A stretch of 64,000 nucleotides of DNA from Candidatus Nitrosocosmicus franklandus (lineage in GTDB: Archaea > Thermoproteota > Nitrososphaeria > Nitrososphaerales > Nitrososphaeraceae), in NCBI RefSeq assembly GCF_900696045.1, contig NZ_LR216287.1:620001-684000 (forward strand), written 5' to 3'. The notes beneath the pieces were generated by a model, which was not told where the DNA came from, searched no databases, and saw nothing but the letters and a program-made list of their open reading frames with translations. Made by a program: the position numbers and the translations under genes. The stretch's first letter is position 1. Each line of letters starts with the position of its first letter. Below, one piece after another: positions 1 through 64,000 of this stretch.

Positions 1-1392
<1,392 letters not shown>

Positions 1393-1639
1393 CTAAATTA
1401 TGTTTATGTTTCGTAACAGATTTAGTCACTAATAAGCTAAGTATATTATTATAGCTATAGAGAAAGGTTAATTTTTGAATTATTTAATTCATGTTTCTAT
1501 AAAACAAGTAAAAAGAGTAGTCTAGATAAAGCTTTTAGAGATTTACTCCAGCAAGTTCAAACTACTGTGTCGAGGTAATTGATCATTATTTCAAAATTAA
1601 ATTAAATTAACAAAATTATGTTTTAGAAAAGTATTAATC

Positions 1640-1646
1640 AAAAAAA
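1640..1646 (-). terminator. Oligo-T tract after amoA
   Basis: Seven consecutive T on the minus strand, 12 to 18 bases past the amoA stop codon. Archaeal RNA polymerase terminates at such T-runs without needing a hairpin, so this is a plausible amoA terminator. Inference from position and composition only. Confidence 0.4.
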
Positions 1647-1657
1647 GGAATGGAGGT

Positions 1658-2308
1658 TTAGTCCCACTTACTCCAGGCTGCCATCCATCTGTATGTCCAT
1701 GTATTGAGTTTAGCACCCAAAGCCGCTATGGGGACACAAAGTACCGCTCCTGCACCGGCACCTAACGCGACAGGACTGTTATAGAACTTTCCTACTTGGG
1801 GTTCAATTGGAGTCATGTATGGAGGTAACGTGGGTCTAGGATACTTGAATGCCATTTCCAAGGGGTCGGCAACTAGTAACAAGTTGATCATATTAAACAG
1901 TGGCAGCGACATTCCTACCAATACACCACCGATCAATATAGCCGCGTGTTTGTTCCTTCTTGTTGCCCAGTATGCCAAATCCAACAACATAGCCGACGGT
2001 ATCCAAACAGGAACCACGACAAAATCGTATGGATATCCCAATGCAAACCATGCACCTTTGGCAACCCATGTATATATAGTCATTATAGTTGCATAATACG
2101 TAGCTGTACCTGGGACACCTGTAAACAACATATAGTATATAGCTCCTACCACAAGCATTGTGGATTGAGAAATTGAAAATACAACAAATGATGTCCATGC
2201 CCAGTCAGTATAGAAGATATAATCTCCTGCGTTGATTGTAAGCAACGTACTATTTACTGCAACAACAACTATGAATAAATAGTGAGTTGTACGTCTTAGC
2301 CAGACCAT
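1658..2308 (-). CDS. amoA: Ammonia monooxygenase subunit A (archaeal)
   Basis: A 216-residue integral membrane protein with about six hydrophobic segments. It matches archaeal AmoA along its whole length, including the conserved start MVWLRRTTHYLFI, the TDWAWTSF region and the C-terminal RWMAAWSKWD. AmoA is one of the membrane subunits of copper-dependent ammonia monooxygenase, which oxidises ammonia to hydroxylamine at the outer face of the cytoplasmic membrane. 216 residues is the usual archaeal length. amoX lies upstream on the same strand, 163 bases away, and a separate TATA-like box precedes amoA. amoB and amoC are not in the window, so the operon is split as in other soil thaumarchaea. 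Confidence 0.98.
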   Translation of the reverse strand: MVWLRRTTHYLFIVVVAVNSTLLTINAGDYIFYTDWAWTSFVVFSISQSTMLVVGAIYYMLFTGVPGTATYYATIMTIYTWVAKGAWFALGYPYDFVVVPVWIPSAMLLDLAYWATRRNKHAAILIGGVLVGMSLPLFNMINLLLVADPLEMAFKYPRPTLPPYMTPIEPQVGKFYNSPVALGAGAGAVLCVPIAALGAKLNTWTYRWMAAWSKWD

Positions 2309-2330
2309 TATTATGCTGTTCTTATAGGTA

Positions 2331-2339
2331 ATATATAAG
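2331..2339 (-). promoter_or_regulatory. TATA-like box for amoA
   Basis: On the minus strand the sequence reads CTTATATAT, ending 23 bases before the amoA ATG. This spacing suits a leaderless or nearly leaderless archaeal transcript starting at amoA itself rather than read-through from amoX only. Pattern-based call. Confidence 0.5.
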
Positions 2340-2471
2340 ATTTTGTGTATACTATTTTTAATTTTAAGATATTCTACTGCATCGCTTGCTTACATATTAA
2401 AAGACGATCAAAAATTAATTTATCTTAGAAACTAGGAAATAGAAAATTTAAAAAATATAATGGAAGTGATG

Positions 2472-2807
2472 TTACATTCTTACTGGCTTTTCGCCAACAA
2501 TCTTTAACATCCAAATCATACCCAATACTTCGATTACAGTTAGGACAGAGAGAGCATAGATGCCACTAGGTAACGGATATGCCCATGGATAAACAGTAAC
2601 ACCTACGTAAACACCACCAGCTGTAGCAACCCAACATAAAATAAAGCCCAATACTATAATTCCCTTCATATTTTCGACTCTTCGGCCGATCATACGTTCG
2701 ATTTCATCGCGACTTGCTCCATATGAACCACCGCCACTACCGCCACTACCGCCACTACTACCTGAACCGGTTTGTCCACTAGGTTTATACCCTTTTGGTA
2801 AAGTCAT
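2472..2807 (-). CDS. amoX: Ammonia monooxygenase-associated protein AmoX
   Basis: A 111-residue protein that I recognise as the small AmoX protein found beside archaeal amoA genes. The first 30 residues are a low-complexity Gly/Ser segment (GSGSSGGSGGSGGGSYG). An acidic-basic helix follows (RDEIERMIGRRVENMKG), then two hydrophobic segments, the second ending in GEKPVRM. It is conserved among ammonia-oxidising archaea and thought to be an extra subunit of the monooxygenase; no catalytic role is known. It is transcribed ahead of amoA on the same strand, and both genes have their own TATA-like sequence. Confidence 0.88.
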   Translation of the reverse strand: MTLPKGYKPSGQTGSGSSGGSGGSGGGSYGASRDEIERMIGRRVENMKGIIVLGFILCWVATAGGVYVGVTVYPWAYPLPSGIYALSVLTVIEVLGMIWMLKIVGEKPVRM

Positions 2808-2828
2808 TACATGTAATTAAGATAATAC

Positions 2829-2841
2829 CTTTTTAAATTTT
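2829..2841 (-). promoter_or_regulatory. TATA-like box for amoX
   Basis: The minus strand shows AATTTAAAAAGG centred about 27 bases before the amoX ATG, the spacing expected for an archaeal TATA/BRE element of a leaderless mRNA. Pattern-based. Confidence 0.4.
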
Positions 2842-2942
2842 GCTATACCTGCTTAAACTTTAATAAGAGGTATTTTGTTGGCAGGAAAAATGTAAAACAG
2901 GTCAACTAAAAAGGAGAGTGAAAGAGATTAAAAAAATATACC

Positions 2943-2949
2943 TATATAT
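2943..2949 (+). promoter_or_regulatory. TATA-like box for pdxS
   Basis: TATATAT lies 21 to 27 bases before the GTG start of pdxS. It is a plausible promoter for the pdxS-pdxT pair and supports the GTG at base 2970 as the translated start. Confidence 0.4.
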
Positions 2950-2969
2950 CGTTTTAGCCAATAGATCAT

Positions 2970-3941
2970 GTGGCTATCTCATTGGTACCCTGGAATAGAA
3001 AATCAGAGCGTCAAGAAATCTTTGAGGGAAAGAACAACAGAAAAACAAAAGGTAGTGTATTAGTTAAGAGGGGATTTGCTCACATGCAAAAGCATGGAGT
3101 AATTATGGACGTTACAAGTGTAGAACAAGCTCAAATTGCTGAGGAATCTGGCGCAGTTGCGGTTATGGTATTGGATAAATTGCCTTTTGATGTGCGAAAA
3201 GCTGGAGGAGTTGCAAGAACTGCAGGTGTAAAAATTATTCAAGATATTATGGACTCCGTCTCAATTCCCATAATGGCCAAGTGTAGAATTGGACATGTCG
3301 CAGAAGCAGAAATGTTGGAGACTTGTGGTGTAGATATGGTCGACGAGAGTGAGGTACTAACTCCAGCTGATGATGAAAACCACATTTGGAAATGGGACTT
3401 CACTGTTCCTTTCGTAAATGGTGCAAAGAATCTGGGTGAGGCGTTAAGAAGAATTGAGGAAGGCGCTTCAATGATTAGAACAAAAGGAGAGCCAGGGACA
3501 GGAAATGTGGCCGAAGCTGTTAACCACATCAAGATTCTTAACAAAGAAGTTCGAATGATACGTGGCGCTTATGCTGATAATGATTTTCAAGAGCTCATTA
3601 AGCTTTCAAGAAAATTCAGGGTATCCCTAGAAATGGTAAAAGAAGTGGGAAAATTAGGTCGGCTTCCAGTAGTAAATTTTGCAGCTGGAGGAATAACTAC
3701 TCCTTCGGACGCTGCATTCTTAATGAGACTTGGATGTGACGGTGTATTTGTCGGATCTGGAATATTTAAATCAGAGGATCCATCTTTACGAGCTAGAGCA
3801 GTGGTCTTGGCTACAACTTTTTTTGATGATGACAAAACTTTGCTTGAAGCCCAAAAAATGATAGATGAGAAGAAATCACTAGTTGGGTTAGATACAAAGA
3901 ATCTAGAACTCAGAATGCAAGAAAGAGGACCTGTTATCTAA
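2970..3941 (+). CDS. pdxS: Pyridoxal 5'-phosphate synthase, PdxS subunit
   Basis: A 323-residue TIM-barrel synthase that makes pyridoxal 5'-phosphate from ribose 5-phosphate, glyceraldehyde 3-phosphate and ammonia supplied by PdxT. Typical PdxS motifs are [21 protein letters not shown] near residue 42, [11 protein letters not shown], the TKGEPGTGN phosphate loop and the second phosphate site [13 protein letters not shown]. The GTG at 2970 is the only sensible start before the conserved core and gives an N-terminus about 30 residues longer than bacterial PdxS, within the archaeal range. The stop codon overlaps the pdxT start by one base (TAATG), so the pair is cotranslated. Confidence 0.96.
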
Positions 3942-4597
3942 TGACAAAGCTTAAAATCGCAATATTAGGCATCCAAGGAGACATTGAAGAAAATTATAAT
4001 GCAGTTAAGGCATCGATAAAGGATCTAAATACAGAAGGAGAGGTAATTCGCTTAAAAAATATTGATGCTCTTGAAGATTTGGATGGGTTAGTAATACCCG
4101 GAGGAGAGAGCACGGTGATGGGAACATTGCTGTCTCTTCAAAAAATGCAGTTACAATTGTTACGAAACAAGATAATTAAAGGACTACCTGTTTTAGGAAC
4201 GTGTGCAGGCCTCATCCTTTTGGCTAGCAAAGCATATGACAAGAACGTTGGTGAAACAAATCAACATCTATTACAACTACTAGATGTCACTGTTGAAAGA
4301 AATGCATTCGGAAGACAAAGGGAGTCATTTGAAACTTACTTAGATATTCCCATTTTGGGAGAAGAACTTTTTAGAGGAGTTTTCATCAGGGGTCCAATAA
4401 TCAATAACATAGGGAAGAACGTGCAGATCTTAACGAAATTCGAAGAAAAGATTGTTGCTGTACGCCAAGATAATATAATTGGGACGTCATTTCATCCTGA
4501 ACTTGCGGACGACAACAGATTTCATCAGGTATTTCTAGATATTTGCATAAGATACAACAAATTAAAGGAAATTGATGGAGATAATCATAAAGAGTAA
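3941..4597 (+). CDS. pdxT: Pyridoxal 5'-phosphate synthase glutaminase subunit PdxT
   Basis: A 218-residue class I glutaminase that hydrolyses glutamine and passes ammonia to PdxS. The substrate-binding loop PGGEST is near residue 49, the nucleophile cysteine lies in GTCAGL near residue 87, and the His-Glu pair is in FHPEL near residue 186. Start and stop coupling with pdxS is a TAATG overlap. Length is slightly above bacterial PdxT, mostly a short C-terminal extension. Confidence 0.96.
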   Translation: MTKLKIAILGIQGDIEENYNAVKASIKDLNTEGEVIRLKNIDALEDLDGLVIPGGESTVMGTLLSLQKMQLQLLRNKIIKGLPVLGTCAGLILLASKAYDKNVGETNQHLLQLLDVTVERNAFGRQRESFETYLDIPILGEELFRGVFIRGPIINNIGKNVQILTKFEEKIVAVRQDNIIGTSFHPELADDNRFHQVFLDICIRYNKLKEIDGDNHKE

Positions 4598-4770
4598 AAG
4601 TTTGCTATCAAATAGACGATAGAATGACATCATTTTAAATAATCTTACTTTTGATTAGTTTAAAGGAATCTTAAACTCATAATAATTATTGACAATAACA
4701 TTATAAACTACTTTATATTCGGTTTTCTTATGCTTATAATCCTTCATGAGGGTACACTAAACTTCTCAAG

Positions 4771-4886
4771 TGCGGGAGGTGGGATTTGAACCCACGAACC
4801 CCTGAGAGACGGGATCCCTTATATGGATCTTAAGTCCCGCGTCTCCAAAATGAAATATTTATTTGGCCAGGCTCTACAACCCCCGC
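4771..4886 (-). tRNA. tRNA-Leu(TAA) with canonical intron and probable second D-loop intron
   Basis: On the minus strand a class II tRNA can be folded: acceptor GCGGGGG with CTCCCGC plus discriminator A, T-arm GTGGG-TTCAAAT-CCCAC, a variable-arm stem CTC-TCA-GGG, and anticodon arm CGGGA-CTTAAGA-TCCCG with anticodon TAA. A 13-base intron (4816-4828) interrupts the standard site between positions 37 and 38. The gene is still about 17 bases too long: the D-loop after GGCCAA carries an AT-rich hairpin (CCAAA...TTTGG) that looks like a second intron. The D-stem (GTA with GAC) is imperfect in any reading I tried, so exact D-arm boundaries are uncertain. Confidence 0.8.
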
Positions 4887-6326
4887 CCATTAACCTTATT
4901 TCTAAAATGGTTATATATATCATGAATTCTGCTAGTAGATCCTTCGACAAGTACGAAATCAAGTTTCAGCAAATCAACCTCCTAAGAATAAATGAACATA
5001 CAATCTTGTTGATGAACAAATCATACAAGAATACTATTTTGGGAAGAAAATAATCAAAAAGAGCAGGTATTAGTACAATAAATAAACCAGAATATAAATA
5101 AAAATATGGGTTTGATAAAGTTCATTTGGACAATTTCTATGTCGATCGTTGTGATCAACTAGGGATACTAGCTAATTTATCTGAAATTAACGGTGATATG
5201 GTGAAATCTTAGAACTACAGTAATCTTTCCACAGATGTTTGTATAATATGATTATTCGTTAGTAATCCACTAGTATTACGAATATTATAGTACCTAAAAC
5301 TCCCACATCAAGGAACCTGACAGGTGGAACTAGATCCATATTCACAAAATCTCTCTAAAGAACTCTGTTTATGGAATGATAATAACATATTTTAGATTAT
5401 CTTTGTCTTCTTTTTATAGTTCAGTTTTACTCCTTATCAAACTATGATTTGATACTCACATCCTAAATGCATGTTCTTCCTCTTGCACAGTGGGAAAAAA
5501 TGCGCGGCTTATTTTCAGTCATTGATGCATCAAAATTTAGAAGATAGATCAAGTTCAGATGCTTCCAATTGATTAGGTTCCAATCTCGTTGAAATCACTC
5601 GTAGCAAGAGTACAGAATGGTAACATAGATCGCATATTTGATCAATCTCAATATAGAGGTGGTTTGCACTTTCCACTATTCTTATTGAATTGAATTCTAC
5701 TATGACAATTTGACTTACAAATATGTTTTAGAATACTAACCCGTATTGAGAATGTCATGTTAACCATGTCTCCTCTAAATTTGATAAAGTCAACCAAATT
5801 TAACTAAATTTGGTGTTTAACTGCTTCTAAAATTTACTATGAAATTATAAATTCTTGATTCAAGATTTTCCGTTTATAGATTGGTGTAACTAGTACCAAG
5901 GGATCGAGAAATTTGCTTTTAAATTTGAAGATATTTAATTCGGCCTGACTTTGACAACGTATAGTAAATCCTATCCATAAGGAATCAAGTTTTTTTAGGT
6001 TTGTAGATGCATTGGAAGATTTATTTTTGGTAAAACAAGAATCATTGCTATCGAATATGCTTTGAGTGTACAGTTATTATTACCTCAACTTATGAGAGAT
6101 ATAAAGAATGAGTTAAATTTTCTCAAATTATATGAAAAATTGTGAATATTACAAGTTCAAGCATTCTAGTATTAGAGGACAACTGAAAATGAGATGAGCA
6201 GATAATTCAATACAATGTTAACAAAGTGTTGGTATAGATATCCAGAACCAAAAAAAAGTCTTAAAAATTCTTTCTTTAGAGTTATTATAATTCAACTTCA
6301 TATATGAACTATTGCAATAGACGATA
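4887..6326 (+). other. Long gene-poor region
   Basis: No intact gene is visible over about 1.4 kb. Small open stretches look like remnants: a minus-strand frame open at 5530-5727 (66 codons without a normal start; it contains EIDQICDLCYHSVLLLR) and a plus-strand piece near 6050-6145 reading EYALSVQLLLPQLMRDIKNE. Neither is assignable. A perfect palindrome with 10-base arms lies at 5794-5815. Confidence 0.5.
5794..5815. repeat. Perfect 10-bp palindrome
   Basis: ACCAAATTTA, two spacer bases AC, then the exact reverse complement TAAATTTGGT. It lies inside a long non-coding gap with no gene nearby in either direction. It could be a dimeric protein-binding site or an AT-rich hairpin; nothing more can be said from sequence. 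Confidence 0.6.
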
Positions 6327-6980
6327 ATGATTGATAAAAGATCTATCGCGACTAAGCAATTCATATTTACTTATATTGTTACGATCTTTCTTGTAACAGT
6401 ACCTTTAGTAGGATCAGGAATAAGTGTTCTTGGACAAAATGCCACAATGCCGTATATAGTTAATGAAACCATTATTGATGACTATTATTACTATGGACAA
6501 CCAATTTACTATACTGAAGATGAAGATGACGACGACAATTCTGATAGTGACAATGACAACTCGAATGAAGGGAACAACTATTACTATATTGATAACAATG
6601 GTAAAGTTTACTACAAGGACGAGAATAATAACTTTTATTACACTGATGTTGAAGGTCACCACTATTGGTATGACAATGATGGTCACAAGTACTATTGTGT
6701 AGATCACAATCATAACCAGAAATTCTATTATGATGACAATGGTAACAAAGTAGCCCATGATGAAAAAGGAGATAGTAGAACTGCTTATGATAGTCATTCA
6801 AGTGGTACTCACGTCTACTATTCGATTTTCAATAATGGTAACCACGTCCAATTAAGCGGCGGCGGATCATTTATTCATCATGATGGTATCATCCATGATC
6901 ATTCGAGTGGTGGCCTTTCACCTCAAAGTGGCTTTTCGTTACATGAAGGCGAAGAATTTAGAGGTCATGGAGGTAGATGA
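6327..6980 (+). CDS. Secreted Tyr/Asp/Asn/His-rich repeat protein
   Basis: A 217-residue protein of unknown function. Residues 1-36 are a signal peptide (basic start, hydrophobic core, cleavage likely near VLGQ). The mature part is acidic and extremely rich in Tyr, Asp, Asn, His and Gly. Residues about 82-142 contain roughly six degenerate repeats of 9-11 residues of the type YYxDxxGxx (for example YYIDNNGKV, YYKDENNNF, YWYDNDGHK, YYDDNGNKV). The C-terminus is Gly/His-rich and ends RGHGGR. There is no anchor, so it is probably released or cell-surface associated. The Asp/Asn/His content suggests metal binding; that is inference. It stands alone between long gaps. Confidence 0.7.
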   Translation: MIDKRSIATKQFIFTYIVTIFLVTVPLVGSGISVLGQNATMPYIVNETIIDDYYYYGQPIYYTEDEDDDDNSDSDNDNSNEGNNYYYIDNNGKVYYKDENNNFYYTDVEGHHYWYDNDGHKYYCVDHNHNQKFYYDDNGNKVAHDEKGDSRTAYDSHSSGTHVYYSIFNNGNHVQLSGGGSFIHHDGIIHDHSSGGLSPQSGFSLHEGEEFRGHGGR

Positions 6981-7457
6981 TTAGTTCACTTATAGGTTGG
7001 CGAACTTATGCTAAACAACTCGTCATATGGATGTGTTATTCGTTAGGCTATCACGATAATGATTTGATTGAAAAAAGACCAAGACTATATCCAAAAGGAT
7101 CGACCCTAGCGACATGCACCTCTTTCTAGGAATTTATTACAACTTTTATTCAATGTTAAATATCTTCTTAATCTTGTAATAATACGAGCATACAAGAAAT
7201 ATTGAATGATGACCGTGATGAGCTTGAATGGTTTAGAGATATATTCAGGGTTACTAACTGGGTCTAAATGGTATGTTGGTTTTTAAACACACCTTAGATC
7301 GATAATTCTGGTTTTATTCGAACTATGTAACTTTTCAATTGTTTTAGCTATATTACAAAATCTTATCGCAATGGGATACTGTTTTTTTTGGTCTCTAGAG
7401 CACTACGCTGTGTATATATGCGTAAAGATTAAAACAAACGGGTTGTCATTCTCATGA
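6981..7457 (+). other. Intergenic region
   Basis: About 480 bases with no supported gene, RNA or repeat. A T-rich run (positions about 7382-7390) is the only compositional feature. Confidence 0.4.
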
Positions 7458-7772
7458 ATGGGTCGCGACATAATACCAAAAGCGAGTCAGATTGACGAAA
7501 TAGAAAGTTTAGCTTTATTGGATGTCGAAAAGCAATTATGTATTAACCATACAAAGAGATCGTATAATAAAAAGACCTACGACTCACATCTCTCACGGGT
7601 AGATGGATTCAATATTTTTGAAAATATCGTTATAGAAGTACAGTTCCAATATTATAGGTTAGTTTTAGATACACTCAATAACACTAAGGTAGATTTCGTT
7701 AAGGAGGAATTAGTCACTTTGGAAATATACGATTCTCATATTGAATCATCGTTTAATAAATATCGTGTATGA
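7458..7772 (+). CDS. Small hypothetical protein
   Basis: A 104-residue open frame with an ATG start and no recognisable family. The middle is weakly amphipathic (ENIVIEVQFQYYRLVLDTLNN) and there are no membrane segments, cysteine motifs or repeats. It lies alone in a region full of broken genes, so it may be a lineage-specific gene or a fortuitous frame. Low confidence. Confidence 0.3.
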   Translation: MGRDIIPKASQIDEIESLALLDVEKQLCINHTKRSYNKKTYDSHLSRVDGFNIFENIVIEVQFQYYRLVLDTLNNTKVDFVKEELVTLEIYDSHIESSFNKYRV

Positions 7773-8006
7773 GTTCAGACAATAGGATCAAATCTTTTCA
7801 CAAAAGAAACAGAATTTTCTAATATTGGTTGGCAAGTTTTGAAATTTGATTATAGATGTGCGAATACCTTCTTGATCGTGTATAAACTGTGACAAAAAGA
7901 GGCTTAACGAATGTGAAATATGGTGGAGTTTTTTTTGTGATGATCACACACTAATCTTGAAAGAGGAGAAAGACTCTTTCTATCCCCTTATTTAACTACT
8001 CCATGT

Positions 8007-9074
8007 CTAACTTTTAAGATACTCTTTTAAGAACTTGATAGTCTTAGAAAATGCTAAGGATGATTCAGATGTATCAAAAAGAATTGTTTGAAATCCATGA
8101 GGCACACATTCATAAGCACCCAGTTTTACCGGAACACCCGTAATATCCAAACCTTGATAAAGTCTAACTGATTCACTTAGCAATGTTTCTTTGGTTCCTA
8201 CCTGAATCAAGGTTGGGGAAAATCCCTTATTAAAGTCACCATAAACAGGTGAAACATAAGGATTCTTCTGATCTATGATATGAGCATATGCTTCCCCCAT
8301 ATTTTTTAGCATAGATTCTGATATGAATGGGTCTGTCGTATTTAGTGTTAAACGAGTATCCCCCCGCTCCGAAAATGTCCGCTCAAGGAAACCAAAGTGC
8401 TACAACAGCAGGTAATCCACTCCTTCGTCACGCATTTTTAACACAGAACTAGCCACCAAGCCCCCTCCCGCAGAATCACCATGCATCCCTATATCATCAA
8501 GAGAGACACCCTGATCCTTTAGTGCCATTATGACAGAAACAACCTCACTTGTTATCTCACCCCATTTTGAAGAGGGAGCAAGAGAATAATCTACAGATAT
8601 GACTCTGAGGCCAGTAGCATTTGCCATAGGCATGGAATTGACCAAAGTAGAATTTGCACCCAGAATAGTATATCCGCTACCATGTATGTAGACCAGTGCT
8701 TTAACATTGTCAACTCAATTCTTAGGCTTGATATCGAGTACGGTACATTACCGAATTTAGCTGATGTTATACTAGCTTCAAAACTGTCTACGAGAGATTG
8801 GGATTGAGTAATAGACATAGCGGAAACCTGTGCATTCAACACATCACAACCATTCAGATCATTTGGTTCTGGAGTAACAAACGCCGATATTTGCGAGGTA
8901 ATATTTTTCAGAGCATTTTGTGCCTCCTTTGATATTGTTGTAGGTATGGTTATAATAGGATTACTGCTGTTAGTTGCAATCTGACCATAAATGACATTCA
9001 TTTGGTTGATGTCTAAAAATACACTTGAGTGTAAAACTAAAACAAAACGCTATAATAAGAATAAATTTCCTCAT
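8007..9074 (-). pseudogene. Broken secreted alpha/beta hydrolase (esterase/lipase, HSL type)
   Basis: Pieces in different minus-strand frames join into one esterase. From 9074 a signal peptide MRKFILIIAFCFSFTL is followed by a frameshift near 9030 into INQMNVIYGQ. A second frameshift near 8748 leads into LDIKPKN, then a TGA at about 8716, then YIHGSGY (oxyanion loop) and HGDSAGGG (catalytic Ser). A frameshift near 8410 leads into VVALWFP, then another TGA followed by ADIFGAGG, then a shift at a run of six G near 8360 and DTRLTLNTTDPFIS. The C-terminal part 8007-8312 carries VGTKETLLSES and the catalytic His in PHGFQ. Both in-frame TGA sit where Trp would fit. With four shifts and two stops the gene is dead. 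Confidence 0.85.
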
Positions 9075-9106
9075 TTTGAATCCGATTGTTAGAATATTTC
9101 TTTTAG

Positions 9107-9491
9107 CTAGCCAAAATCACCAAACGCGACCATTGAAGCCAGAGTTATCAGTTTCATCATTTCATCAATACATTTCAGAGCCACTTTTATCATTTTCCTT
9201 AGCATTTATGAACTCGTTTACATAATTGGCGTCTCGATAAGACTATTTCTAACCATCCTTCCTCGTCCGCACTAGCAGAGATCTTTTTGGCAAGATTAGT
9301 TAAATTTAGTATATCCCTTCTAGAAGTCAAGTTACAAACTTCAAATTTCAACACACCGTGTTTTGTAAAAACTCATGTGAATATTTGTTGTATATTTTTA
9401 CTAACGCCTCATGATTCCTTTTTGGCGCCCGATACAAGTAGATTTCAAGATGCCCTATATCAATGGTTGAATTTCGATTCGAAGTACTCAT
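9107..9491 (-). pseudogene. Broken DUF1428-like protein
   Basis: The minus strand starts with ATG at 9491 and reads MSTSNRNSTIDIGHLEIYLYR, then PKRNHEALVKIYNKYSHEFLQ, and stops. A shift of frame near 9370 resumes with HGVLKFEVCNL and NLAKKISASADEEGWLEIVLS. A second shift near 9250 gives DANYVNEFINAKEND, and a third gives DEMMKLITLASM before TAG at 9107. The order (PK.NHEA, HGVL.(F)EV, SA..DEE.W.E, a final hydrophobic helix) is that of DUF1428-like dimeric alpha-beta barrel proteins of unknown function. It follows the dead esterase gene on the same strand, so a block of genes is decaying together. Confidence 0.65.
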
Positions 9492-9984
9492 AAGTCTGAA
9501 TACCACATCATTAAAATGATTATGTGAAAAAATGTATAGTTAATTAATCTTAGTATTTGGGACTAAATTGCTAAAACAGGATATCTTCTTTAGTACAGGG
9601 ATTCATTGTATAATGAAAAATAATTTTGGTGACCCAAATATATTGAAATTTAGAAATCAATTCTGTTAACCGTGCTCGAACTGTTTTGAAATTGTTTTAT
9701 GCCAATGATGTTCCTTTTTGACCCCAAAAAGTGTGAAAATTTTAGCAACACTTTAAGGCTAAGCATAACCATTACAATAGATGAAATTTAGAGCAAAGAT
9801 CATTGTGATATGTTTTCTAATTGTTTTTTTTTGTTTATGAGGTTTTGGACCGCCAATCCCTCCCCCCATCAAATGGTTTTGTATTAATGAACCTGGATAA
9901 AAAAACGGGAATGGGTTATATTTCTCAATACAACTCATTTCGCAATAGAATATCATATAGACAATATTGGTAAAACAATCAGGA
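9492..9984 (+). other. Intergenic region
   Basis: About 490 bases with no supported gene. Homopolymer runs (T9 near 9824, C6 near 9862) and no obvious RNA structure. Confidence 0.4.
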
Positions 9985-11097
9985 CTAAGGGATAAAGAAT
10001 TGCACTATCTCTGGTTTCTTTGCAGGAGTGTTTATTCCAAAAATGTACTGATTGTAGTCATCGCCATAGTCAAGGTTTACCTCAAATTCAGTACCCACTG
10101 GTACATCGCTGGATTTGAATGTGAATGTATATGAAATTGTTTGTCCGGCAGGGAAATATAGGCCATACGCCGTTTTGAAAATATTGTCTGGAAAGTTACT
10201 CACATTTATGGCGATCCCACCATAGGTATCTTCAGATAACTGGTTTGTTACCTGAACGATAACCTTAAAGGTTCCGCTAGAATTTGGTTGATTGGATTTG
10301 CCAGAACAAGATTCAAACCCATTATTGTATCCTTTCATAAAGTCTGGAGTATGATAACTTGGTCCCTTATCTGGCTGATTTATGTATCTATTAGATGGAT
10401 CAGATATTTTTGCATCTGAACAACCATGACTATATCCCGAATTGTAAGCGTTAATAGAAGTATTGTTTTCTTCCTTACATTCTTTCAAATCTGGATGTTT
10501 CTGACATACGAATTCTTTATACTCACAGCTCGGAAAGTCAGGATTCATTATATAACCTGGATCACATGGAACACTATCAGGGATACATTTCCCGCTTTCA
10601 TCATCTTCATGGCTATGGTATCCTAAAGGACATCTTTCATGATGTGGAAAGCATCGCTCATCCTCATTCATACCAAAGCCTTCAGGACAGTTACCGTTCT
10701 CATCTGGTGCACATTTTGGTAATGATGGATCAAACAAACAATCACCGTCAGGTTGAGAACGAGGTGATTCATTTGCCGGATTTGACTGATCCTCTACAAC
10801 TGAATTTTCGGTCAAATTTGAATCGTTACCTGTGGAATCGCTTTTAGAGAGTGATTCTTCACCAATATTTTCACCAGGATCTTCGGGCAAAGCTCCTTGC
10901 ATATCTTGAATTAAGTTTTCGTCTTGTATCTCAGTCTCATTAGATTGCCCGTATACGTTCCAGTTTGATGCACCCGAGCCCATAACAAGTATGAAAAACA
11001 ATACGAAAATTGTAAAAATAGGGACAGCATTTGCTACTTTTTGTCCTTCGCGACTATAAGACCGAATAAATATTAAAAAATTCGCTTCAAATATCAA
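9985..11097 (-). CDS. Secreted Cys-rich modular protein
   Basis: A 370-residue exported protein of unknown function. Residues 1-50 hold a basic stretch, a hydrophobic segment (FTIFVLFFILVMG) and a cleavage-like site NVYGQ. Residues 52-115 are an acidic Ser/Asn-rich linker. Residues 118-205 contain short cysteine modules (DGDCLFDPSLPKC, NGNCPEGFGMNEDERC, RCPLGYHSHEDDESGKC, PCDPGYIMNPDFPSC), with pairs of Cys and Gly-Tyr/Phe turns that look like tandem disulfide-bonded or metal-binding loops. Residues 215-260 carry SGYSHGCSDAK and YNNGFESC. The C-terminal 100 residues look like a beta-sandwich. Start chosen as the first ATG. It stands alone between two gaps. Confidence 0.75.
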   Translation of the reverse strand: MIFEANFLIFIRSYSREGQKVANAVPIFTIFVLFFILVMGSGASNWNVYGQSNETEIQDENLIQDMQGALPEDPGENIGEESLSKSDSTGNDSNLTENSVVEDQSNPANESPRSQPDGDCLFDPSLPKCAPDENGNCPEGFGMNEDERCFPHHERCPLGYHSHEDDESGKCIPDSVPCDPGYIMNPDFPSCEYKEFVCQKHPDLKECKEENNTSINAYNSGYSHGCSDAKISDPSNRYINQPDKGPSYHTPDFMKGYNNGFESCSGKSNQPNSSGTFKVIVQVTNQLSEDTYGGIAINVSNFPDNIFKTAYGLYFPAGQTISYTFTFKSSDVPVGTEFEVNLDYGDDYNQYIFGINTPAKKPEIVQFFIP

Positions 11098-11850
11098 TAT
11101 CCAAAATTAACAATTGTAATCCTAAAAGGTTTTCGAATATTGTCATAGCAAGATCTTAACTAAGAAAATCCATAATATCTATTTTGCCATATGTGTCATC
11201 TATATCACCACAATCATGAGGATAAACTCATGTTAACAGATGAAGTTATTTGTTATAAAGAATTAGGCAACCAATTTCATAAAAGGCTGTACCAATGGAG
11301 AGGTGACCAAACTCATGGCTATGTAGCAGATAATTATTAGATATATTTTACTAGTTTCAGAGAAGAACATACGGTATTGTCTAACCATCACATCAATTGC
11401 TCAAAGAGGAATAACTTAGCATAAGAGTAAAAAAATATGTAACTCGAATTTAAAAGTTCATTTTGAGGTGAATAATCCAAGGTCAAAAACGAAAAGAGAG
11501 CAAAATACATCATAAAACCAAGTCGGTAGGATGAAAAAACATTGCTCCTAAATAACCACCTACACGATTTCTTTGGAACTACATTCTTGACATAATGTCT
11601 GGGCACCGTAGTGATAACCAGAATTGTTTTTTCGCATTAATTCAATATGATAAATTTAATTGTTGTAATAAGAAGTTCCTTTGGTATTTAAGATCAGATA
11701 CCAAGAACAAATTAAGTATATGTAAAACTTAGTTCAAATCTTTAAAATATCTGAAAAAATTGGTGTAAATATTTACCTCGATCCGAGAGTTTTAAGAATA
11801 TATTAAGACTCTAATGCAACAAAACACTAAAAGATAATCAGATATGTAGT
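11098..11850 (+). other. Gene-poor region
   Basis: About 750 bases with no convincing gene. A minus-strand frame at 11388-11606 (72 codons) lacks any family resemblance and may be a remnant. No RNA gene or repeat seen. Confidence 0.4.
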
Positions 11851-12048
11851 ATGTACATTGAAATATCAGAATCCAAAGAAGATTTTGAGAAATTAGAGAA
11901 ATTGAAGAGCAATTTTGACTGGTTTTACACCAATTATGAAGAATTGAGAAGTGACTATATCAATCAATATGTGACAGTTAAAGAGAATAGACGTTCGGAT
12001 AATGATTATGATTTTGAAAAATTTCTAAAAAGGGCTCTGTTCACTTAA
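11851..12048 (+). pseudogene. DUF5678-like protein truncated by an insertion sequence
   Basis: About 60 genuine residues, then the frame runs into the left end of the insertion sequence at 12032; the last codons (ALFT) and the stop are IS sequence. The visible part has the DUF5678 look: a helix, then YEELRSDYINQYVTVKENR followed by a Leu/Asp-rich helix. The family is common in archaea with no known function. Continuation on the far side of the IS was not found, so the 3' end seems to have been lost rather than just split. Confidence 0.55.
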
Positions 12049-12703
12049 TATGTTTTATTTCATTGTTATGATAGTCTACAAAGAGCCGCAGCCAATTCCG
12101 TACATGCTTTAACTTGCAGTTCTTTATTCTACAAGGAAAGTAGTCATCGAAACTTTCGGTTCTATCCTTTATGTATTGCATCTTTCTTTCAATCAGACTT
12201 TTCTCCAGAGAGGAATGAATGTGATGATCGAGATTTAAGAATCTACAGGCCATTGGATACCAAGTACCTCTATCATCAGTCGAAACTGGATGAATTCCAT
12301 GAATCTTGACTAAACCTGAAATGAATCTTTCAGCTACAAACATGTTTCTTTAGAGATAGACAGTGCGAGAATTTGCCTGTTTTCTGTCTGGTTCAGTTGC
12401 AACCCAGAGCCAGACAAACTCTGATCCCACATTCAACATGGTCTCATCTATTATATACTCTAGAACTCTTCTTCTAGTTGACTTCAGCTTTTGAGGCCTG
12501 TATTTTTGAATCCAATTCCAGATGGAGACATGGTTTCTTTTATACATCTGAGACAATCTTTCCGAGGCTTTTCTTAAAGATAAACCTGAAAAGTACAAAT
12601 GCAACCCATAATATACATACCTTGAAGGTGTTCTGTTTCTGCTAATCATAAAAGAAATAGGACATCTTCAAGCTATAGGCTTATCGTTAACTGAACAGAG
12701 CCC
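12032..12703 (-). mobile_element. 672-bp insertion sequence, decayed copy
   Basis: Bounded by inverted repeats that begin GGGCTCTGTTCA at each end (the first 17 bases match with one difference). Same length and organisation as the copy at 13321-13992, but inverted. Its transposase is frameshifted. The flanks (TCTAAAAA left, TGTCAATT right) do not form a target duplication, which points to a deletion or rearrangement beside this copy. Confidence 0.88.
12041..12649 (-). pseudogene. Frameshifted DDE transposase of the 672-bp IS
   Basis: Two minus-strand frames (12350-12649 and 12041-12343) together equal the 202-residue transposase of the intact copy. The break is near 12350: an extra base after the EPDRKQ region shifts the frame to a stop, and two bases are missing a little downstream. 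The second part also has RGTWYP where the intact copy has GGTWYP. The mutation separates the first catalytic Asp (DET) from the second Asp and the Glu, so it cannot be active. Confidence 0.88.
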
Positions 12704-12705
12704 TG

Positions 12706-13026
12706 TCAATTATATGAGAGGTTTAAATCAGAGGACTCTCCATCAGTTAAATTTCTTATGAATGATTCAAAAGGTTTCGCATCATCATAACTGAAAATAC
12801 TAAATTCTAAAAGATTCAATAACGTGTGTTTTTCTCGAGGATTCGAGTATTCCTTATCGATATAATCTAAAAGTTCTTGATTCTTTTGTTTGATATCACT
12901 AATTAGTCTATAAAGGTTTTGCAATCTCTTCATCAATTCAGGGTCCGACTGATTGGAAATTGACGAATCATATCGAAGGTTCTCATGTACTGGAGATAAG
13001 ATGTCGATCTCAAACAACATTGCCAT
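12706..13026 (-). CDS. Small hypothetical protein between IS copies
   Basis: A 106-residue frame with no recognised family. It has a helical, possibly coiled-coil middle (LMKRLQNLYRLISDIKQKNQELLDYI is the core region, described here in part) and a Leu-rich stretch LLNLLEFSIFSYDDAKPF. Its stop codon is two bases outside the right end of the decayed IS. A neighbouring fragment at 13113-13320 has a similar Leu-rich run, so both may come from one family. Confidence 0.4.
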   Translation of the reverse strand: MAMLFEIDILSPVHENLRYDSSISNQSDPELMKRLQNLYRLISDIKQKNQELLDYIDKEYSNPREKHTLLNLLEFSIFSYDDAKPFESFIRNLTDGESSDLNLSYN

Positions 13027-13112
13027 CTTAATATCTTTAGATATATTTAAATTGCATGTTTATGCCAATTACACCTACTAATTAGCAAGATTCTCTTTAC
13101 CTAAATCCTACT

Positions 13113-13320
13113 TTACATTAAAGAAATTGGATAAAAAAGGATATTATATGTAGCAGGAAAGGAATTGCTAGTCGGATTCAAGAAACGACTTTTCCGGACA
13201 TCATCTCGAGTAGAGATCTCAATGAGATCCAATAACGCCAGATAGACTAATCTCGATTGGGAACAGTCAATAGAAGGTGAATTTTCTTGCACCAATATTA
13301 ATTCATGTAATGTCCTAAAA
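13113..13320 (-). pseudogene. Fragment of a small gene split by the intact IS
   Basis: A minus-strand frame (LHELILVQENSPSIDCSQSR is part of it) runs without a stop into the left end of the IS at 13321. If the IS and one copy of the 6-base duplication are removed, the frame continues upstream through SYNTF to a TTG/GTG start, giving about 77 codons. No family recognised. It appears to be an old gene interrupted by the insertion. Confidence 0.35.
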
Positions 13321-13992
13321 GGGCTCTGTTCATTTAACGATAAACCTATAGCTTGAAGATGTCCTATTTCTTTTATGATTAGCAGAAACAGAACACCTTC
13401 AAGGTATGTATATTATGGGTTGCATTTGTACTTTTCAGGTTTATCTTTAAGAAAAGCCTCGGAAAGATTGTCTCAGATGTATAAAAGAAACCATGTCTCC
13501 ATCTGGAATTGGATTCAAAAATACAGGCCTCAAAAATTGAAAGCATCAAGAAGAAGAATTCTAGAATATATTGTAGACGAGACAATGTTGAAGGTAGGGT
13601 CAGAATACATCTGGCTTTGGGTGGCGATAGAGCCTGCAAACAGACAGATCCTCGCACTTTCTATATCCAAAGAGAGAAACATGTTTGTTGCAGAAAGATA
13701 TCTTTCTAATTTGATCAAAGTTCATGGAAAGCACCCAGTTTCGACTGATGATGGAGGTACTTGGTATCCAATGGCCTGTAGATTCTTAAATCTCGATCAC
13801 CATATTCATTCTTCTTACGAGAAAAGTGTAATCGAAAGAACGATGCAATATATCAAGGATAGAACCGAAAGTTTCGATGATTACTTTCCTTGTAGAATAA
13901 AGAACTGCAAGTTAAAGCATGTACGGAATTGGCTGCGGCTCTTTGTAGACTATCATAACAATGAAATAAAACATGTTAACTGAACAGAGCCC
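13321..13992 (+). mobile_element. 672-bp insertion sequence, intact copy
   Basis: Ends are inverted repeats starting GGGCTCTGTTCA, 18 bases with one mismatch. The element is flanked on both sides by CTAAAA (13315-13320 and 13993-13998), an apparent 6-base target duplication. It carries one complete transposase gene. It is inverted relative to the dead copy 617 bases away, so recombination between them would invert the middle segment. I would place it near the IS6-type small DDE elements seen in thaumarchaea; the family name is inference. Confidence 0.9.
13375..13983 (+). CDS. DDE transposase of the 672-bp IS
   Basis: A complete 202-residue transposase. An N-terminal helix-turn-helix region (GLSLRKASERLSQMYKRNHVS) is followed by a DDE core: Asp in VDETM near residue 69, Asp in STDDGG near residue 123, and Glu in IERTMQYIKDRTE near residue 158. 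A basic C-terminal helix follows (NWLRLFVDYHNNEIKH). The stop codon lies inside the right terminal repeat. It cuts and joins the IS ends and should be functional as far as can be seen. Confidence 0.92.
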   Translation: MISRNRTPSRYVYYGLHLYFSGLSLRKASERLSQMYKRNHVSIWNWIQKYRPQKLKASRRRILEYIVDETMLKVGSEYIWLWVAIEPANRQILALSISKERNMFVAERYLSNLIKVHGKHPVSTDDGGTWYPMACRFLNLDHHIHSSYEKSVIERTMQYIKDRTESFDDYFPCRIKNCKLKHVRNWLRLFVDYHNNEIKHVN

Positions 13993-14778
13993 CTAAAAGT
14001 GTTGTAAGAAATGATAGTCACCAATATCTACTCACAACTCTAGCCATTGTAAGTATATTCATCGAGCAAATCTCAAAAACTTTAGCGCTTTACATAAATT
14101 TGGAGAGGCAATTAAAAGTTAGTTTTTGACCCAATAAATCAAGACAATGAATTAACATTCAATATTAGAGAATTGTTAAACTAATAGAAAAGTCGGGTCT
14201 TGCATCAATGGCGAATGTGGAATTAGAGATGCAAGACCCCTATGAAATTATTGGAGTTATTTGATACTATGATTTCGCATTTATAAGTAAGATGTATCTC
14301 CAATTATGTTTAACTATGGGTACTATTTAGTACTGAACACCATAAAGTAATTCACATCATTTGATCTATTGATATGATGCCATATTAGGGATCATGATTG
14401 TATAATCATATACTCCATAAGTTTTATTCCTGATTCCTCAAGTTTTCCATAATCATCAAAGACTTTAGATATAATTTTTGTGAACTATTTGGAACTTGGT
14501 TTCTATCGGTTCCTATGAGCATAACTTCAGGAGTATTAATTCCAAAACCATCAATATCTCATCTGTTGATATCTTGATTATCTCTAATGGAGTATCAACA
14601 GGAATCGGATAAAATTCAATTCCATTTATGGGCTCGGATTGCAATAAGAATCTAGAAATGATTGTATGTTTCCGAAGTATTAATAATAAGATATTTAACA
14701 ACTGATTCAGATGCGGATTGCAAAAGAAAGATAAAGGATACATAACTAATTGAATTTTTGATAGAAAATAAATAGAGG
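13993..14778 (+). other. Gene-poor region with remnants
   Basis: No intact gene. A minus-strand stretch around 14470-14700 reads IEFYPIPVDTPLEIIKISTDE and, after a frame change near 14550, DGFGINTPEVMLIGTDRNQV, which looks like part of a decayed protein-coding gene of unknown type. A perfect stem-loop is listed separately. Confidence 0.4.
14195..14239. repeat. Stem-loop with perfect 12-bp arms
   Basis: GGGTCTTGCATC (14195-14206) is repeated as its exact reverse complement at 14228-14239, with a 21-base loop. It is the most GC-rich spot in a very AT-rich gap and has no T-run directly after it. It may be a small structured RNA, a protein site or the scar of a mobile element. Confidence 0.6.
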
Positions 14779-15109
14779 TTATATTATCGCAGGGCTAAGC
14801 GGAAGTGCTGCGGCTACGAAAAGGAATGTGATTTCACTACTGGTGTAAATTTGTGTGGAATTGTTACCTAAAAATGACTCCAAAGCATCAGAACCCCTAC
14901 GGCTTCAGACAATTTATCTGAACCACACATTTCTCTGAAATGATCTATAGTTGCATCGTTAGAGGTAAATGTATTATTTGTTTGGCAGGAGCAAAGCATA
15001 GGAGACTTTAGTGTTCTCATGTACTTCACTTAAACCGCACTGTTCTCTGATATTGTTAATATCTAAACTAAAATCGAATGCATTCCCCTGTGAGAAGACT
15101 GTTGAACTT
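14779..15109 (-). pseudogene. Decayed gene for a Cys-containing, membrane-anchored protein
   Basis: Three minus-strand frames join smoothly: SSTVFSQGNAFDFSLDINN followed by REQCGLSEVHENTKVSYA, then (shift near 14990) CSCQTNNTFTSNDATIDHF and REMCGSDKLSEAVG, then (shift near 14905) GSDALESFLGNNSTQIYTS and a hydrophobic end FLFVAAALPLSPAII before TAA at 14779. The motif RE.CG occurs twice, suggesting a repeat. The last 15 residues look like a C-terminal membrane anchor. I do not recognise the family. The coherent joins make a real former gene more likely than chance. Confidence 0.45.
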
Positions 15110-15525
15110 AATGATCATAATCTAATGGTTACAGTTGGAGACATGTAAAAATAGTTTAAATTGGCTAGTCTTTAATTTCGCAGAATTTATCTCAGTCTTT
15201 TAATTTATTAGAAGTATTATTGATAATGATTACATAAAATGTTAGGTTAATTGTATATATAATATTTAATGCTAGTCATCGCATAGGACCTCGGGATTCC
15301 ATTTCTGAAAATAGAGGGATGTGAAGTGGAGAAACAAGAGGTTCAAATCCGGCACTTAACAATTCCCATGTTTTGATATTGTTCTATTAGCGAGAAAATC
15401 AGACTATTACTCTATGCATTGTGAAATACCTTATACAAAATCATACAAATTGTATACAATTTCAAATGAAAATTCAGAGATAGAAGCGGGTTCAATTCAG
15501 GAGCCTTCTTTTGGTCGTATAAGAA

Positions 15526-15600
15526 AGCCTTGGGCGGGAATTGAACCCGCGACCTTTGCCTTACCAAGGCAACGCTCTGGCCAGGCTGAGCTACCAAGGC
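15526..15600 (-). tRNA. tRNA-Thr(GGT)
   Basis: A complete 75-base cloverleaf on the minus strand without intron: acceptor GCCTTGG with CCAAGGC and discriminator T, D-stem GCTC-GAGC, anticodon arm TTGCC-TTGGTAA-GGCAA (anticodon GGT) and T-arm GCGGG-TTCAATT-CCCGC. It reads ACC/ACU threonine codons. Confidence 0.95.
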
Positions 15601-15813
15601 AGATCACTATAAAAAAATTGTTCACTTAATTTAACCATTTCCATTGTAATTTCATCAATCAATAGATTTGGAATAATTACAGCAAATTGGCTTTACTATC
15701 TTTAATGTTGTAAAATAAAAATACAGGCACGTTATTAGATGGGTTATTTATATAACACTATCTTTCATATATGTAGTACAATAAACCCCGAATATCGCAC
15801 ATAATTGTGTACG

Positions 15814-16272
15814 TTAATTTGCAATATCGTTCATTTCGAGAACATTCCTAAGAGATCTAAATCTATTATAATCATCAAGCAATATCTTTGCCAGATTTCT
15901 GGCAATATCGGTTACACTTATGACACCTATAATTCGGTTATCAGATTCCATTACTGGTAAGCGCTTAATCTTGTTTGACCTCATGATTCTAGAGGCAGTA
16001 TCAACGGAATCATAAGCCATTATAGTTATTAATGGTGAAGACATGATGTCCTCTACTAATACTTTACTTGCGTTTAAATTTTCAAGACATACACGCTTAA
16101 TTAAGTCTCTTTCGGTAATAATCCCGATAGGGGTCATATCTTTGTCGATGACTAGAACAGATCCAATTCTATGTTTAGTCAACAGGGTAGCTACATCGTG
16201 AGCAGTATTATTAGAATATGCTTTAATTGTGAGGGGTTCGCGCGCAGACATTATTTCGCTTACTGTACTCAT
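15814..16272 (-). CDS. CBS domain pair protein
   Basis: A 152-residue stand-alone pair of CBS domains. The first (about residues 8-65) contains DVATLLTKHRIGSVLVIDKD and GIITERDLIKR. The second (about 72-130) has DTASRIMRSNKIKRLPVME and GVISVTDIARN. Such pairs bind adenine nucleotides or related ligands in the cleft between the domains and act as cytosolic sensors. No catalytic domain is attached, so the partner is unknown. It is divergent from the DNA ligase gene, with a short shared promoter region. Confidence 0.92.
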   Translation of the reverse strand: MSTVSEIMSAREPLTIKAYSNNTAHDVATLLTKHRIGSVLVIDKDMTPIGIITERDLIKRVCLENLNASKVLVEDIMSSPLITIMAYDSVDTASRIMRSNKIKRLPVMESDNRIIGVISVTDIARNLAKILLDDYNRFRSLRNVLEMNDIAN

Positions 16273-16419
16273 ACTTTATAATAGCGTAAAGCATATAAAT
16301 ATAAAAACTATAGCCGTCCTTCACAACCGTTTCCAAATAATCGGCTTGCAAGAAGTTTATACGTAAGAAAAGAAAGGCAATATTCAAATCCAATATTCCA
16401 ACTTTCTAATACAATAGTT

Positions 16420-18171
16420 ATGCTATTCTTAGAACTAGCTCAAACCTTCGAGAAAATGGAAAAAACGAGCAGTAGATTAGACTTGACACAATATTTAGTA
16501 GAACTAATGAAAGTAACACCATCCAACATAATTGACAAAGTTATATATTTGATTCAAGGAAAGCTTGGACCAGACCACAGCTCAAAGGAATTAGGAATAG
16601 CTGAAAAAATGGTTATACGATCTTTGTCACTTGCTACTGGCATATCATCGTCGGAAATAAAGTTAAAATTTAATGAAATTGGTGATTTGGGAGATGTAGT
16701 GTACAAGTTAAATTACAATAAATCCCAAAGTACTTTATTTAGCGAACCTCTCACAGTTGAAAGAGTATTTGACACATTAACGAAAATCGCAAACACTTCC
16801 GGAACAGGTTCTTTGAATTTGAAGATTAGGTATATCACTAGCCTACTAAATAATGTGTCAAATCTAGAAGCAAAGTATTTACTGAAACTAATTTTAGGGA
16901 ACTTGAGATTGGGAATAGCAAACTACACCTTAATGGATGCACTAGCTATAGGATTTACACACGATAAGGGAAATAGAGTCATATTGGAAAAAGCTTTCAA
17001 CGTATCTAGTGATTTGGGAAATATAGCACGAATATTAGCTCAGGGATCCATTGAGGAAGTTCAATCAATTTCAGTCTCTTTATTCATACCAGTTAGGCCT
17101 ATGCTAGCAGAAAGAGCAGCGGATTCAAAAGAAGCTTTAAGCAAAATCAAAGGTAAGTGTTTAGCAGAATTTAAGATCGATGGAGAAAGAGTACAGGTTC
17201 ACAAGAGAGGAACAAGGATTGAACTATTCACTAGAAGCTTGGAAAACATCACATCACATTTCCCAGAAATCGTAAAGATGTTTACCGATCTGGATGTAGA
17301 TAACTTTATTGTAGAAGGAGAGGTTGTAGCGATTAATCCACATGATCAAAAATTTCTACCATTTCAAAGTTTAATGCGTAGAAGGAGAAAGCACGATATT
17401 CAACAAGCGATGGAAGCATATCCAGTAATATTGAATCTGTTTGACATATTGTACCATAATGGTAATGATTTAATGAACTTGGTATTTGAGGAAAGAAGAA
17501 AAATCCTGGAGATTAATTTCGGAAATATCAAAAGCGATCGTCTTAAACTTGTAAACCAAAAAAGAGTTTCAAATATCGATGAAATTGATAATTTTATGGC
17601 AGAGTCCTTGGACAGCGGTTGCGAAGGTTTGATGCTGAAAGATTCTAATAGCAGATATAGAGCGGGTGCCCGAGAATGGGCATGGATAAAATTGAAGAAA
17701 GAGTATGCAGGGACAATTACTGATTCCGTAGATTTGGTAGTTTTGGGAGCTTTATACGGAAAAGGTAGACGTGTAGGTAAGTACGGAGCCTTATTATTAG
17801 GTTCATATAGCAAAGAAGAAGACACCTTTTACACAATATGCAAGGTTGGTACTGGTTTTAAGGATGATGCCCTCTCTGTATTGTATGATACACTCAGCAA
17901 ACAGATAATTCACAAGAAACATCCTAGAGTGCAATCAGGCAATGTTCACATGGATGTCTGGTTTGAACCAAGTGTAGTTTTGGAAATCATTTCTCCTGAA
18001 ATAACTCTAAGTCCTGTTTACACAACAGGAAGAAACATGATTAAACCAGGATACGGGTTGGCACTCAGGTTTCCAAAATTTTCTGGCAACATTAGAGAAG
18101 ACAAGTCTCCTGAGGACATTACAACTGTGGAGGAAATAATAGACCTTTACAATAATCAATTCAAACAATGA
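16420..18171 (+). CDS. lig: ATP-dependent DNA ligase
   Basis: A 583-residue archaeal replicative ligase. Residues 1-210 form the helical DNA-binding domain. The nucleotidyltransferase core holds the adenylation motif KIDGER with the reactive lysine at residue 252, followed by FTRSLENIT, VEGEVVA, EGLMLKD (motif IV) and WIKLKKEY (motif V). The C-terminal OB domain ends with the ALRFPKF motif typical of family members. It joins Okazaki fragments and repair nicks, probably together with PCNA. ATG start and length agree with archaeal ligases. Confidence 0.97.
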   Translation: MLFLELAQTFEKMEKTSSRLDLTQYLVELMKVTPSNIIDKVIYLIQGKLGPDHSSKELGIAEKMVIRSLSLATGISSSEIKLKFNEIGDLGDVVYKLNYNKSQSTLFSEPLTVERVFDTLTKIANTSGTGSLNLKIRYITSLLNNVSNLEAKYLLKLILGNLRLGIANYTLMDALAIGFTHDKGNRVILEKAFNVSSDLGNIARILAQGSIEEVQSISVSLFIPVRPMLAERAADSKEALSKIKGKCLAEFKIDGERVQVHKRGTRIELFTRSLENITSHFPEIVKMFTDLDVDNFIVEGEVVAINPHDQKFLPFQSLMRRRRKHDIQQAMEAYPVILNLFDILYHNGNDLMNLVFEERRKILEINFGNIKSDRLKLVNQKRVSNIDEIDNFMAESLDSGCEGLMLKDSNSRYRAGAREWAWIKLKKEYAGTITDSVDLVVLGALYGKGRRVGKYGALLLGSYSKEEDTFYTICKVGTGFKDDALSVLYDTLSKQIIHKKHPRVQSGNVHMDVWFEPSVVLEIISPEITLSPVYTTGRNMIKPGYGLALRFPKFSGNIREDKSPEDITTVEEIIDLYNNQFKQ

Positions 18172-18341
18172 ATCCGATCTAATCGCAAGAACTTTGGTTT
18201 GCAAATACCTGTAAAAAATTCAAAAAATGCAAATTGATTGAACCGATTTGATCCTCAGTTGTGAATCTCTTCATCAAAATAGAACAAACATATTGATAAA
18301 GCATTATAAAATCTTAAATTTATCTCTGAATAATAGGTCCT

Positions 18342-19181
18342 GTGATTTCTCGTAACGAGATTTACTGTGAGGATTGCATTACGTTCATGGAAAAGATTAG
18401 AGTAAATAACGATTTAAAGATTGATGTTATAGTAACATCACCTCCTTATAATATAGGTAAAAAATACAACGTCTATAAAGATAATATCAACGAGAATGAT
18501 TATCTAGAATGGCTTTACAGAATTGCCGAAAAAAGTTACTCCATATTAAAGCCTAATGGATCTTTTTTTTTAAACATTGCAGAGCGATCAACAAATCCTT
18601 TAATTCCATTTCGTGCAGTAACTAAATTCTTGTGTGCGGGTTATAAAATACAAAATACCATACATTGGATAAAATCGATTTCAGTTGAGAAGGAGGACAT
18701 TGGAAATACCAATCCTGTACACAATGATGGGTTCTCAATTGGTCATTATAAACCAATTAGGAGTAACAGGTTCTTAACTAATACTCATGAATATGTTTTC
18801 CATTTTACTAAGACAGGAAATCTACCTATTGACAAGTTATCAATAGGAGTACCTTACCAGGATAAGACAAATGTTAAAAGATGGCAATCCGTAAATCAGG
18901 ATAAAAGAGATAGAGGAAATGTATGGTTTATTACATATCCTACAATACGACGAGAAAGATCCCATCCTGCAGTATTCCCTCAAAAATTGGCTAGATTATG
19001 TATAAAACTCCATGGATGTAATAAAAAAGATTTCATTGTTTACGATCCTTTTATGGGGATAGGTAACACTGCATTGGCCTGTATCGATCTAGGGATAGAC
19101 TATGTAGGTACTGAAATAGACAATAATTATATCGAATATGCCAGAAAGGTAATTTCAAAGAAAAAAAATTCACATCAATAG
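18342..19181 (+). CDS. DNA methyltransferase, beta class, probably N4-cytosine
   Basis: A 279-residue SAM-dependent DNA methyltransferase. The catalytic motif SPPYN is at residues 33-37 and the SAM-binding motif FMGIGN starts near residue 237, followed by GTEIDNNYIEYA. Catalytic motif first and SAM motif last, with the target-recognition region between, is the beta-class order. SPPY (rather than DPPY) favours N4-methylcytosine, although N6-adenine cannot be excluded. GTG start. No restriction endonuclease gene lies beside it, so it is an orphan enzyme for marking or regulation, or a remnant of a restriction system. Confidence 0.88.
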   Translation: MISRNEIYCEDCITFMEKIRVNNDLKIDVIVTSPPYNIGKKYNVYKDNINENDYLEWLYRIAEKSYSILKPNGSFFLNIAERSTNPLIPFRAVTKFLCAGYKIQNTIHWIKSISVEKEDIGNTNPVHNDGFSIGHYKPIRSNRFLTNTHEYVFHFTKTGNLPIDKLSIGVPYQDKTNVKRWQSVNQDKRDRGNVWFITYPTIRRERSHPAVFPQKLARLCIKLHGCNKKDFIVYDPFMGIGNTALACIDLGIDYVGTEIDNNYIEYARKVISKKKNSHQ

Positions 19182-19268
19182 ATAGAATCCTCCATGCAGG
19201 TCTACAAAATAAACATACATAAAAAAAGAATGCTAATTCTTTTATTTCAACAAGATCATAGCACGTCC

Positions 19269-19688
19269 CTATTTTTTCCTTATAGCTCTTAAAATTCCCA
19301 TACCCATAATCACATAACCGATAATTATTATTCCAATGAACTGTGGAGCTAATATCTGCATTTGATTTGCTTCTGTAGACGACATTTGGGCATTTTCTTC
19401 AGATGGCATAAACAATGATGATACGAGAACTGTTGTTCCCATAATTGCCCCACCTATAATCAAGAGAACAGTCAAAAGTTTTGATGGTACATTTATGCCG
19501 ATTCCAAATGAAACCACGAACAGAATAATTGATCCTCCACCAAATATCATGCCCCTATCCCTTTCAGACAAAGGCAAAAATCCCTCTTCATTAATCATTG
19601 AAACTCCTACATCAAGAATATATACTACTAACAAAATGAATGCAATAGAGACAAGTATTTCAGATAATGTTTTTCTTATTCCTCGCAT
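19269..19688 (-). CDS. Small membrane protein, four transmembrane segments
   Basis: A 139-residue protein with about four hydrophobic segments: residues 10-30, 47-66, 69-92 and 112-132. There is a short basic C-terminus RAIRKK and a charged loop SERDRG. No catalytic motifs or family recognised. It is convergent with the methyltransferase gene and followed by a promoter region facing the Clp1-like gene. Confidence 0.65.
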   Translation of the reverse strand: MRGIRKTLSEILVSIAFILLVVYILDVGVSMINEEGFLPLSERDRGMIFGGGSIILFVVSFGIGINVPSKLLTVLLIIGGAIMGTTVLVSSLFMPSEENAQMSSTEANQMQILAPQFIGIIIIGYVIMGMGILRAIRKK

Positions 19689-19970
19689 AATCTATGTTCA
19701 AACCTGGGTTATTTAATTATTTTAGAGATATAAATTGAGCCATCGTTTATAGTTTTAGGACAAATAAGATATTATACCTTATTGATAAAATTTCAAAAAT
19801 AGATGAATCAAAAGAGGGTTAAAGACAAGAAGTAAAATAAGTGACAATGATAATGATTTTTAAAGTTCGAATTCCGAATTACGTCTACTGTGTATATTTA
19901 TAAAAGTTAATTCAGTAATCATAATAGATATTGAGCAAGAATCGATAATCACAAGGGAAATCGAGTCGAC

Positions 19971-21113
19971 GTGAAAATTCACCTCATTCGCGGCCCTATA
20001 TTGATCAGAGTTGACGGAGAATGCTATATCTTAGGAGTTAAAGTCAAGAATCAACTAATCTTTTGGGATAACATCAAGACGCTACCAATAGAAAATACGC
20101 GCGGGGCTAAAATCTATTTAATAAAGAATAAGAAGAACTTGAAAAGTCATGGATTTCGTGTAAATAATCAGTCCAATTTAGGCATGTTTATTTGGAAAAA
20201 GACAGTTGACGAAATCCTAAGACTTAATTGTAAGAAGATTGCCGTAATAGGACCTTCGGATTCGGGCAAATCCACATTTTCACTATATCTTGCAAACAGA
20301 TTACTCGACAATAAAGAAAGACCATTATTGATAGATGCCGATGTGGGTCAAGGTGATTTGGCACCTCCCACATGTATAGGATCTGTTCTACTAACTGAAC
20401 AAAAATTGGACTTGGCAATGATAAGATCAAATTACATGAAATTTATAGGGAGCATCCAGCCATCAAATAATGAAAAAAGAATTATTCTATCGGTTAATGA
20501 GTTAATAGACAAATCGGCGTGTTATGACCGATGTATAATAAATACAGATGGATACGTAAATGGAAAAGGCATTTATTATAAACTAAAACTATTAGAAAAA
20601 ACCAAACCAGACTGTATCGTCTCCTTAGGATACACTACGATTCACTCGAAACTAAGACAGTATGCAAAATTGTCGAAGGAATGGAAATACGTATTACTGC
20701 GAGGACGTAAACCAGATTCAGTTGTCAATAGAACCCAAACGGATAGATATCGAAAAAGAATGTATACTTTGTCAAAATTCATTACTCAAAGCAATATCTA
20801 TAATATTAAAAAACATATTAGTGACATAAGATTAGTTTATTATCAAAATATATTCTACGAAAATAGTCATAACCACGGGATTTGTGTAGATCAACGTACT
20901 TTAGTTTACCTTTTCAAAGAGATAGCCAGAAGCAAAAAACTAAATAATACATTTGTTGGCCTCGGGTCATCTAAAGAAATAGACGTAGTTAATGGTTTTG
21001 GGATCATAAAGAATTTCGAGAATGATATAGTGACGGTTTGTGCAACAAGCGAATATTTTGATTCGATTTATCTTAGTGACCTAAGAATTGATAATAATAG
21101 TAGTAGTGATTAA
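19971..21113 (+). CDS. Clp1/Nol9-type polynucleotide 5'-kinase
   Basis: A 380-residue P-loop protein of the Clp1/Grc3/Nol9 family. Walker A is GPSDSGKST at about residues 94-102. DADVGQGDLAPP near residue 122 is the lid/Walker B-like motif characteristic of the family. An N-terminal beta domain (residues 1-85) and a C-terminal beta domain surround the kinase core. Family members phosphorylate RNA 5'-OH ends, and archaeal Clp1 acts on RNA and DNA. Given the intron-rich tRNAs in this window, a role in RNA end healing is plausible but inferred. Start is GTG. The small zinc-ribbon gene 79 bases downstream is on the same strand. Confidence 0.88.
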   Translation: MKIHLIRGPILIRVDGECYILGVKVKNQLIFWDNIKTLPIENTRGAKIYLIKNKKNLKSHGFRVNNQSNLGMFIWKKTVDEILRLNCKKIAVIGPSDSGKSTFSLYLANRLLDNKERPLLIDADVGQGDLAPPTCIGSVLLTEQKLDLAMIRSNYMKFIGSIQPSNNEKRIILSVNELIDKSACYDRCIINTDGYVNGKGIYYKLKLLEKTKPDCIVSLGYTTIHSKLRQYAKLSKEWKYVLLRGRKPDSVVNRTQTDRYRKRMYTLSKFITQSNIYNIKKHISDIRLVYYQNIFYENSHNHGICVDQRTLVYLFKEIARSKKLNNTFVGLGSSKEIDVVNGFGIIKNFENDIVTVCATSEYFDSIYLSDLRIDNNSSSD

Positions 21114-21192
21114 GGTTTATCCATAACAAATCATTATCATAGTAGAATACTAACGTTTAATATATTAGTAAATAAATATCTTACATCGTAGA

Positions 21193-21366
21193 ATGGTACT
21201 TCGCAACAAAGTTACCTCCAGATGCATTGTTTGTAGAACTGAATTAAATGGTTTTAATACTAAGGTGGTCGAAAATCCAAGATACTTAAAGTACAGGAGT
21301 CTAGTCTGCAATACTTGCTTTGATGAATATTATCCTATACATCAAGATAAGTATGAGAACAGATAG
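21193..21366 (+). CDS. 57-residue zinc-ribbon protein
   Basis: A short ATG-TAG frame encoding a basic protein with two CxxC pairs: CIVC at residues 11-14 and CNTC at residues 39-42. The 24-residue spacing gives a classical four-Cys zinc ribbon. The N-terminus is basic (LRNKVTSR) and the C-terminus is rich in Tyr and Asp. It lies just downstream of the Clp1-like kinase and may share its transcript. The perfect cysteine spacing argues that it is real. Function unknown, possibly nucleic-acid binding. Confidence 0.7.
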   Translation: MVLRNKVTSRCIVCRTELNGFNTKVVENPRYLKYRSLVCNTCFDEYYPIHQDKYENR

Positions 21367-21651
21367 ACATTACGAAATAGAATATAAAGAAGGTTTTATG
21401 CTATCATATAGACATAGCATTTATTTAATTTACAAGAAATATTTAGTAGTCTTTGTAATTCTCATTTGAATTAGAATATATCTCGATTAGTTAGTTTTGG
21501 AAAAATCTATTTAAATCGATATTAGCATAGGAAATTAATTTTATGTATATCATGGAAATTAAACTTTATAGTCTATTTGGCATTATATCTAAATTAGACA
21601 AAAAAGTTAACCACATTATTTCATTGTCTTTTATTTCCTTAAAAGATAGAG

Positions 21652-22869
21652 ATGATAAATACTATGAATCTACTTGAGAATGTATCCTCTATTACTTCAT
21701 TTTCGCAAGTATTACATGATTTGATAGGTTCAAATCCCGAAATAATAAAAGACTGTATTCGCCTTAATGGATTTTTAAAAGATGTTTTTGGCTCTACCTA
21801 CAAAAAAGAAATTTTTCTCATTATTAGAGCAGCAAAGTTAGACATCATAAATCAATTGAATGACGAAATCGACGGAAAGCCTATAACTGCTAAATTATAT
21901 GATATCATGTCAAAATTTATTTTAAATGGTATGTTAGACGAAGAATCGGCCGTTTGGGTTACGATTGTATGGGCAGTTACTCTTCAAAAGATAGAAGCTA
22001 AAGAAGGTCAGCAAGTCATGGAGAATTGCAGATCCATTTTACCCGAATTGCAGAAAAAACGATCACCCATATGCATCTCGCATGACCCGATTTCAAACCT
22101 AGTAACCGTAAACGCATCTCCAATCGATCAGATACACAAAAAAGGTAAATGTTATCATAATCAAGGGAATTATGATGAAGCAATAAGATGTTATGACAGA
22201 GCCTTTTCGATAAATCCACAAGACTATAATATATTATCAGATAAAGGATTATCTCTCCATAATCAAGGGAATTATGATGAAGCAATAAGATGTTATGACA
22301 GAGCCCTTTCGATAAATCCACAAGATGAGTTTGTGAAAAGGAGAAGGGATAACACAATAAAACGCTTAGAGAAAAAATTTGAAAAAACAAACTCAAGGTC
22401 ACACCCATCTGCAAATTCCCCCCCCTCTAGTTTTAGAAGAAATTTGTCTAAAAATTATCTTGTTGGGATAATAGTCGTTACTCCAGGTATGATTATTGGA
22501 TTAGCAGTTTTATTGGGTTTGAGTTACGATAATCCGGGCATAAATATACCAACTGGCGGGTTTATAAATGATGGAGAAAATTCGACAGAAAAAACTAATT
22601 TGCCTAGTGCAGATTTAAATCCAATCAAGCCACTTGACCAACAATCAATATCTACATTTGCGGATAGCATTAAACAGCAAATAGTATCAAACACATCTAC
22701 TGGCAAGGGACTTTCTAACAACGATACAAGTATTCAAAATTCTAGAGATTATTACACGGACATAGATGAGACATTGCAGCAGCGGCTGAACGAGGCAGGA
22801 GATATTAACTACAGACTGAATGAATTTAAATTCGAATTAGAACGAGCCATGGAGAGTAATTTTAATTGA
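21652..22869 (+). CDS. TPR-repeat membrane protein with signalling-type N-terminal domain
   Basis: A 405-residue protein. Residues about 10-120 form a helical domain with the pattern NPEIIKD..R..GFLKDVFG..YKKEI....A and, at the end, DEESAVW....WA. From memory this pattern is found in bacterial proteins encoded beside protein kinases, vWA proteins and chaperone-like genes. Two TPR units, almost identical to each other, follow at about residues 165-232 (NQGNYDEAIRCYDRA). A single membrane helix is near residues 268-288 (VGIIVVTPGMIIGLAVLLG). The last 115 residues, predicted outside, are Ser/Asn-rich with a helical end. It is convergent with the PP2C gene 45 bases away and may be the membrane partner of that cassette. 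Confidence 0.75.
   Translation: MINTMNLLENVSSITSFSQVLHDLIGSNPEIIKDCIRLNGFLKDVFGSTYKKEIFLIIRAAKLDIINQLNDEIDGKPITAKLYDIMSKFILNGMLDEESAVWVTIVWAVTLQKIEAKEGQQVMENCRSILPELQKKRSPICISHDPISNLVTVNASPIDQIHKKGKCYHNQGNYDEAIRCYDRAFSINPQDYNILSDKGLSLHNQGNYDEAIRCYDRALSINPQDEFVKRRRDNTIKRLEKKFEKTNSRSHPSANSPPSSFRRNLSKNYLVGIIVVTPGMIIGLAVLLGLSYDNPGINIPTGGFINDGENSTEKTNLPSADLNPIKPLDQQSISTFADSIKQQIVSNTSTGKGLSNNDTSIQNSRDYYTDIDETLQQRLNEAGDINYRLNEFKFELERAMESNFN
22156..22328 (+). repeat. Tandem 102-bp unit encoding near-identical TPRs
   Basis: About 70 bases at 22156-22226 recur at 22258-22328 with one mismatch. The offset is 102 bases, exactly one 34-residue TPR. Near identity at DNA level indicates a recent duplication or ongoing gene conversion inside the gene. 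Confidence 0.9.
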
Positions 22870-22914
22870 ACCGTATAAATTACAATACATACAAAAACCA
22901 GGTCCAGAATTATT

Positions 22915-23841
22915 TTATTGATTAATCTTATAGAGGTATCCAAGAGTAATATCGTCTCCACTACCCTTCTGCGAGGTTTCCTTTAACAAGAATTCCAATT
23001 TACTCTGAATGTACTGCTGTCCATAATTATCCAAGATATCTAGATAATCTGTTCCTATCTTACGAAAGCCTGTTTCATCCTTAAAAGAATTATAGTAGCC
23101 GTCGGTAGTAAGCAATATCAATCTAGGCTTTAAATCATAGATGGAATATATGCCAACTTTAAATCTTAACCAGCTAGATTCCATGCATAATGAATCAGTA
23201 GTGTTTAGCGTTACTACACTTTTTTTGTCATCGCTGTCATTGATATTTTTTTCAAACGGTGCTATTACGTTCCTATGTTCATCTACTACTAGAATATTAC
23301 CATCACCTATTTGGAAAAATAGAAAATAATCTTTTGTAACTGCGACAGTTAGTAAGGTTGATCCATACGCAATTTGTGGATGTCTTTCTAGTTTATCCTT
23401 AGAAGAAGGGTCTTTTTTACCTAAAAATTTGTCAAGTTCGTAGGTTGTAAAAGGGTTCCGATTAATGTGACTAGTTACTCTGTTATTCCAATTTTTTACC
23501 AATATTCTCGGTATTGAATATCTAATAATATCCCTTACTGACGAAAAAGTATTGGAACTCGAATGACATTGGGTGATGAATCTAAACATTGTCTGAGTAG
23601 CAATCTTTGCAGCAATATTGGATCCGAATTTGCTTCTGAAATAAGTATCACTTCCATGTCCATCTGCAACAGATAATATGCCGATATCCTCTTGCTTGGA
23701 GTACCTCCAATAGATAGAATCCTGATTTGATATATGTTCACGCTCATGACTAGCGCCTCGCACGCTGGCGCCATATATTAACCAATTTCTTCTATCTACA
23801 GAAATATATTGTTGATCCGAGAGAGAGCCCACTACCTTCAT
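22915..23841 (-). CDS. PP2C-family protein phosphatase
   Basis: A 308-residue metal-dependent Ser/Thr phosphatase. Key motifs are NQDS near residue 39, ADGHGS near residue 60, AYGSTLLTVAV, the QIGDGNILVVD strand pair, and LLTTDGYYNSF with the metal-binding Asp near residue 246. It lies 16 bases after the kinase gene on the same strand, so both are in one transcript and it likely reverses that kinase's phosphorylation. No membrane segment, so cytosolic. It is the downstream end of the vWA-kinase-PP2C set. Confidence 0.92.
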   Translation of the reverse strand: MKVVGSLSDQQYISVDRRNWLIYGASVRGASHEREHISNQDSIYWRYSKQEDIGILSVADGHGSDTYFRSKFGSNIAAKIATQTMFRFITQCHSSSNTFSSVRDIIRYSIPRILVKNWNNRVTSHINRNPFTTYELDKFLGKKDPSSKDKLERHPQIAYGSTLLTVAVTKDYFLFFQIGDGNILVVDEHRNVIAPFEKNINDSDDKKSVVTLNTTDSLCMESSWLRFKVGIYSIYDLKPRLILLTTDGYYNSFKDETGFRKIGTDYLDILDNYGQQYIQSKLEFLLKETSQKGSGDDITLGYLYKINQ

Positions 23842-23857
23842 AAATAATCAGAGTTGC

Positions 23858-25312
23858 TTAATAGTAGATAATCCCTTTAGAAGTACCGAAATCAATCGTA
23901 ATATTTGGACTTAGAAGAAGATTTTGATTTGGCAATACCTCAAATGCTTTAGAATTAGGTTTTTCAACTTTCCAGATTCTGCTAGATGTGTTTTTTAATC
24001 CCCATACTTCATCATCGACTGGATGTTTAGTAACCGCAGCAATAACATGTGAGAAATCATATCTATTACACGGATCCACATGGTGTAAAAATATTCGAGT
24101 ATCATGATTTAAGGTGATAAAATAACGCTCATCAATTATAATGTACATGACCTTGTGACTAGTATTTTGACATCGTGGGTTCCAGCAAGTCAAGTAATAG
24201 TCATTCTCTTTTAAATGTAGCATACTTTGCAGAACAGTCGAGACAGAATTATCATAATTGGTAATATTCTTATTAATATTCCTCAAACGTGAAACTTCTA
24301 CATTAATAGGATAGAAGAAATTTTCTGACCCACATTTATTACAATAATAGATGGAGTCACGCAGTTGGAGTAAAGCGATTTGCCATTCTGTTTCTCTTAC
24401 ACGTCCATGCAAAGGATCCCTAATTCCTTCTGTGAATGCTTTTATGAAAAGGTTCTTGAAAAACTCGGGATAAATTTTCCAAAATATCAGAGCGTTTTTG
24501 TGATATACAGGATCTGGATGATTAGATGAATCCACAGGGTCAAAAATGAAAACAGGATTGAGACCATATAGTTTGGTCATGGCCGGAACATCAAGGCTTT
24601 TTATATTGCTTTCGGCTTTACCTTCCAAAGGATGATTTACAAACAAGATGTAGAATAGCAACACAGCAAGTGAGTACAGATCAGTCTGAGTATTTGGCAA
24701 AGCCTTGTGGGTAATTATCTCGGGTGCCATAAATTTTGGAGTGCCAATAACATTTCCTTTTTCGGATCCATTGATTATAATATTATCAGTATCGCCAATT
24801 CTTATTTCACCAGTACAAGGATCAAAGTACAAATTATTCAACGACAGATCCTGGTAACAGAATCCTTTTGAATGTAACAGATGAAAACTTTTACAAATTT
24901 CATAACAAGCAGTCAAAAGAACTTTAAAGGAAGGATCTATCTTTCTGGACAACCACAAACCAAAACTCTTGAATCTATTCTCTTTTAGTGGCATTACATA
25001 TCCAAATCCTTCTTTCTTGTCACTTTCAACAAGAGCAATAGGCCAAAGGAATTTATCACTAGGAGATTGTTTATCGACTAAAGATTTTAGAATCTCGAGC
25101 TGTTCCCTTGTAGCCATAGAAGGAAAATACCACTTTAATGCCAATAGAGAATTGTCTGGAGATATAAGAGAATAGACTTTACCTTGAGTACCGGATCCCA
25201 TCTCCTTCTCGACATTGCAAATCATATTTAGTTGTTCAACATATATTGGTTCACCGAGTTCAAAGTCGTAAGATTTGGTCATTTTAGTTTTCAATACCAT
25301 GGAAGTTACCAA
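23858..25312 (-). CDS. Serine/threonine protein kinase with C-terminal zinc ribbon
   Basis: A 484-residue protein. The kinase domain covers about residues 30-320: Gly loop GSGTQGKVY, LALKWY with the ATP-binding lysine, YQDLSLNN where HRDLKxxN is usual, GDTDN in place of DFG, and GTPKFMAPE. The catalytic and metal-binding Asp and the Asn are kept, so activity is likely despite the altered HRD and DFG triplets. After the kinase come CNKCGSENFF and, about 70 residues on, CWNPRC, a zinc ribbon. A C-terminal beta-rich region of about 100 residues follows. The start overlaps the vWA gene end by 7 bases; internal Met codons at residues 5 or 11 would avoid this. This architecture is the kinase of TerY-P triads. 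Confidence 0.88.
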   Translation of the reverse strand: MVTSMVLKTKMTKSYDFELGEPIYVEQLNMICNVEKEMGSGTQGKVYSLISPDNSLLALKWYFPSMATREQLEILKSLVDKQSPSDKFLWPIALVESDKKEGFGYVMPLKENRFKSFGLWLSRKIDPSFKVLLTACYEICKSFHLLHSKGFCYQDLSLNNLYFDPCTGEIRIGDTDNIIINGSEKGNVIGTPKFMAPEIITHKALPNTQTDLYSLAVLLFYILFVNHPLEGKAESNIKSLDVPAMTKLYGLNPVFIFDPVDSSNHPDPVYHKNALIFWKIYPEFFKNLFIKAFTEGIRDPLHGRVRETEWQIALLQLRDSIYYCNKCGSENFFYPINVEVSRLRNINKNITNYDNSVSTVLQSMLHLKENDYYLTCWNPRCQNTSHKVMYIIIDERYFITLNHDTRIFLHHVDPCNRYDFSHVIAAVTKHPVDDEVWGLKNTSSRIWKVEKPNSKAFEVLPNQNLLLSPNITIDFGTSKGIIYY

Positions 25313-26007
25313 ACTTCGGTTGCTGTGTAAATCATTTCAGGAGGTTTGGGGATCTGTACATTTAATTCCGGTTTAATCATATCTTTTTGTTGGCTTTTAG
25401 GTCGTGCAGAAGCAGATTGAACCACGGTAGAGACCCATCTGATATAATTTGAAAGAGCCTCCGGATTTCGAGCTAGGAGTGGTTTCATATCATCATTTCT
25501 TATAAAATTCTCCAGCACTCTCGTGTCTGCATCCTCTCCAATCGCTATAGCAATTCGAATTGCCTTTTTACCCCAGGGTTCATTTAGTAACTTTTCTAAT
25601 CCATATTCATAATTATCAGTGGGTTGTCCGTCAGACAAAAGTACCAAGACTGGAGGTAATCCTCTATTTGTCATTGGTGGGATGTGCAACATCTCAGATA
25701 ACAGCATGAAAGCCTGCCCTAGATCTGTGTGTCCCTTCGCTTCTACATCTACCCATTTGAAATCGTTAATGTGCGTGGGTGGAATAAACCATTGAGCACC
25801 AGTTGAAAATCTTAGCGCGCTAATCAAAAGATTGGCTTGTATATTATTCTCGGCTTCCCTTTGCATATGAGGTATAGCTTCTCTTATAGCATAGTTCAAA
25901 GATTGTATCTTTCCATCATCCTTCATAGAGCCAGAACAATCTACGATCCATACAAAATGGAGCTCCCTTTTTGTGATTTCGCCGCCTGGAAGAGTCATAA
26001 AATTCAA
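25306..26007 (-). CDS. TerY-like von Willebrand factor A protein
   Basis: A 233-residue vWA domain protein. The metal-ion-dependent adhesion site is complete: DCSGSM near residue 23, Thr in GHTDLG near residue 96, and Asp in LLSDGQPTD near residue 131. There is no signal peptide, so it is cytosolic like bacterial TerY. The last 30 residues are a Pro/Lys-rich tail. It is the first gene of the cassette and overlaps the kinase start. In TerY-P systems the vWA protein is thought to be a scaffold or substrate of the kinase/phosphatase pair. That role is from family knowledge. Confidence 0.9.
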   Translation of the reverse strand: MNFMTLPGGEITKRELHFVWIVDCSGSMKDDGKIQSLNYAIREAIPHMQREAENNIQANLLISALRFSTGAQWFIPPTHINDFKWVDVEAKGHTDLGQAFMLLSEMLHIPPMTNRGLPPVLVLLSDGQPTDNYEYGLEKLLNEPWGKKAIRIAIAIGEDADTRVLENFIRNDDMKPLLARNPEALSNYIRWVSTVVQSASARPKSQQKDMIKPELNVQIPKPPEMIYTATEVW

Positions 26008-26462
26008 AAAAAGTAATCTAATTAAGATTAATAACGATTACACAAAATAGTTGTACATGTTTTTTATGTAGAATTGTATGTAAGTTAAAGATCACCACTC
26101 CCCTAATTAAATACTCGATATAGAAAATTAATTGCAGTAGATCTAAATAAGTCGATAAAATAGCGTAATTTCTACTTATACCCTACCACTCGAAATTTTT
26201 ATTGAAAACATGTATCAACAAATCATATTTAACAAAAATAATTGGAATACTGTGCTTTGAGCAATCAAATCAAAAGGTTTTGTTAACGAGGTCCAGAATA
26301 AGAAATGACTACAAAATTCCATGTTAAATTCCTTCAGGAAGAAGATAGGAAGGTAATTATCTAATTACAAGTATTAAGAATCAACCATCGTTTCAACGGC
26401 CAAAATGAAAAAGGAGAAAGGAATTAAATAATCATTAATTACTATAATGGTCTTTTAGATAG
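26008..26462 (+). other. Intergenic region upstream of the vWA-kinase-PP2C cassette
   Basis: About 450 AT-rich bases. It should hold the promoter of the minus-strand cassette just upstream of 26007. No further gene or RNA was recognised. Confidence 0.4.
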
Positions 26463-26822
26463 TTACCTATCTCTATCCAAGGAAATATTGTTTCGAATGT
26501 TATTAATAGAATTTAATCCCTCCTTCCCGATCGAAACGATCTTGTTTGTAATTTGAATAGTTTTAGCTGCTGCCTTTGGCATTTCGTTCACTAAATTTGT
26601 TGTCAACCCTGTAAGCTGCTTTACGGTATCTTTGAAGGAGCCATCAGTCATATTCTGGCTGGATCTTAAAATCGAATCTCTGATATGTCTTGTTACCTCG
26701 CTTTCCGAACTTAGTTGCATTTTATCACTAGGAACGCCAGAATTAATGTTACTATTCGTGGTAACATCATCAAGGATCTTATTTGAAATGAAATCTGCCT
26801 CATGATCATTGGATTCCCGCAC
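26463..26822 (-). CDS. Small hypothetical protein
   Basis: A 119-residue acidic-to-basic protein of unknown family with a GTG start. The first half is polar and low in complexity. The second half (about residues 62-115) is predicted helical, with regularly spaced hydrophobic residues (LTTNLVNEMPKAAAKTIQITN), suggesting a coiled coil or amphipathic helices. No cysteine or membrane segments. It lies between the signalling cassette and the SRP RNA gene without clear operon partners. Confidence 0.45.
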   Translation of the reverse strand: MRESNDHEADFISNKILDDVTTNSNINSGVPSDKMQLSSESEVTRHIRDSILRSSQNMTDGSFKDTVKQLTGLTTNLVNEMPKAAAKTIQITNKIVSIGKEGLNSINNIRNNISLDRDR

Positions 26823-26904
26823 GTAATTAAAAAGTTATTAAATGATTTAACACGTATCTAAAATTGACGACTAATAAAGTAACTTAACAAACTAACATAT
26901 CAAA

Positions 26905-27222
26905 ATAGGGTAGCCTATTAGTACCAACGTAAACAAGAGGCCCCATTTCAAATCCTCCTAAATCCACCACGTAGACGTAACAGCACGGCTACGATGCCTT
27001 AGGATTGCTCCCTCCCGGACCTCACCCATTTCAGCATTTCGCAGTCAATATTACACCTTCGTGTAATTTGCTGCTCATAGCCATCCGATACGGCATGATT
27101 TCATCCTAGTCGGATGAGCGGGTAACCTCCCATTCACGAATTTACCTAATAGTTACTGATCCCGACATAAAGCCGATTTTCGGTATGGGGCACGGCTAGC
27201 ACCCCGATCCTACCTACCCTAT
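26905..27222 (-). ncRNA. ffs: Signal recognition particle RNA (7S RNA)
   Basis: About 318 bases. The ends pair (ATAGGGTAG with CTACCCTAT) to close the long helix 5. The conserved S-domain tip reads GGTCCGGGAGGGAGCAATCC on the minus strand, matching the SRP54-binding helix 8 with its GGAG and AGCA internal loops. The 5' part near GGGTGCTAGCC fits the Alu-like domain of archaeal SRP RNA. The RNA scaffolds SRP19 and SRP54 and targets membrane and secreted proteins; its receptor FtsY is encoded elsewhere in this window. Ends are estimated from the terminal helix. Confidence 0.93.
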
Positions 27223-27240
27223 ACATAATACTTCAAAATC

Positions 27241-27248
27241 AAATATAA
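27241..27248 (-). promoter_or_regulatory. TATA-like box for SRP RNA
   Basis: The minus strand reads TTATATTT 19-26 bases before the inferred SRP RNA 5' end, the usual archaeal TATA spacing. Confidence 0.45.
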
Positions 27249-27323
27249 TGTTATTGGATTAATCTTATTGGAATAAGATATAAAAATCAAAAATGGGTAA
27301 AAAAGGATATTTTAGATATGAGA

Positions 27324-29009
27324 TTACATCATTCCATCCATTCCACCCGGAGGCATACCACCAGCTCCTCCTCCTGGAGGCATACCACCAGCTCCTCCGG
27401 ATTTGCTTGATGCGATCACATCGTCAATTCTCAGTAACATGGAAGCCACTTCCGTTGCAGATTTAATTATTTGTTCTTTTACAGACAAGGGCTCGAAAAT
27501 TTCTATCTTAGACATATCAGCAATTCTAGAATTCCTTGCATCAATGCCAGCCCATTTTGATCCTTTGTTCTGTTTAGAGCGAAGTTCGGCCAGAGTGTCA
27601 ATCTGATTCATTCCAGCATTCTCTGCCAACGTCAGCGGGATAACTTCAAGTGCATCGCTGAATTTCTCTGCTGCCAATTGTTCCCTGCCTGTCAATGTAC
27701 TAGTCCATTCTCTTAACTTTCCAGATACATAAGCCTCAGGTGATCCGCCGCCTGCAACAATCAATGGTTTTTCCAAAACATCCTTCGTCACCATTAAAGC
27801 ATCATGGATAGATCGCTCTGCTTCATCCACTACCCTCTGAGACCCACCACGGATTAAAATTGTTACGGACTTTGGATTCTTACATCCTTCGACAAAAACC
27901 CACTTATCGGTTTCTACTTTCCTTTCTTCAACCAGATCAGCTGAGCCTAGATCCTTTGAAGATAAATCATCTAGATTATTAATAACTCTAGCTCCAGTAG
28001 CTCTGGCTAGCTTCGTCATGTCACTTTCTTTTACACGTCTGACGGTCAAAACATTAGCTTTAGCCAAATAGTGTTGAGCTATATCATCAATTCCTTTTTG
28101 ACAAATTATGACATTTGCTCCTGTTCCAGTTATTTTTTCGACCATTGACTTTAACATTGTATTTTCTTCGTCCAAGAACCTTTTCATTTGTTCTGGTGAT
28201 GTAATATTCAATTTGGCATCGAATTCGGTTTTTTCAATTTCCAAAGCTGAATTGATTAATGCGATCTTGGCTTTTTCTACTCGTTTTGGCATCCCTCCGT
28301 GGACGACTTCCTTATCTAATACGATTCCTTTGACTAGTTTAGTATCTTTTAGGGAGCCACCGGATTTCTTTTCTACTTTTATATCATCTAAATCTACTCT
28401 GGTAGAACCGCTTGATGAAGTTTCAGCAACTTGTTGAGCAGCTGTGACTACAATGCTTGCAAGATCATCTGATTCTTTTGAAACCAGTTTTGTTTGCATT
28501 GATGTCTTAGCAATTTTCATTAATTGTTCCTTGTCATTATTTGTAACTTTTATAGCAATGTTATTCAACAATTCTATAGATTTCACTGCGCATTTTCTGT
28601 ATCCGTCAACTATTACAGTAGGATGCACATTCTTTGTAATTAACTCTTCTGCTTTCTCAATTAATGCCCCGGCTAATACTACTACTGATGTGGTTCCGTC
28701 GCCTACTTCATTGTCAGTGGCTTTACTAATTTCTACCATCATCTTTGCTGCAGGATGTTGAACATCGATTTCTTTGAGTATAGTTGCACCATCATTTGTT
28801 ATAGTGACATCTCCAAGAGAATCAACTAACATCTTATCCATTCCTCTTGGACCCAGACTAGTTCTTACTATTTCAGCGACCGTTTTTGCAGCATTTATGT
28901 TATTCTTTTGTGCTTCTTTGCCTTTAGTTTCACTAGCTCCTTCCTTTAATATTAATACAGGCATTCCGCCAGCTGAACCCGTTTGAATTGACATACCTTC
29001 ATCATTCAC
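27324..29009 (-). CDS. Thermosome subunit (group II chaperonin)
   Basis: A 561-residue archaeal chaperonin subunit. Motifs: [15 protein letters not shown] and NDGATIL near the N-terminus, [12 protein letters not shown] for ATP hydrolysis, and a GGGSPE motif near residue 408. The Gly/Met-rich tail ([11 protein letters not shown] repeated, ending GMDGMM) lines the chamber floor. It folds cytosolic proteins in an ATP-dependent ring with a built-in lid. The reading frame begins at GTG 29009, but the Met codon at 28994 ([10 protein letters not shown]) resembles typical thermosome starts and may be the real one. Confidence 0.97.
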
Positions 29010-29086
29010 CTAGAATTATAATTTACTTTGCTGTAATTGGGATATTTTAAACTTACTTAATTAAACAAAAAAAAGAATGATTGAGA

Positions 29087-29569
29087 TTAATCAAAAAGAG
29101 AGTCATATTTTCCCGAGTTGATATCATCATATATCTCATTTGCTACTTTGTCTTCTACCTTAACACCCAGGCTAAGACATGTCCCGACAACCTCCTTCGC
29201 GGATGATTTTGTTGTTTGTGCATAAGATACGTCCAGTTTCATTTTTGATATCTTCACAATGCTCTCCATTGAAATATTTCCTACAAAATTAGTACCTGCA
29301 GCCCCTGAACCTTTGGTAATCCCAGATTCCTTAAAAATCAAGGCTGCTGTTGGTGGTACGCCCACCTCGACTAAGAATTGTTTTGTCTCAGAATCAACTT
29401 CAACTTTAACAGGAACTTTCATGCCAGGAAAATCTTTAGTTTTTTCATTGATAGTATTAACAACCTGAAGAATATTAATCCCTAAAGGTCCAAGAGCCGG
29501 TCCTAATGGGGGTCCTGCACTTGCTTCTCCTCCACTAACCAACGCATTTACTACTTTCTTTTCGCCCAT
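29087..29569 (-). CDS. rpl11: 50S ribosomal protein L11
   Basis: A 160-residue L11. The N-terminal domain has GGEASAGPPLGPALGPLGIN. The C-terminal RNA-binding domain carries KGSGAAGTNFVGNIS and GTCLSLGVKVEDK. It binds the GTPase-associated centre of 23S rRNA. It follows the Spt5 gene by 42 bases on the same strand, the common archaeal spt5-rpl11 order. Confidence 0.97.
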   Translation of the reverse strand: MGEKKVVNALVSGGEASAGPPLGPALGPLGINILQVVNTINEKTKDFPGMKVPVKVEVDSETKQFLVEVGVPPTAALIFKESGITKGSGAAGTNFVGNISMESIVKISKMKLDVSYAQTTKSSAKEVVGTCLSLGVKVEDKVANEIYDDINSGKYDSLFD

Positions 29570-29611
29570 AGATTATTTCCTGAATACATGATATAAGATC
29601 CATTTATAATT

Positions 29612-30370
29612 CTATAAAGTCTTTTTTAGATAATTTGCATCTACCGTCACAGGAATTTGATAGGGTGAATCCAACAAAACTACTGTTGCTTCCTGTTTTT
29701 CATAATCAACTCTAGTTATCTTGGCTTTCATAGATTTGAAAGGTCCAGCGATAATTTCAACGGTATCATCTATCGTCAATTCAGTTACAACTGGTTTCTT
29801 TATAAGGTAACCTTCCAAATCTTTGAAAGGTAGTTCTCCTCTGATCTGGCCTCTGATATATCGTATCCCATGCAACGCCTCATATGCCACATTAGAATCG
29901 ATTGCTTCAACTATCATATAGCCTTTAAAATTTTCAAGGAATAACACAGAATAAATTCCCTCAATCTTCTTAGTATTGAGCCTGGTTTGGAGCATCGATG
30001 CAATCATGCTTTCTTGACCCCCGCCTACTCGGACAACGAAAAATTTAGAATCGTCATCACTTTCACTTAACAAGTTCTCAGAATCATTTTCTATTTTTAT
30101 GGTCGTTTGAGAGTCTTTTGAATCAACTGACTTTCCATCGTTATGATCAATCTTATTTTTCTTGCTCGATTTTGTACTGGTTTTATTGTTATTGGTATTA
30201 TCTTTTGCTCGACTTTGTTGTTTTTCCATCTTTGACCGATTCAAAACTTCTGGCTCGGAGCCATTTACATCAGGAAAAGCATTGTCATCACCATCAATCT
30301 CATTTTCCAAATCCGCTATATCCAAATCTTCTTCGTCATATTGGAGGTCTTTAGGCATTAGTAGAATCAT
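29612..30370 (-). CDS. spt5: Transcription elongation factor Spt5 with long acidic N-terminal extension
   Basis: A 252-residue protein. The NGN domain (KFFVVRVGGGQESMIASML onwards, about residues 110-195) and the KOW domain (VEIIAGPFKSMKAKITRVD onwards, about 200-252) are clear. The first 108 residues are an acidic then Ser/Lys/Asn-rich disordered region (for example YDEEDLDIADLENEIDGDD). Archaeal Spt5 is normally about 150 residues, so the extension is notable. The likely start is MPKDLQ, four codons in. Spt5 clamps RNA polymerase through NGN with Spt4 and aids processive transcription. Upstream SecE, common in this operon, is not seen. Confidence 0.92.
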   Translation of the reverse strand: MILLMPKDLQYDEEDLDIADLENEIDGDDNAFPDVNGSEPEVLNRSKMEKQQSRAKDNTNNNKTSTKSSKKNKIDHNDGKSVDSKDSQTTIKIENDSENLLSESDDDSKFFVVRVGGGQESMIASMLQTRLNTKKIEGIYSVLFLENFKGYMIVEAIDSNVAYEALHGIRYIRGQIRGELPFKDLEGYLIKKPVVTELTIDDTVEIIAGPFKSMKAKITRVDYEKQEATVVLLDSPYQIPVTVDANYLKKTL

Positions 30371-30478
30371 TAAATGTAACTGATTTGGAATTTATAAGTT
30401 TATAACGTAGAAATTTGAGTTTAGAGACAAAGGTAAAAACTAACAATTAAATTTTAAGCAAACCCTGTTCCCATACCA

Positions 30479-31381
30479 ATGAAGTACATTTTAATATCTT
30501 CCTCTAAAGACCCGGCTAGTCTTACTATGCAAGAATATCTGATCGAGTTTGAGGGTTTCAATCAGTCAAAATTTGTACCTTTTTATCCAAGATATTCGGA
30601 TAATATAGATAAAAAGACAAATGACAAAGATCACGGTCCCAAAGAATTAGTTAGAATTGTTAAATCAAATAAATACGAGAATATCGATTTATTAATTTTC
30701 GATCATGAACTGATTAGCCTTACAAATTTTGATAGATTATTTAGTGAAAAATGTCTTTTAATATTTCTATCTAAACATGCTTCAAAGAGCAAAACCCCCG
30801 CGCTAACTTCACACTTTACCGGGAATTTTTCCAGCGATAATACTCTTGGTGGAAATCCTTTTGAGTTGGGAATGACATATCCCACCTTTCAAAAACAATA
30901 TATGAAAAATCTCGCTGATATGAAAGAAGATTTGCGCGAGTATGACTTGACTGTAGAAGCGACACATCATGGCCCTACATCTTCTAGCAACCCGCTCATA
31001 TTCGTAGAAATAGGATCTACAGAAAAAGAATGGAATAATAGATTAACCGCCTCTTCTATCTGCAAGTGCGTATTACAGACAATAGAAAAAATCAACAATA
31101 ACAACCGCCCCAAAGAAAAATCAAAGATCGCAATTGGAATTGGTGGAAATCACTATCCCCGAAAGTTTAATGAATTGATATCATCATCAGAGGTAGCATT
31201 TGCCTCTATTGTAAGTAAGTACAATTTGAAATACATTGATGGAGAAATGTTAAAACAGATGAAATTGAGGTCGATTGAACAAGTTACAGATGTTTATTTT
31301 GACAAACAAATATCAGAGGCTGAAAAGAGACGTTTGATGTCAATCTCAGAATCTGAAGGTCTAGTAACAAATATGGCATAG
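30479..31381 (+). CDS. dtdA: D-aminoacyl-tRNA deacylase (DtdA/GEK1 type)
   Basis: A 300-residue archaeal/plant-type deacylase that removes D-amino acids from mischarged tRNA. Diagnostic sequences are the N-terminal YILISSSKDPAS, EATHHGPTSS near residue 159, FVEIGSTEKEW, and GIGGNHYPRKF near residue 220; these His residues belong to the zinc-dependent site. Length fits the family. It is divergent from the Spt5-L11-thermosome genes. Confidence 0.95.
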   Translation: MKYILISSSKDPASLTMQEYLIEFEGFNQSKFVPFYPRYSDNIDKKTNDKDHGPKELVRIVKSNKYENIDLLIFDHELISLTNFDRLFSEKCLLIFLSKHASKSKTPALTSHFTGNFSSDNTLGGNPFELGMTYPTFQKQYMKNLADMKEDLREYDLTVEATHHGPTSSSNPLIFVEIGSTEKEWNNRLTASSICKCVLQTIEKINNNNRPKEKSKIAIGIGGNHYPRKFNELISSSEVAFASIVSKYNLKYIDGEMLKQMKLRSIEQVTDVYFDKQISEAEKRRLMSISESEGLVTNMA

Positions 31382-31513
31382 GAATATTTATCGACATTAT
31401 ATAGAGGCAAATTTTTGTTTACTAAATAAAAAACATCAGAAAAATAATTTGAATAATAATAAATACATCAATGCTCTTATACGTACAAAGAAATCTTGGA
31501 ATAAGTATGGAAT

Positions 31514-31930
31514 TTGACCATCAAGAATAAAACTATAGTTGTCACATCTATTTTAGGAAACGATAACGAAATTCTGATTTTACATCGTAATTCGACTACC
31601 AAGTCGATGCAAAATAAATGGGCCGGCATAAGCGGATATCTTGAACCTAGTGAGGATTTGCTTTCACGAGCACTCGTTGAAATCTACGAAGAAACAAGAA
31701 TACAAAAACATCAAATAATTATGGACAAAATATTAGATCCGATTTCTGTAGAAATCATACCTGATATGATTCTACTGATTCAACCATTTTATTTTTTCAC
31801 CTCTTCACGAAAAGTGATTCTAAATTGGGAGCATACAGAATATCACTGGATAAATTCATATGAAATAGACAATTATGAATTCGTTCCAAAGTTCAAGGAA
31901 CTTTTGGAAATTTGTTTTAGTAGATTTTGA
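31514..31930 (+). CDS. Nudix hydrolase
   Basis: A 138-residue Nudix protein. The Nudix box runs from GYLEPSE to VEIYEET near residues 41-61; the usual Arg of REUxEE is Val, while the metal-binding Glu residues are kept. The start is TTG, since no ATG or GTG lies before the conserved first strand. Substrate unknown; candidates are nucleotide-sugar or oxidised nucleotide diphosphates. Confidence 0.85.
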   Translation: MTIKNKTIVVTSILGNDNEILILHRNSTTKSMQNKWAGISGYLEPSEDLLSRALVEIYEETRIQKHQIIMDKILDPISVEIIPDMILLIQPFYFFTSSRKVILNWEHTEYHWINSYEIDNYEFVPKFKELLEICFSRF

Positions 31931-31973
31931 TATTTATAATTAATAAGATGATATTTGGTTACAAAAAGAAGAG

Positions 31974-32420
31974 TTAGTGCGACTTTGCTATTTTCACTAA
32001 ATCCCTGAGGTGAGACAAAGAACGGACCTGAGCTCCATTTACCTTTTTATATAAAGCCCAGAACTGTTCATTAGTAATATCTTTACGCTCTTTTAATATT
32101 TTCAGATGCTTGCGCATAGAGCGGACCTTTATTACGTAAACTTCCTTCTTGCCAACCCTCGCGGTCTTTTTACCTTTTTTTGAACCAGGACCCGTTCCAT
32201 GTTTCTTTTTGGTTTCTGCTCTTGCTCTTGTTCTCCCTCTTGAGGTTCCTTTGACTGTAGCAGTCCAAATTGAACCATTATTTATCAGAGCTCGAATATT
32301 TTCTCTGGTAATCGAATCAGCGACATCATCTAATTTATCGGGTTCAAATCTGACCCTATTAATTCCAACGCCAAGGATACGAGATGCTAATTCCCTCTTT
32401 TTGTGTATATTAACAACCAA
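31974..32420 (-). CDS. rpl19e: 50S ribosomal protein L19e
   Basis: A 148-residue L19e with the typical start KRELASRILGVGINRVRFEP. The central basic loop GRTRARAETKKKHGTGPGSKKG and a C-terminal helix RSLSHLRDLVK follow. It binds 23S rRNA at the base of the large subunit. It follows L32e with an 11-base gap, the conserved archaeal ribosomal-operon order. Confidence 0.97.
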   Translation of the reverse strand: MVVNIHKKRELASRILGVGINRVRFEPDKLDDVADSITRENIRALINNGSIWTATVKGTSRGRTRARAETKKKHGTGPGSKKGKKTARVGKKEVYVIKVRSMRKHLKILKERKDITNEQFWALYKKVNGAQVRSLSHLRDLVKIAKSH

Positions 32421-32431
32421 TACTATCTCAC

Positions 32432-32866
32432 CTAGTTGTTCTCCTGTTTCAAACTTATGCTCTCTGACTTTGATGGGTTTGATTCAGGTTTTTTTCCATT
32501 AAGAACCTTAATTCCAATCGATTCAGCCTTTGATATTATCTCCAATCTTTTCTTTTTCCCTACAGTGTGTGCGATACGTGCAGCATCCCTATCCTTGTTC
32601 AATTTCAATAGATCATTAACGTTATAAACTAAATTATCAACATATCCAGATGGATGTAAACCTCTAGAAGACTTGGGTCCTCGGTAACCGATTTTTACAA
32701 GAGCAGGTACACCCGATACTTGGAGTCGCATTTTATTGTCTATTCCCTTTGGTTTTCTCCAGTTCTCCGCTAGTCTTTTATATCTCCAACTTTCTTGTCT
32801 CCTAAATTTCGGTCTATGTTGTGAAATTTTTTTACGCTGCTCTAGGAGATCACTGTTAATTACCAT
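32432..32866 (-). CDS. rpl32e: 50S ribosomal protein L32e
   Basis: A 144-residue L32e. Conserved core: FRRQESWRYKRLAENWRKPKG, then GYRGPKSSRGLHPSG and ARIAHTVGKKKRLEI. The C-terminal 20 residues are a Ser/Lys-rich tail. It precedes L19e on the same strand. The other members of the usual S8-L6-L32e-L19e cluster are not upstream here, so the cluster is broken. Confidence 0.97.
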   Translation of the reverse strand: MVINSDLLEQRKKISQHRPKFRRQESWRYKRLAENWRKPKGIDNKMRLQVSGVPALVKIGYRGPKSSRGLHPSGYVDNLVYNVNDLLKLNKDRDAARIAHTVGKKKRLEIISKAESIGIKVLNGKKPESNPSKSESISLKQENN

Positions 32867-32970
32867 GATATCGTTTATTTTTCATAGAATAAATAAATAT
32901 GTTTCCTAGATCTGATTAGAGTGAGGAAGTTAATGGAATATCACGTAAGCATTTTATTTAATTTTTCAAG

Positions 32971-33648
32971 ATGATAACTAAATGGAAAAGGATAAAAGCT
33001 TTCAAGGACAAAAATAAATTAATGACTAAATATGAATTACCACCACTTCCCTATAGTTTTGATGCGTTAGAACCTCACATTGATGCAAAAACAATGGAGA
33101 TCCACTATACCAAACATCATCAGACATACACAAATAATTTGAATGCAGCTCTTGAAAAGTGCTCTGATGAAATTCAGAATAAGGATATTGTAGAGATACT
33201 CTCCAATCTGGACATAGTACCAGCGGAGGTTAGGGGTGCAATTAACTTCAACGGAGGCGGATTTGATAATCACAGAATTTTTTGGAGCAATATGACTCCA
33301 AATGGTGGCGGAGAACCTCAGGGATCTATTGCAGAAGCCATTAACAGCACATTTGGTAGCTTCTCAAGCTTTAAAGAAAAGTTTACGACAAGTACGGTAG
33401 GAATTCAAGGTAGCGGCTGGGGATGGCTAGTATTTGATCCCGAAAATAACAAGGTTGATTACAAATCAATGCCAAACCAAACGAGTCCAAGAACGGAAGG
33501 CTTGATACCTCTATTAGGATGTGATGTATGGGAACATGCGTATTACTTGAAATACCAAAACAAGAGACCAGATTATGTCAATGCATGGTGGAATTTAATT
33601 AACTGGAAAGATGTTAACGAAAGGTACGAAAAAGCACGAAATAGTTAG
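32971..33648 (+). CDS. sod: Superoxide dismutase, Fe/Mn type
   Basis: Iron/manganese superoxide dismutase detoxifying superoxide in the cytoplasm. Metal ligands: His in MEIHYTKHHQTYTNNL, a second His in the NHRIF region, and Asp and His in DVWEHAYYLKYQNKR. The open frame of 225 residues starts at 32971, but the family start is most like MTKYELPPLPYSF at Met18 (base 33022), giving 208 residues; the first 17 residues are basic and unlike other members. Confidence 0.95.
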   Translation: MITKWKRIKAFKDKNKLMTKYELPPLPYSFDALEPHIDAKTMEIHYTKHHQTYTNNLNAALEKCSDEIQNKDIVEILSNLDIVPAEVRGAINFNGGGFDNHRIFWSNMTPNGGGEPQGSIAEAINSTFGSFSSFKEKFTTSTVGIQGSGWGWLVFDPENNKVDYKSMPNQTSPRTEGLIPLLGCDVWEHAYYLKYQNKRPDYVNAWWNLINWKDVNERYEKARNS

Positions 33649-33664
33649 TAATTCATTCTAATTT

Positions 33665-34411
33665 TTATTCAGTAATGTCTATTCGTGCAAACCCTTCACG
33701 TATAGTACTATTTATATTCATAGTATAACTATAGATAATTTCTGAATATTTTTTCAATAGAGGAATGTAATCTTCCAATGATTTAGTTAAAAAAAACCCA
33801 GGACAATCACCTGTAAGCTGATATGATGCATGAACAGATAATTTGTTGTTTTCATTCTGACTCCAAGAATAAAATGGATAGAGCCAGCATACGCCGGGTT
33901 TTGAAGAATTAATACTACAACATCCATCCTCATCCAAGAAGCGACAAGTTATAGGCTTTCCATTGTCTTCTTCTCTTTCGGTTTCTCGCCTTTTAAGGTT
34001 GAGCATTGTAAGTGTAGTGATTAGCTGTGATCCTTTTTGGGAAGAAGCTGTTGAATTTTTCCATGTAGTAACATAGGTCTCTTTTTTTAAGAATTCAGAA
34101 CGATCAGAGTAACCCAGATGCTTTGAAATCGCAGAAACGTCTTTAATTGTTAGAGGCAATCTACCTTGTTTTTCACAGCAATTATGACAGTCGGGCCAGA
34201 GACAATTCCAAACCAAAAAGTCAGACGTCTCCGATATATAAGGGATATGATATGTAACCTGATTTATCTTAAGGTGGTAATCCATAACATCGGATCGAAG
34301 TCCAAGATGTATATCACGAACTAAAGGATCAATCGGCCAATCCTTTGAGAGATTCTCCAGTGCCATCAAAACTCTATCAGATTTTTCATATTCCCTATTA
34401 ATAGGGCTCAT
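33665..34411 (-). CDS. YkgJ-type Fe-S/zinc cluster protein
   Basis: A 248-residue protein with the cysteine pattern of the YkgJ (CxxCxxCC) family: CLWPDCHNCC near residues 69-78, then CRFLDEDGCCSIN and KPGVCWLYPF near residues 160-180. These eight or so cysteines bind a metal or iron-sulfur cluster. The function of the family is not settled. N- and C-terminal helical parts are thaumarchaeal additions. It is convergent with superoxide dismutase. Confidence 0.78.
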   Translation of the reverse strand: MSPINREYEKSDRVLMALENLSKDWPIDPLVRDIHLGLRSDVMDYHLKINQVTYHIPYISETSDFLVWNCLWPDCHNCCEKQGRLPLTIKDVSAISKHLGYSDRSEFLKKETYVTTWKNSTASSQKGSQLITTLTMLNLKRRETEREEDNGKPITCRFLDEDGCCSINSSKPGVCWLYPFYSWSQNENNKLSVHASYQLTGDCPGFFLTKSLEDYIPLLKKYSEIIYSYTMNINSTIREGFARIDITE

Positions 34412-34483
34412 ATATGTAGAATTATAAACCCGGCTGTTTAAATGTGACTATGGTTTCATTTATATTCATAAAAAAATGAGAAA

Positions 34484-34831
34484 ATGACATTAGAAAATTA
34501 CAAACAAAAGGAAAAGATGAAGGGAAAACATGCCTCGTCTACTGAGAATCGACGTTTGGTATGGGAATATGTTATTTGGCCACTGATATTAGAGGTCAAC
34601 AGAAACTACTTTACGATACAGGAGTACCATAAGAAAAGGGACACGGTATGCGACGAGAAAGATATTTTTCCTTCGAAGATAGCCGGCGGCTTTGTGTCAC
34701 TTTTAGTTAAAGGAATAGTTGTTCGTGAAAAAAATATCTATTCCATTCATTACAAGTTAATTCCATATATGCGAAAAAAAGCTCATTTGGACTATGGAAC
34801 GGTAATAAGAGAAATCAATACGAAAAAATAA
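34484..34831 (+). CDS. Small winged-helix-like hypothetical protein
   Basis: A 115-residue basic protein of unknown function. The layout of helices (RRLVWEYVIWPLILEV, YHKKRDTVC, SKIAGGFVSLLVKGIVVREKN) followed by a short beta hairpin (IYSIHYKLI) resembles a winged helix-turn-helix, so DNA binding is possible. No close family named. Alone between an outward-facing promoter and the tRNA-Gln gene. Confidence 0.5.
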   Translation: MTLENYKQKEKMKGKHASSTENRRLVWEYVIWPLILEVNRNYFTIQEYHKKRDTVCDEKDIFPSKIAGGFVSLLVKGIVVREKNIYSIHYKLIPYMRKKAHLDYGTVIREINTKK

Positions 34832-34928
34832 TCTTATCGAATATCACGTAATTTCTAATTGGTTGATATAGATATAATACAGTTAAAATAAAATAATGGA
34901 ATATTCTATCAACAAATGTAGCTCGTGA

Positions 34929-35058
34929 AGCCCGGTCGAACCAATTTTGTTGGTGCCGAATCTAGCGGTCAAACTCCAAGAGGGGCTAAGGATTTCAGGC
35001 TCTGGATCTTATAGAGAAAAGAAACCTGGAGACAGCAGTTCGAATCTGCTCCGGGCTA
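34929..35058 (+). tRNA. tRNA-Gln(CTG) with three apparent introns
   Basis: Acceptor AGCCCGG with CCGGGCT and discriminator A, T-arm AGCAG-TTCGAAT-CTGCT, and anticodon arm TCAGG-CTCTGGA-CCTGG with anticodon CTG after removing an 18-base intron (35006-35023) at the canonical 37/38 site. The gene is 130 bases. Two more insertions explain the excess: about 22 bases between the acceptor and D-stem (around 34937-34958, with hairpin ACCAA...TTGGT) and about 17 bases in the D-loop after AGCGGTCAA (around 34973-34989). Removing all three leaves a normal 73-base tRNA with D-stem ATCT-GGAT. Exact edges of the two non-canonical introns are inferred. Confidence 0.82.
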
Positions 35059-35113
35059 CTAAGATCGACCAAGTATCATAGATCGAAACGCAATAAATCA
35101 TGCTTTTGAGTAC

Positions 35114-36676
35114 CTAATCCAAACGTGGACCTGCAGCAACTATTTCTTTTGATATTGGTTCAAATTTTTTGAAATTGTTGATAAACAATCTTGCAAGCCT
35201 TTTTGCAGAGAAATCATATTGGTCTTTATCATGCCAAGTATTTCTGGGGTTCAACATATGAGAAGGAACTCCCGGGCATGTCGTAGGATACTGCAAGTTA
35301 AAAATATCATGTGTCTCGTATGAACTGTCTTCCAAACTACCCTTTATTGCTGCTGAAACCATTAATCGAGTGAACTTGAGATCGATCCTTTTGCCTATTC
35401 CATAAGGACCGCCCGACCATCCAGTGTTTATTAGGTAAACTTTAGAATTATGCTCACTGATCTTTTCACCTAACAACTCAGCATAACATGAAGCCTTCAA
35501 CGGCATAAATGGAGCACCAAAACATTGAGAAAAAGTTTCCTTAGGTTCGGTAATGCCTCTTTCTGTTCCTGCTAACTTGCTGGTATAACCAGACATAAAA
35601 TGATACATTGCTCCCTCCTTAGACAACTTTGATACTGGAGGAAGTACTCCAAAGGCATCGGCAGTAAGAAAGATAACGACAGATGGATGTCCACAAACAC
35701 TTGGGATAACAGCTCCGGGAATGTAATCCAATGGATAGACAACACGTGTATTTTCAGTCAGACTACCGTCCGAAAAATCAGGTTCCCTAGATGCTGAGTC
35801 AATAACTACATTCTCCATAACCGAACCGAACTTTATTGCATTCCATATTTGTGGTTCTTTTTCCTTACTTAAATTGACACATTTAGCATAGCAACCACCT
35901 TCAAAGTTAAAAACTCCAGAATGGGACCAACCATGCTCATCATCTCCTACTAATCGACGGTTTTCATCTGCAGATAAGGTGGTTTTTCCAGTTCCTGATA
36001 AACCAAAAAACAAAGCAGATCTTCCATCTTTACCTAAATTTGTAGAACAGTGCATTGGGAATATTCCCTTCTGAGGTAATAAAAAGTTCATGACAGAAAA
36101 CATTGATTTTTTGATTTCGCCAGCATAAGAAGTTGAACCCATCAATATCAATTTCTTTTTAAAATTGATAATGATGAAAGTATCAGAATTAGTCCCTTCT
36201 AATTCAGGAATCGAGGCAAAGTCATTTAAGGATATGAGGGTAAACTCAGGTTTAAAATCAATCAATTCAGTACGAGTTGCTTTTATGAATATCTGGGTAG
36301 AAAATAGGCAATGCCAAGCTTTATCTGTAATCACTCTTATTGGCAATTGCAAGGATCTATCTGCACCTACATATCCGTCAAATGTGTATAGGGAGTCCCC
36401 TAGTTTATTTTCAGAGATAAAAGTTGTCATCCTAGAAAGTATACGATCAAAATTTTCTTCGGAAATTGGATGATTAATCTTACCCCAATCTACAGTATTA
36501 GCAGTTATCTCATCTCTGACAATGAATTTATCATCAGGTGATCTACCGGTGAATTTGCCCGTTCGAACAGACAAAGCTCCAGTACTAGACAATTGCCCCT
36601 CATTATTTAAAAGCGCAGCTTCAACTAATAGGGGAACAGACAAGTTTCTTCTCCCCTCATTAATTGTGAAATCCAT
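35114..36676 (-). CDS. pckA: Phosphoenolpyruvate carboxykinase (ATP)
   Basis: A 520-residue ATP-dependent PEPCK converting oxaloacetate plus ATP to phosphoenolpyruvate and CO2, the entry to gluconeogenesis. Motifs: FVGADRSLQLPIRVITD-like substrate region near residue 105, P-loop GLSGTGKTTLSAD near residue 224, DDEHGW metal site, and FEGGCYAKC near residue 255. The mature length is typical. In this autotroph it draws C4 acids from carbon fixation into sugar synthesis. Confidence 0.96.
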   Translation of the reverse strand: MDFTINEGRRNLSVPLLVEAALLNNEGQLSSTGALSVRTGKFTGRSPDDKFIVRDEITANTVDWGKINHPISEENFDRILSRMTTFISENKLGDSLYTFDGYVGADRSLQLPIRVITDKAWHCLFSTQIFIKATRTELIDFKPEFTLISLNDFASIPELEGTNSDTFIIINFKKKLILMGSTSYAGEIKKSMFSVMNFLLPQKGIFPMHCSTNLGKDGRSALFFGLSGTGKTTLSADENRRLVGDDEHGWSHSGVFNFEGGCYAKCVNLSKEKEPQIWNAIKFGSVMENVVIDSASREPDFSDGSLTENTRVVYPLDYIPGAVIPSVCGHPSVVIFLTADAFGVLPPVSKLSKEGAMYHFMSGYTSKLAGTERGITEPKETFSQCFGAPFMPLKASCYAELLGEKISEHNSKVYLINTGWSGGPYGIGKRIDLKFTRLMVSAAIKGSLEDSSYETHDIFNLQYPTTCPGVPSHMLNPRNTWHDKDQYDFSAKRLARLFINNFKKFEPISKEIVAAGPRLD

Positions 36677-36859
36677 CTCCTAAATTTGCATGATAATATC
36701 AATAGTTATAATCTTTGGGGTAGATTGTTATGAAAGATATAGATAATAAATTAAAAAAAATAATTCCATGTTGAAAGTTTTGATGATTTATTTTATTACA
36801 TTTGAACAAATAACAAAAAATATTAGAGTTTCTTTTATTACGACAAAAAACATTTTTTA

Positions 36860-37627
36860 CTATTTCTTTACTAAGAATTCGCTTAAATCTATATTAAAAA
36901 AATATCTCATAATCTCGACGTAGCTCTTAACTGGTGGTGGGATATCATCTTCGCAAGAGATTCCCAGATCTCTTGCATTAAACCAAATTATGAGACTATG
37001 TAAAATATTTAGAAATCTATGATATGAACCATCTACGGTTCCAAATGATCTAATATATTTGTCCGCCAAGTTCCAAGATGCAGTAAAATCTAAACAATCA
37101 CTCTTGTAGATAGACCTTAGCTGATCCTTTATGTCTGTACCACAACTGAACGGTTTCTTGCAAAGAATTATCGGGAAATCAACTTTATCTGGTATATAAA
37201 GTCCAGGCGGGGACCAAATAGAAAGTATCCGAGACCCATTAGGTAGTTCAGATTCATATTTTTCGATCAAAACATTATTAATTCTTTCGTCTGTGAACCA
37301 GGAGAATACAACTGTAGCTTCTGAAAGCGAGTACTTGGTAACATCAGTCTTGACCAAAAATATATCCTTTATTTCACTAGTCTTTGAGGAAATTTCGTTT
37401 ATAATAGTCGCATCCACGTCAATCCCTACGGCCCTCTTTACATTGAACTCCCTTTTGGCAATAATAAGAGAAGAAGGATTGTTCCCAATTCCTAGATGAT
37501 AGAATACATCATTATCATTAAGATTAGATAGAGCGAACATTCGACGAATAAAGTCGTCAGGAATTTTAACGCTCTCACCTGATATAATATTACTCGGCAA
37601 AGTTGCAATAAATTCATCGATTTTCAA
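36860..37627 (-). CDS. SAM-dependent methyltransferase-like protein
   Basis: A 255-residue protein with a Rossmann-like N-terminal half. HLGIGNNPSSLIIAKRE resembles motif I and AVGIDVDATII motif II of class I methyltransferases, followed by VFSWFTDERINNVL. The C-terminal 110 residues are helical and not assignable. The glycine motif is unusual (GIGNN), so activity is uncertain. The substrate is unknown. Confidence 0.6.
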   Translation of the reverse strand: MKIDEFIATLPSNIISGESVKIPDDFIRRMFALSNLNDNDVFYHLGIGNNPSSLIIAKREFNVKRAVGIDVDATIINEISSKTSEIKDIFLVKTDVTKYSLSEATVVFSWFTDERINNVLIEKYESELPNGSRILSIWSPPGLYIPDKVDFPIILCKKPFSCGTDIKDQLRSIYKSDCLDFTASWNLADKYIRSFGTVDGSYHRFLNILHSLIIWFNARDLGISCEDDIPPPVKSYVEIMRYFFNIDLSEFLVKK

Positions 37628-37699
37628 GAGTAATAACCCTAAATCAAGTGGCGATTAAACTAAATTTATGGGTTTCAATGATACAGTGTGAAAACAGTA

Positions 37700-38008
37700 T
37701 CAGATCTCAACAAATACATTGTTATTTTCAACAATTACGCGATACGATTCTTGGTTTTTTAACTCCTTAGAAAACCACAAAAGCTCACCAGTCTCTATAT
37801 TCCATTTTGCACCATTCCATGGACATGTAAGTTCCTTGTTTTTAAGTGTTCCTTCATGTAGTTCAGCACCGGCATGTGAGCAGATATTGTTGATTGCAAA
37901 GTAACGTCCCCTTTGATTAAGAACCAAGATCTCTTTACCTCCAATAGTAATATTTCTTAGCATACCTTCAGGAATATTTGAAGTCTTATCTATTAGGAAC
38001 TTTGTCAT
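37700..38008 (-). CDS. Rieske-type ferredoxin with Asn at a ligand position
   Basis: A 102-residue stand-alone Rieske [2Fe-2S] domain. The first ligand pair is CSHAG near residues 43-47. The second box is CPWNGAKW, where canonical proteins have CPWHG. The codon is AAT on the minus strand (near 37817), so the second His ligand is Asn. The rest of the fold (IGGKEILVLNQRGRYFAINN, GELLWFSKE) is normal. It could bind a modified cluster, another metal or none. Likely a soluble electron carrier in origin. Confidence 0.85.
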   Translation of the reverse strand: MTKFLIDKTSNIPEGMLRNITIGGKEILVLNQRGRYFAINNICSHAGAELHEGTLKNKELTCPWNGAKWNIETGELLWFSKELKNQESYRVIVENNNVFVEI

Positions 38009-38058
38009 ATTATAGGTTTCAACAAAAGCTTATCTTAAATATATTGGATTACATGATA

Positions 38059-39006
38059 TTAGGTATCAAGACTTTTGGCATTTAGTTGGTTCATGAGCAA
38101 GGCCTTTTGAACATGTAATCGGTTTTCGGCTTCAGTCCAGACAACAGAATTAGGGCCATCAATTACCTCAGATGAAACTTCTTTGCCTCTTTTCGCAGGC
38201 AGACAGTGCATGAAAATATAATCTTTCCTTGCTAGCCTGACCAATTCACCATTCACTTGATACTTTGGAAAGAATAGCTTTTCTCTACTATCAACCTCAT
38301 TTTCCTTTCCGATTGAAACATGTGTATCGGTGACTACTACATCGGCATTAGTAATAGCCTCTTTTGGATTTGATGTTATCAATATACCCGAGTCATTCTT
38401 AATTGATTCTTTTCTTGCAATGTCAACGATCCAGTCCAAGGGCTCAAACCCCACCGGAGTGGAAACTGAGATATCTATTCCCAATTTGGCACACCCCAAT
38501 AATAAATCGTTACATATGTTGTTACCATCTCCTATGTATGTTAACTTTAGGCCCTTCAATCTTTTTTTATACTCGAGTATAGTTAACAGATCCGCCAAAA
38601 TTTGACATGGATGAAACATATCAGACAATCCGTTTATGACTGGTATAGTCGCAGCCTTAGATAGTTTTTCAATATCTTCATGAGCATAGACTCTCGCCAT
38701 TAACACGTTAACATATAAAGAAAGAGTTCTCGCAGTATCCTCTATGGTTTCACCCCGAGACAATTGCAAGTCGTTAAATGATAGATTTATGGCATGTCCC
38801 CCCAAATGAAGCATGGCTGTTTCAAAGCTTAATCGTGTCCTAGTCGAGGGCTTTTGAAAAATCATTCCTAGAATTTTTCCATTCAGATATTTGGAATTTG
38901 ATCCTAATTCTTTAAATTGGTTTTTCAAAAATAGAGACAAATCCAACAAAGACAAAATTTCATTTTCACTCAAATCACGAAGACTTAGAACATTCCCTAT
39001 CAACAT
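38059..39006 (-). CDS. argF: Ornithine carbamoyltransferase
   Basis: A 315-residue carbamoyltransferase joining carbamoyl phosphate and ornithine to citrulline in arginine synthesis. Carbamoyl-phosphate loop PSTRTRLSFE near residue 53, MFHPCQILADL near residue 130, and the ornithine motif MHCLPAKRGKEV near residue 266 identify the OTC branch rather than aspartate carbamoyltransferase. Cytosolic. FtsY starts upstream and ends 38 bases before this gene, so they may be cotranscribed. Confidence 0.95.
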   Translation of the reverse strand: MLIGNVLSLRDLSENEILSLLDLSLFLKNQFKELGSNSKYLNGKILGMIFQKPSTRTRLSFETAMLHLGGHAINLSFNDLQLSRGETIEDTARTLSLYVNVLMARVYAHEDIEKLSKAATIPVINGLSDMFHPCQILADLLTILEYKKRLKGLKLTYIGDGNNICNDLLLGCAKLGIDISVSTPVGFEPLDWIVDIARKESIKNDSGILITSNPKEAITNADVVVTDTHVSIGKENEVDSREKLFFPKYQVNGELVRLARKDYIFMHCLPAKRGKEVSSEVIDGPNSVVWTEAENRLHVQKALLMNQLNAKSLDT

Positions 39007-39044
39007 TAAAGAGGAAAAAAAACTTTAATTTAATGCTTTCAAAT

Positions 39045-40382
39045 CTATTTTTTCTTTTTAAACCAGCTAAAGCGGCCCTTTTTCTTACCTTCTTCTTTTT
39101 TGTTTTCAGAAGATGATAAAATTTCTTTATCTTCTTTGCGATCGTAGGCCAAGGTTTCCTTTTGCAAAGATTTAGCATCATTATGAATACCTTTATCAAC
39201 GATGTTAGGAGTATCTACAACAGAATCGCTAGAAATATGAGTGACTACTTTCTCTTTTTGATCCTTATTTTCAGTATCAGATTTCGTTAAATCCATGCTG
39301 GATTCAATAATGATATCCTCATCAGGATTTGTAAACTCAAGTGACAAATTTTCATTTGACTTGTCAAAAGATTCATCTTTAGAAAATTGTACATTTTGTG
39401 CAGAAAGATGGCTTTCTTCGGCAGGGATTGAGATTGAGTTTTGAACCCGATTTTGAGATAGAAAGAGAGATTCATTGCTAAAAATTGATTCGACGAATTT
39501 CTCTTTATTGAATTTTATGATATCATCATAGTTTTGTCCTACACCCAAATACATTATAGGTTTTGATGTTATGAAAGATATTGATATTACTGAACCCCCC
39601 TTAGCATCTGCATCTACCTTTGTCAATATAGCCCCATCGAATTCGGTATATGTGAAAAACTCTTTAGCTTGATTAATGGTGTCATTTCCGGCTAGAGAGT
39701 CACCAACAAACAATTTCATATCAGGTTTAATCACCTTGACAATTTTACCTATTTCATCCATCAAATTTTTTGCAGTCTGCATCCTGCCTGCAGTATCAAT
39801 AAGAACTACATCGATGTAATGTTTCCTTGCATATTCAACTGCATCTCTAGCAACAGCGGATGGGTCAGCTCCATATCTCTGTGAAATTACCTTAATGGAT
39901 AATTTTTCTGCGTGAGCCGAAACCTGCTCTATAGCACCGGCTCTATGAGTATCAGCAGCAGCAATAACTACACTAAAACCAGACTTCTTGAGTAGATTGG
40001 CTACTTTTGCCACTGTTGTAGTTTTTCCCGTTCCATTAATACCCAGAAATACAAGTTTGAAGGGTCCTCCTTTAATTTGTTTTTTTGCCTGTATTTTCTG
40101 TATCAGATCAATCGACCCTGCCTGATTCAGGATGTTTGCAAACTCTTCCTTCAAGGTGTTCATAACGACTTCCTCTACAGATTCATTTTTTTGTAATTTT
40201 ATTCCAATCAATTTTTGTTTAAGTTGTTTGGTTAAAACATCTATGACATCCTGGGAAATATCACTCTCAAGTAATGATACATTAAGATCAAAGAGAGCAT
40301 TATCTAGATCCTTATCGGATAATTCTTTTTGACTGATGCTCTTTGCCGCGTTAGAAAATGCTTTTTTTAGTTTTTCAAACAT
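39045..40382 (-). CDS. ftsY: Signal recognition particle receptor FtsY with C-terminal charged extension
   Basis: A 445-residue protein. Residues 1-300 are the complete NG GTPase: N domain start FEKLKKAFSN, P-loop GINGTGKTTT near residue 116, AADTHRAGA, IDTAGRM and TKVDADAKGG. It docks SRP-ribosome complexes at the membrane. Residues about 305-445 are a low-complexity Ser/Asp/Glu-rich tail ending in the basic RFSWFKKKK. Other FtsY proteins carry an acidic extension before the N domain, so placing it after the G domain is unusual. The basic tip could bind membrane lipids (inference). Confidence 0.95.
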   Translation of the reverse strand: MFEKLKKAFSNAAKSISQKELSDKDLDNALFDLNVSLLESDISQDVIDVLTKQLKQKLIGIKLQKNESVEEVVMNTLKEEFANILNQAGSIDLIQKIQAKKQIKGGPFKLVFLGINGTGKTTTVAKVANLLKKSGFSVVIAAADTHRAGAIEQVSAHAEKLSIKVISQRYGADPSAVARDAVEYARKHYIDVVLIDTAGRMQTAKNLMDEIGKIVKVIKPDMKLFVGDSLAGNDTINQAKEFFTYTEFDGAILTKVDADAKGGSVISISFITSKPIMYLGVGQNYDDIIKFNKEKFVESIFSNESLFLSQNRVQNSISIPAEESHLSAQNVQFSKDESFDKSNENLSLEFTNPDEDIIIESSMDLTKSDTENKDQKEKVVTHISSDSVVDTPNIVDKGIHNDAKSLQKETLAYDRKEDKEILSSSENKKEEGKKKGRFSWFKKKK

Positions 40383-40442
40383 CTCAATACCCTTAATTTA
40401 CTTACCTATCAAGACTAAAAGAATAAGATACTAGTCAGTTAT

Positions 40443-40940
40443 CTACTGAGAGTGTGACGATGAATTATGCGAATGAGTATGCAAAGAATCATCCATCTTC
40501 TGCATTTGACCTACATAGTTATTAACAGTATTCTGTATTTCCATCATCCTATTAGAAATCTGTTGTTTTTGGCCGGCTAGCTGTTTTATCGCTAATTCGA
40601 ATTCCTTTATCCTTTGTTCAATAAAATTAACTGCGTCGTCTTTCTTTTTTTCAACTACTACCCCCGCGCCAATATTTACGAGAACTTTTTCTATAGGATA
40701 GATAGTACCTTTAACATAGACTCCTGTACCCAATGGTACTAAGGAAATGGTTTCCGATTCTTGTGACAAGCTCATCAAACCATTATAAGATTTATGAGAT
40801 TCGTCATAGAGTCGATGCAAAACGGATTCCTTCGCCACGATATCATTATAATAAGCCTCCAATAGTTTTGATTCTTGTAGTAAATCGTTAACTGTTTGCT
40901 CCATATTGTGAGAATTCTTTCCGCCACTATTCATAGCCAT
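40443..40940 (-). CDS. pfdA: Prefoldin alpha subunit
   Basis: A 165-residue protein with two long coiled-coil helices (about residues 8-55 and 105-150) linked by a beta hairpin region LVPLGTGVYVKGTI and VLVNIGAGVVVEK, the alpha-prefoldin signature. The end is a His/Ser-rich tail. Prefoldin captures unfolded proteins and passes them to the thermosome, which is also in this window. It lies 60 bases upstream of ftsY on the same strand. Confidence 0.93.
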   Translation of the reverse strand: MAMNSGGKNSHNMEQTVNDLLQESKLLEAYYNDIVAKESVLHRLYDESHKSYNGLMSLSQESETISLVPLGTGVYVKGTIYPIEKVLVNIGAGVVVEKKKDDAVNFIEQRIKEFELAIKQLAGQKQQISNRMMEIQNTVNNYVGQMQKMDDSLHTHSHNSSSHSQ

Positions 40941-41280
40941 AATAAAATAATGAATCCCTGACTTTATTATAACTTTGGCTTCTCATTATTCTTATATTTG
41001 CGCCAACATTACAAATTCATTTACGAATTGAATGAAGTATAGATAGTCTCACACAAAATTACATAGAACAAGTATTACTTTGCGTTGTGTCCATTTGTTA
41101 CCATAAATAGGATTATATATTAACTATGATAAAGCCTTTTAATGGTATATAGATTATTTCCTTAGGTCTAACTTGTAAGATAACAAAACTTATCGTCACA
41201 AGGAGAGGACTATTTAAATTTTGATATCCAAAAGATAACCAGTAAAAATATATTAAATACAGTGATTTTTACAACCAAGA
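40941..41280 (+). other. Divergent promoter region
   Basis: 340 AT-rich bases between prefoldin and GAPDH genes, which point away from each other. ATATATTAAATAC near 41246-41258 fits a TATA element for GAPDH. No gene or RNA found inside. Confidence 0.4.
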
Positions 41281-42324
41281 GTGTATAAAGTTTTTATCAA
41301 TGGTTATGGAATAATTGGAAGTCGTTTAGCCTCGGCAATTTCAAAGGACGATCAGATTGAGCTGACAGGAATAGCAAAATATTCGCCCGATGAAAAAACA
41401 GGAGAAGCTATTGATCGAGGATATAAAGTTTTTGTACCCAATAAACTCATAAGAGACTTTAAAAAAAAGAGTTTTGATATTGCAGGAACTATAGAGGACG
41501 CAGTGACCGCGTCAGATCTGGTAATAGATGCATCTTCAGAAGGAAATGGTTACAAAAATAAGATCAAATACTATTTGCCGTTAAAGAAAAAAGCTGTTTT
41601 CCAAGGCGGTGAGGATAGATATGGAAAAAAATCGGTCGCAGATATAATCCACAATTCAAGGATAAATTACGATAAGACACTAGACAAGGAATATGTAATT
41701 CAAGGAAGCTGTAATGTTACCGGAATGGGTAGAATAATTCAGCCGCTGATGGAAAATTACCAAGAATCTATCAAAAGATTTGATGTAAACTTAATTAGAA
41801 GATGGGCAGATTTAGAAGACAAAAAAGATGTAAAGGATTCGATAGAATGGGATAGAAATCCACATCATCAGGATGATTTTAAAGATATCATTCATGATAT
41901 CAATTTGTATGTAGATGCACTCAAAGTACCATCTCGTATGATGCATTTGCATCAAATGACAATCAGATTTGATGGTAAACCCCCCTCTAAGGATATGATA
42001 TTAGATATCTTTCAAAATGAATTTGGTGTAGCAATATTAAATAATGCAAAAGGGACTGGCGATGTCAGAAAGAAGGCAATAGAATTAAGGTTTGAGCATG
42101 GAGATACCTCAATGGTTCATATTCATAGCGAATTGATAAGAATTCAAGAAGATATTCTAAAAATATCTTATTCCGACGATCAAACAGGAATGGTAATCCC
42201 AGAAAATTATATGCTAGTTCAGTCAATGTTAAATAAGAAGCCACGGAAAGAGGCAATAAAACTTAGTGAAAAATTATTTGGATTAAAAAGGAAAAAGAGA
42301 TTATTAGAAAAGGAATTTCTTTAA
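41281..42324 (+). CDS. gap: Glyceraldehyde-3-phosphate dehydrogenase, archaeal type II
   Basis: A 347-residue archaeal GAPDH. NAD(P)-binding GYGIIGSRLASA at the start, catalytic Cys in GSCNVTGMGR near residue 142, and the RRWADLED region matching type II enzymes. It interconverts 1,3-bisphosphoglycerate and glyceraldehyde 3-phosphate; here it probably works for gluconeogenesis. GTG start. It is convergent with the 4-hydroxybutyryl-CoA dehydratase gene. Confidence 0.93.
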   Translation: MYKVFINGYGIIGSRLASAISKDDQIELTGIAKYSPDEKTGEAIDRGYKVFVPNKLIRDFKKKSFDIAGTIEDAVTASDLVIDASSEGNGYKNKIKYYLPLKKKAVFQGGEDRYGKKSVADIIHNSRINYDKTLDKEYVIQGSCNVTGMGRIIQPLMENYQESIKRFDVNLIRRWADLEDKKDVKDSIEWDRNPHHQDDFKDIIHDINLYVDALKVPSRMMHLHQMTIRFDGKPPSKDMILDIFQNEFGVAILNNAKGTGDVRKKAIELRFEHGDTSMVHIHSELIRIQEDILKISYSDDQTGMVIPENYMLVQSMLNKKPRKEAIKLSEKLFGLKRKKRLLEKEFL

Positions 42325-42381
42325 TCATTCTTAAGTGTTGTTTGACATATATTAATCAGGTGGAATGACTTTTGAACGCCT

Positions 42382-43917
42382 CTAAGCATTGTTTTGTTTC
42401 TCTTTTTTTAGTCCGAATATTCTATCAAAATAATCTGACGACTCTGCAATCAGGGTAGAGTCAGTAGTATTCTCGCCTTCTGGTATCCGGGCTAATCGTC
42501 TAGCTAATTTCTTCTTATATTCCAACTGCATCTGTCTGGCTATTTGAATCCTTTGTGCTTGTGGAGAACCTGCACCGTGCATAGATTCAGTTAAGTAACC
42601 GACGGCGTTTCTTCCCAACGTCATATTTTCAATTAGCCGGAGTATTCGTACTCTATCCTCCGTAGAAACACCTTTTCTACCTTTCAGGTATTTATCTAGC
42701 AAAGGACCCGTTACGGCTCCTCTAAAATCCTTCTCAGATGGCATGGTAACCATGAGACCACCTGCAATATCCTGTGCAAGACGGCCAATTTCATATGGGA
42801 AGCGAGTGACGTTGTGTTTGCAAACGTTTGCAAGCATGTCATCATTAATGAAGTTGCCTGATGGTGTTTTATAAGCTTGGTGAGAAGAAGCGATACCAGC
42901 AGCAAAAATGGTCTCATTAAGGTGGGTCATCTCAATTAGCTTATCTTTGATATGAGAGGCATTAGAAACTCCGTTATACTCAGCAATAGCTGCGGCCGCC
43001 CCAATTAAGACGTCCCCCAGACCAGTCTTACAAACGTAACTTCTACGATGATAACACGTAAACCTCTCAACTAGCATTGATGCGAATTCTACTTCGCCAT
43101 CCATAAATATCAAATCATTAGGTATGAAAACATTATCAAATATTATCAAGGCCTCTTGACCAGAAAACTGTGAATTGCCCGTATCCAAATCACCATCCTC
43201 CATGCTCCTTGTGTCGCAAGATTGTCTTCCATAAATATAGGTAATACCTTTAGCATCAACAGGAATTGCTCCAACAATTGCATAATCCTTGTCTTCGGGT
43301 CGCAACCTCATAGTTGGCATAACTATTAGCCAGTGGGAATTGATGCATCCGGTTTGATGTGCTTTTGCACCTCTGATATAAACACCTTTCTCATCTCTTC
43401 TTACAATGTGAACAAACATATCTGGATCTTCTTGCTGTGAAGGTGATAAACTGCGATCACCCTTTACATCGGTCATAGTTCCACCTATGACAAGATTCTC
43501 ATACTGAATTTTCTTTATAAATTCTAACAATCGGGTATGATATTGTGTATTATATTTTTTATCAATCTCGAAAGTCGTTGAATACAATGAATTTAAAGCA
43601 TCCATTCCTACACATCTCTGAAAACAAGTCCCTGTCTTTTGCCCAAGTTTTCGTTGCATTTTATTCTGATTTACCAGATCTTCAGAGCTTTGAGCAATAT
43701 GCAAAAATCGGTTTACCTGAGTACCTGTCAACGTTGATTTGGCAGAGCCTATTTCTGGATCTTCTATTGCAATATCATAAGTAGCTGCAACAGCATTAAT
43801 CGATGGTCTAATCATTGGATGATCAACCGGTTCCTTAACCAACTCTCCAAATAGATATACCTGTAAATTCCTATTTCTAAGACTTTCTATATACTCAGAC
43901 CCATTCTTAATCGGCAT
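42382..43917 (-). CDS. 4-hydroxybutyryl-CoA dehydratase
   Basis: A 511-residue radical flavin/[4Fe-4S] enzyme converting 4-hydroxybutyryl-CoA to crotonyl-CoA, the key step of the thaumarchaeal 3-hydroxypropionate/4-hydroxybutyrate cycle. Cluster ligands are visible: two Cys in TCFQRCVG near residue 98, and His and Cys in CYHRRSYVCK near residue 288. FAD-contact motifs include GTMTDVKGDRSLSPSQQ and GAKAHQTGCINSHW. The length matches the family. It marks autotrophic CO2 fixation. Confidence 0.96.
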   Translation of the reverse strand: MPIKNGSEYIESLRNRNLQVYLFGELVKEPVDHPMIRPSINAVAATYDIAIEDPEIGSAKSTLTGTQVNRFLHIAQSSEDLVNQNKMQRKLGQKTGTCFQRCVGMDALNSLYSTTFEIDKKYNTQYHTRLLEFIKKIQYENLVIGGTMTDVKGDRSLSPSQQEDPDMFVHIVRRDEKGVYIRGAKAHQTGCINSHWLIVMPTMRLRPEDKDYAIVGAIPVDAKGITYIYGRQSCDTRSMEDGDLDTGNSQFSGQEALIIFDNVFIPNDLIFMDGEVEFASMLVERFTCYHRRSYVCKTGLGDVLIGAAAAIAEYNGVSNASHIKDKLIEMTHLNETIFAAGIASSHQAYKTPSGNFINDDMLANVCKHNVTRFPYEIGRLAQDIAGGLMVTMPSEKDFRGAVTGPLLDKYLKGRKGVSTEDRVRILRLIENMTLGRNAVGYLTESMHGAGSPQAQRIQIARQMQLEYKKKLARRLARIPEGENTTDSTLIAESSDYFDRIFGLKKEKQNNA

Positions 43918-44024
43918 ACAATAAATGGAACAAGATTATATTTGAATATTTGTATGCAGGACAATTTTATCTTTTTTTAAGGGATGCATAGAACTTTATT
44001 GCAACATTGACGATTATCAAATGA

Positions 44025-44375
44025 TTGGATCGACTAGAAGTTATGAAATTACTTATGAGAAGGGAACTTGCAATGGAAGAACTGGAAGTGGAGGTTTTTC
44101 TTGCGTTGCTAAGAGGTCAAAATGCTACCTCTTCAGAAATAATGGAGCAGCTCAACTTGACAAAAGAGGAATTTATCAAAATCGCAAAAGATTTGGAGTC
44201 AAAAGGAATGATAATTGAATTAAATATGAACGAATTCAGGGCTTTGCATCCTAGATTTGCCATAGTCAATAGATATCGAAAAATGTGTGTTTCTAATAAA
44301 ATAGAATTCAAAAAGAATCCAAAAATAGATCGGTTAGCGGTGCAGGTAGAAAAGTATCAAGAGTCAATAGAATAG
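44025..44375 (+). CDS. Small helix-turn-helix regulator
   Basis: A protein of 110-116 residues with a winged-HTH pattern: FLALLRGQNATSSEIMEQLN, then LTKEEFIKIAKDLESKGMI, similar to TrmB/MarR-type domains. No ligand-binding domain. The frame opens with TTG at 44025; an ATG at 44043 is a better start. Two conserved unknown genes follow closely on the same strand. It may regulate them or itself; function is inferred. Confidence 0.65.
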   Translation: MDRLEVMKLLMRRELAMEELEVEVFLALLRGQNATSSEIMEQLNLTKEEFIKIAKDLESKGMIIELNMNEFRALHPRFAIVNRYRKMCVSNKIEFKKNPKIDRLAVQVEKYQESIE

Positions 44376-44386
44376 CAGATAATGTA

Positions 44387-44842
44387 ATGCCTAAATATGA
44401 GAATACTAACTATTTCATGTTTGAGATGCAATCGTCAACTCCTAAAAATAAAGACAAAGTTACTTACTTTGGAGTCATAAATATTAATGAAAACAGCAAG
44501 AATATAGGTGCCGTTGATGTTTGGAGAAGCTTGATTACAAAGCAGCTTTTTTGTGAAGAAAAGAGACTAGGAATTTTAGATATTGCCGACAAGATAGGAA
44601 TGCCTCAAATTAAGGAGGGAGAAGTATGGGCAGTAGCAGTAAATAGATTCAGAAAAGGAAAAGACAGATGGAGATTGATTAGTATCACCAAAGAAGGTAG
44701 AAACGAGTTTATTGATACGGATGAAGAAACCAAAATTGTAGTCGAGACTTCAAACTACAAGATAATTGATGATGAATGGTGGAGTTTTTTAGTGTCGGAA
44801 AATGTAAACAAGAGTATAGAAATCACCAAAGAATTGAATTAG
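44387..44842 (+). CDS. Conserved hypothetical protein
   Basis: A 151-residue protein of mixed alpha/beta look with no family I recognise. Notable are Trp-rich stretches (VWRSLITKQLF, DDEWWSFLV) and a basic middle (RFRKGKDRWRLIS). No membrane segment. It starts 11 bases after the HTH gene and ends one base before the next gene, so the three are one operon. Confidence 0.55.
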   Translation: MPKYENTNYFMFEMQSSTPKNKDKVTYFGVININENSKNIGAVDVWRSLITKQLFCEEKRLGILDIADKIGMPQIKEGEVWAVAVNRFRKGKDRWRLISITKEGRNEFIDTDEETKIVVETSNYKIIDDEWWSFLVSENVNKSIEITKELN

Positions 44843-44843
44843 T

Positions 44844-45155
44844 ATGTTAAACGAGTATCCCGAGAAATATCACAATCTGGACCTAAATATTAATATAAAA
44901 AATGTAGTTGAAGGCTCAGTTGCAAGCAAATTATCAGGGTTTTTTTTTATAAATGACATGAAATTTGTATTTAAGGCACTAGCCTTTGGGCGTATTGGTG
45001 GACATAATGTGAATATAAAGATCTCCAAGACAAAGTACGATCAAATTAAAAAATTAGGTTATGATCCTGAAATTATATTGCAGATCGTCCAAAGGAAGAT
45101 TATAGAGGGCGAAATTACAATTTTCGATCCTAGAGAAGTAAATAAAAAAATTTAA
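44844..45155 (+). CDS. Conserved hypothetical protein
   Basis: A 103-residue basic protein, third gene of a tight trio. It appears beta-rich at first (LNINIKNVVEGSVASKLSG, FKALAFGRIGGHNVNIKIS) and then helical (YDPEIILQIVQRKII). No family recognised. Its end overlaps the convergent MTA phosphorylase gene by four bases. Confidence 0.5.
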   Translation: MLNEYPEKYHNLDLNINIKNVVEGSVASKLSGFFFINDMKFVFKALAFGRIGGHNVNIKISKTKYDQIKKLGYDPEIILQIVQRKIIEGEITIFDPREVNKKI

Positions 45156-45961
45156 AGTAATGCATCATTGAGGGCATTACCACAACTACAATTAACTCTT
45201 TCTTCAGTAACCAAAGGGATCATTTTAGAAAGAAGGTTTTTTGTAGTTTCAACGTTCTTATGTAAGGTTTCCAAAATTTCCTTTGATGAAACTGGTTGGT
45301 TGGCCCATACATCATAATCAGTAATAGTTGAGATTGATAGATAACATATTTCGGATTCTCTAGCAAGAATGCATTCGGGAACTAGAGTCATCCCAATAAT
45401 GTCTGCATGTAAAATATCTCGATACATCTTTGACTCGGCTCTGGTTGAGAAACGCGGACCCTCAATACATATGTAAGTTCCCTTATCATGGTAACGTATA
45501 TTAAGTTCACTTAAACACCTTTTTGCTAAAGTCCTTAGGTCTGAACATAAAGGGTCGGCTACTGAAATGTGACATACTTGCGGCCCATCATAAAAAGTAT
45601 ATGCACGTTTCTTGGTAAAGTCAATAAACTGATCGGGAAGTAATATATCTCCTGGTTTATATTCGTAATTTAAACTTCCAACTGCAGATGGTGCAATTAT
45701 CCTTTTTACCCCTAATTCTTTTAAGGCCCAAATGTTTGCACGGTAATTTATCATATGAGGTGGCAACTTATGACCTTTGCCATGTCTTGGAAGAAACGCA
45801 ACTTTTTTTTCTCTAAAACTTCCTATGATGATTTCATCAGAAGTATCACCATATGGTGTCTTGGGCCTAATTGTTCGTGTCTCCTTAAGTAGAGTAGTAT
45901 CATAAATTCCAGTTCCGCCAATAACAGCTATTTGGACTGAGTCATCACGAGAATTCATCAT
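45152..45961 (-). CDS. mtnP: S-methyl-5'-thioadenosine phosphorylase
   Basis: A 269-residue purine nucleoside phosphorylase-like enzyme. IGGTGIYD at the N-terminus, FLPRHGKGHKLPPHMINYRAN with phosphate-site residues, and SAVGSLNYEYKPGD and CIEGPRFSTRAE further on. It splits methylthioadenosine, a by-product of polyamine synthesis, into adenine and methylthioribose 1-phosphate. Its start overlaps the apt stop by four bases, so adenine made here can be re-used by the coupled enzyme. Confidence 0.94.
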   Translation of the reverse strand: MMNSRDDSVQIAVIGGTGIYDTTLLKETRTIRPKTPYGDTSDEIIIGSFREKKVAFLPRHGKGHKLPPHMINYRANIWALKELGVKRIIAPSAVGSLNYEYKPGDILLPDQFIDFTKKRAYTFYDGPQVCHISVADPLCSDLRTLAKRCLSELNIRYHDKGTYICIEGPRFSTRAESKMYRDILHADIIGMTLVPECILARESEICYLSISTITDYDVWANQPVSSKEILETLHKNVETTKNLLSKMIPLVTEERVNCSCGNALNDALL

Positions 45962-46494
45962 TTGTAAGTCACCATAGGATGAACAGGGTATCCCTTTGAC
46001 TGCAACAATTTACTTCCACCAAGAGAAGACAATTCTACAATTATTGCAAATCCAGATACAGAACCACCTAATTCCTCTATAAGGTTAGCTGCAGCAGAAG
46101 CCGTACCACCAGTAGCAAGGAGATCATCAGCTACTAGTACATTATCTCCCTTGGTAATTGAATCTGATTGAATCTCCATCATGGCAGTTCCATATTCTAT
46201 GCTATAGTCTTGTCTTATAGTCTTGCCAGGTAACTTTCCTGCTTTTCGAATCATAATAACTCCCTTGTTGAATCTTAATCCAAGTATGGTAGCTAAGATA
46301 AAGCCTCTGGCTTCAATCCCTGCAACATAATCGATATCGATACTGCTGAATTTTTCGTAAAAAAAATCTCCAAGTAAACTCAATGATTTCACGTCTCTAA
46401 ATACCGGAGTTATATCCCTAAACAAAATTCCTTGTTTTGGAAAATCAGGATAATCTCTGATCAAATTCTGAATATAATCTGTATTAGACTGCAC
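45958..46494 (-). CDS. apt: Adenine phosphoribosyltransferase
   Basis: A 178-residue enzyme converting adenine plus PRPP to AMP. PRPP motif VLVADDLLATGGTASAA near residue 118 and the N-terminal FPKQGILFRDITPVF are diagnostic. It overlaps the next gene, MTA phosphorylase, by four bases, making a clear purine-salvage operon. Confidence 0.95.
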   Translation of the reverse strand: MQSNTDYIQNLIRDYPDFPKQGILFRDITPVFRDVKSLSLLGDFFYEKFSSIDIDYVAGIEARGFILATILGLRFNKGVIMIRKAGKLPGKTIRQDYSIEYGTAMMEIQSDSITKGDNVLVADDLLATGGTASAAANLIEELGGSVSGFAIIVELSSLGGSKLLQSKGYPVHPMVTYK

Positions 46495-46558
46495 AAAATT
46501 TTTTAATACACGATCCCATAAAAAACGTTTCTGGATTTTAATACAGGAAACAAATATT

Positions 46559-47209
46559 ATGAATAGTCGACATAAAGTAGATAAGAAATACTTATTGAAA
46601 CTTGCTGATGCAAAAAGGGATCAATATCGAAGATTAGCTAAACAAAATAGCTATCGCAGTCGTGCGGTTTATAAATTATTACAAATAGACAAATCCCATC
46701 ATATTTTAAAAAAGGGGATGAAAATTGTAGACATAGGAGCTGCACCAGGAGGATGGTTGCAGGCAGCTTCAAAAAAGACAGGTAACAATGGATTGGTCAT
46801 AGGTATCGATTTGAAGGATATAGAACCTATACCTAATGTCATTACCATTAAGAAGGATGTGGAGGACAAAGAAACATTGACCATGATACTAGAACTTTTA
46901 GATGGTAAGGCAGATATGGTGCTTTCGGATCTTGCTCCAAACGTTTCTGGTCTGTGGGAAATAGATCATTTAAAACAAATTGATTTAACTAGAAAGGCTG
47001 TTGAGATAACTAAAAAGATACTTAGACCAGAAGGAAATGCATTATACAAGGTTTTTCAAGGGGAGGCTACATCAGAGTTTATTTCCGACACCAGAAAAGT
47101 TTTCTCAGAGGTTATCCTAACAAAACCTGATGCCAGCAGAAAACAGAGTAGTGAACTATATCTGTTATGTAAGAAACATAAACCAACAATAATGTCAGAG
47201 GCTTTTTGA
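46559..47209 (+). CDS. rlmE: 23S rRNA (uridine-2'-O-)-methyltransferase RlmE/FtsJ type
   Basis: A 216-residue methyltransferase. SAM motif VDIGAAPGGWLQA near residue 59, then DLKDIEPIPNV, and MVLSDLAPNVSG containing the catalytic Asp. The N-terminal segment YRRLAKQNSYRSRAVYKL supplies the KDKE lysine region. It 2'-O-methylates rRNA (or tRNA in some archaea). It is divergent from apt by 64 bases. Confidence 0.95.
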   Translation: MNSRHKVDKKYLLKLADAKRDQYRRLAKQNSYRSRAVYKLLQIDKSHHILKKGMKIVDIGAAPGGWLQAASKKTGNNGLVIGIDLKDIEPIPNVITIKKDVEDKETLTMILELLDGKADMVLSDLAPNVSGLWEIDHLKQIDLTRKAVEITKKILRPEGNALYKVFQGEATSEFISDTRKVFSEVILTKPDASRKQSSELYLLCKKHKPTIMSEAF

Positions 47210-47254
47210 TGATTTTGGAATTTAATTAGGCCGAATAGAATGAATATATACATA

Positions 47255-48397
47255 CTAAAGTGCTTTTTCTGCCAATTCTAATTTACCCATGTCTCCAATA
47301 CTATTTATCACATTTCTCAATAATTTTTGAGGACGTCCTTCCCTAACAGATTCGCGTACAATGGATAAACCTTCATCCATGGATTCTACGCTATTTCCAG
47401 CTAACAAAACTGCAGCACTATTCAAAAGAACGATATCTTCCTTAGGTTTATTAATACAAAATCCGTAAATCACACGCAAACTCTCATTAATAGCATCCAT
47501 CTTATTTTTTACCATCAGATCACGTATAGAAGCCGGTTTAATGCCAAGTGAGCTAGGCTCAAGTATCTCGGAATGAATCTTATAGTCGCCGTCCTCTGAT
47601 ATGACATGAACAATATGATTTCTCCCCGTGGTTGAAAGTTCATCCATTCCCTCCTCAGAGCGAATTATCATAGCACGTTTCAACCCTAGTATTGGAATTA
47701 TTTTGGGAATCATGCTTAATAAGAATGGATTTGATACTCCGATTACTTGCGCGTTCAAGTTGGTACAAGGATTGCACAGAGGTCCAATTTTATTAAAAAC
47801 GGTTTGCACCCCCAATTCTCTTCTGATCCGTGAAACATGTTTCAGACCTGGGTGATAGTTAGGTGCAAACAAAAACCCAAATCCATTTTGATTTATCAAA
47901 TAACTTAGCCTGTCTGGCTGTATATGTTCCAAAGGATAACCTATATGTTCTAACATATCAGCGCTCCCACTCAATCCCGAGGAAGACCTGTTTCCATGTT
48001 TAGCAATGGCAACCCTATTACAAGACGAGGCAATGATAGCAGCTGCCGTGCTTATGTTAAACGTATTTAACATGTCCCCTCCAGTTCCACAATTATCCAC
48101 CAATGGTAGTTGTGTATCTAAAGTAATGTTAATAGAAGCTGTTCTGATCGCTTCAATAACGCCTGAGAATTCATCATCAGTTTCACCCTTTATCTGCAAA
48201 CCCATCAAAAACGCCGAAGTGAAAATATCGGAACAGTCTCCATTAATTATGTTTTTGATAACTTTATTGATCTCTGGTTGACTCAGGTGTTCCCTTCTAG
48301 ACAATTTTCCTAAGATCAGTTTATTGAACAATAGATGACCTTCGTCTTTAGACTCCGAGTCCTTTGCTAGAGTTGATCCGTTAATTCTTTGATTCAT
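47255..48397 (-). CDS. trpD: Anthranilate phosphoribosyltransferase
   Basis: A 380-residue enzyme adding phosphoribose to anthranilate in tryptophan synthesis. Conserved DNCGTGGDMLNTFNIS, KHGNRSSSGLSGSADMLE and RRELGVQTVFNKIGPLCNP. The first 25 residues are an extra tail. It overlaps TrpG by four bases, giving translational coupling. Other trp genes are not in the window. Confidence 0.96.
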   Translation of the reverse strand: MNQRINGSTLAKDSESKDEGHLLFNKLILGKLSRREHLSQPEINKVIKNIINGDCSDIFTSAFLMGLQIKGETDDEFSGVIEAIRTASINITLDTQLPLVDNCGTGGDMLNTFNISTAAAIIASSCNRVAIAKHGNRSSSGLSGSADMLEHIGYPLEHIQPDRLSYLINQNGFGFLFAPNYHPGLKHVSRIRRELGVQTVFNKIGPLCNPCTNLNAQVIGVSNPFLLSMIPKIIPILGLKRAMIIRSEEGMDELSTTGRNHIVHVISEDGDYKIHSEILEPSSLGIKPASIRDLMVKNKMDAINESLRVIYGFCINKPKEDIVLLNSAAVLLAGNSVESMDEGLSIVRESVREGRPQKLLRNVINSIGDMGKLELAEKAL

Positions 48398-48984
48398 TTC
48401 TTTACCATTAGAAGAAAGTTTGATAGAATTTGTTTTCCTTCTGTGGTCAGCACTGATTCAGGATGAAACTGAATCCCTTCTATCAAGTACTTTTCATGGC
48501 GAGCACTCATTATTTCACCATCTTCTACCGAAGTAGAAGTAATCCTCAAGCATTTGGGGAATGTGGTTCTATCGGCTATTAAGGAATGATAGCGCGTAGC
48601 AACGAATGGATTCCTTACACCTTCAAACAGTTTTGAATCATCAATAAATTTAATATTACTAGTCTTGCCGTGGAGAACAACTTTTGCCCTTGTAACCTCC
48701 CCTCCAAATGCGTGTACTATCCCCTGATGACCTAAGCATATCCCCAATATTGGGACAGAGGGGCCAAGTTCGGTTATCACTTCACTACAAATTCCAAAAT
48801 CCCTTTTATATTTTGGATGACCAGGTCCGGGGGAAATTACAATAGCGTCAGGATTCATTTTTATAATATTTTTAATACTAATCTGATTATTTCTTACAAC
48901 AGTAGGTACTGTATTCAATAACCCTAATAGTTGAGAAATATTATACACAAATGAATCAAAATTATCAATGATAAGAATTTTCAT
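48394..48984 (-). CDS. trpG: Anthranilate synthase component II (glutamine amidotransferase)
   Basis: A 196-residue class I amidotransferase. DNFDSFVYNISQ at the start, PGPGHP near residue 53, nucleophile Cys in GICLGHQG near residue 79, and His/Glu in FHPESVLTTEG near residue 171. It feeds ammonia to TrpE. It overlaps trpD by four bases. It could also serve aminodeoxychorismate synthase, but linkage to trpD favours TrpG. Confidence 0.94.
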   Translation of the reverse strand: MKILIIDNFDSFVYNISQLLGLLNTVPTVVRNNQISIKNIIKMNPDAIVISPGPGHPKYKRDFGICSEVITELGPSVPILGICLGHQGIVHAFGGEVTRAKVVLHGKTSNIKFIDDSKLFEGVRNPFVATRYHSLIADRTTFPKCLRITSTSVEDGEIMSARHEKYLIEGIQFHPESVLTTEGKQILSNFLLMVKK

Positions 48985-49040
48985 TTATCCTTGTAGTCAT
49001 TATTAATACTCCCAAGGTGATAATAATGCTTTCTAAAACA

Positions 49041-49952
49041 TTAAATTGAAAGCATTTTTCTGTAAAGGTCGAATCTATTCAAAATATTCATTTTATTTAT
49101 TTCAAAGAGTCTATCAGTACCAAAAGCTTCTATTGCAAAAGTACCCATGACGCTACCCATCAATATAGATTCCTTCATCAAAGTCAGATCGTGTAGAAAG
49201 TCTCCAGAGGTTCTGTTAGAAACCAAATATCCCATAAAGCCACCTGCAAAGGAATCACCTGCGCCTGTTGGATCTACTACTGATTCTAATGGATAGCCTG
49301 GAATTGGTATAATATTATCTTTGAAAAAGAATAAGACACCATGTTCACCCTTCTTTATTATTATGAATTTTGGACCATAGGACAAGAGTTGTTTACCACA
49401 TTTAACTAGATTGGAAGTGTTGCAAAGTAGTCTGGCTTCTTGATCGTTTATGACAACTCCGTGGGTCTTCTGTATCATTCTAATAACCGCATCCCTTTTG
49501 TTTTCTATCCAAAATTCTATGGTATCGCATACAATAAGTTCGGGTTTTTTAAATTTATCAATAATTTTAATATTTTGATCGGGATCATTATTTGCCAAAT
49601 ATACAAATCTAGAATCAACATATTCGCTTGGAACGGGTGGTTCAAAATTTTCGATGGCATTTAATTCAGTGATATTAGTAGTTCTATGAGACAAGTCATA
49701 ATCAAATGACGAATCATAAAAGAAGGTCTTTTTATCGTTAGATGTGACTAGACCTGCTAAGTCCAATCTATCGGCCAACATCTTATAATATGACGTAGGG
49801 AAATCGTTACCAATTACTCCAATTAATGAGACGGGTGCAAAAAAAGAGGCAGAAATAGACGCATAAGTTGCTGCTCCCCCTAGAATCCGTTCTCTAGTCT
49901 CAAAAGGAGTACGCGTAGTATCTAGGGCAACAGAGCCAAATACTGTGAGCAT
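49041..49952 (-). CDS. PfkB-family sugar kinase
   Basis: A 303-residue ribokinase-fold kinase. N-terminal glycine site GGAATYASISA near residue 26 and C-terminal PTGAGDSFAGGFMG near residue 226, with the catalytic Asp. Substrate not decided: ribokinase, adenosine kinase and other PfkB members share these motifs. No sugar-transport genes are adjacent. Confidence 0.9.
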   Translation of the reverse strand: MLTVFGSVALDTTRTPFETRERILGGAATYASISASFFAPVSLIGVIGNDFPTSYYKMLADRLDLAGLVTSNDKKTFFYDSSFDYDLSHRTTNITELNAIENFEPPVPSEYVDSRFVYLANNDPDQNIKIIDKFKKPELIVCDTIEFWIENKRDAVIRMIQKTHGVVINDQEARLLCNTSNLVKCGKQLLSYGPKFIIIKKGEHGVLFFFKDNIIPIPGYPLESVVDPTGAGDSFAGGFMGYLVSNRTSGDFLHDLTLMKESILMGSVMGTFAIEAFGTDRLFEINKMNILNRFDLYRKMLSI

Positions 49953-50008
49953 TTGGGATATTATTGGAATATTTAATATAAAATATTGGTTATGGAATTA
50001 ATAACAAA

Positions 50009-50590
50009 ATGGGAGATAATCTGAAATTAGTTGTAGGGATCACCGGAAGTTCTGGAGTCATTTATGGTATAAGGTTTTTGCAGGCATTGTCTAATCTAGG
50101 TATTGAAACTCATTTGGTTTTAAGCAAATGGGCAAAAAAAAATATTCAGATTGAAACCGATGAAGTTATTGATGAAATTTTAAAGATTGTTTCCTATAGT
50201 TATGACGAGACTGATATGTCTGCAGCAATATCAAGCGGATCCTATAAAACTAATGGCATGGTCATCATCCCATGTAGCATGAAGACAATGTCAAGCATAG
50301 CGAATGGCTATGATGACAACCTCATTTCAAGGGCTGCATCAGTGACTATTAAAGAGAATAGGAAATTAGTCATAGTACCAAGGGAAACACCTTTGTCCAC
50401 GATCCATCTGTCGAATATGTTAAGACTATCAGAAAATGGTGTAATAATTTTGCCCGCTATGCCAGGGTTTTACCACAAGCCAAAAACTATAGATGATCTA
50501 ATTTCTCACATAATCGGTAAAACACTCGATCAATTTGGAATAAACAATAATGTTTTTAACAGATGGGATCCAAACGAAAATGGTTCATGA
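50009..50590 (+). CDS. ubiX: Flavin prenyltransferase UbiX
   Basis: A 193-residue homododecameric flavoprotein. GITGSSGVIYGIRFLQAL at the N-terminus, SYKTNGMVIIPCSMKTMSSIA, and VPRETPLSTIHLSNM. It makes prenylated FMN for UbiD-type decarboxylases, using DMAP in bacteria and probably DMAPP in archaea. It is divergent from the PfkB gene. The UbiD partner is not in this window. Confidence 0.95.
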   Translation: MGDNLKLVVGITGSSGVIYGIRFLQALSNLGIETHLVLSKWAKKNIQIETDEVIDEILKIVSYSYDETDMSAAISSGSYKTNGMVIIPCSMKTMSSIANGYDDNLISRAASVTIKENRKLVIVPRETPLSTIHLSNMLRLSENGVIILPAMPGFYHKPKTIDDLISHIIGKTLDQFGINNNVFNRWDPNENGS

Positions 50591-50717
50591 ATTTGTATGT
50601 TGTGGTTTTTTGACACAAACGTCACGAATAGCAAAGGCAGGAAGAACAAGAAATTGATTACCATTTAAATTATATTCACGCACTCAGATATATCTTAGGT
50701 AAATCTTATGATTTAAC

Positions 50718-51296
50718 CTAATTTGGCTTTTCCCAAAGCTCTAATCGTTCTAATTTTTTCTTACGCTTATGCTCCTCTAGCATATGGTAAACAGATTTAT
50801 GAGAACTACCTTTACAAATCATAAGTATAGCATTTAAAGCCAATGATGTCTCATCGTACGTACCTATAAAGCCAGCGAAATGACCATAAATTGATATATC
50901 CGTACCTGAAAAATCTTCCAAATTCTTACGAAATTTACCATTTTGTCCGATAAGTCTAGATTTGATTCTATCTAAGGAATTTAATGATTTGCCAGAGTAT
51001 TCTCGGAGGTCTACTAGCTGAAGTATGCATTCATCGGATAAAAGTCGAAAGGCTCTCTCTGGTGAAAAACCCTTTGAAATAGCTAATACGATCTCAGACG
51101 CCTTAAAGACTCCACTTTGAGTCAAAGAATCCTGATTTTTCATTCTAATCGATACATCACCGGTTTCACCATCTACATCCACGTAAGCATTACATCTTGA
51201 TTCAATCTCAGCCTTAACTTTTCCATTTTTTCCGACAATAGAACCTATGCGATCTTTCGATACTTTGACTGTTTTAAAAACACCTTCATAAGACAC
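50718..51296 (-). CDS. KH-domain protein, Pno1/Dim2-like
   Basis: A 192-residue RNA-binding protein with two KH modules. VSKDRIGSIVGKNGKVKAEIE is the first, and RLIGQNGKFRKNLEDFSGTDI the second, where the GxxG loop is GQNG. The C-terminus GSSHKSVYHMLEEHKRKKK is the Pno1/Dim2 ending. Homologues help mature the 3' end of small-subunit rRNA with Nob1. Cytosolic. Confidence 0.88.
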   Translation of the reverse strand: MSYEGVFKTVKVSKDRIGSIVGKNGKVKAEIESRCNAYVDVDGETGDVSIRMKNQDSLTQSGVFKASEIVLAISKGFSPERAFRLLSDECILQLVDLREYSGKSLNSLDRIKSRLIGQNGKFRKNLEDFSGTDISIYGHFAGFIGTYDETSLALNAILMICKGSSHKSVYHMLEEHKRKKKLERLELWEKPN

Positions 51297-51353
51297 AATA
51301 TTACTATATACTTTAACCCATAATAAATTTCATAATCATTGTTTACTTACTTT

Positions 51354-51608
51354 TTATCCGCCATGAACAACAGTTAATATAGTGACAATATCTCCAGATG
51401 AAATTCTAGCTTCGCCTCCTCCCAGGATGGAGGAATCAACACCATTAATGGCTACCATAATTTCATTGCTCATAATCTGATGATTCAAATTATATCTTCT
51501 TGCCAAGTAATCAATAATTTCGTTTAAGCTGGCCCTTTCTTTTTCCAAAAATATTTGAGAAAGTCCAGCAGACTTTCTGATACCTCCTCGCAAGTCTATA
51601 GTAATCAA
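51354..51608 (-). CDS. Ubiquitin-like MoaD/ThiS-family protein
   Basis: An 84-residue beta-grasp protein ending in the active VHGG di-glycine needed for C-terminal adenylation and thiocarboxylate or isopeptide formation. It is either the small subunit of molybdopterin synthase, a ThiS, or a SAMP-type protein modifier; the sequence does not decide. It is one codon downstream of S17e on the same strand. Confidence 0.85.
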   Translation of the reverse strand: MITIDLRGGIRKSAGLSQIFLEKERASLNEIIDYLARRYNLNHQIMSNEIMVAINGVDSSILGGGEARISSGDIVTILTVVHGG

Positions 51609-51610
51609 TG

Positions 51611-51850
51611 TTATTGGGCCATTTCTTCTCTTGGTTCCGGATTATCCTCGGAATAAGACAGTGAGGCATTTTGCTGTGCTAAATTCCTATTAATATTTGA
51701 AGTAATGTAACCCGCTATCCTATTTCGCAATTCCTTTGATCTAACTATAGCAAAATTTTTTATAGTCTCTTTATTTTCATTAAAGTCACTCGAAAATTTA
51801 TCAGGATAACGTTCCAATAATTCATTTGCCATTTTTTTGACTCTATCCAC
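51611..51850 (-). CDS. rps17e: 30S ribosomal protein S17e
   Basis: A GTG at 51850-51848 begins VDRVKKMANELLERYPDKF, followed by NENKE and SKELRNRIAGYIT, the S17e fold. The same frame stays open upstream to 51910 (20 more residues with Tyr and Phe), but those residues do not resemble any S17e, so I choose the GTG start, giving 79 residues. A 25-residue polar tail is added at the C-terminus. S17e binds the small subunit. It lies directly before the MoaD-like gene. Confidence 0.85.
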   Translation of the reverse strand: MDRVKKMANELLERYPDKFSSDFNENKETIKNFAIVRSKELRNRIAGYITSNINRNLAQQNASLSYSEDNPEPREEMAQ

Positions 51851-51917
51851 AGGATATGAAAAAATGAAGGGTATTTTATCTCTTTCCGAGTAATAATATA
51901 ATTTAACCACTTACAAC

Positions 51918-52724
51918 CTATTGACCATTTAAGAACCTAGAAGCGTTCAAATATAGGAGTTCGGTAGCCTCATTGAATGATTTTCCTATAATATTTGATA
52001 ATAGATTTTGAGTACTAATTATTAATGACGGAGTAGTCAATACATTTTCAAGACATTTCTTGTATCCTACTGGGCCGTCTGTTTCCAATAATACAAGATC
52101 GATATCCACTTCCCTTAACATATTTCGTTTTTCCTTGTTATATAAAATATAAGGTCCAAATGAGACGAAGAAATTCAAATCATTTATCTTTTTGAGATTC
52201 TTTTTGCTTCCTTCGTACCAATGGAAAACCGCACTCTTGATTTTGTATGAAGGTAAGATTTCAATAATCTCTTCAACGGATTTTCTGGAATGAATAGAGA
52301 TCGGTTTTTGATTCTGCTCAGCAAGCTTGAGCATCCGATGGAAAATAAATTTCTGACTCTCCACGGAATTTTTGAGTTCTATATTGTTATATGTTGGATC
52401 GAGACCGATTTCACCTACGCCGTCAATCTGAGATAGATTTGAATTGAAGAAATCTTCGAATGAATCTAAACCGGTCGATTCAGTTGCAAATTGAGGATGA
52501 ATACCTACAAACGCCTTTAAAAGGTTAGACCCTTGCAAATGATTTGTTCTCAATTTTAAAGTTTCAAAAGAGGAATCAAGGTTTTCAGACATGCAAAAAC
52601 ACTGGATTTTGGTACTATATATCAGGTTAAAGATATGTTCATAATAGATACGGAGATCTCGCGAAGCTAGATGGATATGAGAATCAACATGATAATAGTA
52701 CAATGAATAAAGATAAAACATCAC
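51918..52724 (-). CDS. TatD-family metal-dependent hydrolase
   Basis: A 268-residue amidohydrolase-fold protein. DSHIHLA near residue 14 gives the first two metal His; Glu in VGEIGLDP near residue 99, His in ISIHSRKSVEEI near residue 147, HWYEGS near residue 170 and Asp in ETDGP near residue 218 complete the site. Family members are DNases or D-Tyr-tRNA deacylase-like. The N-terminus is Tyr-rich and its exact start is unsure. Confidence 0.85.
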   Translation of the reverse strand: MMFYLYSLYYYHVDSHIHLASRDLRIYYEHIFNLIYSTKIQCFCMSENLDSSFETLKLRTNHLQGSNLLKAFVGIHPQFATESTGLDSFEDFFNSNLSQIDGVGEIGLDPTYNNIELKNSVESQKFIFHRMLKLAEQNQKPISIHSRKSVEEIIEILPSYKIKSAVFHWYEGSKKNLKKINDLNFFVSFGPYILYNKEKRNMLREVDIDLVLLETDGPVGYKKCLENVLTTPSLIISTQNLLSNIIGKSFNEATELLYLNASRFLNGQ

Positions 52725-52896
52725 AATTACTTAATCGTTAATACCATGTAAAATGTATTCGACATCCATCTCTATGAAATTGAGTAAATAACCTCATTAC
52801 TTGAGTATCCAATTTGACAAAAAAATTCTACTTAGAAATTCAATCAATTTCACATAACCATTTAATAAAATTGAATAAGAGCAACCATGTTCAAGG

Positions 52897-53127
52897 TTGA
52901 CCACAGATACAGGTTCGGAGATAGCACTGGCCTCAGCTCATAGGATAATAAAGAAATTCGGTGGCGAAAGAGTTAGCGACAGTGCAGCAGACGAGTTAAG
53001 AAAAATAATCGAAGTAATAGGTGAAAATATCGCTAAACAAGCAGTCGAATTAGCTAAACATGCCCATCGCAAGACGATCAAGCCAGAAGATATTACCCTT
53101 GCTTCGAAAAGTATTTTGAAGCAATAA
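52897..53127 (+). CDS. Archaeal histone
   Basis: A 76-residue histone-fold protein. ASAHRIIKKFGGERVSDSAADELRKII and AKQAVELAKHAHRKTIKPEDI are the core helices and the loop Lys/Arg that touch DNA. The open frame begins with TTG at 52897, because the nearby ATG (52887) is out of frame. The length is normal for archaeal histones, which pack DNA in dimers. It precedes the tRNA-Cys gene by 93 bases. Confidence 0.95.
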   Translation: MTTDTGSEIALASAHRIIKKFGGERVSDSAADELRKIIEVIGENIAKQAVELAKHAHRKTIKPEDITLASKSILKQ

Positions 53128-53220
53128 AAATTCACGATTTTGATTGATTTAATGATCTACTCGTATTCCGCAAGTTACAAAGAAATATAAGTTTTCAACA
53201 ATTCATAGATCAAATCTAGT

Positions 53221-53319
53221 GGTGGGGTGGCAGAGCGGCCATGCGTTCGCCTGCAGATTAGATCATGGGTTTCAGTGGTAGATAGCGAATTTATAAGGGT
53301 TCGAATCCCTTCCCCACCT
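53221..53319 (+). tRNA. tRNA-Cys(GCA) with a 27-base intron
   Basis: Acceptor GGTGGGG with CCCCACC and discriminator T, D-stem GCA-TGC, anticodon arm TTCGC-CTGCAGA-GCGAA with anticodon GCA, T-arm AAGGG-TTCGAAT-CCCTT. The canonical 37/38 intron is 53257-53283. The D-arm TGGCAGAGCGGCCATGC is typical of tRNA-Cys. Confidence 0.95.
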
Positions 53320-53325
53320 TTGGTA

Positions 53326-53931
53326 TCATTTTATCATGATTTTGAAATAAAATGCCCTTTTTTCTGATAATATCTTCTCAACATTTTCCAAAAGCAACTT
53401 CAAATTAACATTAAAAAGATATTCTGGAGCACCACTTAATTTTTCTATAGAGCGTCCCAATATCGAAAAATAAATGTCATCCTCTCCCTTTTGTAAATGC
53501 ACGTATGCTGCATCTACCAGAATAAATCCGTTAAGAAATTTCTTGTTAGAACCAGATGCAGTCCTCCAAATGGCTTCCAAGACCTCATGTGATTTCCAGA
53601 ATCTTTCCATATTAAATAAAAATACTGCTGAATATAGCGTTTCTTCAATGGATCTGTTTTCTTTCTCTTCAGTTATCTCATCAATTAATAACACCGAGTC
53701 AACCTGACTTAAAGCAGATACGAATGCTTCATTGATGCCTATAAAATAGGCATTTTCATCTGATCCAACATCTAGTTCAATAAAATATCGGGAAATGCGA
53801 ATGTCTCGTAATTCTTCTTTATTGGAATGAGGCTCAACCAGATTTCGCAATTTTTGCAGAATGTCTTTAGCTTTTTTGGGCTCATAACCTTCATCCTTTT
53901 TTTTCAAATAAAAAAGATATCTTTTTTTCAT
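53326..53931 (-). CDS. DUF309-family protein
   Basis: A 201-residue protein. The C-terminal two thirds hold a DUF309 domain: FNMERFWKSHEVLEAIWRTAS near residue 106 followed by NGFILVDAAYVHLQKGE. The family has unknown function and is thought to bind a metal through conserved His and Glu residues. The first 90 residues are a beta-alpha module specific to this lineage. It is close to the tRNA-Cys 3' end. Confidence 0.75.
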   Translation of the reverse strand: MKKRYLFYLKKKDEGYEPKKAKDILQKLRNLVEPHSNKEELRDIRISRYFIELDVGSDENAYFIGINEAFVSALSQVDSVLLIDEITEEKENRSIEETLYSAVFLFNMERFWKSHEVLEAIWRTASGSNKKFLNGFILVDAAYVHLQKGEDDIYFSILGRSIEKLSGAPEYLFNVNLKLLLENVEKILSEKRAFYFKIMIK

Positions 53932-53986
53932 TACGGCGTTCTAGTAATACCCTACCAATCCAATATTACCTATCTAAACATTTAAG

Positions 53987-54187
53987 TCAATAGACCGATT
54001 CAGATGATGGTCGCAATCCTCTTTTCCTAGATTTATAACCACAATTTTTACACCTGTATAACCTGGTTCTTCTATAAGTGTAAATAATATCGATCTCTTC
54101 TATTGGCTCGTGAAAAGATTTAATCATGCAGTTAGTGCAGAACCTCTTTTCCAAATCTAAACCTTTCAAACCCCATTTTAAATACAA
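53987..54187 (-). CDS. Small zinc-ribbon protein
   Basis: A 66-residue basic protein with CTNC near residue 17 and CKNC near residue 46, a four-Cys zinc ribbon. The end KSRKRGLRPSSE is basic, suggesting nucleic acid binding. No specific family. It lies between DUF309 and succinyl-CoA ligase genes. Confidence 0.75.
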   Translation of the reverse strand: MYLKWGLKGLDLEKRFCTNCMIKSFHEPIEEIDIIYTYRRTRLYRCKNCGYKSRKRGLRPSSESVY

Positions 54188-54231
54188 AATTAGAAAGTAT
54201 AATTACAACAAGTATTGTTGCTTATCCTTTA

Positions 54232-55149
54232 TTACTTTCTTAGCAAATTCCTCAATAGCAAAGGAACCTCCCTGGGACTTTTCGCAACCGGGACATTAGC
54301 TTTTGAATAATTCTTAATTTTTGACTCCGCAGATCCATAATTTCCGTACACTATAGCTCCTGCATGACCCATTCTCTTTTCTTTTGGAGCCGACCTACCA
54401 GCAATATAGGCAATGACGGGTTTTGAAAAGTTTGTCCTAATGATATATTCAGCCAACATCTCTTCTGCATCACCACCAATTTCCCCGACAACAACCACAG
54501 AGTCAACGTCTGTTCTGTCTCTAATAAGTTCGAATGAATCAATTAAATTGGTACCATTTATTGGATCTCCGCCTATTCCCAAACCCAAACGTTGACCGAA
54601 TCCGGAATTAGTGAGATGATATGAAACTTCATACATTAGTGTCCCACTTCTAGAGAACACTACGGTATTGCCTCTAGTGAATGGCTGAGCAGGCATAATA
54701 CCTACTTTCATAATATCCGGAATTATTACACCGGGGGTGTTTGGCCCGATCATTCTTGCACCTTTTTTTTCAGCATATTCGTATATCTTGATAGAATCAA
54801 TTATTGGCACGTGCTCAGGTATTGCAACTAGAAGCATAATTCCGTTATCCAAGGCTTCCTTTGCGGCATTATAAAAGTACGGTGCAGGTACAAATATACC
54901 AGAAATTTTTGATCCTGTTGTTTCCACAGCTTCCTTCATAGAATCGTAGACGGGAATTCCCTCAAACTGAGTACCACCTTTACCTGGTGTGACGCCTGCA
55001 GCCACATTTGTACCGTAGGCTCTCATTAATCTCGTATGTGTAGAACCAAAGCTGCCTGTAATTCCTTGAATTATCACTGGTTTTTTCTCATAATCAACAT
55101 CAGAGCTCTTGCCGGTCAATATATCAAAAATGTCAAATTTCGTACCCAA
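54232..55149 (-). CDS. sucD: Succinyl-CoA ligase alpha subunit
   Basis: A 305-residue subunit. CoA-binding GITGSFGSTHTRLMRAYG near residue 30, GPNTPGVIIPD near residue 135, FSRSGTLMYEVSYHL, and the phosphohistidine in RMGHAGAIV near residue 259. It pairs with SucC directly upstream (14-base gap). It connects succinate and succinyl-CoA, a shared intermediate of the 4-hydroxybutyrate part of carbon fixation. Confidence 0.94.
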   Translation of the reverse strand: MGTKFDIFDILTGKSSDVDYEKKPVIIQGITGSFGSTHTRLMRAYGTNVAAGVTPGKGGTQFEGIPVYDSMKEAVETTGSKISGIFVPAPYFYNAAKEALDNGIMLLVAIPEHVPIIDSIKIYEYAEKKGARMIGPNTPGVIIPDIMKVGIMPAQPFTRGNTVVFSRSGTLMYEVSYHLTNSGFGQRLGLGIGGDPINGTNLIDSFELIRDRTDVDSVVVVGEIGGDAEEMLAEYIIRTNFSKPVIAYIAGRSAPKEKRMGHAGAIVYGNYGSAESKIKNYSKANVPVAKSPREVPLLLRNLLRK

Positions 55150-55163
55150 ATCAACATTACCTT

Positions 55164-56279
55164 CTAATTGTTATAATTGACCTTAAGAACCACAGCATTT
55201 ATTGCTTCCTCTACAGTATCGAATAGTCGAGCTTGGCTTCCTTGCAGTAATTCTTTTGCTTTTTCTGACTGCGCCCCTGAAATACGAGCATATACAGGCA
55301 CTTTTAAAATATCATTCTTGTAGGCTTCCAGAATTCCCATAGCTACCAAGTCTGTTCTTACAATTCCCCCAAATAAATTGACTAGGATTGCTTTTATTTT
55401 AGGAATACGGCTGATGACCTTAATTGCTTCATAAATTGTTTCAGCAGTGGCACGACCTCCAAAATCAAGAAAAGAGCCTGCGGTACCTTTGGCATCAGTA
55501 ACCATATCCAAAGTAGACATGACAAGACCGGCTCCGTTACCTATAATCGCAATATCTCCATCGAGTTCTACAAAAGAGAATCCATGATCTGAGGCTTGTT
55601 TTTCCAAGTCGCTTAAATACAAATACTTTAACAGATCTGTATGTCTAAATAATGAATTATCATCTATTATCACTTTTGCATCCAGTGCCATCAGTGACCT
55701 ATCTGAAACTATTGCCAATGGGTTAATTTCGGCTAGTTCAGCTTCTTTCTCAACCACAATCTTAAACAGGTTGAATAATAGGGTAATAAATCCTTCTTGG
55801 TATTCTTTTGGTATATTTAGTTTATTAGTAATTTCAGAAGCTAATTCCTTGGAGAGGTTGTTGCTGATGGATATGTCTTGTATTATTTTATTTTCTGTAT
55901 GCTCTATGTCAACGCCACCTTCAGAAGATGCAATAATAGAAAAACATCTCTTGCTCCTATTCAAAAAGATCGAAAGATAAATTTCCTTCACAATATCAAC
56001 CATTTTTTCCAGCAATATACCTCGCGGCAGTTCTCCTTTTACTTCTTTATGAAGAAGCTCATTGAACTTTGTTTCCAATTCGAAAGAATCTTTGCATTTT
56101 TGTATCGCGCCCGCTTTGCCCCTTCCTCCCACAGTCAATTGGGATTTTAAAACAAAAGGATAGCCTAATTTTTCTGCAGCGGTTCTTGCCTCCTCCAAAT
56201 TCTGTACAAGAATAGAAGTTGGTGTCTTAATATCGAACTGATTGAATAGTTCTTTACCTTGATATTCGAGAAGTCGCAT
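55164..56279 (-). CDS. sucC: Succinyl-CoA ligase beta subunit
   Basis: A 371-residue ATP-grasp subunit. LEYQGKELFNQFDIKTP at the N-terminus, VGGRGKAGAIQ nucleotide loop near residue 50, EINPLAIV near residue 195, and GNGAGLVMSTLDM near residue 248. It works with SucD to form succinyl-CoA with nucleotide use. The two genes are adjacent on one strand. Confidence 0.95.
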   Translation of the reverse strand: MRLLEYQGKELFNQFDIKTPTSILVQNLEEARTAAEKLGYPFVLKSQLTVGGRGKAGAIQKCKDSFELETKFNELLHKEVKGELPRGILLEKMVDIVKEIYLSIFLNRSKRCFSIIASSEGGVDIEHTENKIIQDISISNNLSKELASEITNKLNIPKEYQEGFITLLFNLFKIVVEKEAELAEINPLAIVSDRSLMALDAKVIIDDNSLFRHTDLLKYLYLSDLEKQASDHGFSFVELDGDIAIIGNGAGLVMSTLDMVTDAKGTAGSFLDFGGRATAETIYEAIKVISRIPKIKAILVNLFGGIVRTDLVAMGILEAYKNDILKVPVYARISGAQSEKAKELLQGSQARLFDTVEEAINAVVLKVNYNN

Positions 56280-56376
56280 TCCTAAATGAATTAAAATACT
56301 CTTTATAAATAATCTTTTTTATTCTAGCGATAGTATTTAACTCGTTGTTCTAAATTATTGGGTTTAATCTTGAGTT

Positions 56377-56847
56377 TTATTTTGATATAGTATTATTTTT
56401 TAAATCAGAAAGATATTGAGAATAATTCTTCATTTCATTCATTAGACTCAAATAGTCAGGCATCAATGATTCATCTGGATTGCCATTTAATAGAGACAGC
56501 ATTAGTTCGTTATTTTGTGCTATAGAGGCGTCGATGAATAAATTAAACTCAGTTATATTCTCAACTCCAGTTAAACTTGTATCATTGATACGATTTTGTA
56601 CTTCGTTTTGTAACAGTTCAAATTGACTTTCAGTTGACGCCAGCGTCGCATTTGGATCCGGAAAGGTGATAGTCATATTGGTTGTACTTTGATTAGAAAC
56701 ATTACCAGCAGGCAGGAACCAAACAACAAAACTTGCCGCCAGGATTGCGACAACCATAACACATGTTAATAAAATGCCTTTTTTACTTATACGTTTGCCA
56801 TTCTTAGTATTACCGCCGTCGTCACCTTCGTTGTCACCAAAAGTCAT
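56377..56847 (-). CDS. Single-pass membrane protein of unknown function
   Basis: A 156-residue protein. A short polar N-terminus is followed by one membrane helix at about residues 28-48 (LTCVMVVAILAASFVVWFLP). A Ser/Thr/Asn-rich outer part of about 105 residues follows, with several N-glycosylation-type sites (NDT, NIT). Probably anchored with the C-terminal part outside. No family recognised. Confidence 0.6.
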   Translation of the reverse strand: MTFGDNEGDDGGNTKNGKRISKKGILLTCVMVVAILAASFVVWFLPAGNVSNQSTTNMTITFPDPNATLASTESQFELLQNEVQNRINDTSLTGVENITEFNLFIDASIAQNNELMLSLLNGNPDESLMPDYLSLMNEMKNYSQYLSDLKNNTISK

Positions 56848-56922
56848 AGATTAGCATTATAAGAGCGTCAATATTACTCTATGTTTTGTTAACTCTTAAT
56901 ATTAAACTTCGCTGTAACTAGA

Positions 56923-57273
56923 TTGGAGCGAATTGAGAGGTTATGCCCAGTCATGAATCAAAATAAGATATTTGCACTAAGAAAAATAAAATATCAAGAA
57001 ACTACCATGATAAACATTTGTGACATAGAGTTATTAGATAAAGAAATAAACAAGGGCGATTTTATTATTCAGATATCAAAAAACTATTTTCTAGAAGAGG
57101 AAATTGATGAACGAGAAGCCATTACAATGTTAAAGTCGTCATCTGTTCTCAATTTGGTAGGAAACAGGATTGTGAAGCTTGCGTTGGAGCTACGGCTTGC
57201 TAAAGAGAATAGTATAAAGGTGATAGACAATATTCCATTTTTAATGATTTTTAGGTTTGTAGGTAATTACTGA
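56923..57273 (+). CDS. DUF424-family protein
   Basis: A protein of about 106 residues. NICDIELLDKEINKGDFIIQIS, then FLEEEIDEREA, NLVGNRIVKLALELRL and the final hydrophobic strand match the archaeal DUF424 pattern, sometimes found near translation genes. The frame opens with TTG at 56923. An ATG at 56953 (MNQNK) would fit the family better. Function unknown. Confidence 0.65.
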   Translation: MERIERLCPVMNQNKIFALRKIKYQETTMINICDIELLDKEINKGDFIIQISKNYFLEEEIDEREAITMLKSSSVLNLVGNRIVKLALELRLAKENSIKVIDNIPFLMIFRFVGNY

Positions 57274-57289
57274 CCAAGGCAATTATTTT

Positions 57290-58081
57290 CTAAAGATACA
57301 AATTTCTATCTGATATAGAATCCCTTATGCTTCTTATGGTAGTAACCGGAGAATTTGATCCAATAATCGCTCTTCCTATTATTAGATAGTTACTTCCAGA
57401 TGCTAAAGCATCCTTTACGTTCCCACCTTGAGTAATCAATCCGGGAGAATATATTGGAATATTTGTCGTAGGAGTTCCCTTACTAGAACACTCTTTAATT
57501 ATGTCCAATCGATTCCCTCCGATCACAACGCCATCAACACCTGCAATGATGGAATTGCCATAAAATGAGCGATATAAAGGTAGAAACTTGGTTTCTACAG
57601 CATGGTCAGATTGAGATTGGATTAGAGCCCCATACCCCTCAACTGCTTCTGGATGACTCATGTAAACTAATGAGATGATTCCAAACCCCAGGGAATGTGC
57701 ATACCGAGTGATCGATACTAAGCTGTTTTTTCCAATAAAAGGGTTGAGAATTGTGCTGTCAAAACCCATTGATGCAAGATGCTGTATGACTACTTTGTTG
57801 GTATCAAAAATATCATTTAATTTTAGATCTGCTATTACCTGTAAATCATTATCATGAGCACACTTTGTCATTTTCTTTAATTCATTACCCGATAGAGGCA
57901 AGATAACATGAAAGTTTAGTTTTATTGCACAAGAATAAGAACTCAAACTCTCGATTTTCTCGATTACATAATCAAAAATATTTTTTGTTCCGTATGGTGG
58001 ATCTAAAGCCAATATAATACTTGATTTCTTATCTTTAGATATTGCACAAATCCTTTCCTTAAAAGATAACGAAGAGATCAT
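57290..58081 (-). CDS. pyrF: Orotidine 5'-phosphate decarboxylase
   Basis: A TIM-barrel decarboxylase making UMP from OMP. IILALDPPYG holds the first active Asp; IADLKLNDIFDTN near residue 90 has the catalytic Lys and Asp. GVDGVVIGGNR and the phosphate site end IYSPGLITQGG follow. The Met at 58081 (MISSLSF) is chosen because the upstream gene ends at 58083; an earlier in-frame codon at 58111 would overlap it. Confidence 0.9.
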   Translation of the reverse strand: MISSLSFKERICAISKDKKSSIILALDPPYGTKNIFDYVIEKIESLSSYSCAIKLNFHVILPLSGNELKKMTKCAHDNDLQVIADLKLNDIFDTNKVVIQHLASMGFDSTILNPFIGKNSLVSITRYAHSLGFGIISLVYMSHPEAVEGYGALIQSQSDHAVETKFLPLYRSFYGNSIIAGVDGVVIGGNRLDIIKECSSKGTPTTNIPIYSPGLITQGGNVKDALASGSNYLIIGRAIIGSNSPVTTIRSIRDSISDRNLYL

Positions 58082-58082
58082 G

Positions 58083-58793
58083 TTAGACTTTGACCAGCGG
58101 ATGTGGACCATCTAATTGAATAACTTTTAAATAAATAAAGCCATGTTCGTCTATATGATTCGAAAAGGTTGGATGATTTGATTTTTCGAGACTAAATTTT
58201 AGAAAACATTTGTCTATACCCTCATTTATAGGAACATAGTAAAAAAAGCTTGTATCAGCCGAATCTAGCATTGTCATAGGAGTTCCTAGTATTTGCTCAT
58301 GAATATTTTGTCCATGTTTAATTGGAGGTGTATTAGTTACATCCTTAGGAAATAGAAACAACGGAATAGTATTTTCTTCATAAATTGTACGGAAAGCAAC
58401 TAACTTTGAGAGACTAAGCAGATCATTCAATCCTATTCCCGTATATCTTGAAGTAGCGCTTATTCTTGAAGGCTTTGTAAATGAAGGAGGAGGAGAAGAT
58501 ACTTTAATAACTGGAGAATAAAGTGCAGAAGTGTCTCGAATCTTATCGACTAAATACACCTCCTCTAAATTATTGCTAATCTTGTACAAGAGATATTGAT
58601 TTTCAGTAATCTGGGTGTTGACTACATAATAAATTATGGATCTACCGCTTAATGAATCAAAAGGAACAGCTAAAATATCTGTTCCCAGATAGTTGTATTC
58701 ATAAATAGGAGAGGGAACCCTTTCAAGCGAACATACCAACCTAGCTAAATCATTTAGAGTTTTTAATTTAATATAAATTGGAGACTTTAGCAA
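58083..58793 (-). CDS. Conserved hypothetical protein
   Basis: A 236-residue soluble protein with no family I recognise. It is beta-rich, with several aromatic stretches (YYVVNTQITENQYLLYKIS, FFYYVPINEG) and a Pro-rich loop SSPPPSFTKP. It directly precedes pyrF on the same strand (one base between stop and Met), implying a shared operon and perhaps a nucleotide-related task, which is inference only. Confidence 0.55.
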   Translation of the reverse strand: MLKSPIYIKLKTLNDLARLVCSLERVPSPIYEYNYLGTDILAVPFDSLSGRSIIYYVVNTQITENQYLLYKISNNLEEVYLVDKIRDTSALYSPVIKVSSPPPSFTKPSRISATSRYTGIGLNDLLSLSKLVAFRTIYEENTIPLFLFPKDVTNTPPIKHGQNIHEQILGTPMTMLDSADTSFFYYVPINEGIDKCFLKFSLEKSNHPTFSNHIDEHGFIYLKVIQLDGPHPLVKV

Positions 58794-59070
58794 TTTTAGA
58801 CCAACCTAAGAAAAGGGTTTCTTGTCCATATATAATTTTAATACAATAAGAATAAATAAGTCAAGAAACAGGTTTTGCAAGGAATCAGACTTTTCCTTTG
58901 AAATTTTTGATTTATGATGTATCATGATAATGTTATTTGAATAACGAAATTATTTGTTCTAAAATCACACAATACAACAAATTATTAATAATAGTTTATG
59001 CAAATCACAGAGCAAGAATTAATTATTTATATCAAATAACATTTAATATCGTAAAAAAATTAAATTAATT

Positions 59071-59730
59071 ATGCTAGGTTACACTGATGACGACATTAAA
59101 AATGCAGCAGAGATTAGAGAATGGTTGACCAAACAAATTATGGAAAAACAAGAGGAAATAGACAAAATAAAGATTACATTATCATTAATTGATTCGGTAT
59201 TAAAAAAAGGTAGCTTTAAAACAGCAGCAAATCTGAATGTTACAAAAAGCGATTTGACTCAAGACAAAAAATATGGGTCTCAACTTGATTCGAAGCCCTA
59301 TAAAAGGACTGTAACAAAACCTCCTGACGAGACAAGACAAAAAGATATAGGTGAATCAAAAGCTGTAGAAATCAAACCCATAAAAAGGTTAAAGGATAAT
59401 ACGCTTGTAGCCCAAGTACATATATTTCCCAATAGTGTAGAAATCACACCAGAAGAAAATATCAAGATTAGTTTAGAGACCCCCCCTTTTAGATCATTTT
59501 TCTTAAATAGGATATTACAAGGCATGAAAAACAAAGATTTAGAAAAGTTAAAGCAAGGTTCTTTATCAGAGACAGAAGTGATCAATTTTGAGGTCATTAC
59601 TGATGAACCAGATAATAAAAATATTAAGAAAGTAGTTATAAATAATTATAGAGATAAAGAACGTATTAATGAGATTTTTAATACGGCAGCATGGGTAATA
59701 ACCAGAATGCTGGAAAAAGGTGAAAGATAA
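59071..59730 (+). CDS. Coiled-coil conserved hypothetical protein
   Basis: A 219-residue protein. Residues about 12-50 form a helical coiled coil (EWLTKQIMEKQEEIDKIK), residues 55-110 a Lys-rich linker, and residues 112-219 a mixed alpha/beta domain (VHIFPNSVEITPEENI, FFLNRILQGMKNKDLEKLKQG). No family recognised. Its stop overlaps the apparent GuaA start as ATAA, so the two are cotranslated. Confidence 0.6.
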   Translation: MLGYTDDDIKNAAEIREWLTKQIMEKQEEIDKIKITLSLIDSVLKKGSFKTAANLNVTKSDLTQDKKYGSQLDSKPYKRTVTKPPDETRQKDIGESKAVEIKPIKRLKDNTLVAQVHIFPNSVEITPEENIKISLETPPFRSFFLNRILQGMKNKDLEKLKQGSLSETEVINFEVITDEPDNKNIKKVVINNYRDKERINEIFNTAAWVITRMLEKGER

Positions 59731-61265
59731 CGGACAAGATAATAGTTCTAGATTTTGGTTCACAATATAGCCATTTAATATGTCGAAGGATAAGAGATTC
59801 AAACATCTACTGTGAATTAGTACCATATAACATTCCATTAGATAAACTTTTGGAGTTAAATCCAAAAGGAATAATCTTTTCGGGTGGTCCTGCTAGTGTT
59901 TACGAAAAGGGTTCTCCAAAACCAGATAACAAAATTTTCGAAACAGGGATTCCCATATTAGGAATATGTTATGGACATCAATTAATAATAGATCATTTTG
60001 ATGGAAAAATAAGAAAAGTAGACAAGAGAGAGTATGGCAGTGCACTACTCGAAATTTCAGATAAGACGAATCTATTTAAAAACATTGAATCAGATACTCT
60101 GAAATGTTGGATGAGTCATAGTGATGCCGCTGAAATCCTTCCGAAAGGTTTCAAAATCTTAGGTAAGACAGATAGTTCATTCTCAGCTGCGATTGGAAAT
60201 GACGAGAAAAAAGTCTTTGGATTACAATTTCATCCCGAGGTAGTGCATACAGAGAATGGTAACACAGTATTGAATAATTTTGCAAGAAACATCAGCAAAG
60301 CAAACCCAGAATGGAGTATGACAAACTTTGTTGATACAATTGTTAGAGAAATAGCAGAAAAGACGAGAAACGAAAGAGTCCTTTGTGCAGTTAGTGGTGG
60401 AGTTGACTCAACAACTTGCGCGGTTCTTATTCATAAAGCCATAAAGGATAATCTTACATGTGTATTTGTCGATAACGGTCTGTTACGTGAAAACGAAAGA
60501 GAAACAGTTATGAAAATATTCAATGAGAAATTAAGAATTCCAATACAAATAATCGATGCTAGAGAAAGATTTCTAAAGAAGTTAGAGAAGGTTATTGACC
60601 CCGAAGAGAAAAGAAAGAGAATTGGAGAGGAGTTTGCTATGATTTTTACTGAATTTGCTGAAAAAAAAGGACCATTTCAATGGCTGGCACAAGGAACTCT
60701 CTATCCCGATGTAATTGAAAGCGGAGTATCTGGAGGACCAGCTACTGTAATAAAAACGCATCATAATGTGGGAGGACTACCGGAATGGCTCAACCTTAAA
60801 GTCCTAGAACCTTTAAGGTTTTTGTACAAGGATGAGGTAAGAAAGGTAGCCAGAATTCTCCAAATACCCGAAGACATATTAAACAGACACCCATTTCCAG
60901 GACCAGGTTTAGCTGTCAGAATAATAGGCGAGGTCACTAATGAAAAAATAAACATAGTTAGAAAGGCAAGCAAAATAGTTGAAGATATTTTAGTTGAAGA
61001 TAAACTTTATGACAAGGTTTGGCAGGCATTTGCGATAATAGGTGACGACAGAGCCGTAGGAATTTTAGGAGATGAGAGATTAGAAGGTCGCATCGTAACT
61101 GTAAGAGTCATGGAGTCAGTTGATGCGATGACTGCAGACTGGGTACGGCTTCCTAATAAGACATTGGAGAAGATTAGTTCAAAGATAACCAACGAGATTG
61201 AAAAAGTTGCATGGGTTACTTACGCAATTTCTAGTAAACCTCCTGCTACCATTGAACCGCAATAG
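59727..61265 (+). CDS. guaA: GMP synthase (glutamine-hydrolysing) with apparent ATA start
   Basis: A two-domain enzyme making GMP from XMP. The conserved beginning IIVLDFGSQYSHLICRR lies upstream of the first ATG/GTG/TTG (TTG at 59850). In frame the only upstream stop is TGA at 59721, and the codons from 59727 are ATA ACG GAC AAG, so an ATA start overlapping the previous TAA is the simplest reading. Amidotransferase residues are Cys in GICYGHQ and His/Glu in FHPEV. The ATP-pyrophosphatase P-loop is SGGVDSTT near residue 212, and the dimerisation domain ends STKPPATIE-like (SSKPPATIE). 512 residues if started at ATA. Confidence 0.9.
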   Translation: MTDKIIVLDFGSQYSHLICRRIRDSNIYCELVPYNIPLDKLLELNPKGIIFSGGPASVYEKGSPKPDNKIFETGIPILGICYGHQLIIDHFDGKIRKVDKREYGSALLEISDKTNLFKNIESDTLKCWMSHSDAAEILPKGFKILGKTDSSFSAAIGNDEKKVFGLQFHPEVVHTENGNTVLNNFARNISKANPEWSMTNFVDTIVREIAEKTRNERVLCAVSGGVDSTTCAVLIHKAIKDNLTCVFVDNGLLRENERETVMKIFNEKLRIPIQIIDARERFLKKLEKVIDPEEKRKRIGEEFAMIFTEFAEKKGPFQWLAQGTLYPDVIESGVSGGPATVIKTHHNVGGLPEWLNLKVLEPLRFLYKDEVRKVARILQIPEDILNRHPFPGPGLAVRIIGEVTNEKINIVRKASKIVEDILVEDKLYDKVWQAFAIIGDDRAVGILGDERLEGRIVTVRVMESVDAMTADWVRLPNKTLEKISSKITNEIEKVAWVTYAISSKPPATIEPQ

Positions 61266-61349
61266 GCTAAATTTTGATAGGATGTAAAAAATACGAAGCT
61301 CCAATTTTCAAATAAAATTCAATTCTAAATCACTACCATTAATATCACT

Positions 61350-61386
61350 ACCACAAGCTTAGCCACCACAAGCTTAGCCACCACAA
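61350..61386. repeat. Short tandem 15-bp repeat
   Basis: ACCACAAGCTTAGCC occurs twice in direct tandem (61350-61364 and 61365-61379), followed by the partial unit ACCACAA. It lies between guaA and a small membrane protein gene that reads towards it, so it is near both 3' ends. Confidence 0.8.
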
Positions 61387-61439
61387 CATGAATCGATCTT
61401 GATATGTATTGGAATTCGGCAGGATAGGTATGAGAGAAT

Positions 61440-61628
61440 CTAATTTCTATCTCTTAACCTATTTCTTTTATCGAGTCTGTTTTTGTTCATTTTCTTCATT
61501 CTTAATACGATGAGAAACGTTACCCCCCATAATATTAGAGCTATGGACAAGTAATTTATCATCCACAAATATCCTCCGATGAGTGCCAGTGCAATTCCTA
61601 TAAATGCGAGAAGGTTTTTCGTCTTCAC
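61440..61628 (-). CDS. Small two-helix membrane protein
   Basis: A 62-residue protein with two hydrophobic segments (about residues 6-23 and 27-43) and a strongly basic tail (MKKMNKNRLDKRNRLRDRN). Its start overlaps the end of the MptE-like gene by four bases, implying coexpression. Function unknown. Confidence 0.6.
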   Translation of the reverse strand: MKTKNLLAFIGIALALIGGYLWMINYLSIALILWGVTFLIVLRMKKMNKNRLDKRNRLRDRN

Positions 61629-62404
61629 AAAATGATATTTCTATCGACCCCATAAATAGGTGAAGGATAATTAGAACTAGAGATTTGAGTCATTTCGGAA
61701 TTAGTCCACCTTGTTAATAATTTGATCAAATTCTTTGCAACATCTAATTTTTTCCTTTTAAAATCGTAATTCATTATTTTCCTTTTTGAAAAATGTCCTA
61801 TTCTAGAATCAAAATCCATTCCAATAAGTATTATTTCCTTTGCCAGAAAATGATCTGCAAGAAAAACACACCTATCACCATCTGTAAAACCGCCAAAATT
61901 AAAGACATTAGTAAGAGGAAAGTTTTGAGTTGTCCCCACAATCTTGTCAAAATCTGAGATGGAAGAATTAATTTTTTCAATATTATCACCATGAGCATGA
62001 ATAACCATAACTGAACCCTTCTTGCTAGCTTTTAGCAGAGATTCAAAATTGCCATCTAGATCAGTGATAACAAAATCAGGTATAATTTCCAAGTCCAAAA
62101 TCAATTCCGAAGCACCATCTGCGACCATGACTACTAGATTTGTTTCTTTTGATTGGTTATTTTTGGGACTAAACTTTTGATAAACATCGAGAATAAATTG
62201 TTGAATTTGTTTATCTTCAATACTTGGACCAGCACCTATTGCCATAACTTTGCTTTGACAAATCTTACTAAAATAGTGTAGATTCGTGTTAATATTACCC
62301 AAATGTTGTGAGAGATAAATACTACTCAGAAAATCTTTGTCTATTCGCAGATCTAAATATTTTGCAATAATTTGGTAATGACGATACCAATAACTAAATC
62401 TCAA
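61625..62404 (-). CDS. mptE: 6-hydroxymethylpterin diphosphokinase MptE-like protein
   Basis: A 259-residue protein of the MptE (DUF115) family. AIGAGPSIEDKQ near residue 57, VMVADGAS near residue 92, ITDLDGN near residue 112 and VIHAHGDN near residue 134 are the nucleotide and metal motifs. It activates 6-hydroxymethyl-7,8-dihydropterin with ATP on the way to archaeal pterin cofactors. A tiny membrane protein gene overlaps its stop. Confidence 0.85.
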   Translation of the reverse strand: MRFSYWYRHYQIIAKYLDLRIDKDFLSSIYLSQHLGNINTNLHYFSKICQSKVMAIGAGPSIEDKQIQQFILDVYQKFSPKNNQSKETNLVVMVADGASELILDLEIIPDFVITDLDGNFESLLKASKKGSVMVIHAHGDNIEKINSSISDFDKIVGTTQNFPLTNVFNFGGFTDGDRCVFLADHFLAKEIILIGMDFDSRIGHFSKRKIMNYDFKRKKLDVAKNLIKLLTRWTNSEMTQISSSNYPSPIYGVDRNIIL

Positions 62405-62523
62405 GAGGCTATGTTGAAAGCAAGAAAGTAGTATATATTTTCTCTTTCTAGTTACCTTTCTTCATAACTACCAATATTTTAAGAAAGTATTAACTACAAG
62501 ATAGAGTAAGATTAATTCAGGTT

Positions 62524-62943
62524 ATGGAAGAAATGGATAATACACCAGATAATCGACTCAAAGAAATTTACAAATTAAAGAACATAGCTGTAGTAGGAAT
62601 GTCTCCCACAGAAGGCAAGCCTGCCAATTATGTTCCAAAATACTTAATCGAAAAAGGATACAAAGTTATTCCTGTCAATCCAGTATATGATAGTGTATTA
62701 GGATTAAAATCATATCCTAAAGTGTCTGAAATCCCTGATCCTGTAGACATTGTAGACATTTTTAGAAAATCAGAAGATATTCCCCCAATTGCTAAAGACG
62801 CGGTCAAGAAAAAAGGAATTAAAGTTTTTTGGATGCAGTTGGGCATTTATAACTCAGAAGCAAAGGAAATTGCAGAGAGAAATGGTATGGAAGTTGTCTA
62901 TAATAGATGTATGTTGAGAGAACATCAAAGACTATTACTATAA
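62524..62943 (+). CDS. CoA-binding domain protein
   Basis: A 139-residue Rossmann protein of the CoA_binding_2 (YccU-like) type. AVVGMSPTEGKPANYVPKYL near residue 22, GYKVIPVNPVYDSVLG, and VDIVDIFRKSEDI follow the usual strand order. The catalytic role is unknown; related proteins bind CoA. It is divergent from the MptE-like gene. Confidence 0.88.
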   Translation: MEEMDNTPDNRLKEIYKLKNIAVVGMSPTEGKPANYVPKYLIEKGYKVIPVNPVYDSVLGLKSYPKVSEIPDPVDIVDIFRKSEDIPPIAKDAVKKKGIKVFWMQLGIYNSEAKEIAERNGMEVVYNRCMLREHQRLLL

Positions 62944-63037
62944 AAAAGAATAAAACAGAGAAGATGAATTTATTGGGAGAATTTGTAAATTAAGCAACTT
63001 AATTAAATAGGAGAACTTCATATTTATTGAAACACTA

Positions 63038-64000
63038 ATGCCTAATTGGAGTCAGCTTGACAACAAAGTCGATTTACGAAAGAATAAAAATTACGACAAT
63101 TTGGGTCGATTTCAAAATTTTACAAAAGTCATCGTTATCTGTATAGATCGTGATGATGATATAGGCATCAAAGGTGGAATAGAAACCCCCATCATAGGAA
63201 AAGAAGCTTGCATAAACGCAGGGACACGCCTGGCGATAGAAGATCCAGAAGATTCGGATTGTAATGCGATCTTTGGAGCAGTAAAGTCTTATGACGAATT
63301 TAAAATGAAGGGATACGATGTCGAGATAGCTTTAGTTGCAGGTAAGTATAATCGAGGTATTGAAGGAGATATAAAAATTGCACAGGAAATTGACAAAGTC
63401 TTAGAAGCATATGCAGCAGATGGAGCAGTAGTGATATCAGACGGAGAAGATGATGAAACGGCCATTCCACTAATTCAAGGAAGAGTTCCAATCATATCAA
63501 TTCAAAGAATCATCGTACGGCAAAGTCGGAGTGTAGAATATTCCTACGCTGTACTAGCACGATACATAAAGATTCTTTTTTATGACCCCAGATATTCAAA
63601 ATTTTTTTTAGGCCTACCTGGAGCGCTGTTGGTTACAAGTGGATTATCAATTATATTTGGTTTTTCTAGAGAAGCATTTGCGCTAGGCATTAGTATTCTA
63701 GGGGCAGCATTCATATTGAGAGCATTTGATATCGATAAATCTCTTTCAACGTTGTCAAAGCCAAGCCCTTCCGCATTCATAAGGGTATTTTCGTACTTTG
63801 CAGGAACTATGATCATAATTGCATCAATTCTAAATGGAATCTCCCATATTCCTCCAGAAATCATCGAATCAAACAAAGAAATAACTTCTTTAATAACAAA
63901 CAAGATTGTTTTAAGCAATTTTGCCAACGGTACTATTACATTGCTCTGGATTGGAATTGCCACGATCTTTGCAGGAGTATTATTAAGCAATTGGTTTAAG
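63038..64000 (+). CDS. DUF373 membrane protein, N-terminal part
   Basis: A gene running off the right edge; 321 codons are visible from ATG 63038. Residues 25-170 form a soluble alpha/beta domain (VIVICIDRDDDIGIKGGIETP, LVAGKYNRG, GAVVISDGEDDETA), matching DUF373. Hydrophobic segments follow from about residue 188 on (LGLPGALLVTSGLSIIFGF, ALGISILGAAFILRAFDI, and two more). The family is archaeal with unknown function; the acidic motif may bind a metal. Confidence 0.85.
   Translation, partial: MPNWSQLDNKVDLRKNKNYDNLGRFQNFTKVIVICIDRDDDIGIKGGIETPIIGKEACINAGTRLAIEDPEDSDCNAIFGAVKSYDEFKMKGYDVEIALVAGKYNRGIEGDIKIAQEIDKVLEAYAADGAVVISDGEDDETAIPLIQGRVPIISIQRIIVRQSRSVEYSYAVLARYIKILFYDPRYSKFFLGLPGALLVTSGLSIIFGFSREAFALGISILGAAFILRAFDIDKSLSTLSKPSPSAFIRVFSYFAGTMIIIASILNGISHIPPEIIESNKEITSLITNKIVLSNFANGTITLLWIGIATIFAGVLLSNWFK

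Follow-up and report, generated by a model that had tools for sequence, protein, structure and literature searches.

The TerY-P triad (Anantharaman et al. 2012; described in PMC11090510 and PMC4978471) is defined as a TerY-like vWA protein, a PP2C phosphatase and a Ser/Thr kinase fused C-terminally to a zinc ribbon (PMC11090510). An antiphage TerY-P from Gao et al. 2020 has, in the description given in PMC11090510, a kinase with an OB-fold tail. Actinobacterial GAP1-N2 sets combine a kinase carrying a zinc ribbon and a beta domain with PP2C and vWA proteins, and the same source defines effector-associated domains (EADs) by a copy fused to a core component (PMC7159879). In the KKP (kinase-kinase-phosphatase) module, the toxicity of a kinase is restrained by a phosphatase (PMC11341870).

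We analysed a window of 64,000 nucleotides (G000:C1:620001-684000) from the closed 2.84 Mb genome of the soil archaeon Candidatus Nitrosocosmicus franklandus, in which vWA, kinase and PP2C genes face a gene for a TPR protein (Table 1). Nitrosocosmicus is a genus of ammonia-oxidising archaea, in which, to our knowledge, little is known of signalling.

Table 1. Features of the locus, in positions of the window
Feature	Position	Strand	Evidence
405-aa partner protein with helical N-terminal domain, two TPRs, one TM helix and tail	21652..22869	+	ORF, Pfam, adjacency
N-terminal domain of TPR protein, ~residues 10-116, signature RlxGxLKD...A.W...W	21679..21999	+	hmmsearch, AF2
Two tandem TPRs, homogenised copies	22129..22329	+	Pfam, orthologue comparison
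One TM helix at residues 270-288, predicted with the N-terminus inside	22459..22515	+	hydropathy, flanking charge
Ser/Thr phosphatase of the PP2C type with intact metal-binding Asp residues	22915..23841	-	PF13672
Catalytically complete Ser/Thr protein kinase with C-terminal zinc ribbon and predicted FHA-like beta domain	23858..25312	-	PF00069
Kinase zinc ribbon CxxC...CxxxxC (C324, C327, C376, C381)	24170..24343	-	alignment
Predicted FHA-like beta domain of kinase, ~residues 387-484	23861..24154	-	AF2, VIA, Foldseek
TerY-like vWA with full MIDAS (DxSxS...T...D)	25306..26007	-	Pfam, alignment, homology
Small Ser/Asn-rich protein, 119 aa	26463..26822	-	co-occurrence with triad

The minus-strand genes and the TerY-P definition

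An earlier note, made from the sequence alone, had placed the vWA, kinase and PP2C genes in this order on the minus strand, and the ORF coordinates agree. Of the tight operon that it described, the 16-b gap between PP2C and kinase stands, and the 7-b overlap of vWA and kinase holds only if the kinase starts at the TTG at 25312; later ATGs are present. Most vWA orthologues read M-TLPGGE, i.e. a start at about 25998, and the true vWA start is probably the ATG at 25998. HMM searches of the four proteins, which the note had proposed as a check, gave Pfam matches to PP2C_2 (1.1e-32), Pkinase (3.5e-19) and TPR_1 (7.3e-21), and a match to VWA_2 (3.2e-5) slightly under the Pfam cut-off. The dN/dS is lowest for the vWA (0.05-0.07), followed by the kinase (0.10-0.13), PP2C (0.14-0.19) and the TPR protein (0.27-0.39), the fastest-evolving of the four; this purifying selection indicates that all four are real genes and not chance ORFs.

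Residues were compared in alignments of ten Nitrosocosmicus sequences per protein (nine for PP2C). The MIDAS of the vWA (D23-S25-S27, T94 and D126), the GxGxxG loop, K60, D155, N160 and D174 of the kinase, and D41, D60, D247 and D296/D297 of PP2C are invariant, as are the four zinc-ribbon cysteines in 10/10 kinases. The full MIDAS and the kinase ribbon that had been read from the window sequence are borne out in these alignments.

Judged residue by residue from their sequences, the three genes are a TerY-P triad in the published sense. The MIDAS-bearing vWA matches the Klebsiella ter vWA (E 8e-17), the kinase with its C-terminal ribbon matches a Klebsiella kinase encoded beside vWA, TerD and PP2C genes (E 7e-29), and the PP2C gene lies in the same operon. 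In tblastn, over 2,200 plasmid records, most of them enterobacterial, carry homologues; in the Klebsiella record examined, these share one cluster with genes for TerD, a TerY-C protein and PP2C. The match to the TerY-P triad suggested in the earlier note therefore holds, and a placement of kinase and vWA outside TerY-P, which it had named as counter-evidence, is not borne out. The nearest relatives are bacterial and are found on a Methylomonas plasmid (vWA 56%, kinase 40%), in a genome of the G071 phylum (Lentisphaeraceae centre; vWA 51%, kinase 40%) and in Defluviitaleaceae (vWA 53%, kinase 39%). Since TerD (PF02342) is absent from all 15 Nitrosocosmicus genomes, with positive controls, the triad here comes without a Ter system and is not a tellurite-resistance operon.

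The part of the kinase past the zinc ribbon looks FHA-like in structure prediction. The AF2 model has a mean pLDDT of 57 overall and of 70-89 across most of the tail domain. In VIA, each of the top 50 matches of the tail, taken from this low-confidence overall model, is an FHA domain or contains one, the best reaching a Z of 10.6 over 92 residues; Foldseek gives a probability of 1.0 but an E of 0.035, and the Pfam FHA model does not match the tail. FHA domains read phosphothreonine peptides.

Like other TerY-P triads, the locus combines vWA, PP2C and kinase-zinc ribbon in one operon, with the same enzyme residues, and is homologous to bacterial triads, those of ter plasmids included; unlike them, it has an archaeal host, no TerD, a membrane TPR partner with a triad-associated N-terminal domain, and a predicted FHA-like kinase end. 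The antiphage TerY-P of Gao et al. also consists of kinase, phosphatase and vWA, whereas here we find a zinc ribbon and a predicted FHA-like tail, no OB-fold and no defence island. The GAP1-N2 sets share a zinc-ribbon kinase with a beta-rich domain beside PP2C and a lone vWA, but genes for a GAP1-N2 GTPase, HSP70 or FNIII were not recognised among the neighbouring ORFs, and the beta-rich kinase domain is here assigned a putative FHA-like identity. KKP is likewise an operon of eukaryote-like kinase(s) and phosphatase acting as a phosphorylation switch; it differs in being prophage-borne, with two kinases, no vWA and no N-domain partner. On reading the neighbouring ORFs, we recognised no parts of CoCoNuT Type II/III-A (McrB-type GTPase, CnuH helicase, HEPN nuclease). 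An identity with a PADLOC defence system was rejected, as the models match only the kinase domain, via generic kinase models.

The TPR partner and its N-terminal domain

The stops of the TPR and PP2C genes are 45 b apart and convergent, an arrangement that does not imply co-transcription. The earlier description of a facing TPR gene at this distance, encoding a membrane helix, agrees with the coordinates and with the ten orthologues, all of which have one helix at residues 270-288 with more K/R on its N-terminal side. Given this charge distribution, the TPR protein should be a single-pass membrane protein with cytosolic N-terminal domain (N-domain) and TPRs and an outward tail. The tail is rich in Ser, Thr and Asn and poorly conserved except for its final dozen residues (FKxELEkAMxSNF).

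The N-domain, of about 100 residues, is not in Pfam or NCBIfam. Its AF2 model is all-helical (pLDDT 86), and a Foldseek search gave no significant match (lowest E 1.0 against PDB, 0.32 against BFVD). The best VIA match, a Bcl-2-like bundle with a Z of 5.8, was rejected as too weak for helical bundles, and we claim no fold.

Wherever the main-lineage triad occurs in Nitrosocosmicus (11 genomes), the TPR gene lies next to it and the partner keeps the same TPR architecture. This linkage is one vertical lineage, and independent support has to come from unrelated bacteria. Directly after the triad of the Methylomonas plasmid CP157007 come five tandem genes that share the N-domain (hmmsearch 1.6e-9 to 4e-7), the only further matches among 798 ORFs; the other parts of these proteins comprise Sel1 repeats, Tim44-like and ClpA N-domains, a ClpX zinc finger and one unassigned part. 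A plasmid search with the N-domain found the Methylomonas record only.

We also ran blind profile searches of 289 genomes of the G071 phylum and 378 of the G070 phylum, a bacterial sample without actinobacteria, cyanobacteria or chloroflexi; several of the loci found come from draft genomes or MAG contigs. The first set gave one strong match, in G237 (L100; 9.6e-13), and the second gave matches in G1032 (L117; 6.6e-19) and G762 (L118; 2.6e-10 and 2.1e-9). In each of these three genomes the N-domain lies directly beside a complete triad, and G762 has three N-domain genes around it. A weaker match (7.6e-5) occurs in G070 itself (Defluviitaleaceae), whose triad is on another contig. The C-terminal parts of the partners in these genomes are Sel1 with FGE, FGE, unassigned and RCC1. 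A match in G786 (5.4e-4) was rejected because the protein looks like the alpha subunit of DNA polymerase III. The earlier note had suggested that this domain occurs beside such kinases in bacteria, and had treated missing linkage in related genomes as a point on which the idea would fail; the Methylomonas, G237, G1032 and G762 loci, together with the conserved adjacency in Nitrosocosmicus, answer both.

The N-domain is probably found beside a triad in a second archaeal lineage as well. In G507 and G711, the gene of an LRR protein points away from the triad, and its product matches the profile weakly but at the expected position (5.5e-4 and 0.011); these are the only further matches in 1,457 ORFs. 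Among 379 Thermoproteota genomes there is no confident copy outside triad-bearing Nitrosocosmicus. No N-domain lies near the triads of Prevotella and Klebsiella ter, near the second one of G015 or, on its contig, near that of L021, and a search of viral contigs gave no relative of the N-domain or the kinase.

In the loci scanned, the N-domain profile matches partner genes only and never kinase, vWA or PP2C. The domain resembles EADs in being small, mostly helical and non-enzymatic, with changing C-terminal parts and tandem genes by a constant core, but differs from them in having no copy on the core proteins and no match to a Pfam EAD. Its recurrence beside triads with differing C-termini suggests that it plugs variable partners into the switch.

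Distribution and history of the module

Kinase and vWA are present in 12/15 Nitrosocosmicus genomes and in 0/55 genomes of other genera of the family. The module has the same position and flanks in 11/12 carriers, and contamination is excluded for G000, G007 and G008, which are single-contig genomes. Elsewhere in the 379 sampled Thermoproteota, the same kinase type occurs only in G507 and G711, from another family, whose kinase and vWA instead branch with Prevotella. Tandem triads on contig C255 of G009 were rejected as real; they form an inverted duplication, which we read as an assembly artefact.

The native site is empty in G012, G013, G014 and G015, where the CLP1-like gene and a small CxxC (zinc-protein) gene are followed directly by SRP RNA and thermosome. 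The four genes and the gene for the 119-aa protein are jointly missing there. The simplest history suggested by these sequences is one horizontal gain in the ancestor of the larger clade, followed by vertical inheritance. No nuclease or toxin is carried at the Nitrosocosmicus triad locus, and together with the stable inheritance among housekeeping genes and the lack of TerD this gives no indication of a mobile defence system here.

A possible phosphorylation switch and its alternatives

We know of no established route by which TerY-P switches receive input or contact their targets. The N-domain, which recurs beside triads from gammaproteobacteria to archaea, always in a gene of its own and joined to recognition parts that vary, is a concrete partner candidate, and the locus points to a membrane-linked Ser/Thr phosphorylation pathway in ammonia-oxidising archaea, acquired from bacteria. 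The literature searched, to which the founding 2012 paper did not belong, holds no account of TerY-P in Nitrosocosmicus or of the N-domain partner.

We consider it fairly probable that the archaeal triad and its dedicated N-domain partner form a phosphorylation switch, gained horizontally once and now inherited vertically. The sequence itself gives the residues, the homology of the domains, the linkage and the signals of topology; that the parts dock, which way a signal runs and what the module does in the cell is what we infer. The cytosolic N-domain would dock on the kinase or the vWA, and the TPRs and outward tail of the partner, or a bound ligand, would alter kinase access or activity. The kinase would then phosphorylate the partner and/or downstream targets, its FHA-like tail may hold the phosphorylated form, and PP2C would reset the switch. 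The vWA/MIDAS and the zinc ribbon may set assembly or tie the switch to metal or nucleic acid, with control by metal or partner. In Nitrosocosmicus the module would act as an envelope or stress signalling switch, and its constant vertical architecture speaks for such a domesticated role over a mobile defence system. The earlier note had suggested that the module could serve stress or conflict, with the TPR protein as receptor or effector. Only tentatively do we extend the idea to a general docking code, in which the N-domain would wire the kinase/phosphatase/vWA core of a large subset of TerY-P modules to exchangeable recognition proteins (TPR, Sel1, LRR, RCC1, FGE, Clp adaptors), the Nitrosocosmicus version being a transmembrane receptor through which a signal from outside would reach a soluble eukaryote-like kinase.

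The TPR protein could instead sense no ligand and be mainly a substrate, or a membrane anchor of the kinase for envelope or chaperone quality control. The repeat and protease-adaptor parts on other partners (TPR, Sel1, Tim44-like, ClpA-N, ClpX zinc finger) would fit this, as would the TPR pairs, which are homogenised and not diversified within the gene. However, the FGE, LRR and RCC1 versions resemble recognition surfaces more than anchors, and the membrane helix was examined in the Nitrosocosmicus partner only; we regard this reading as rather doubtful.

We also think it unlikely that the N-domain proteins are effectors of a conflict (antiviral or suicide) switch, released or recruited on kinase activation and acting at the membrane or on proteolysis. 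TerY-P modules are active against phages (PMC7699616, PMC11090510), KKP gives a precedent for kinase toxicity held by a phosphatase (PMC11341870), and the partner C-termini vary as they do in conflict systems. In addition, TIR-Sel1 (L117) and NB-ARC (L110) genes lie close to two triads, and HerA with a weak NurA match lies near the second triad of G015. In Nitrosocosmicus, however, the module is one stable locus amid housekeeping genes, without nuclease or toxin and with a constant partner architecture in 11 genomes, and the PADLOC TerY model has no match to the window vWA at E <= 0.1.

That triad and TPR gene are unrelated neighbours co-inherited by chance, as their convergence, the single vertical event behind their linkage in Nitrosocosmicus and the commonness of TPR repeats in this family might suggest, is strongly disfavoured by the N-domain beside the Methylomonas, G237, G1032 and G762 triads with differing C-termini and by the joint absence of TPR gene and triad at the empty site.

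The gene for the 119-aa protein has no match at the empty sites and is present in 10/10 triad loci that cover its position; this co-occurrence makes its product a possible fifth member of the module, or a substrate.

Repeats of the TPR partner

The two TPRs of the partner and of its orthologues share 88–96% DNA identity within each genome. The pair evolves in concert: the two repeats of one genome are usually closer to each other than the same repeat is between species.

Genes at and around the native site

The type II-like DNA methyltransferase gene is found in every genome with a main-lineage triad where its stretch was seen, and it is absent from the matching stretch of three genomes with an empty native site (G012, G014 and G015); that of a fourth, G013, was partly covered. 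The Ser/Asn-rich protein is a candidate substrate. On its left side, the inserted module is bounded by the small CxxC...CxxC gene.

Features discussed, with their positions
Feature	Location	Remark
Methyltransferase gene	window 18342-19181	
CxxC...CxxC protein gene	window 21193-21366	conserved at filled and empty sites
TPR pair of the partner	window 22129-22329	
Ser/Asn-rich protein, 119 aa	window 26463-26822	occurs with triad only
tRNA	window 53221-53319	99 bases
Second triad of G015	L030 1005-12979	divergent
TIR-zinc-ribbon-Sel1 protein	L117 5504-6754	bacterial genome G1032
Nucleoside-phosphorylase/NB-ARC/TPR protein gene	L110 2744-5032	archaeal genome G711

Other TerY-P loci and a tRNA

G015 carries a second TerY-P triad, whose kinase is 47% identical and whose PP2C is fused to TPRs; a TPR gene is also present separately. 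No N-domain was found at this locus, and a transposase and a HerA-type ATPase adjoining a weak NurA match lie near the triad. In G1032, the TIR protein gene lies on the same strand, past the triad and its N-domain/FGE partner, and the NB-ARC gene is close to the triad of G711.

The tRNA was called by Rfam and not by ARAGORN; because of its length, it perhaps bears an intron.
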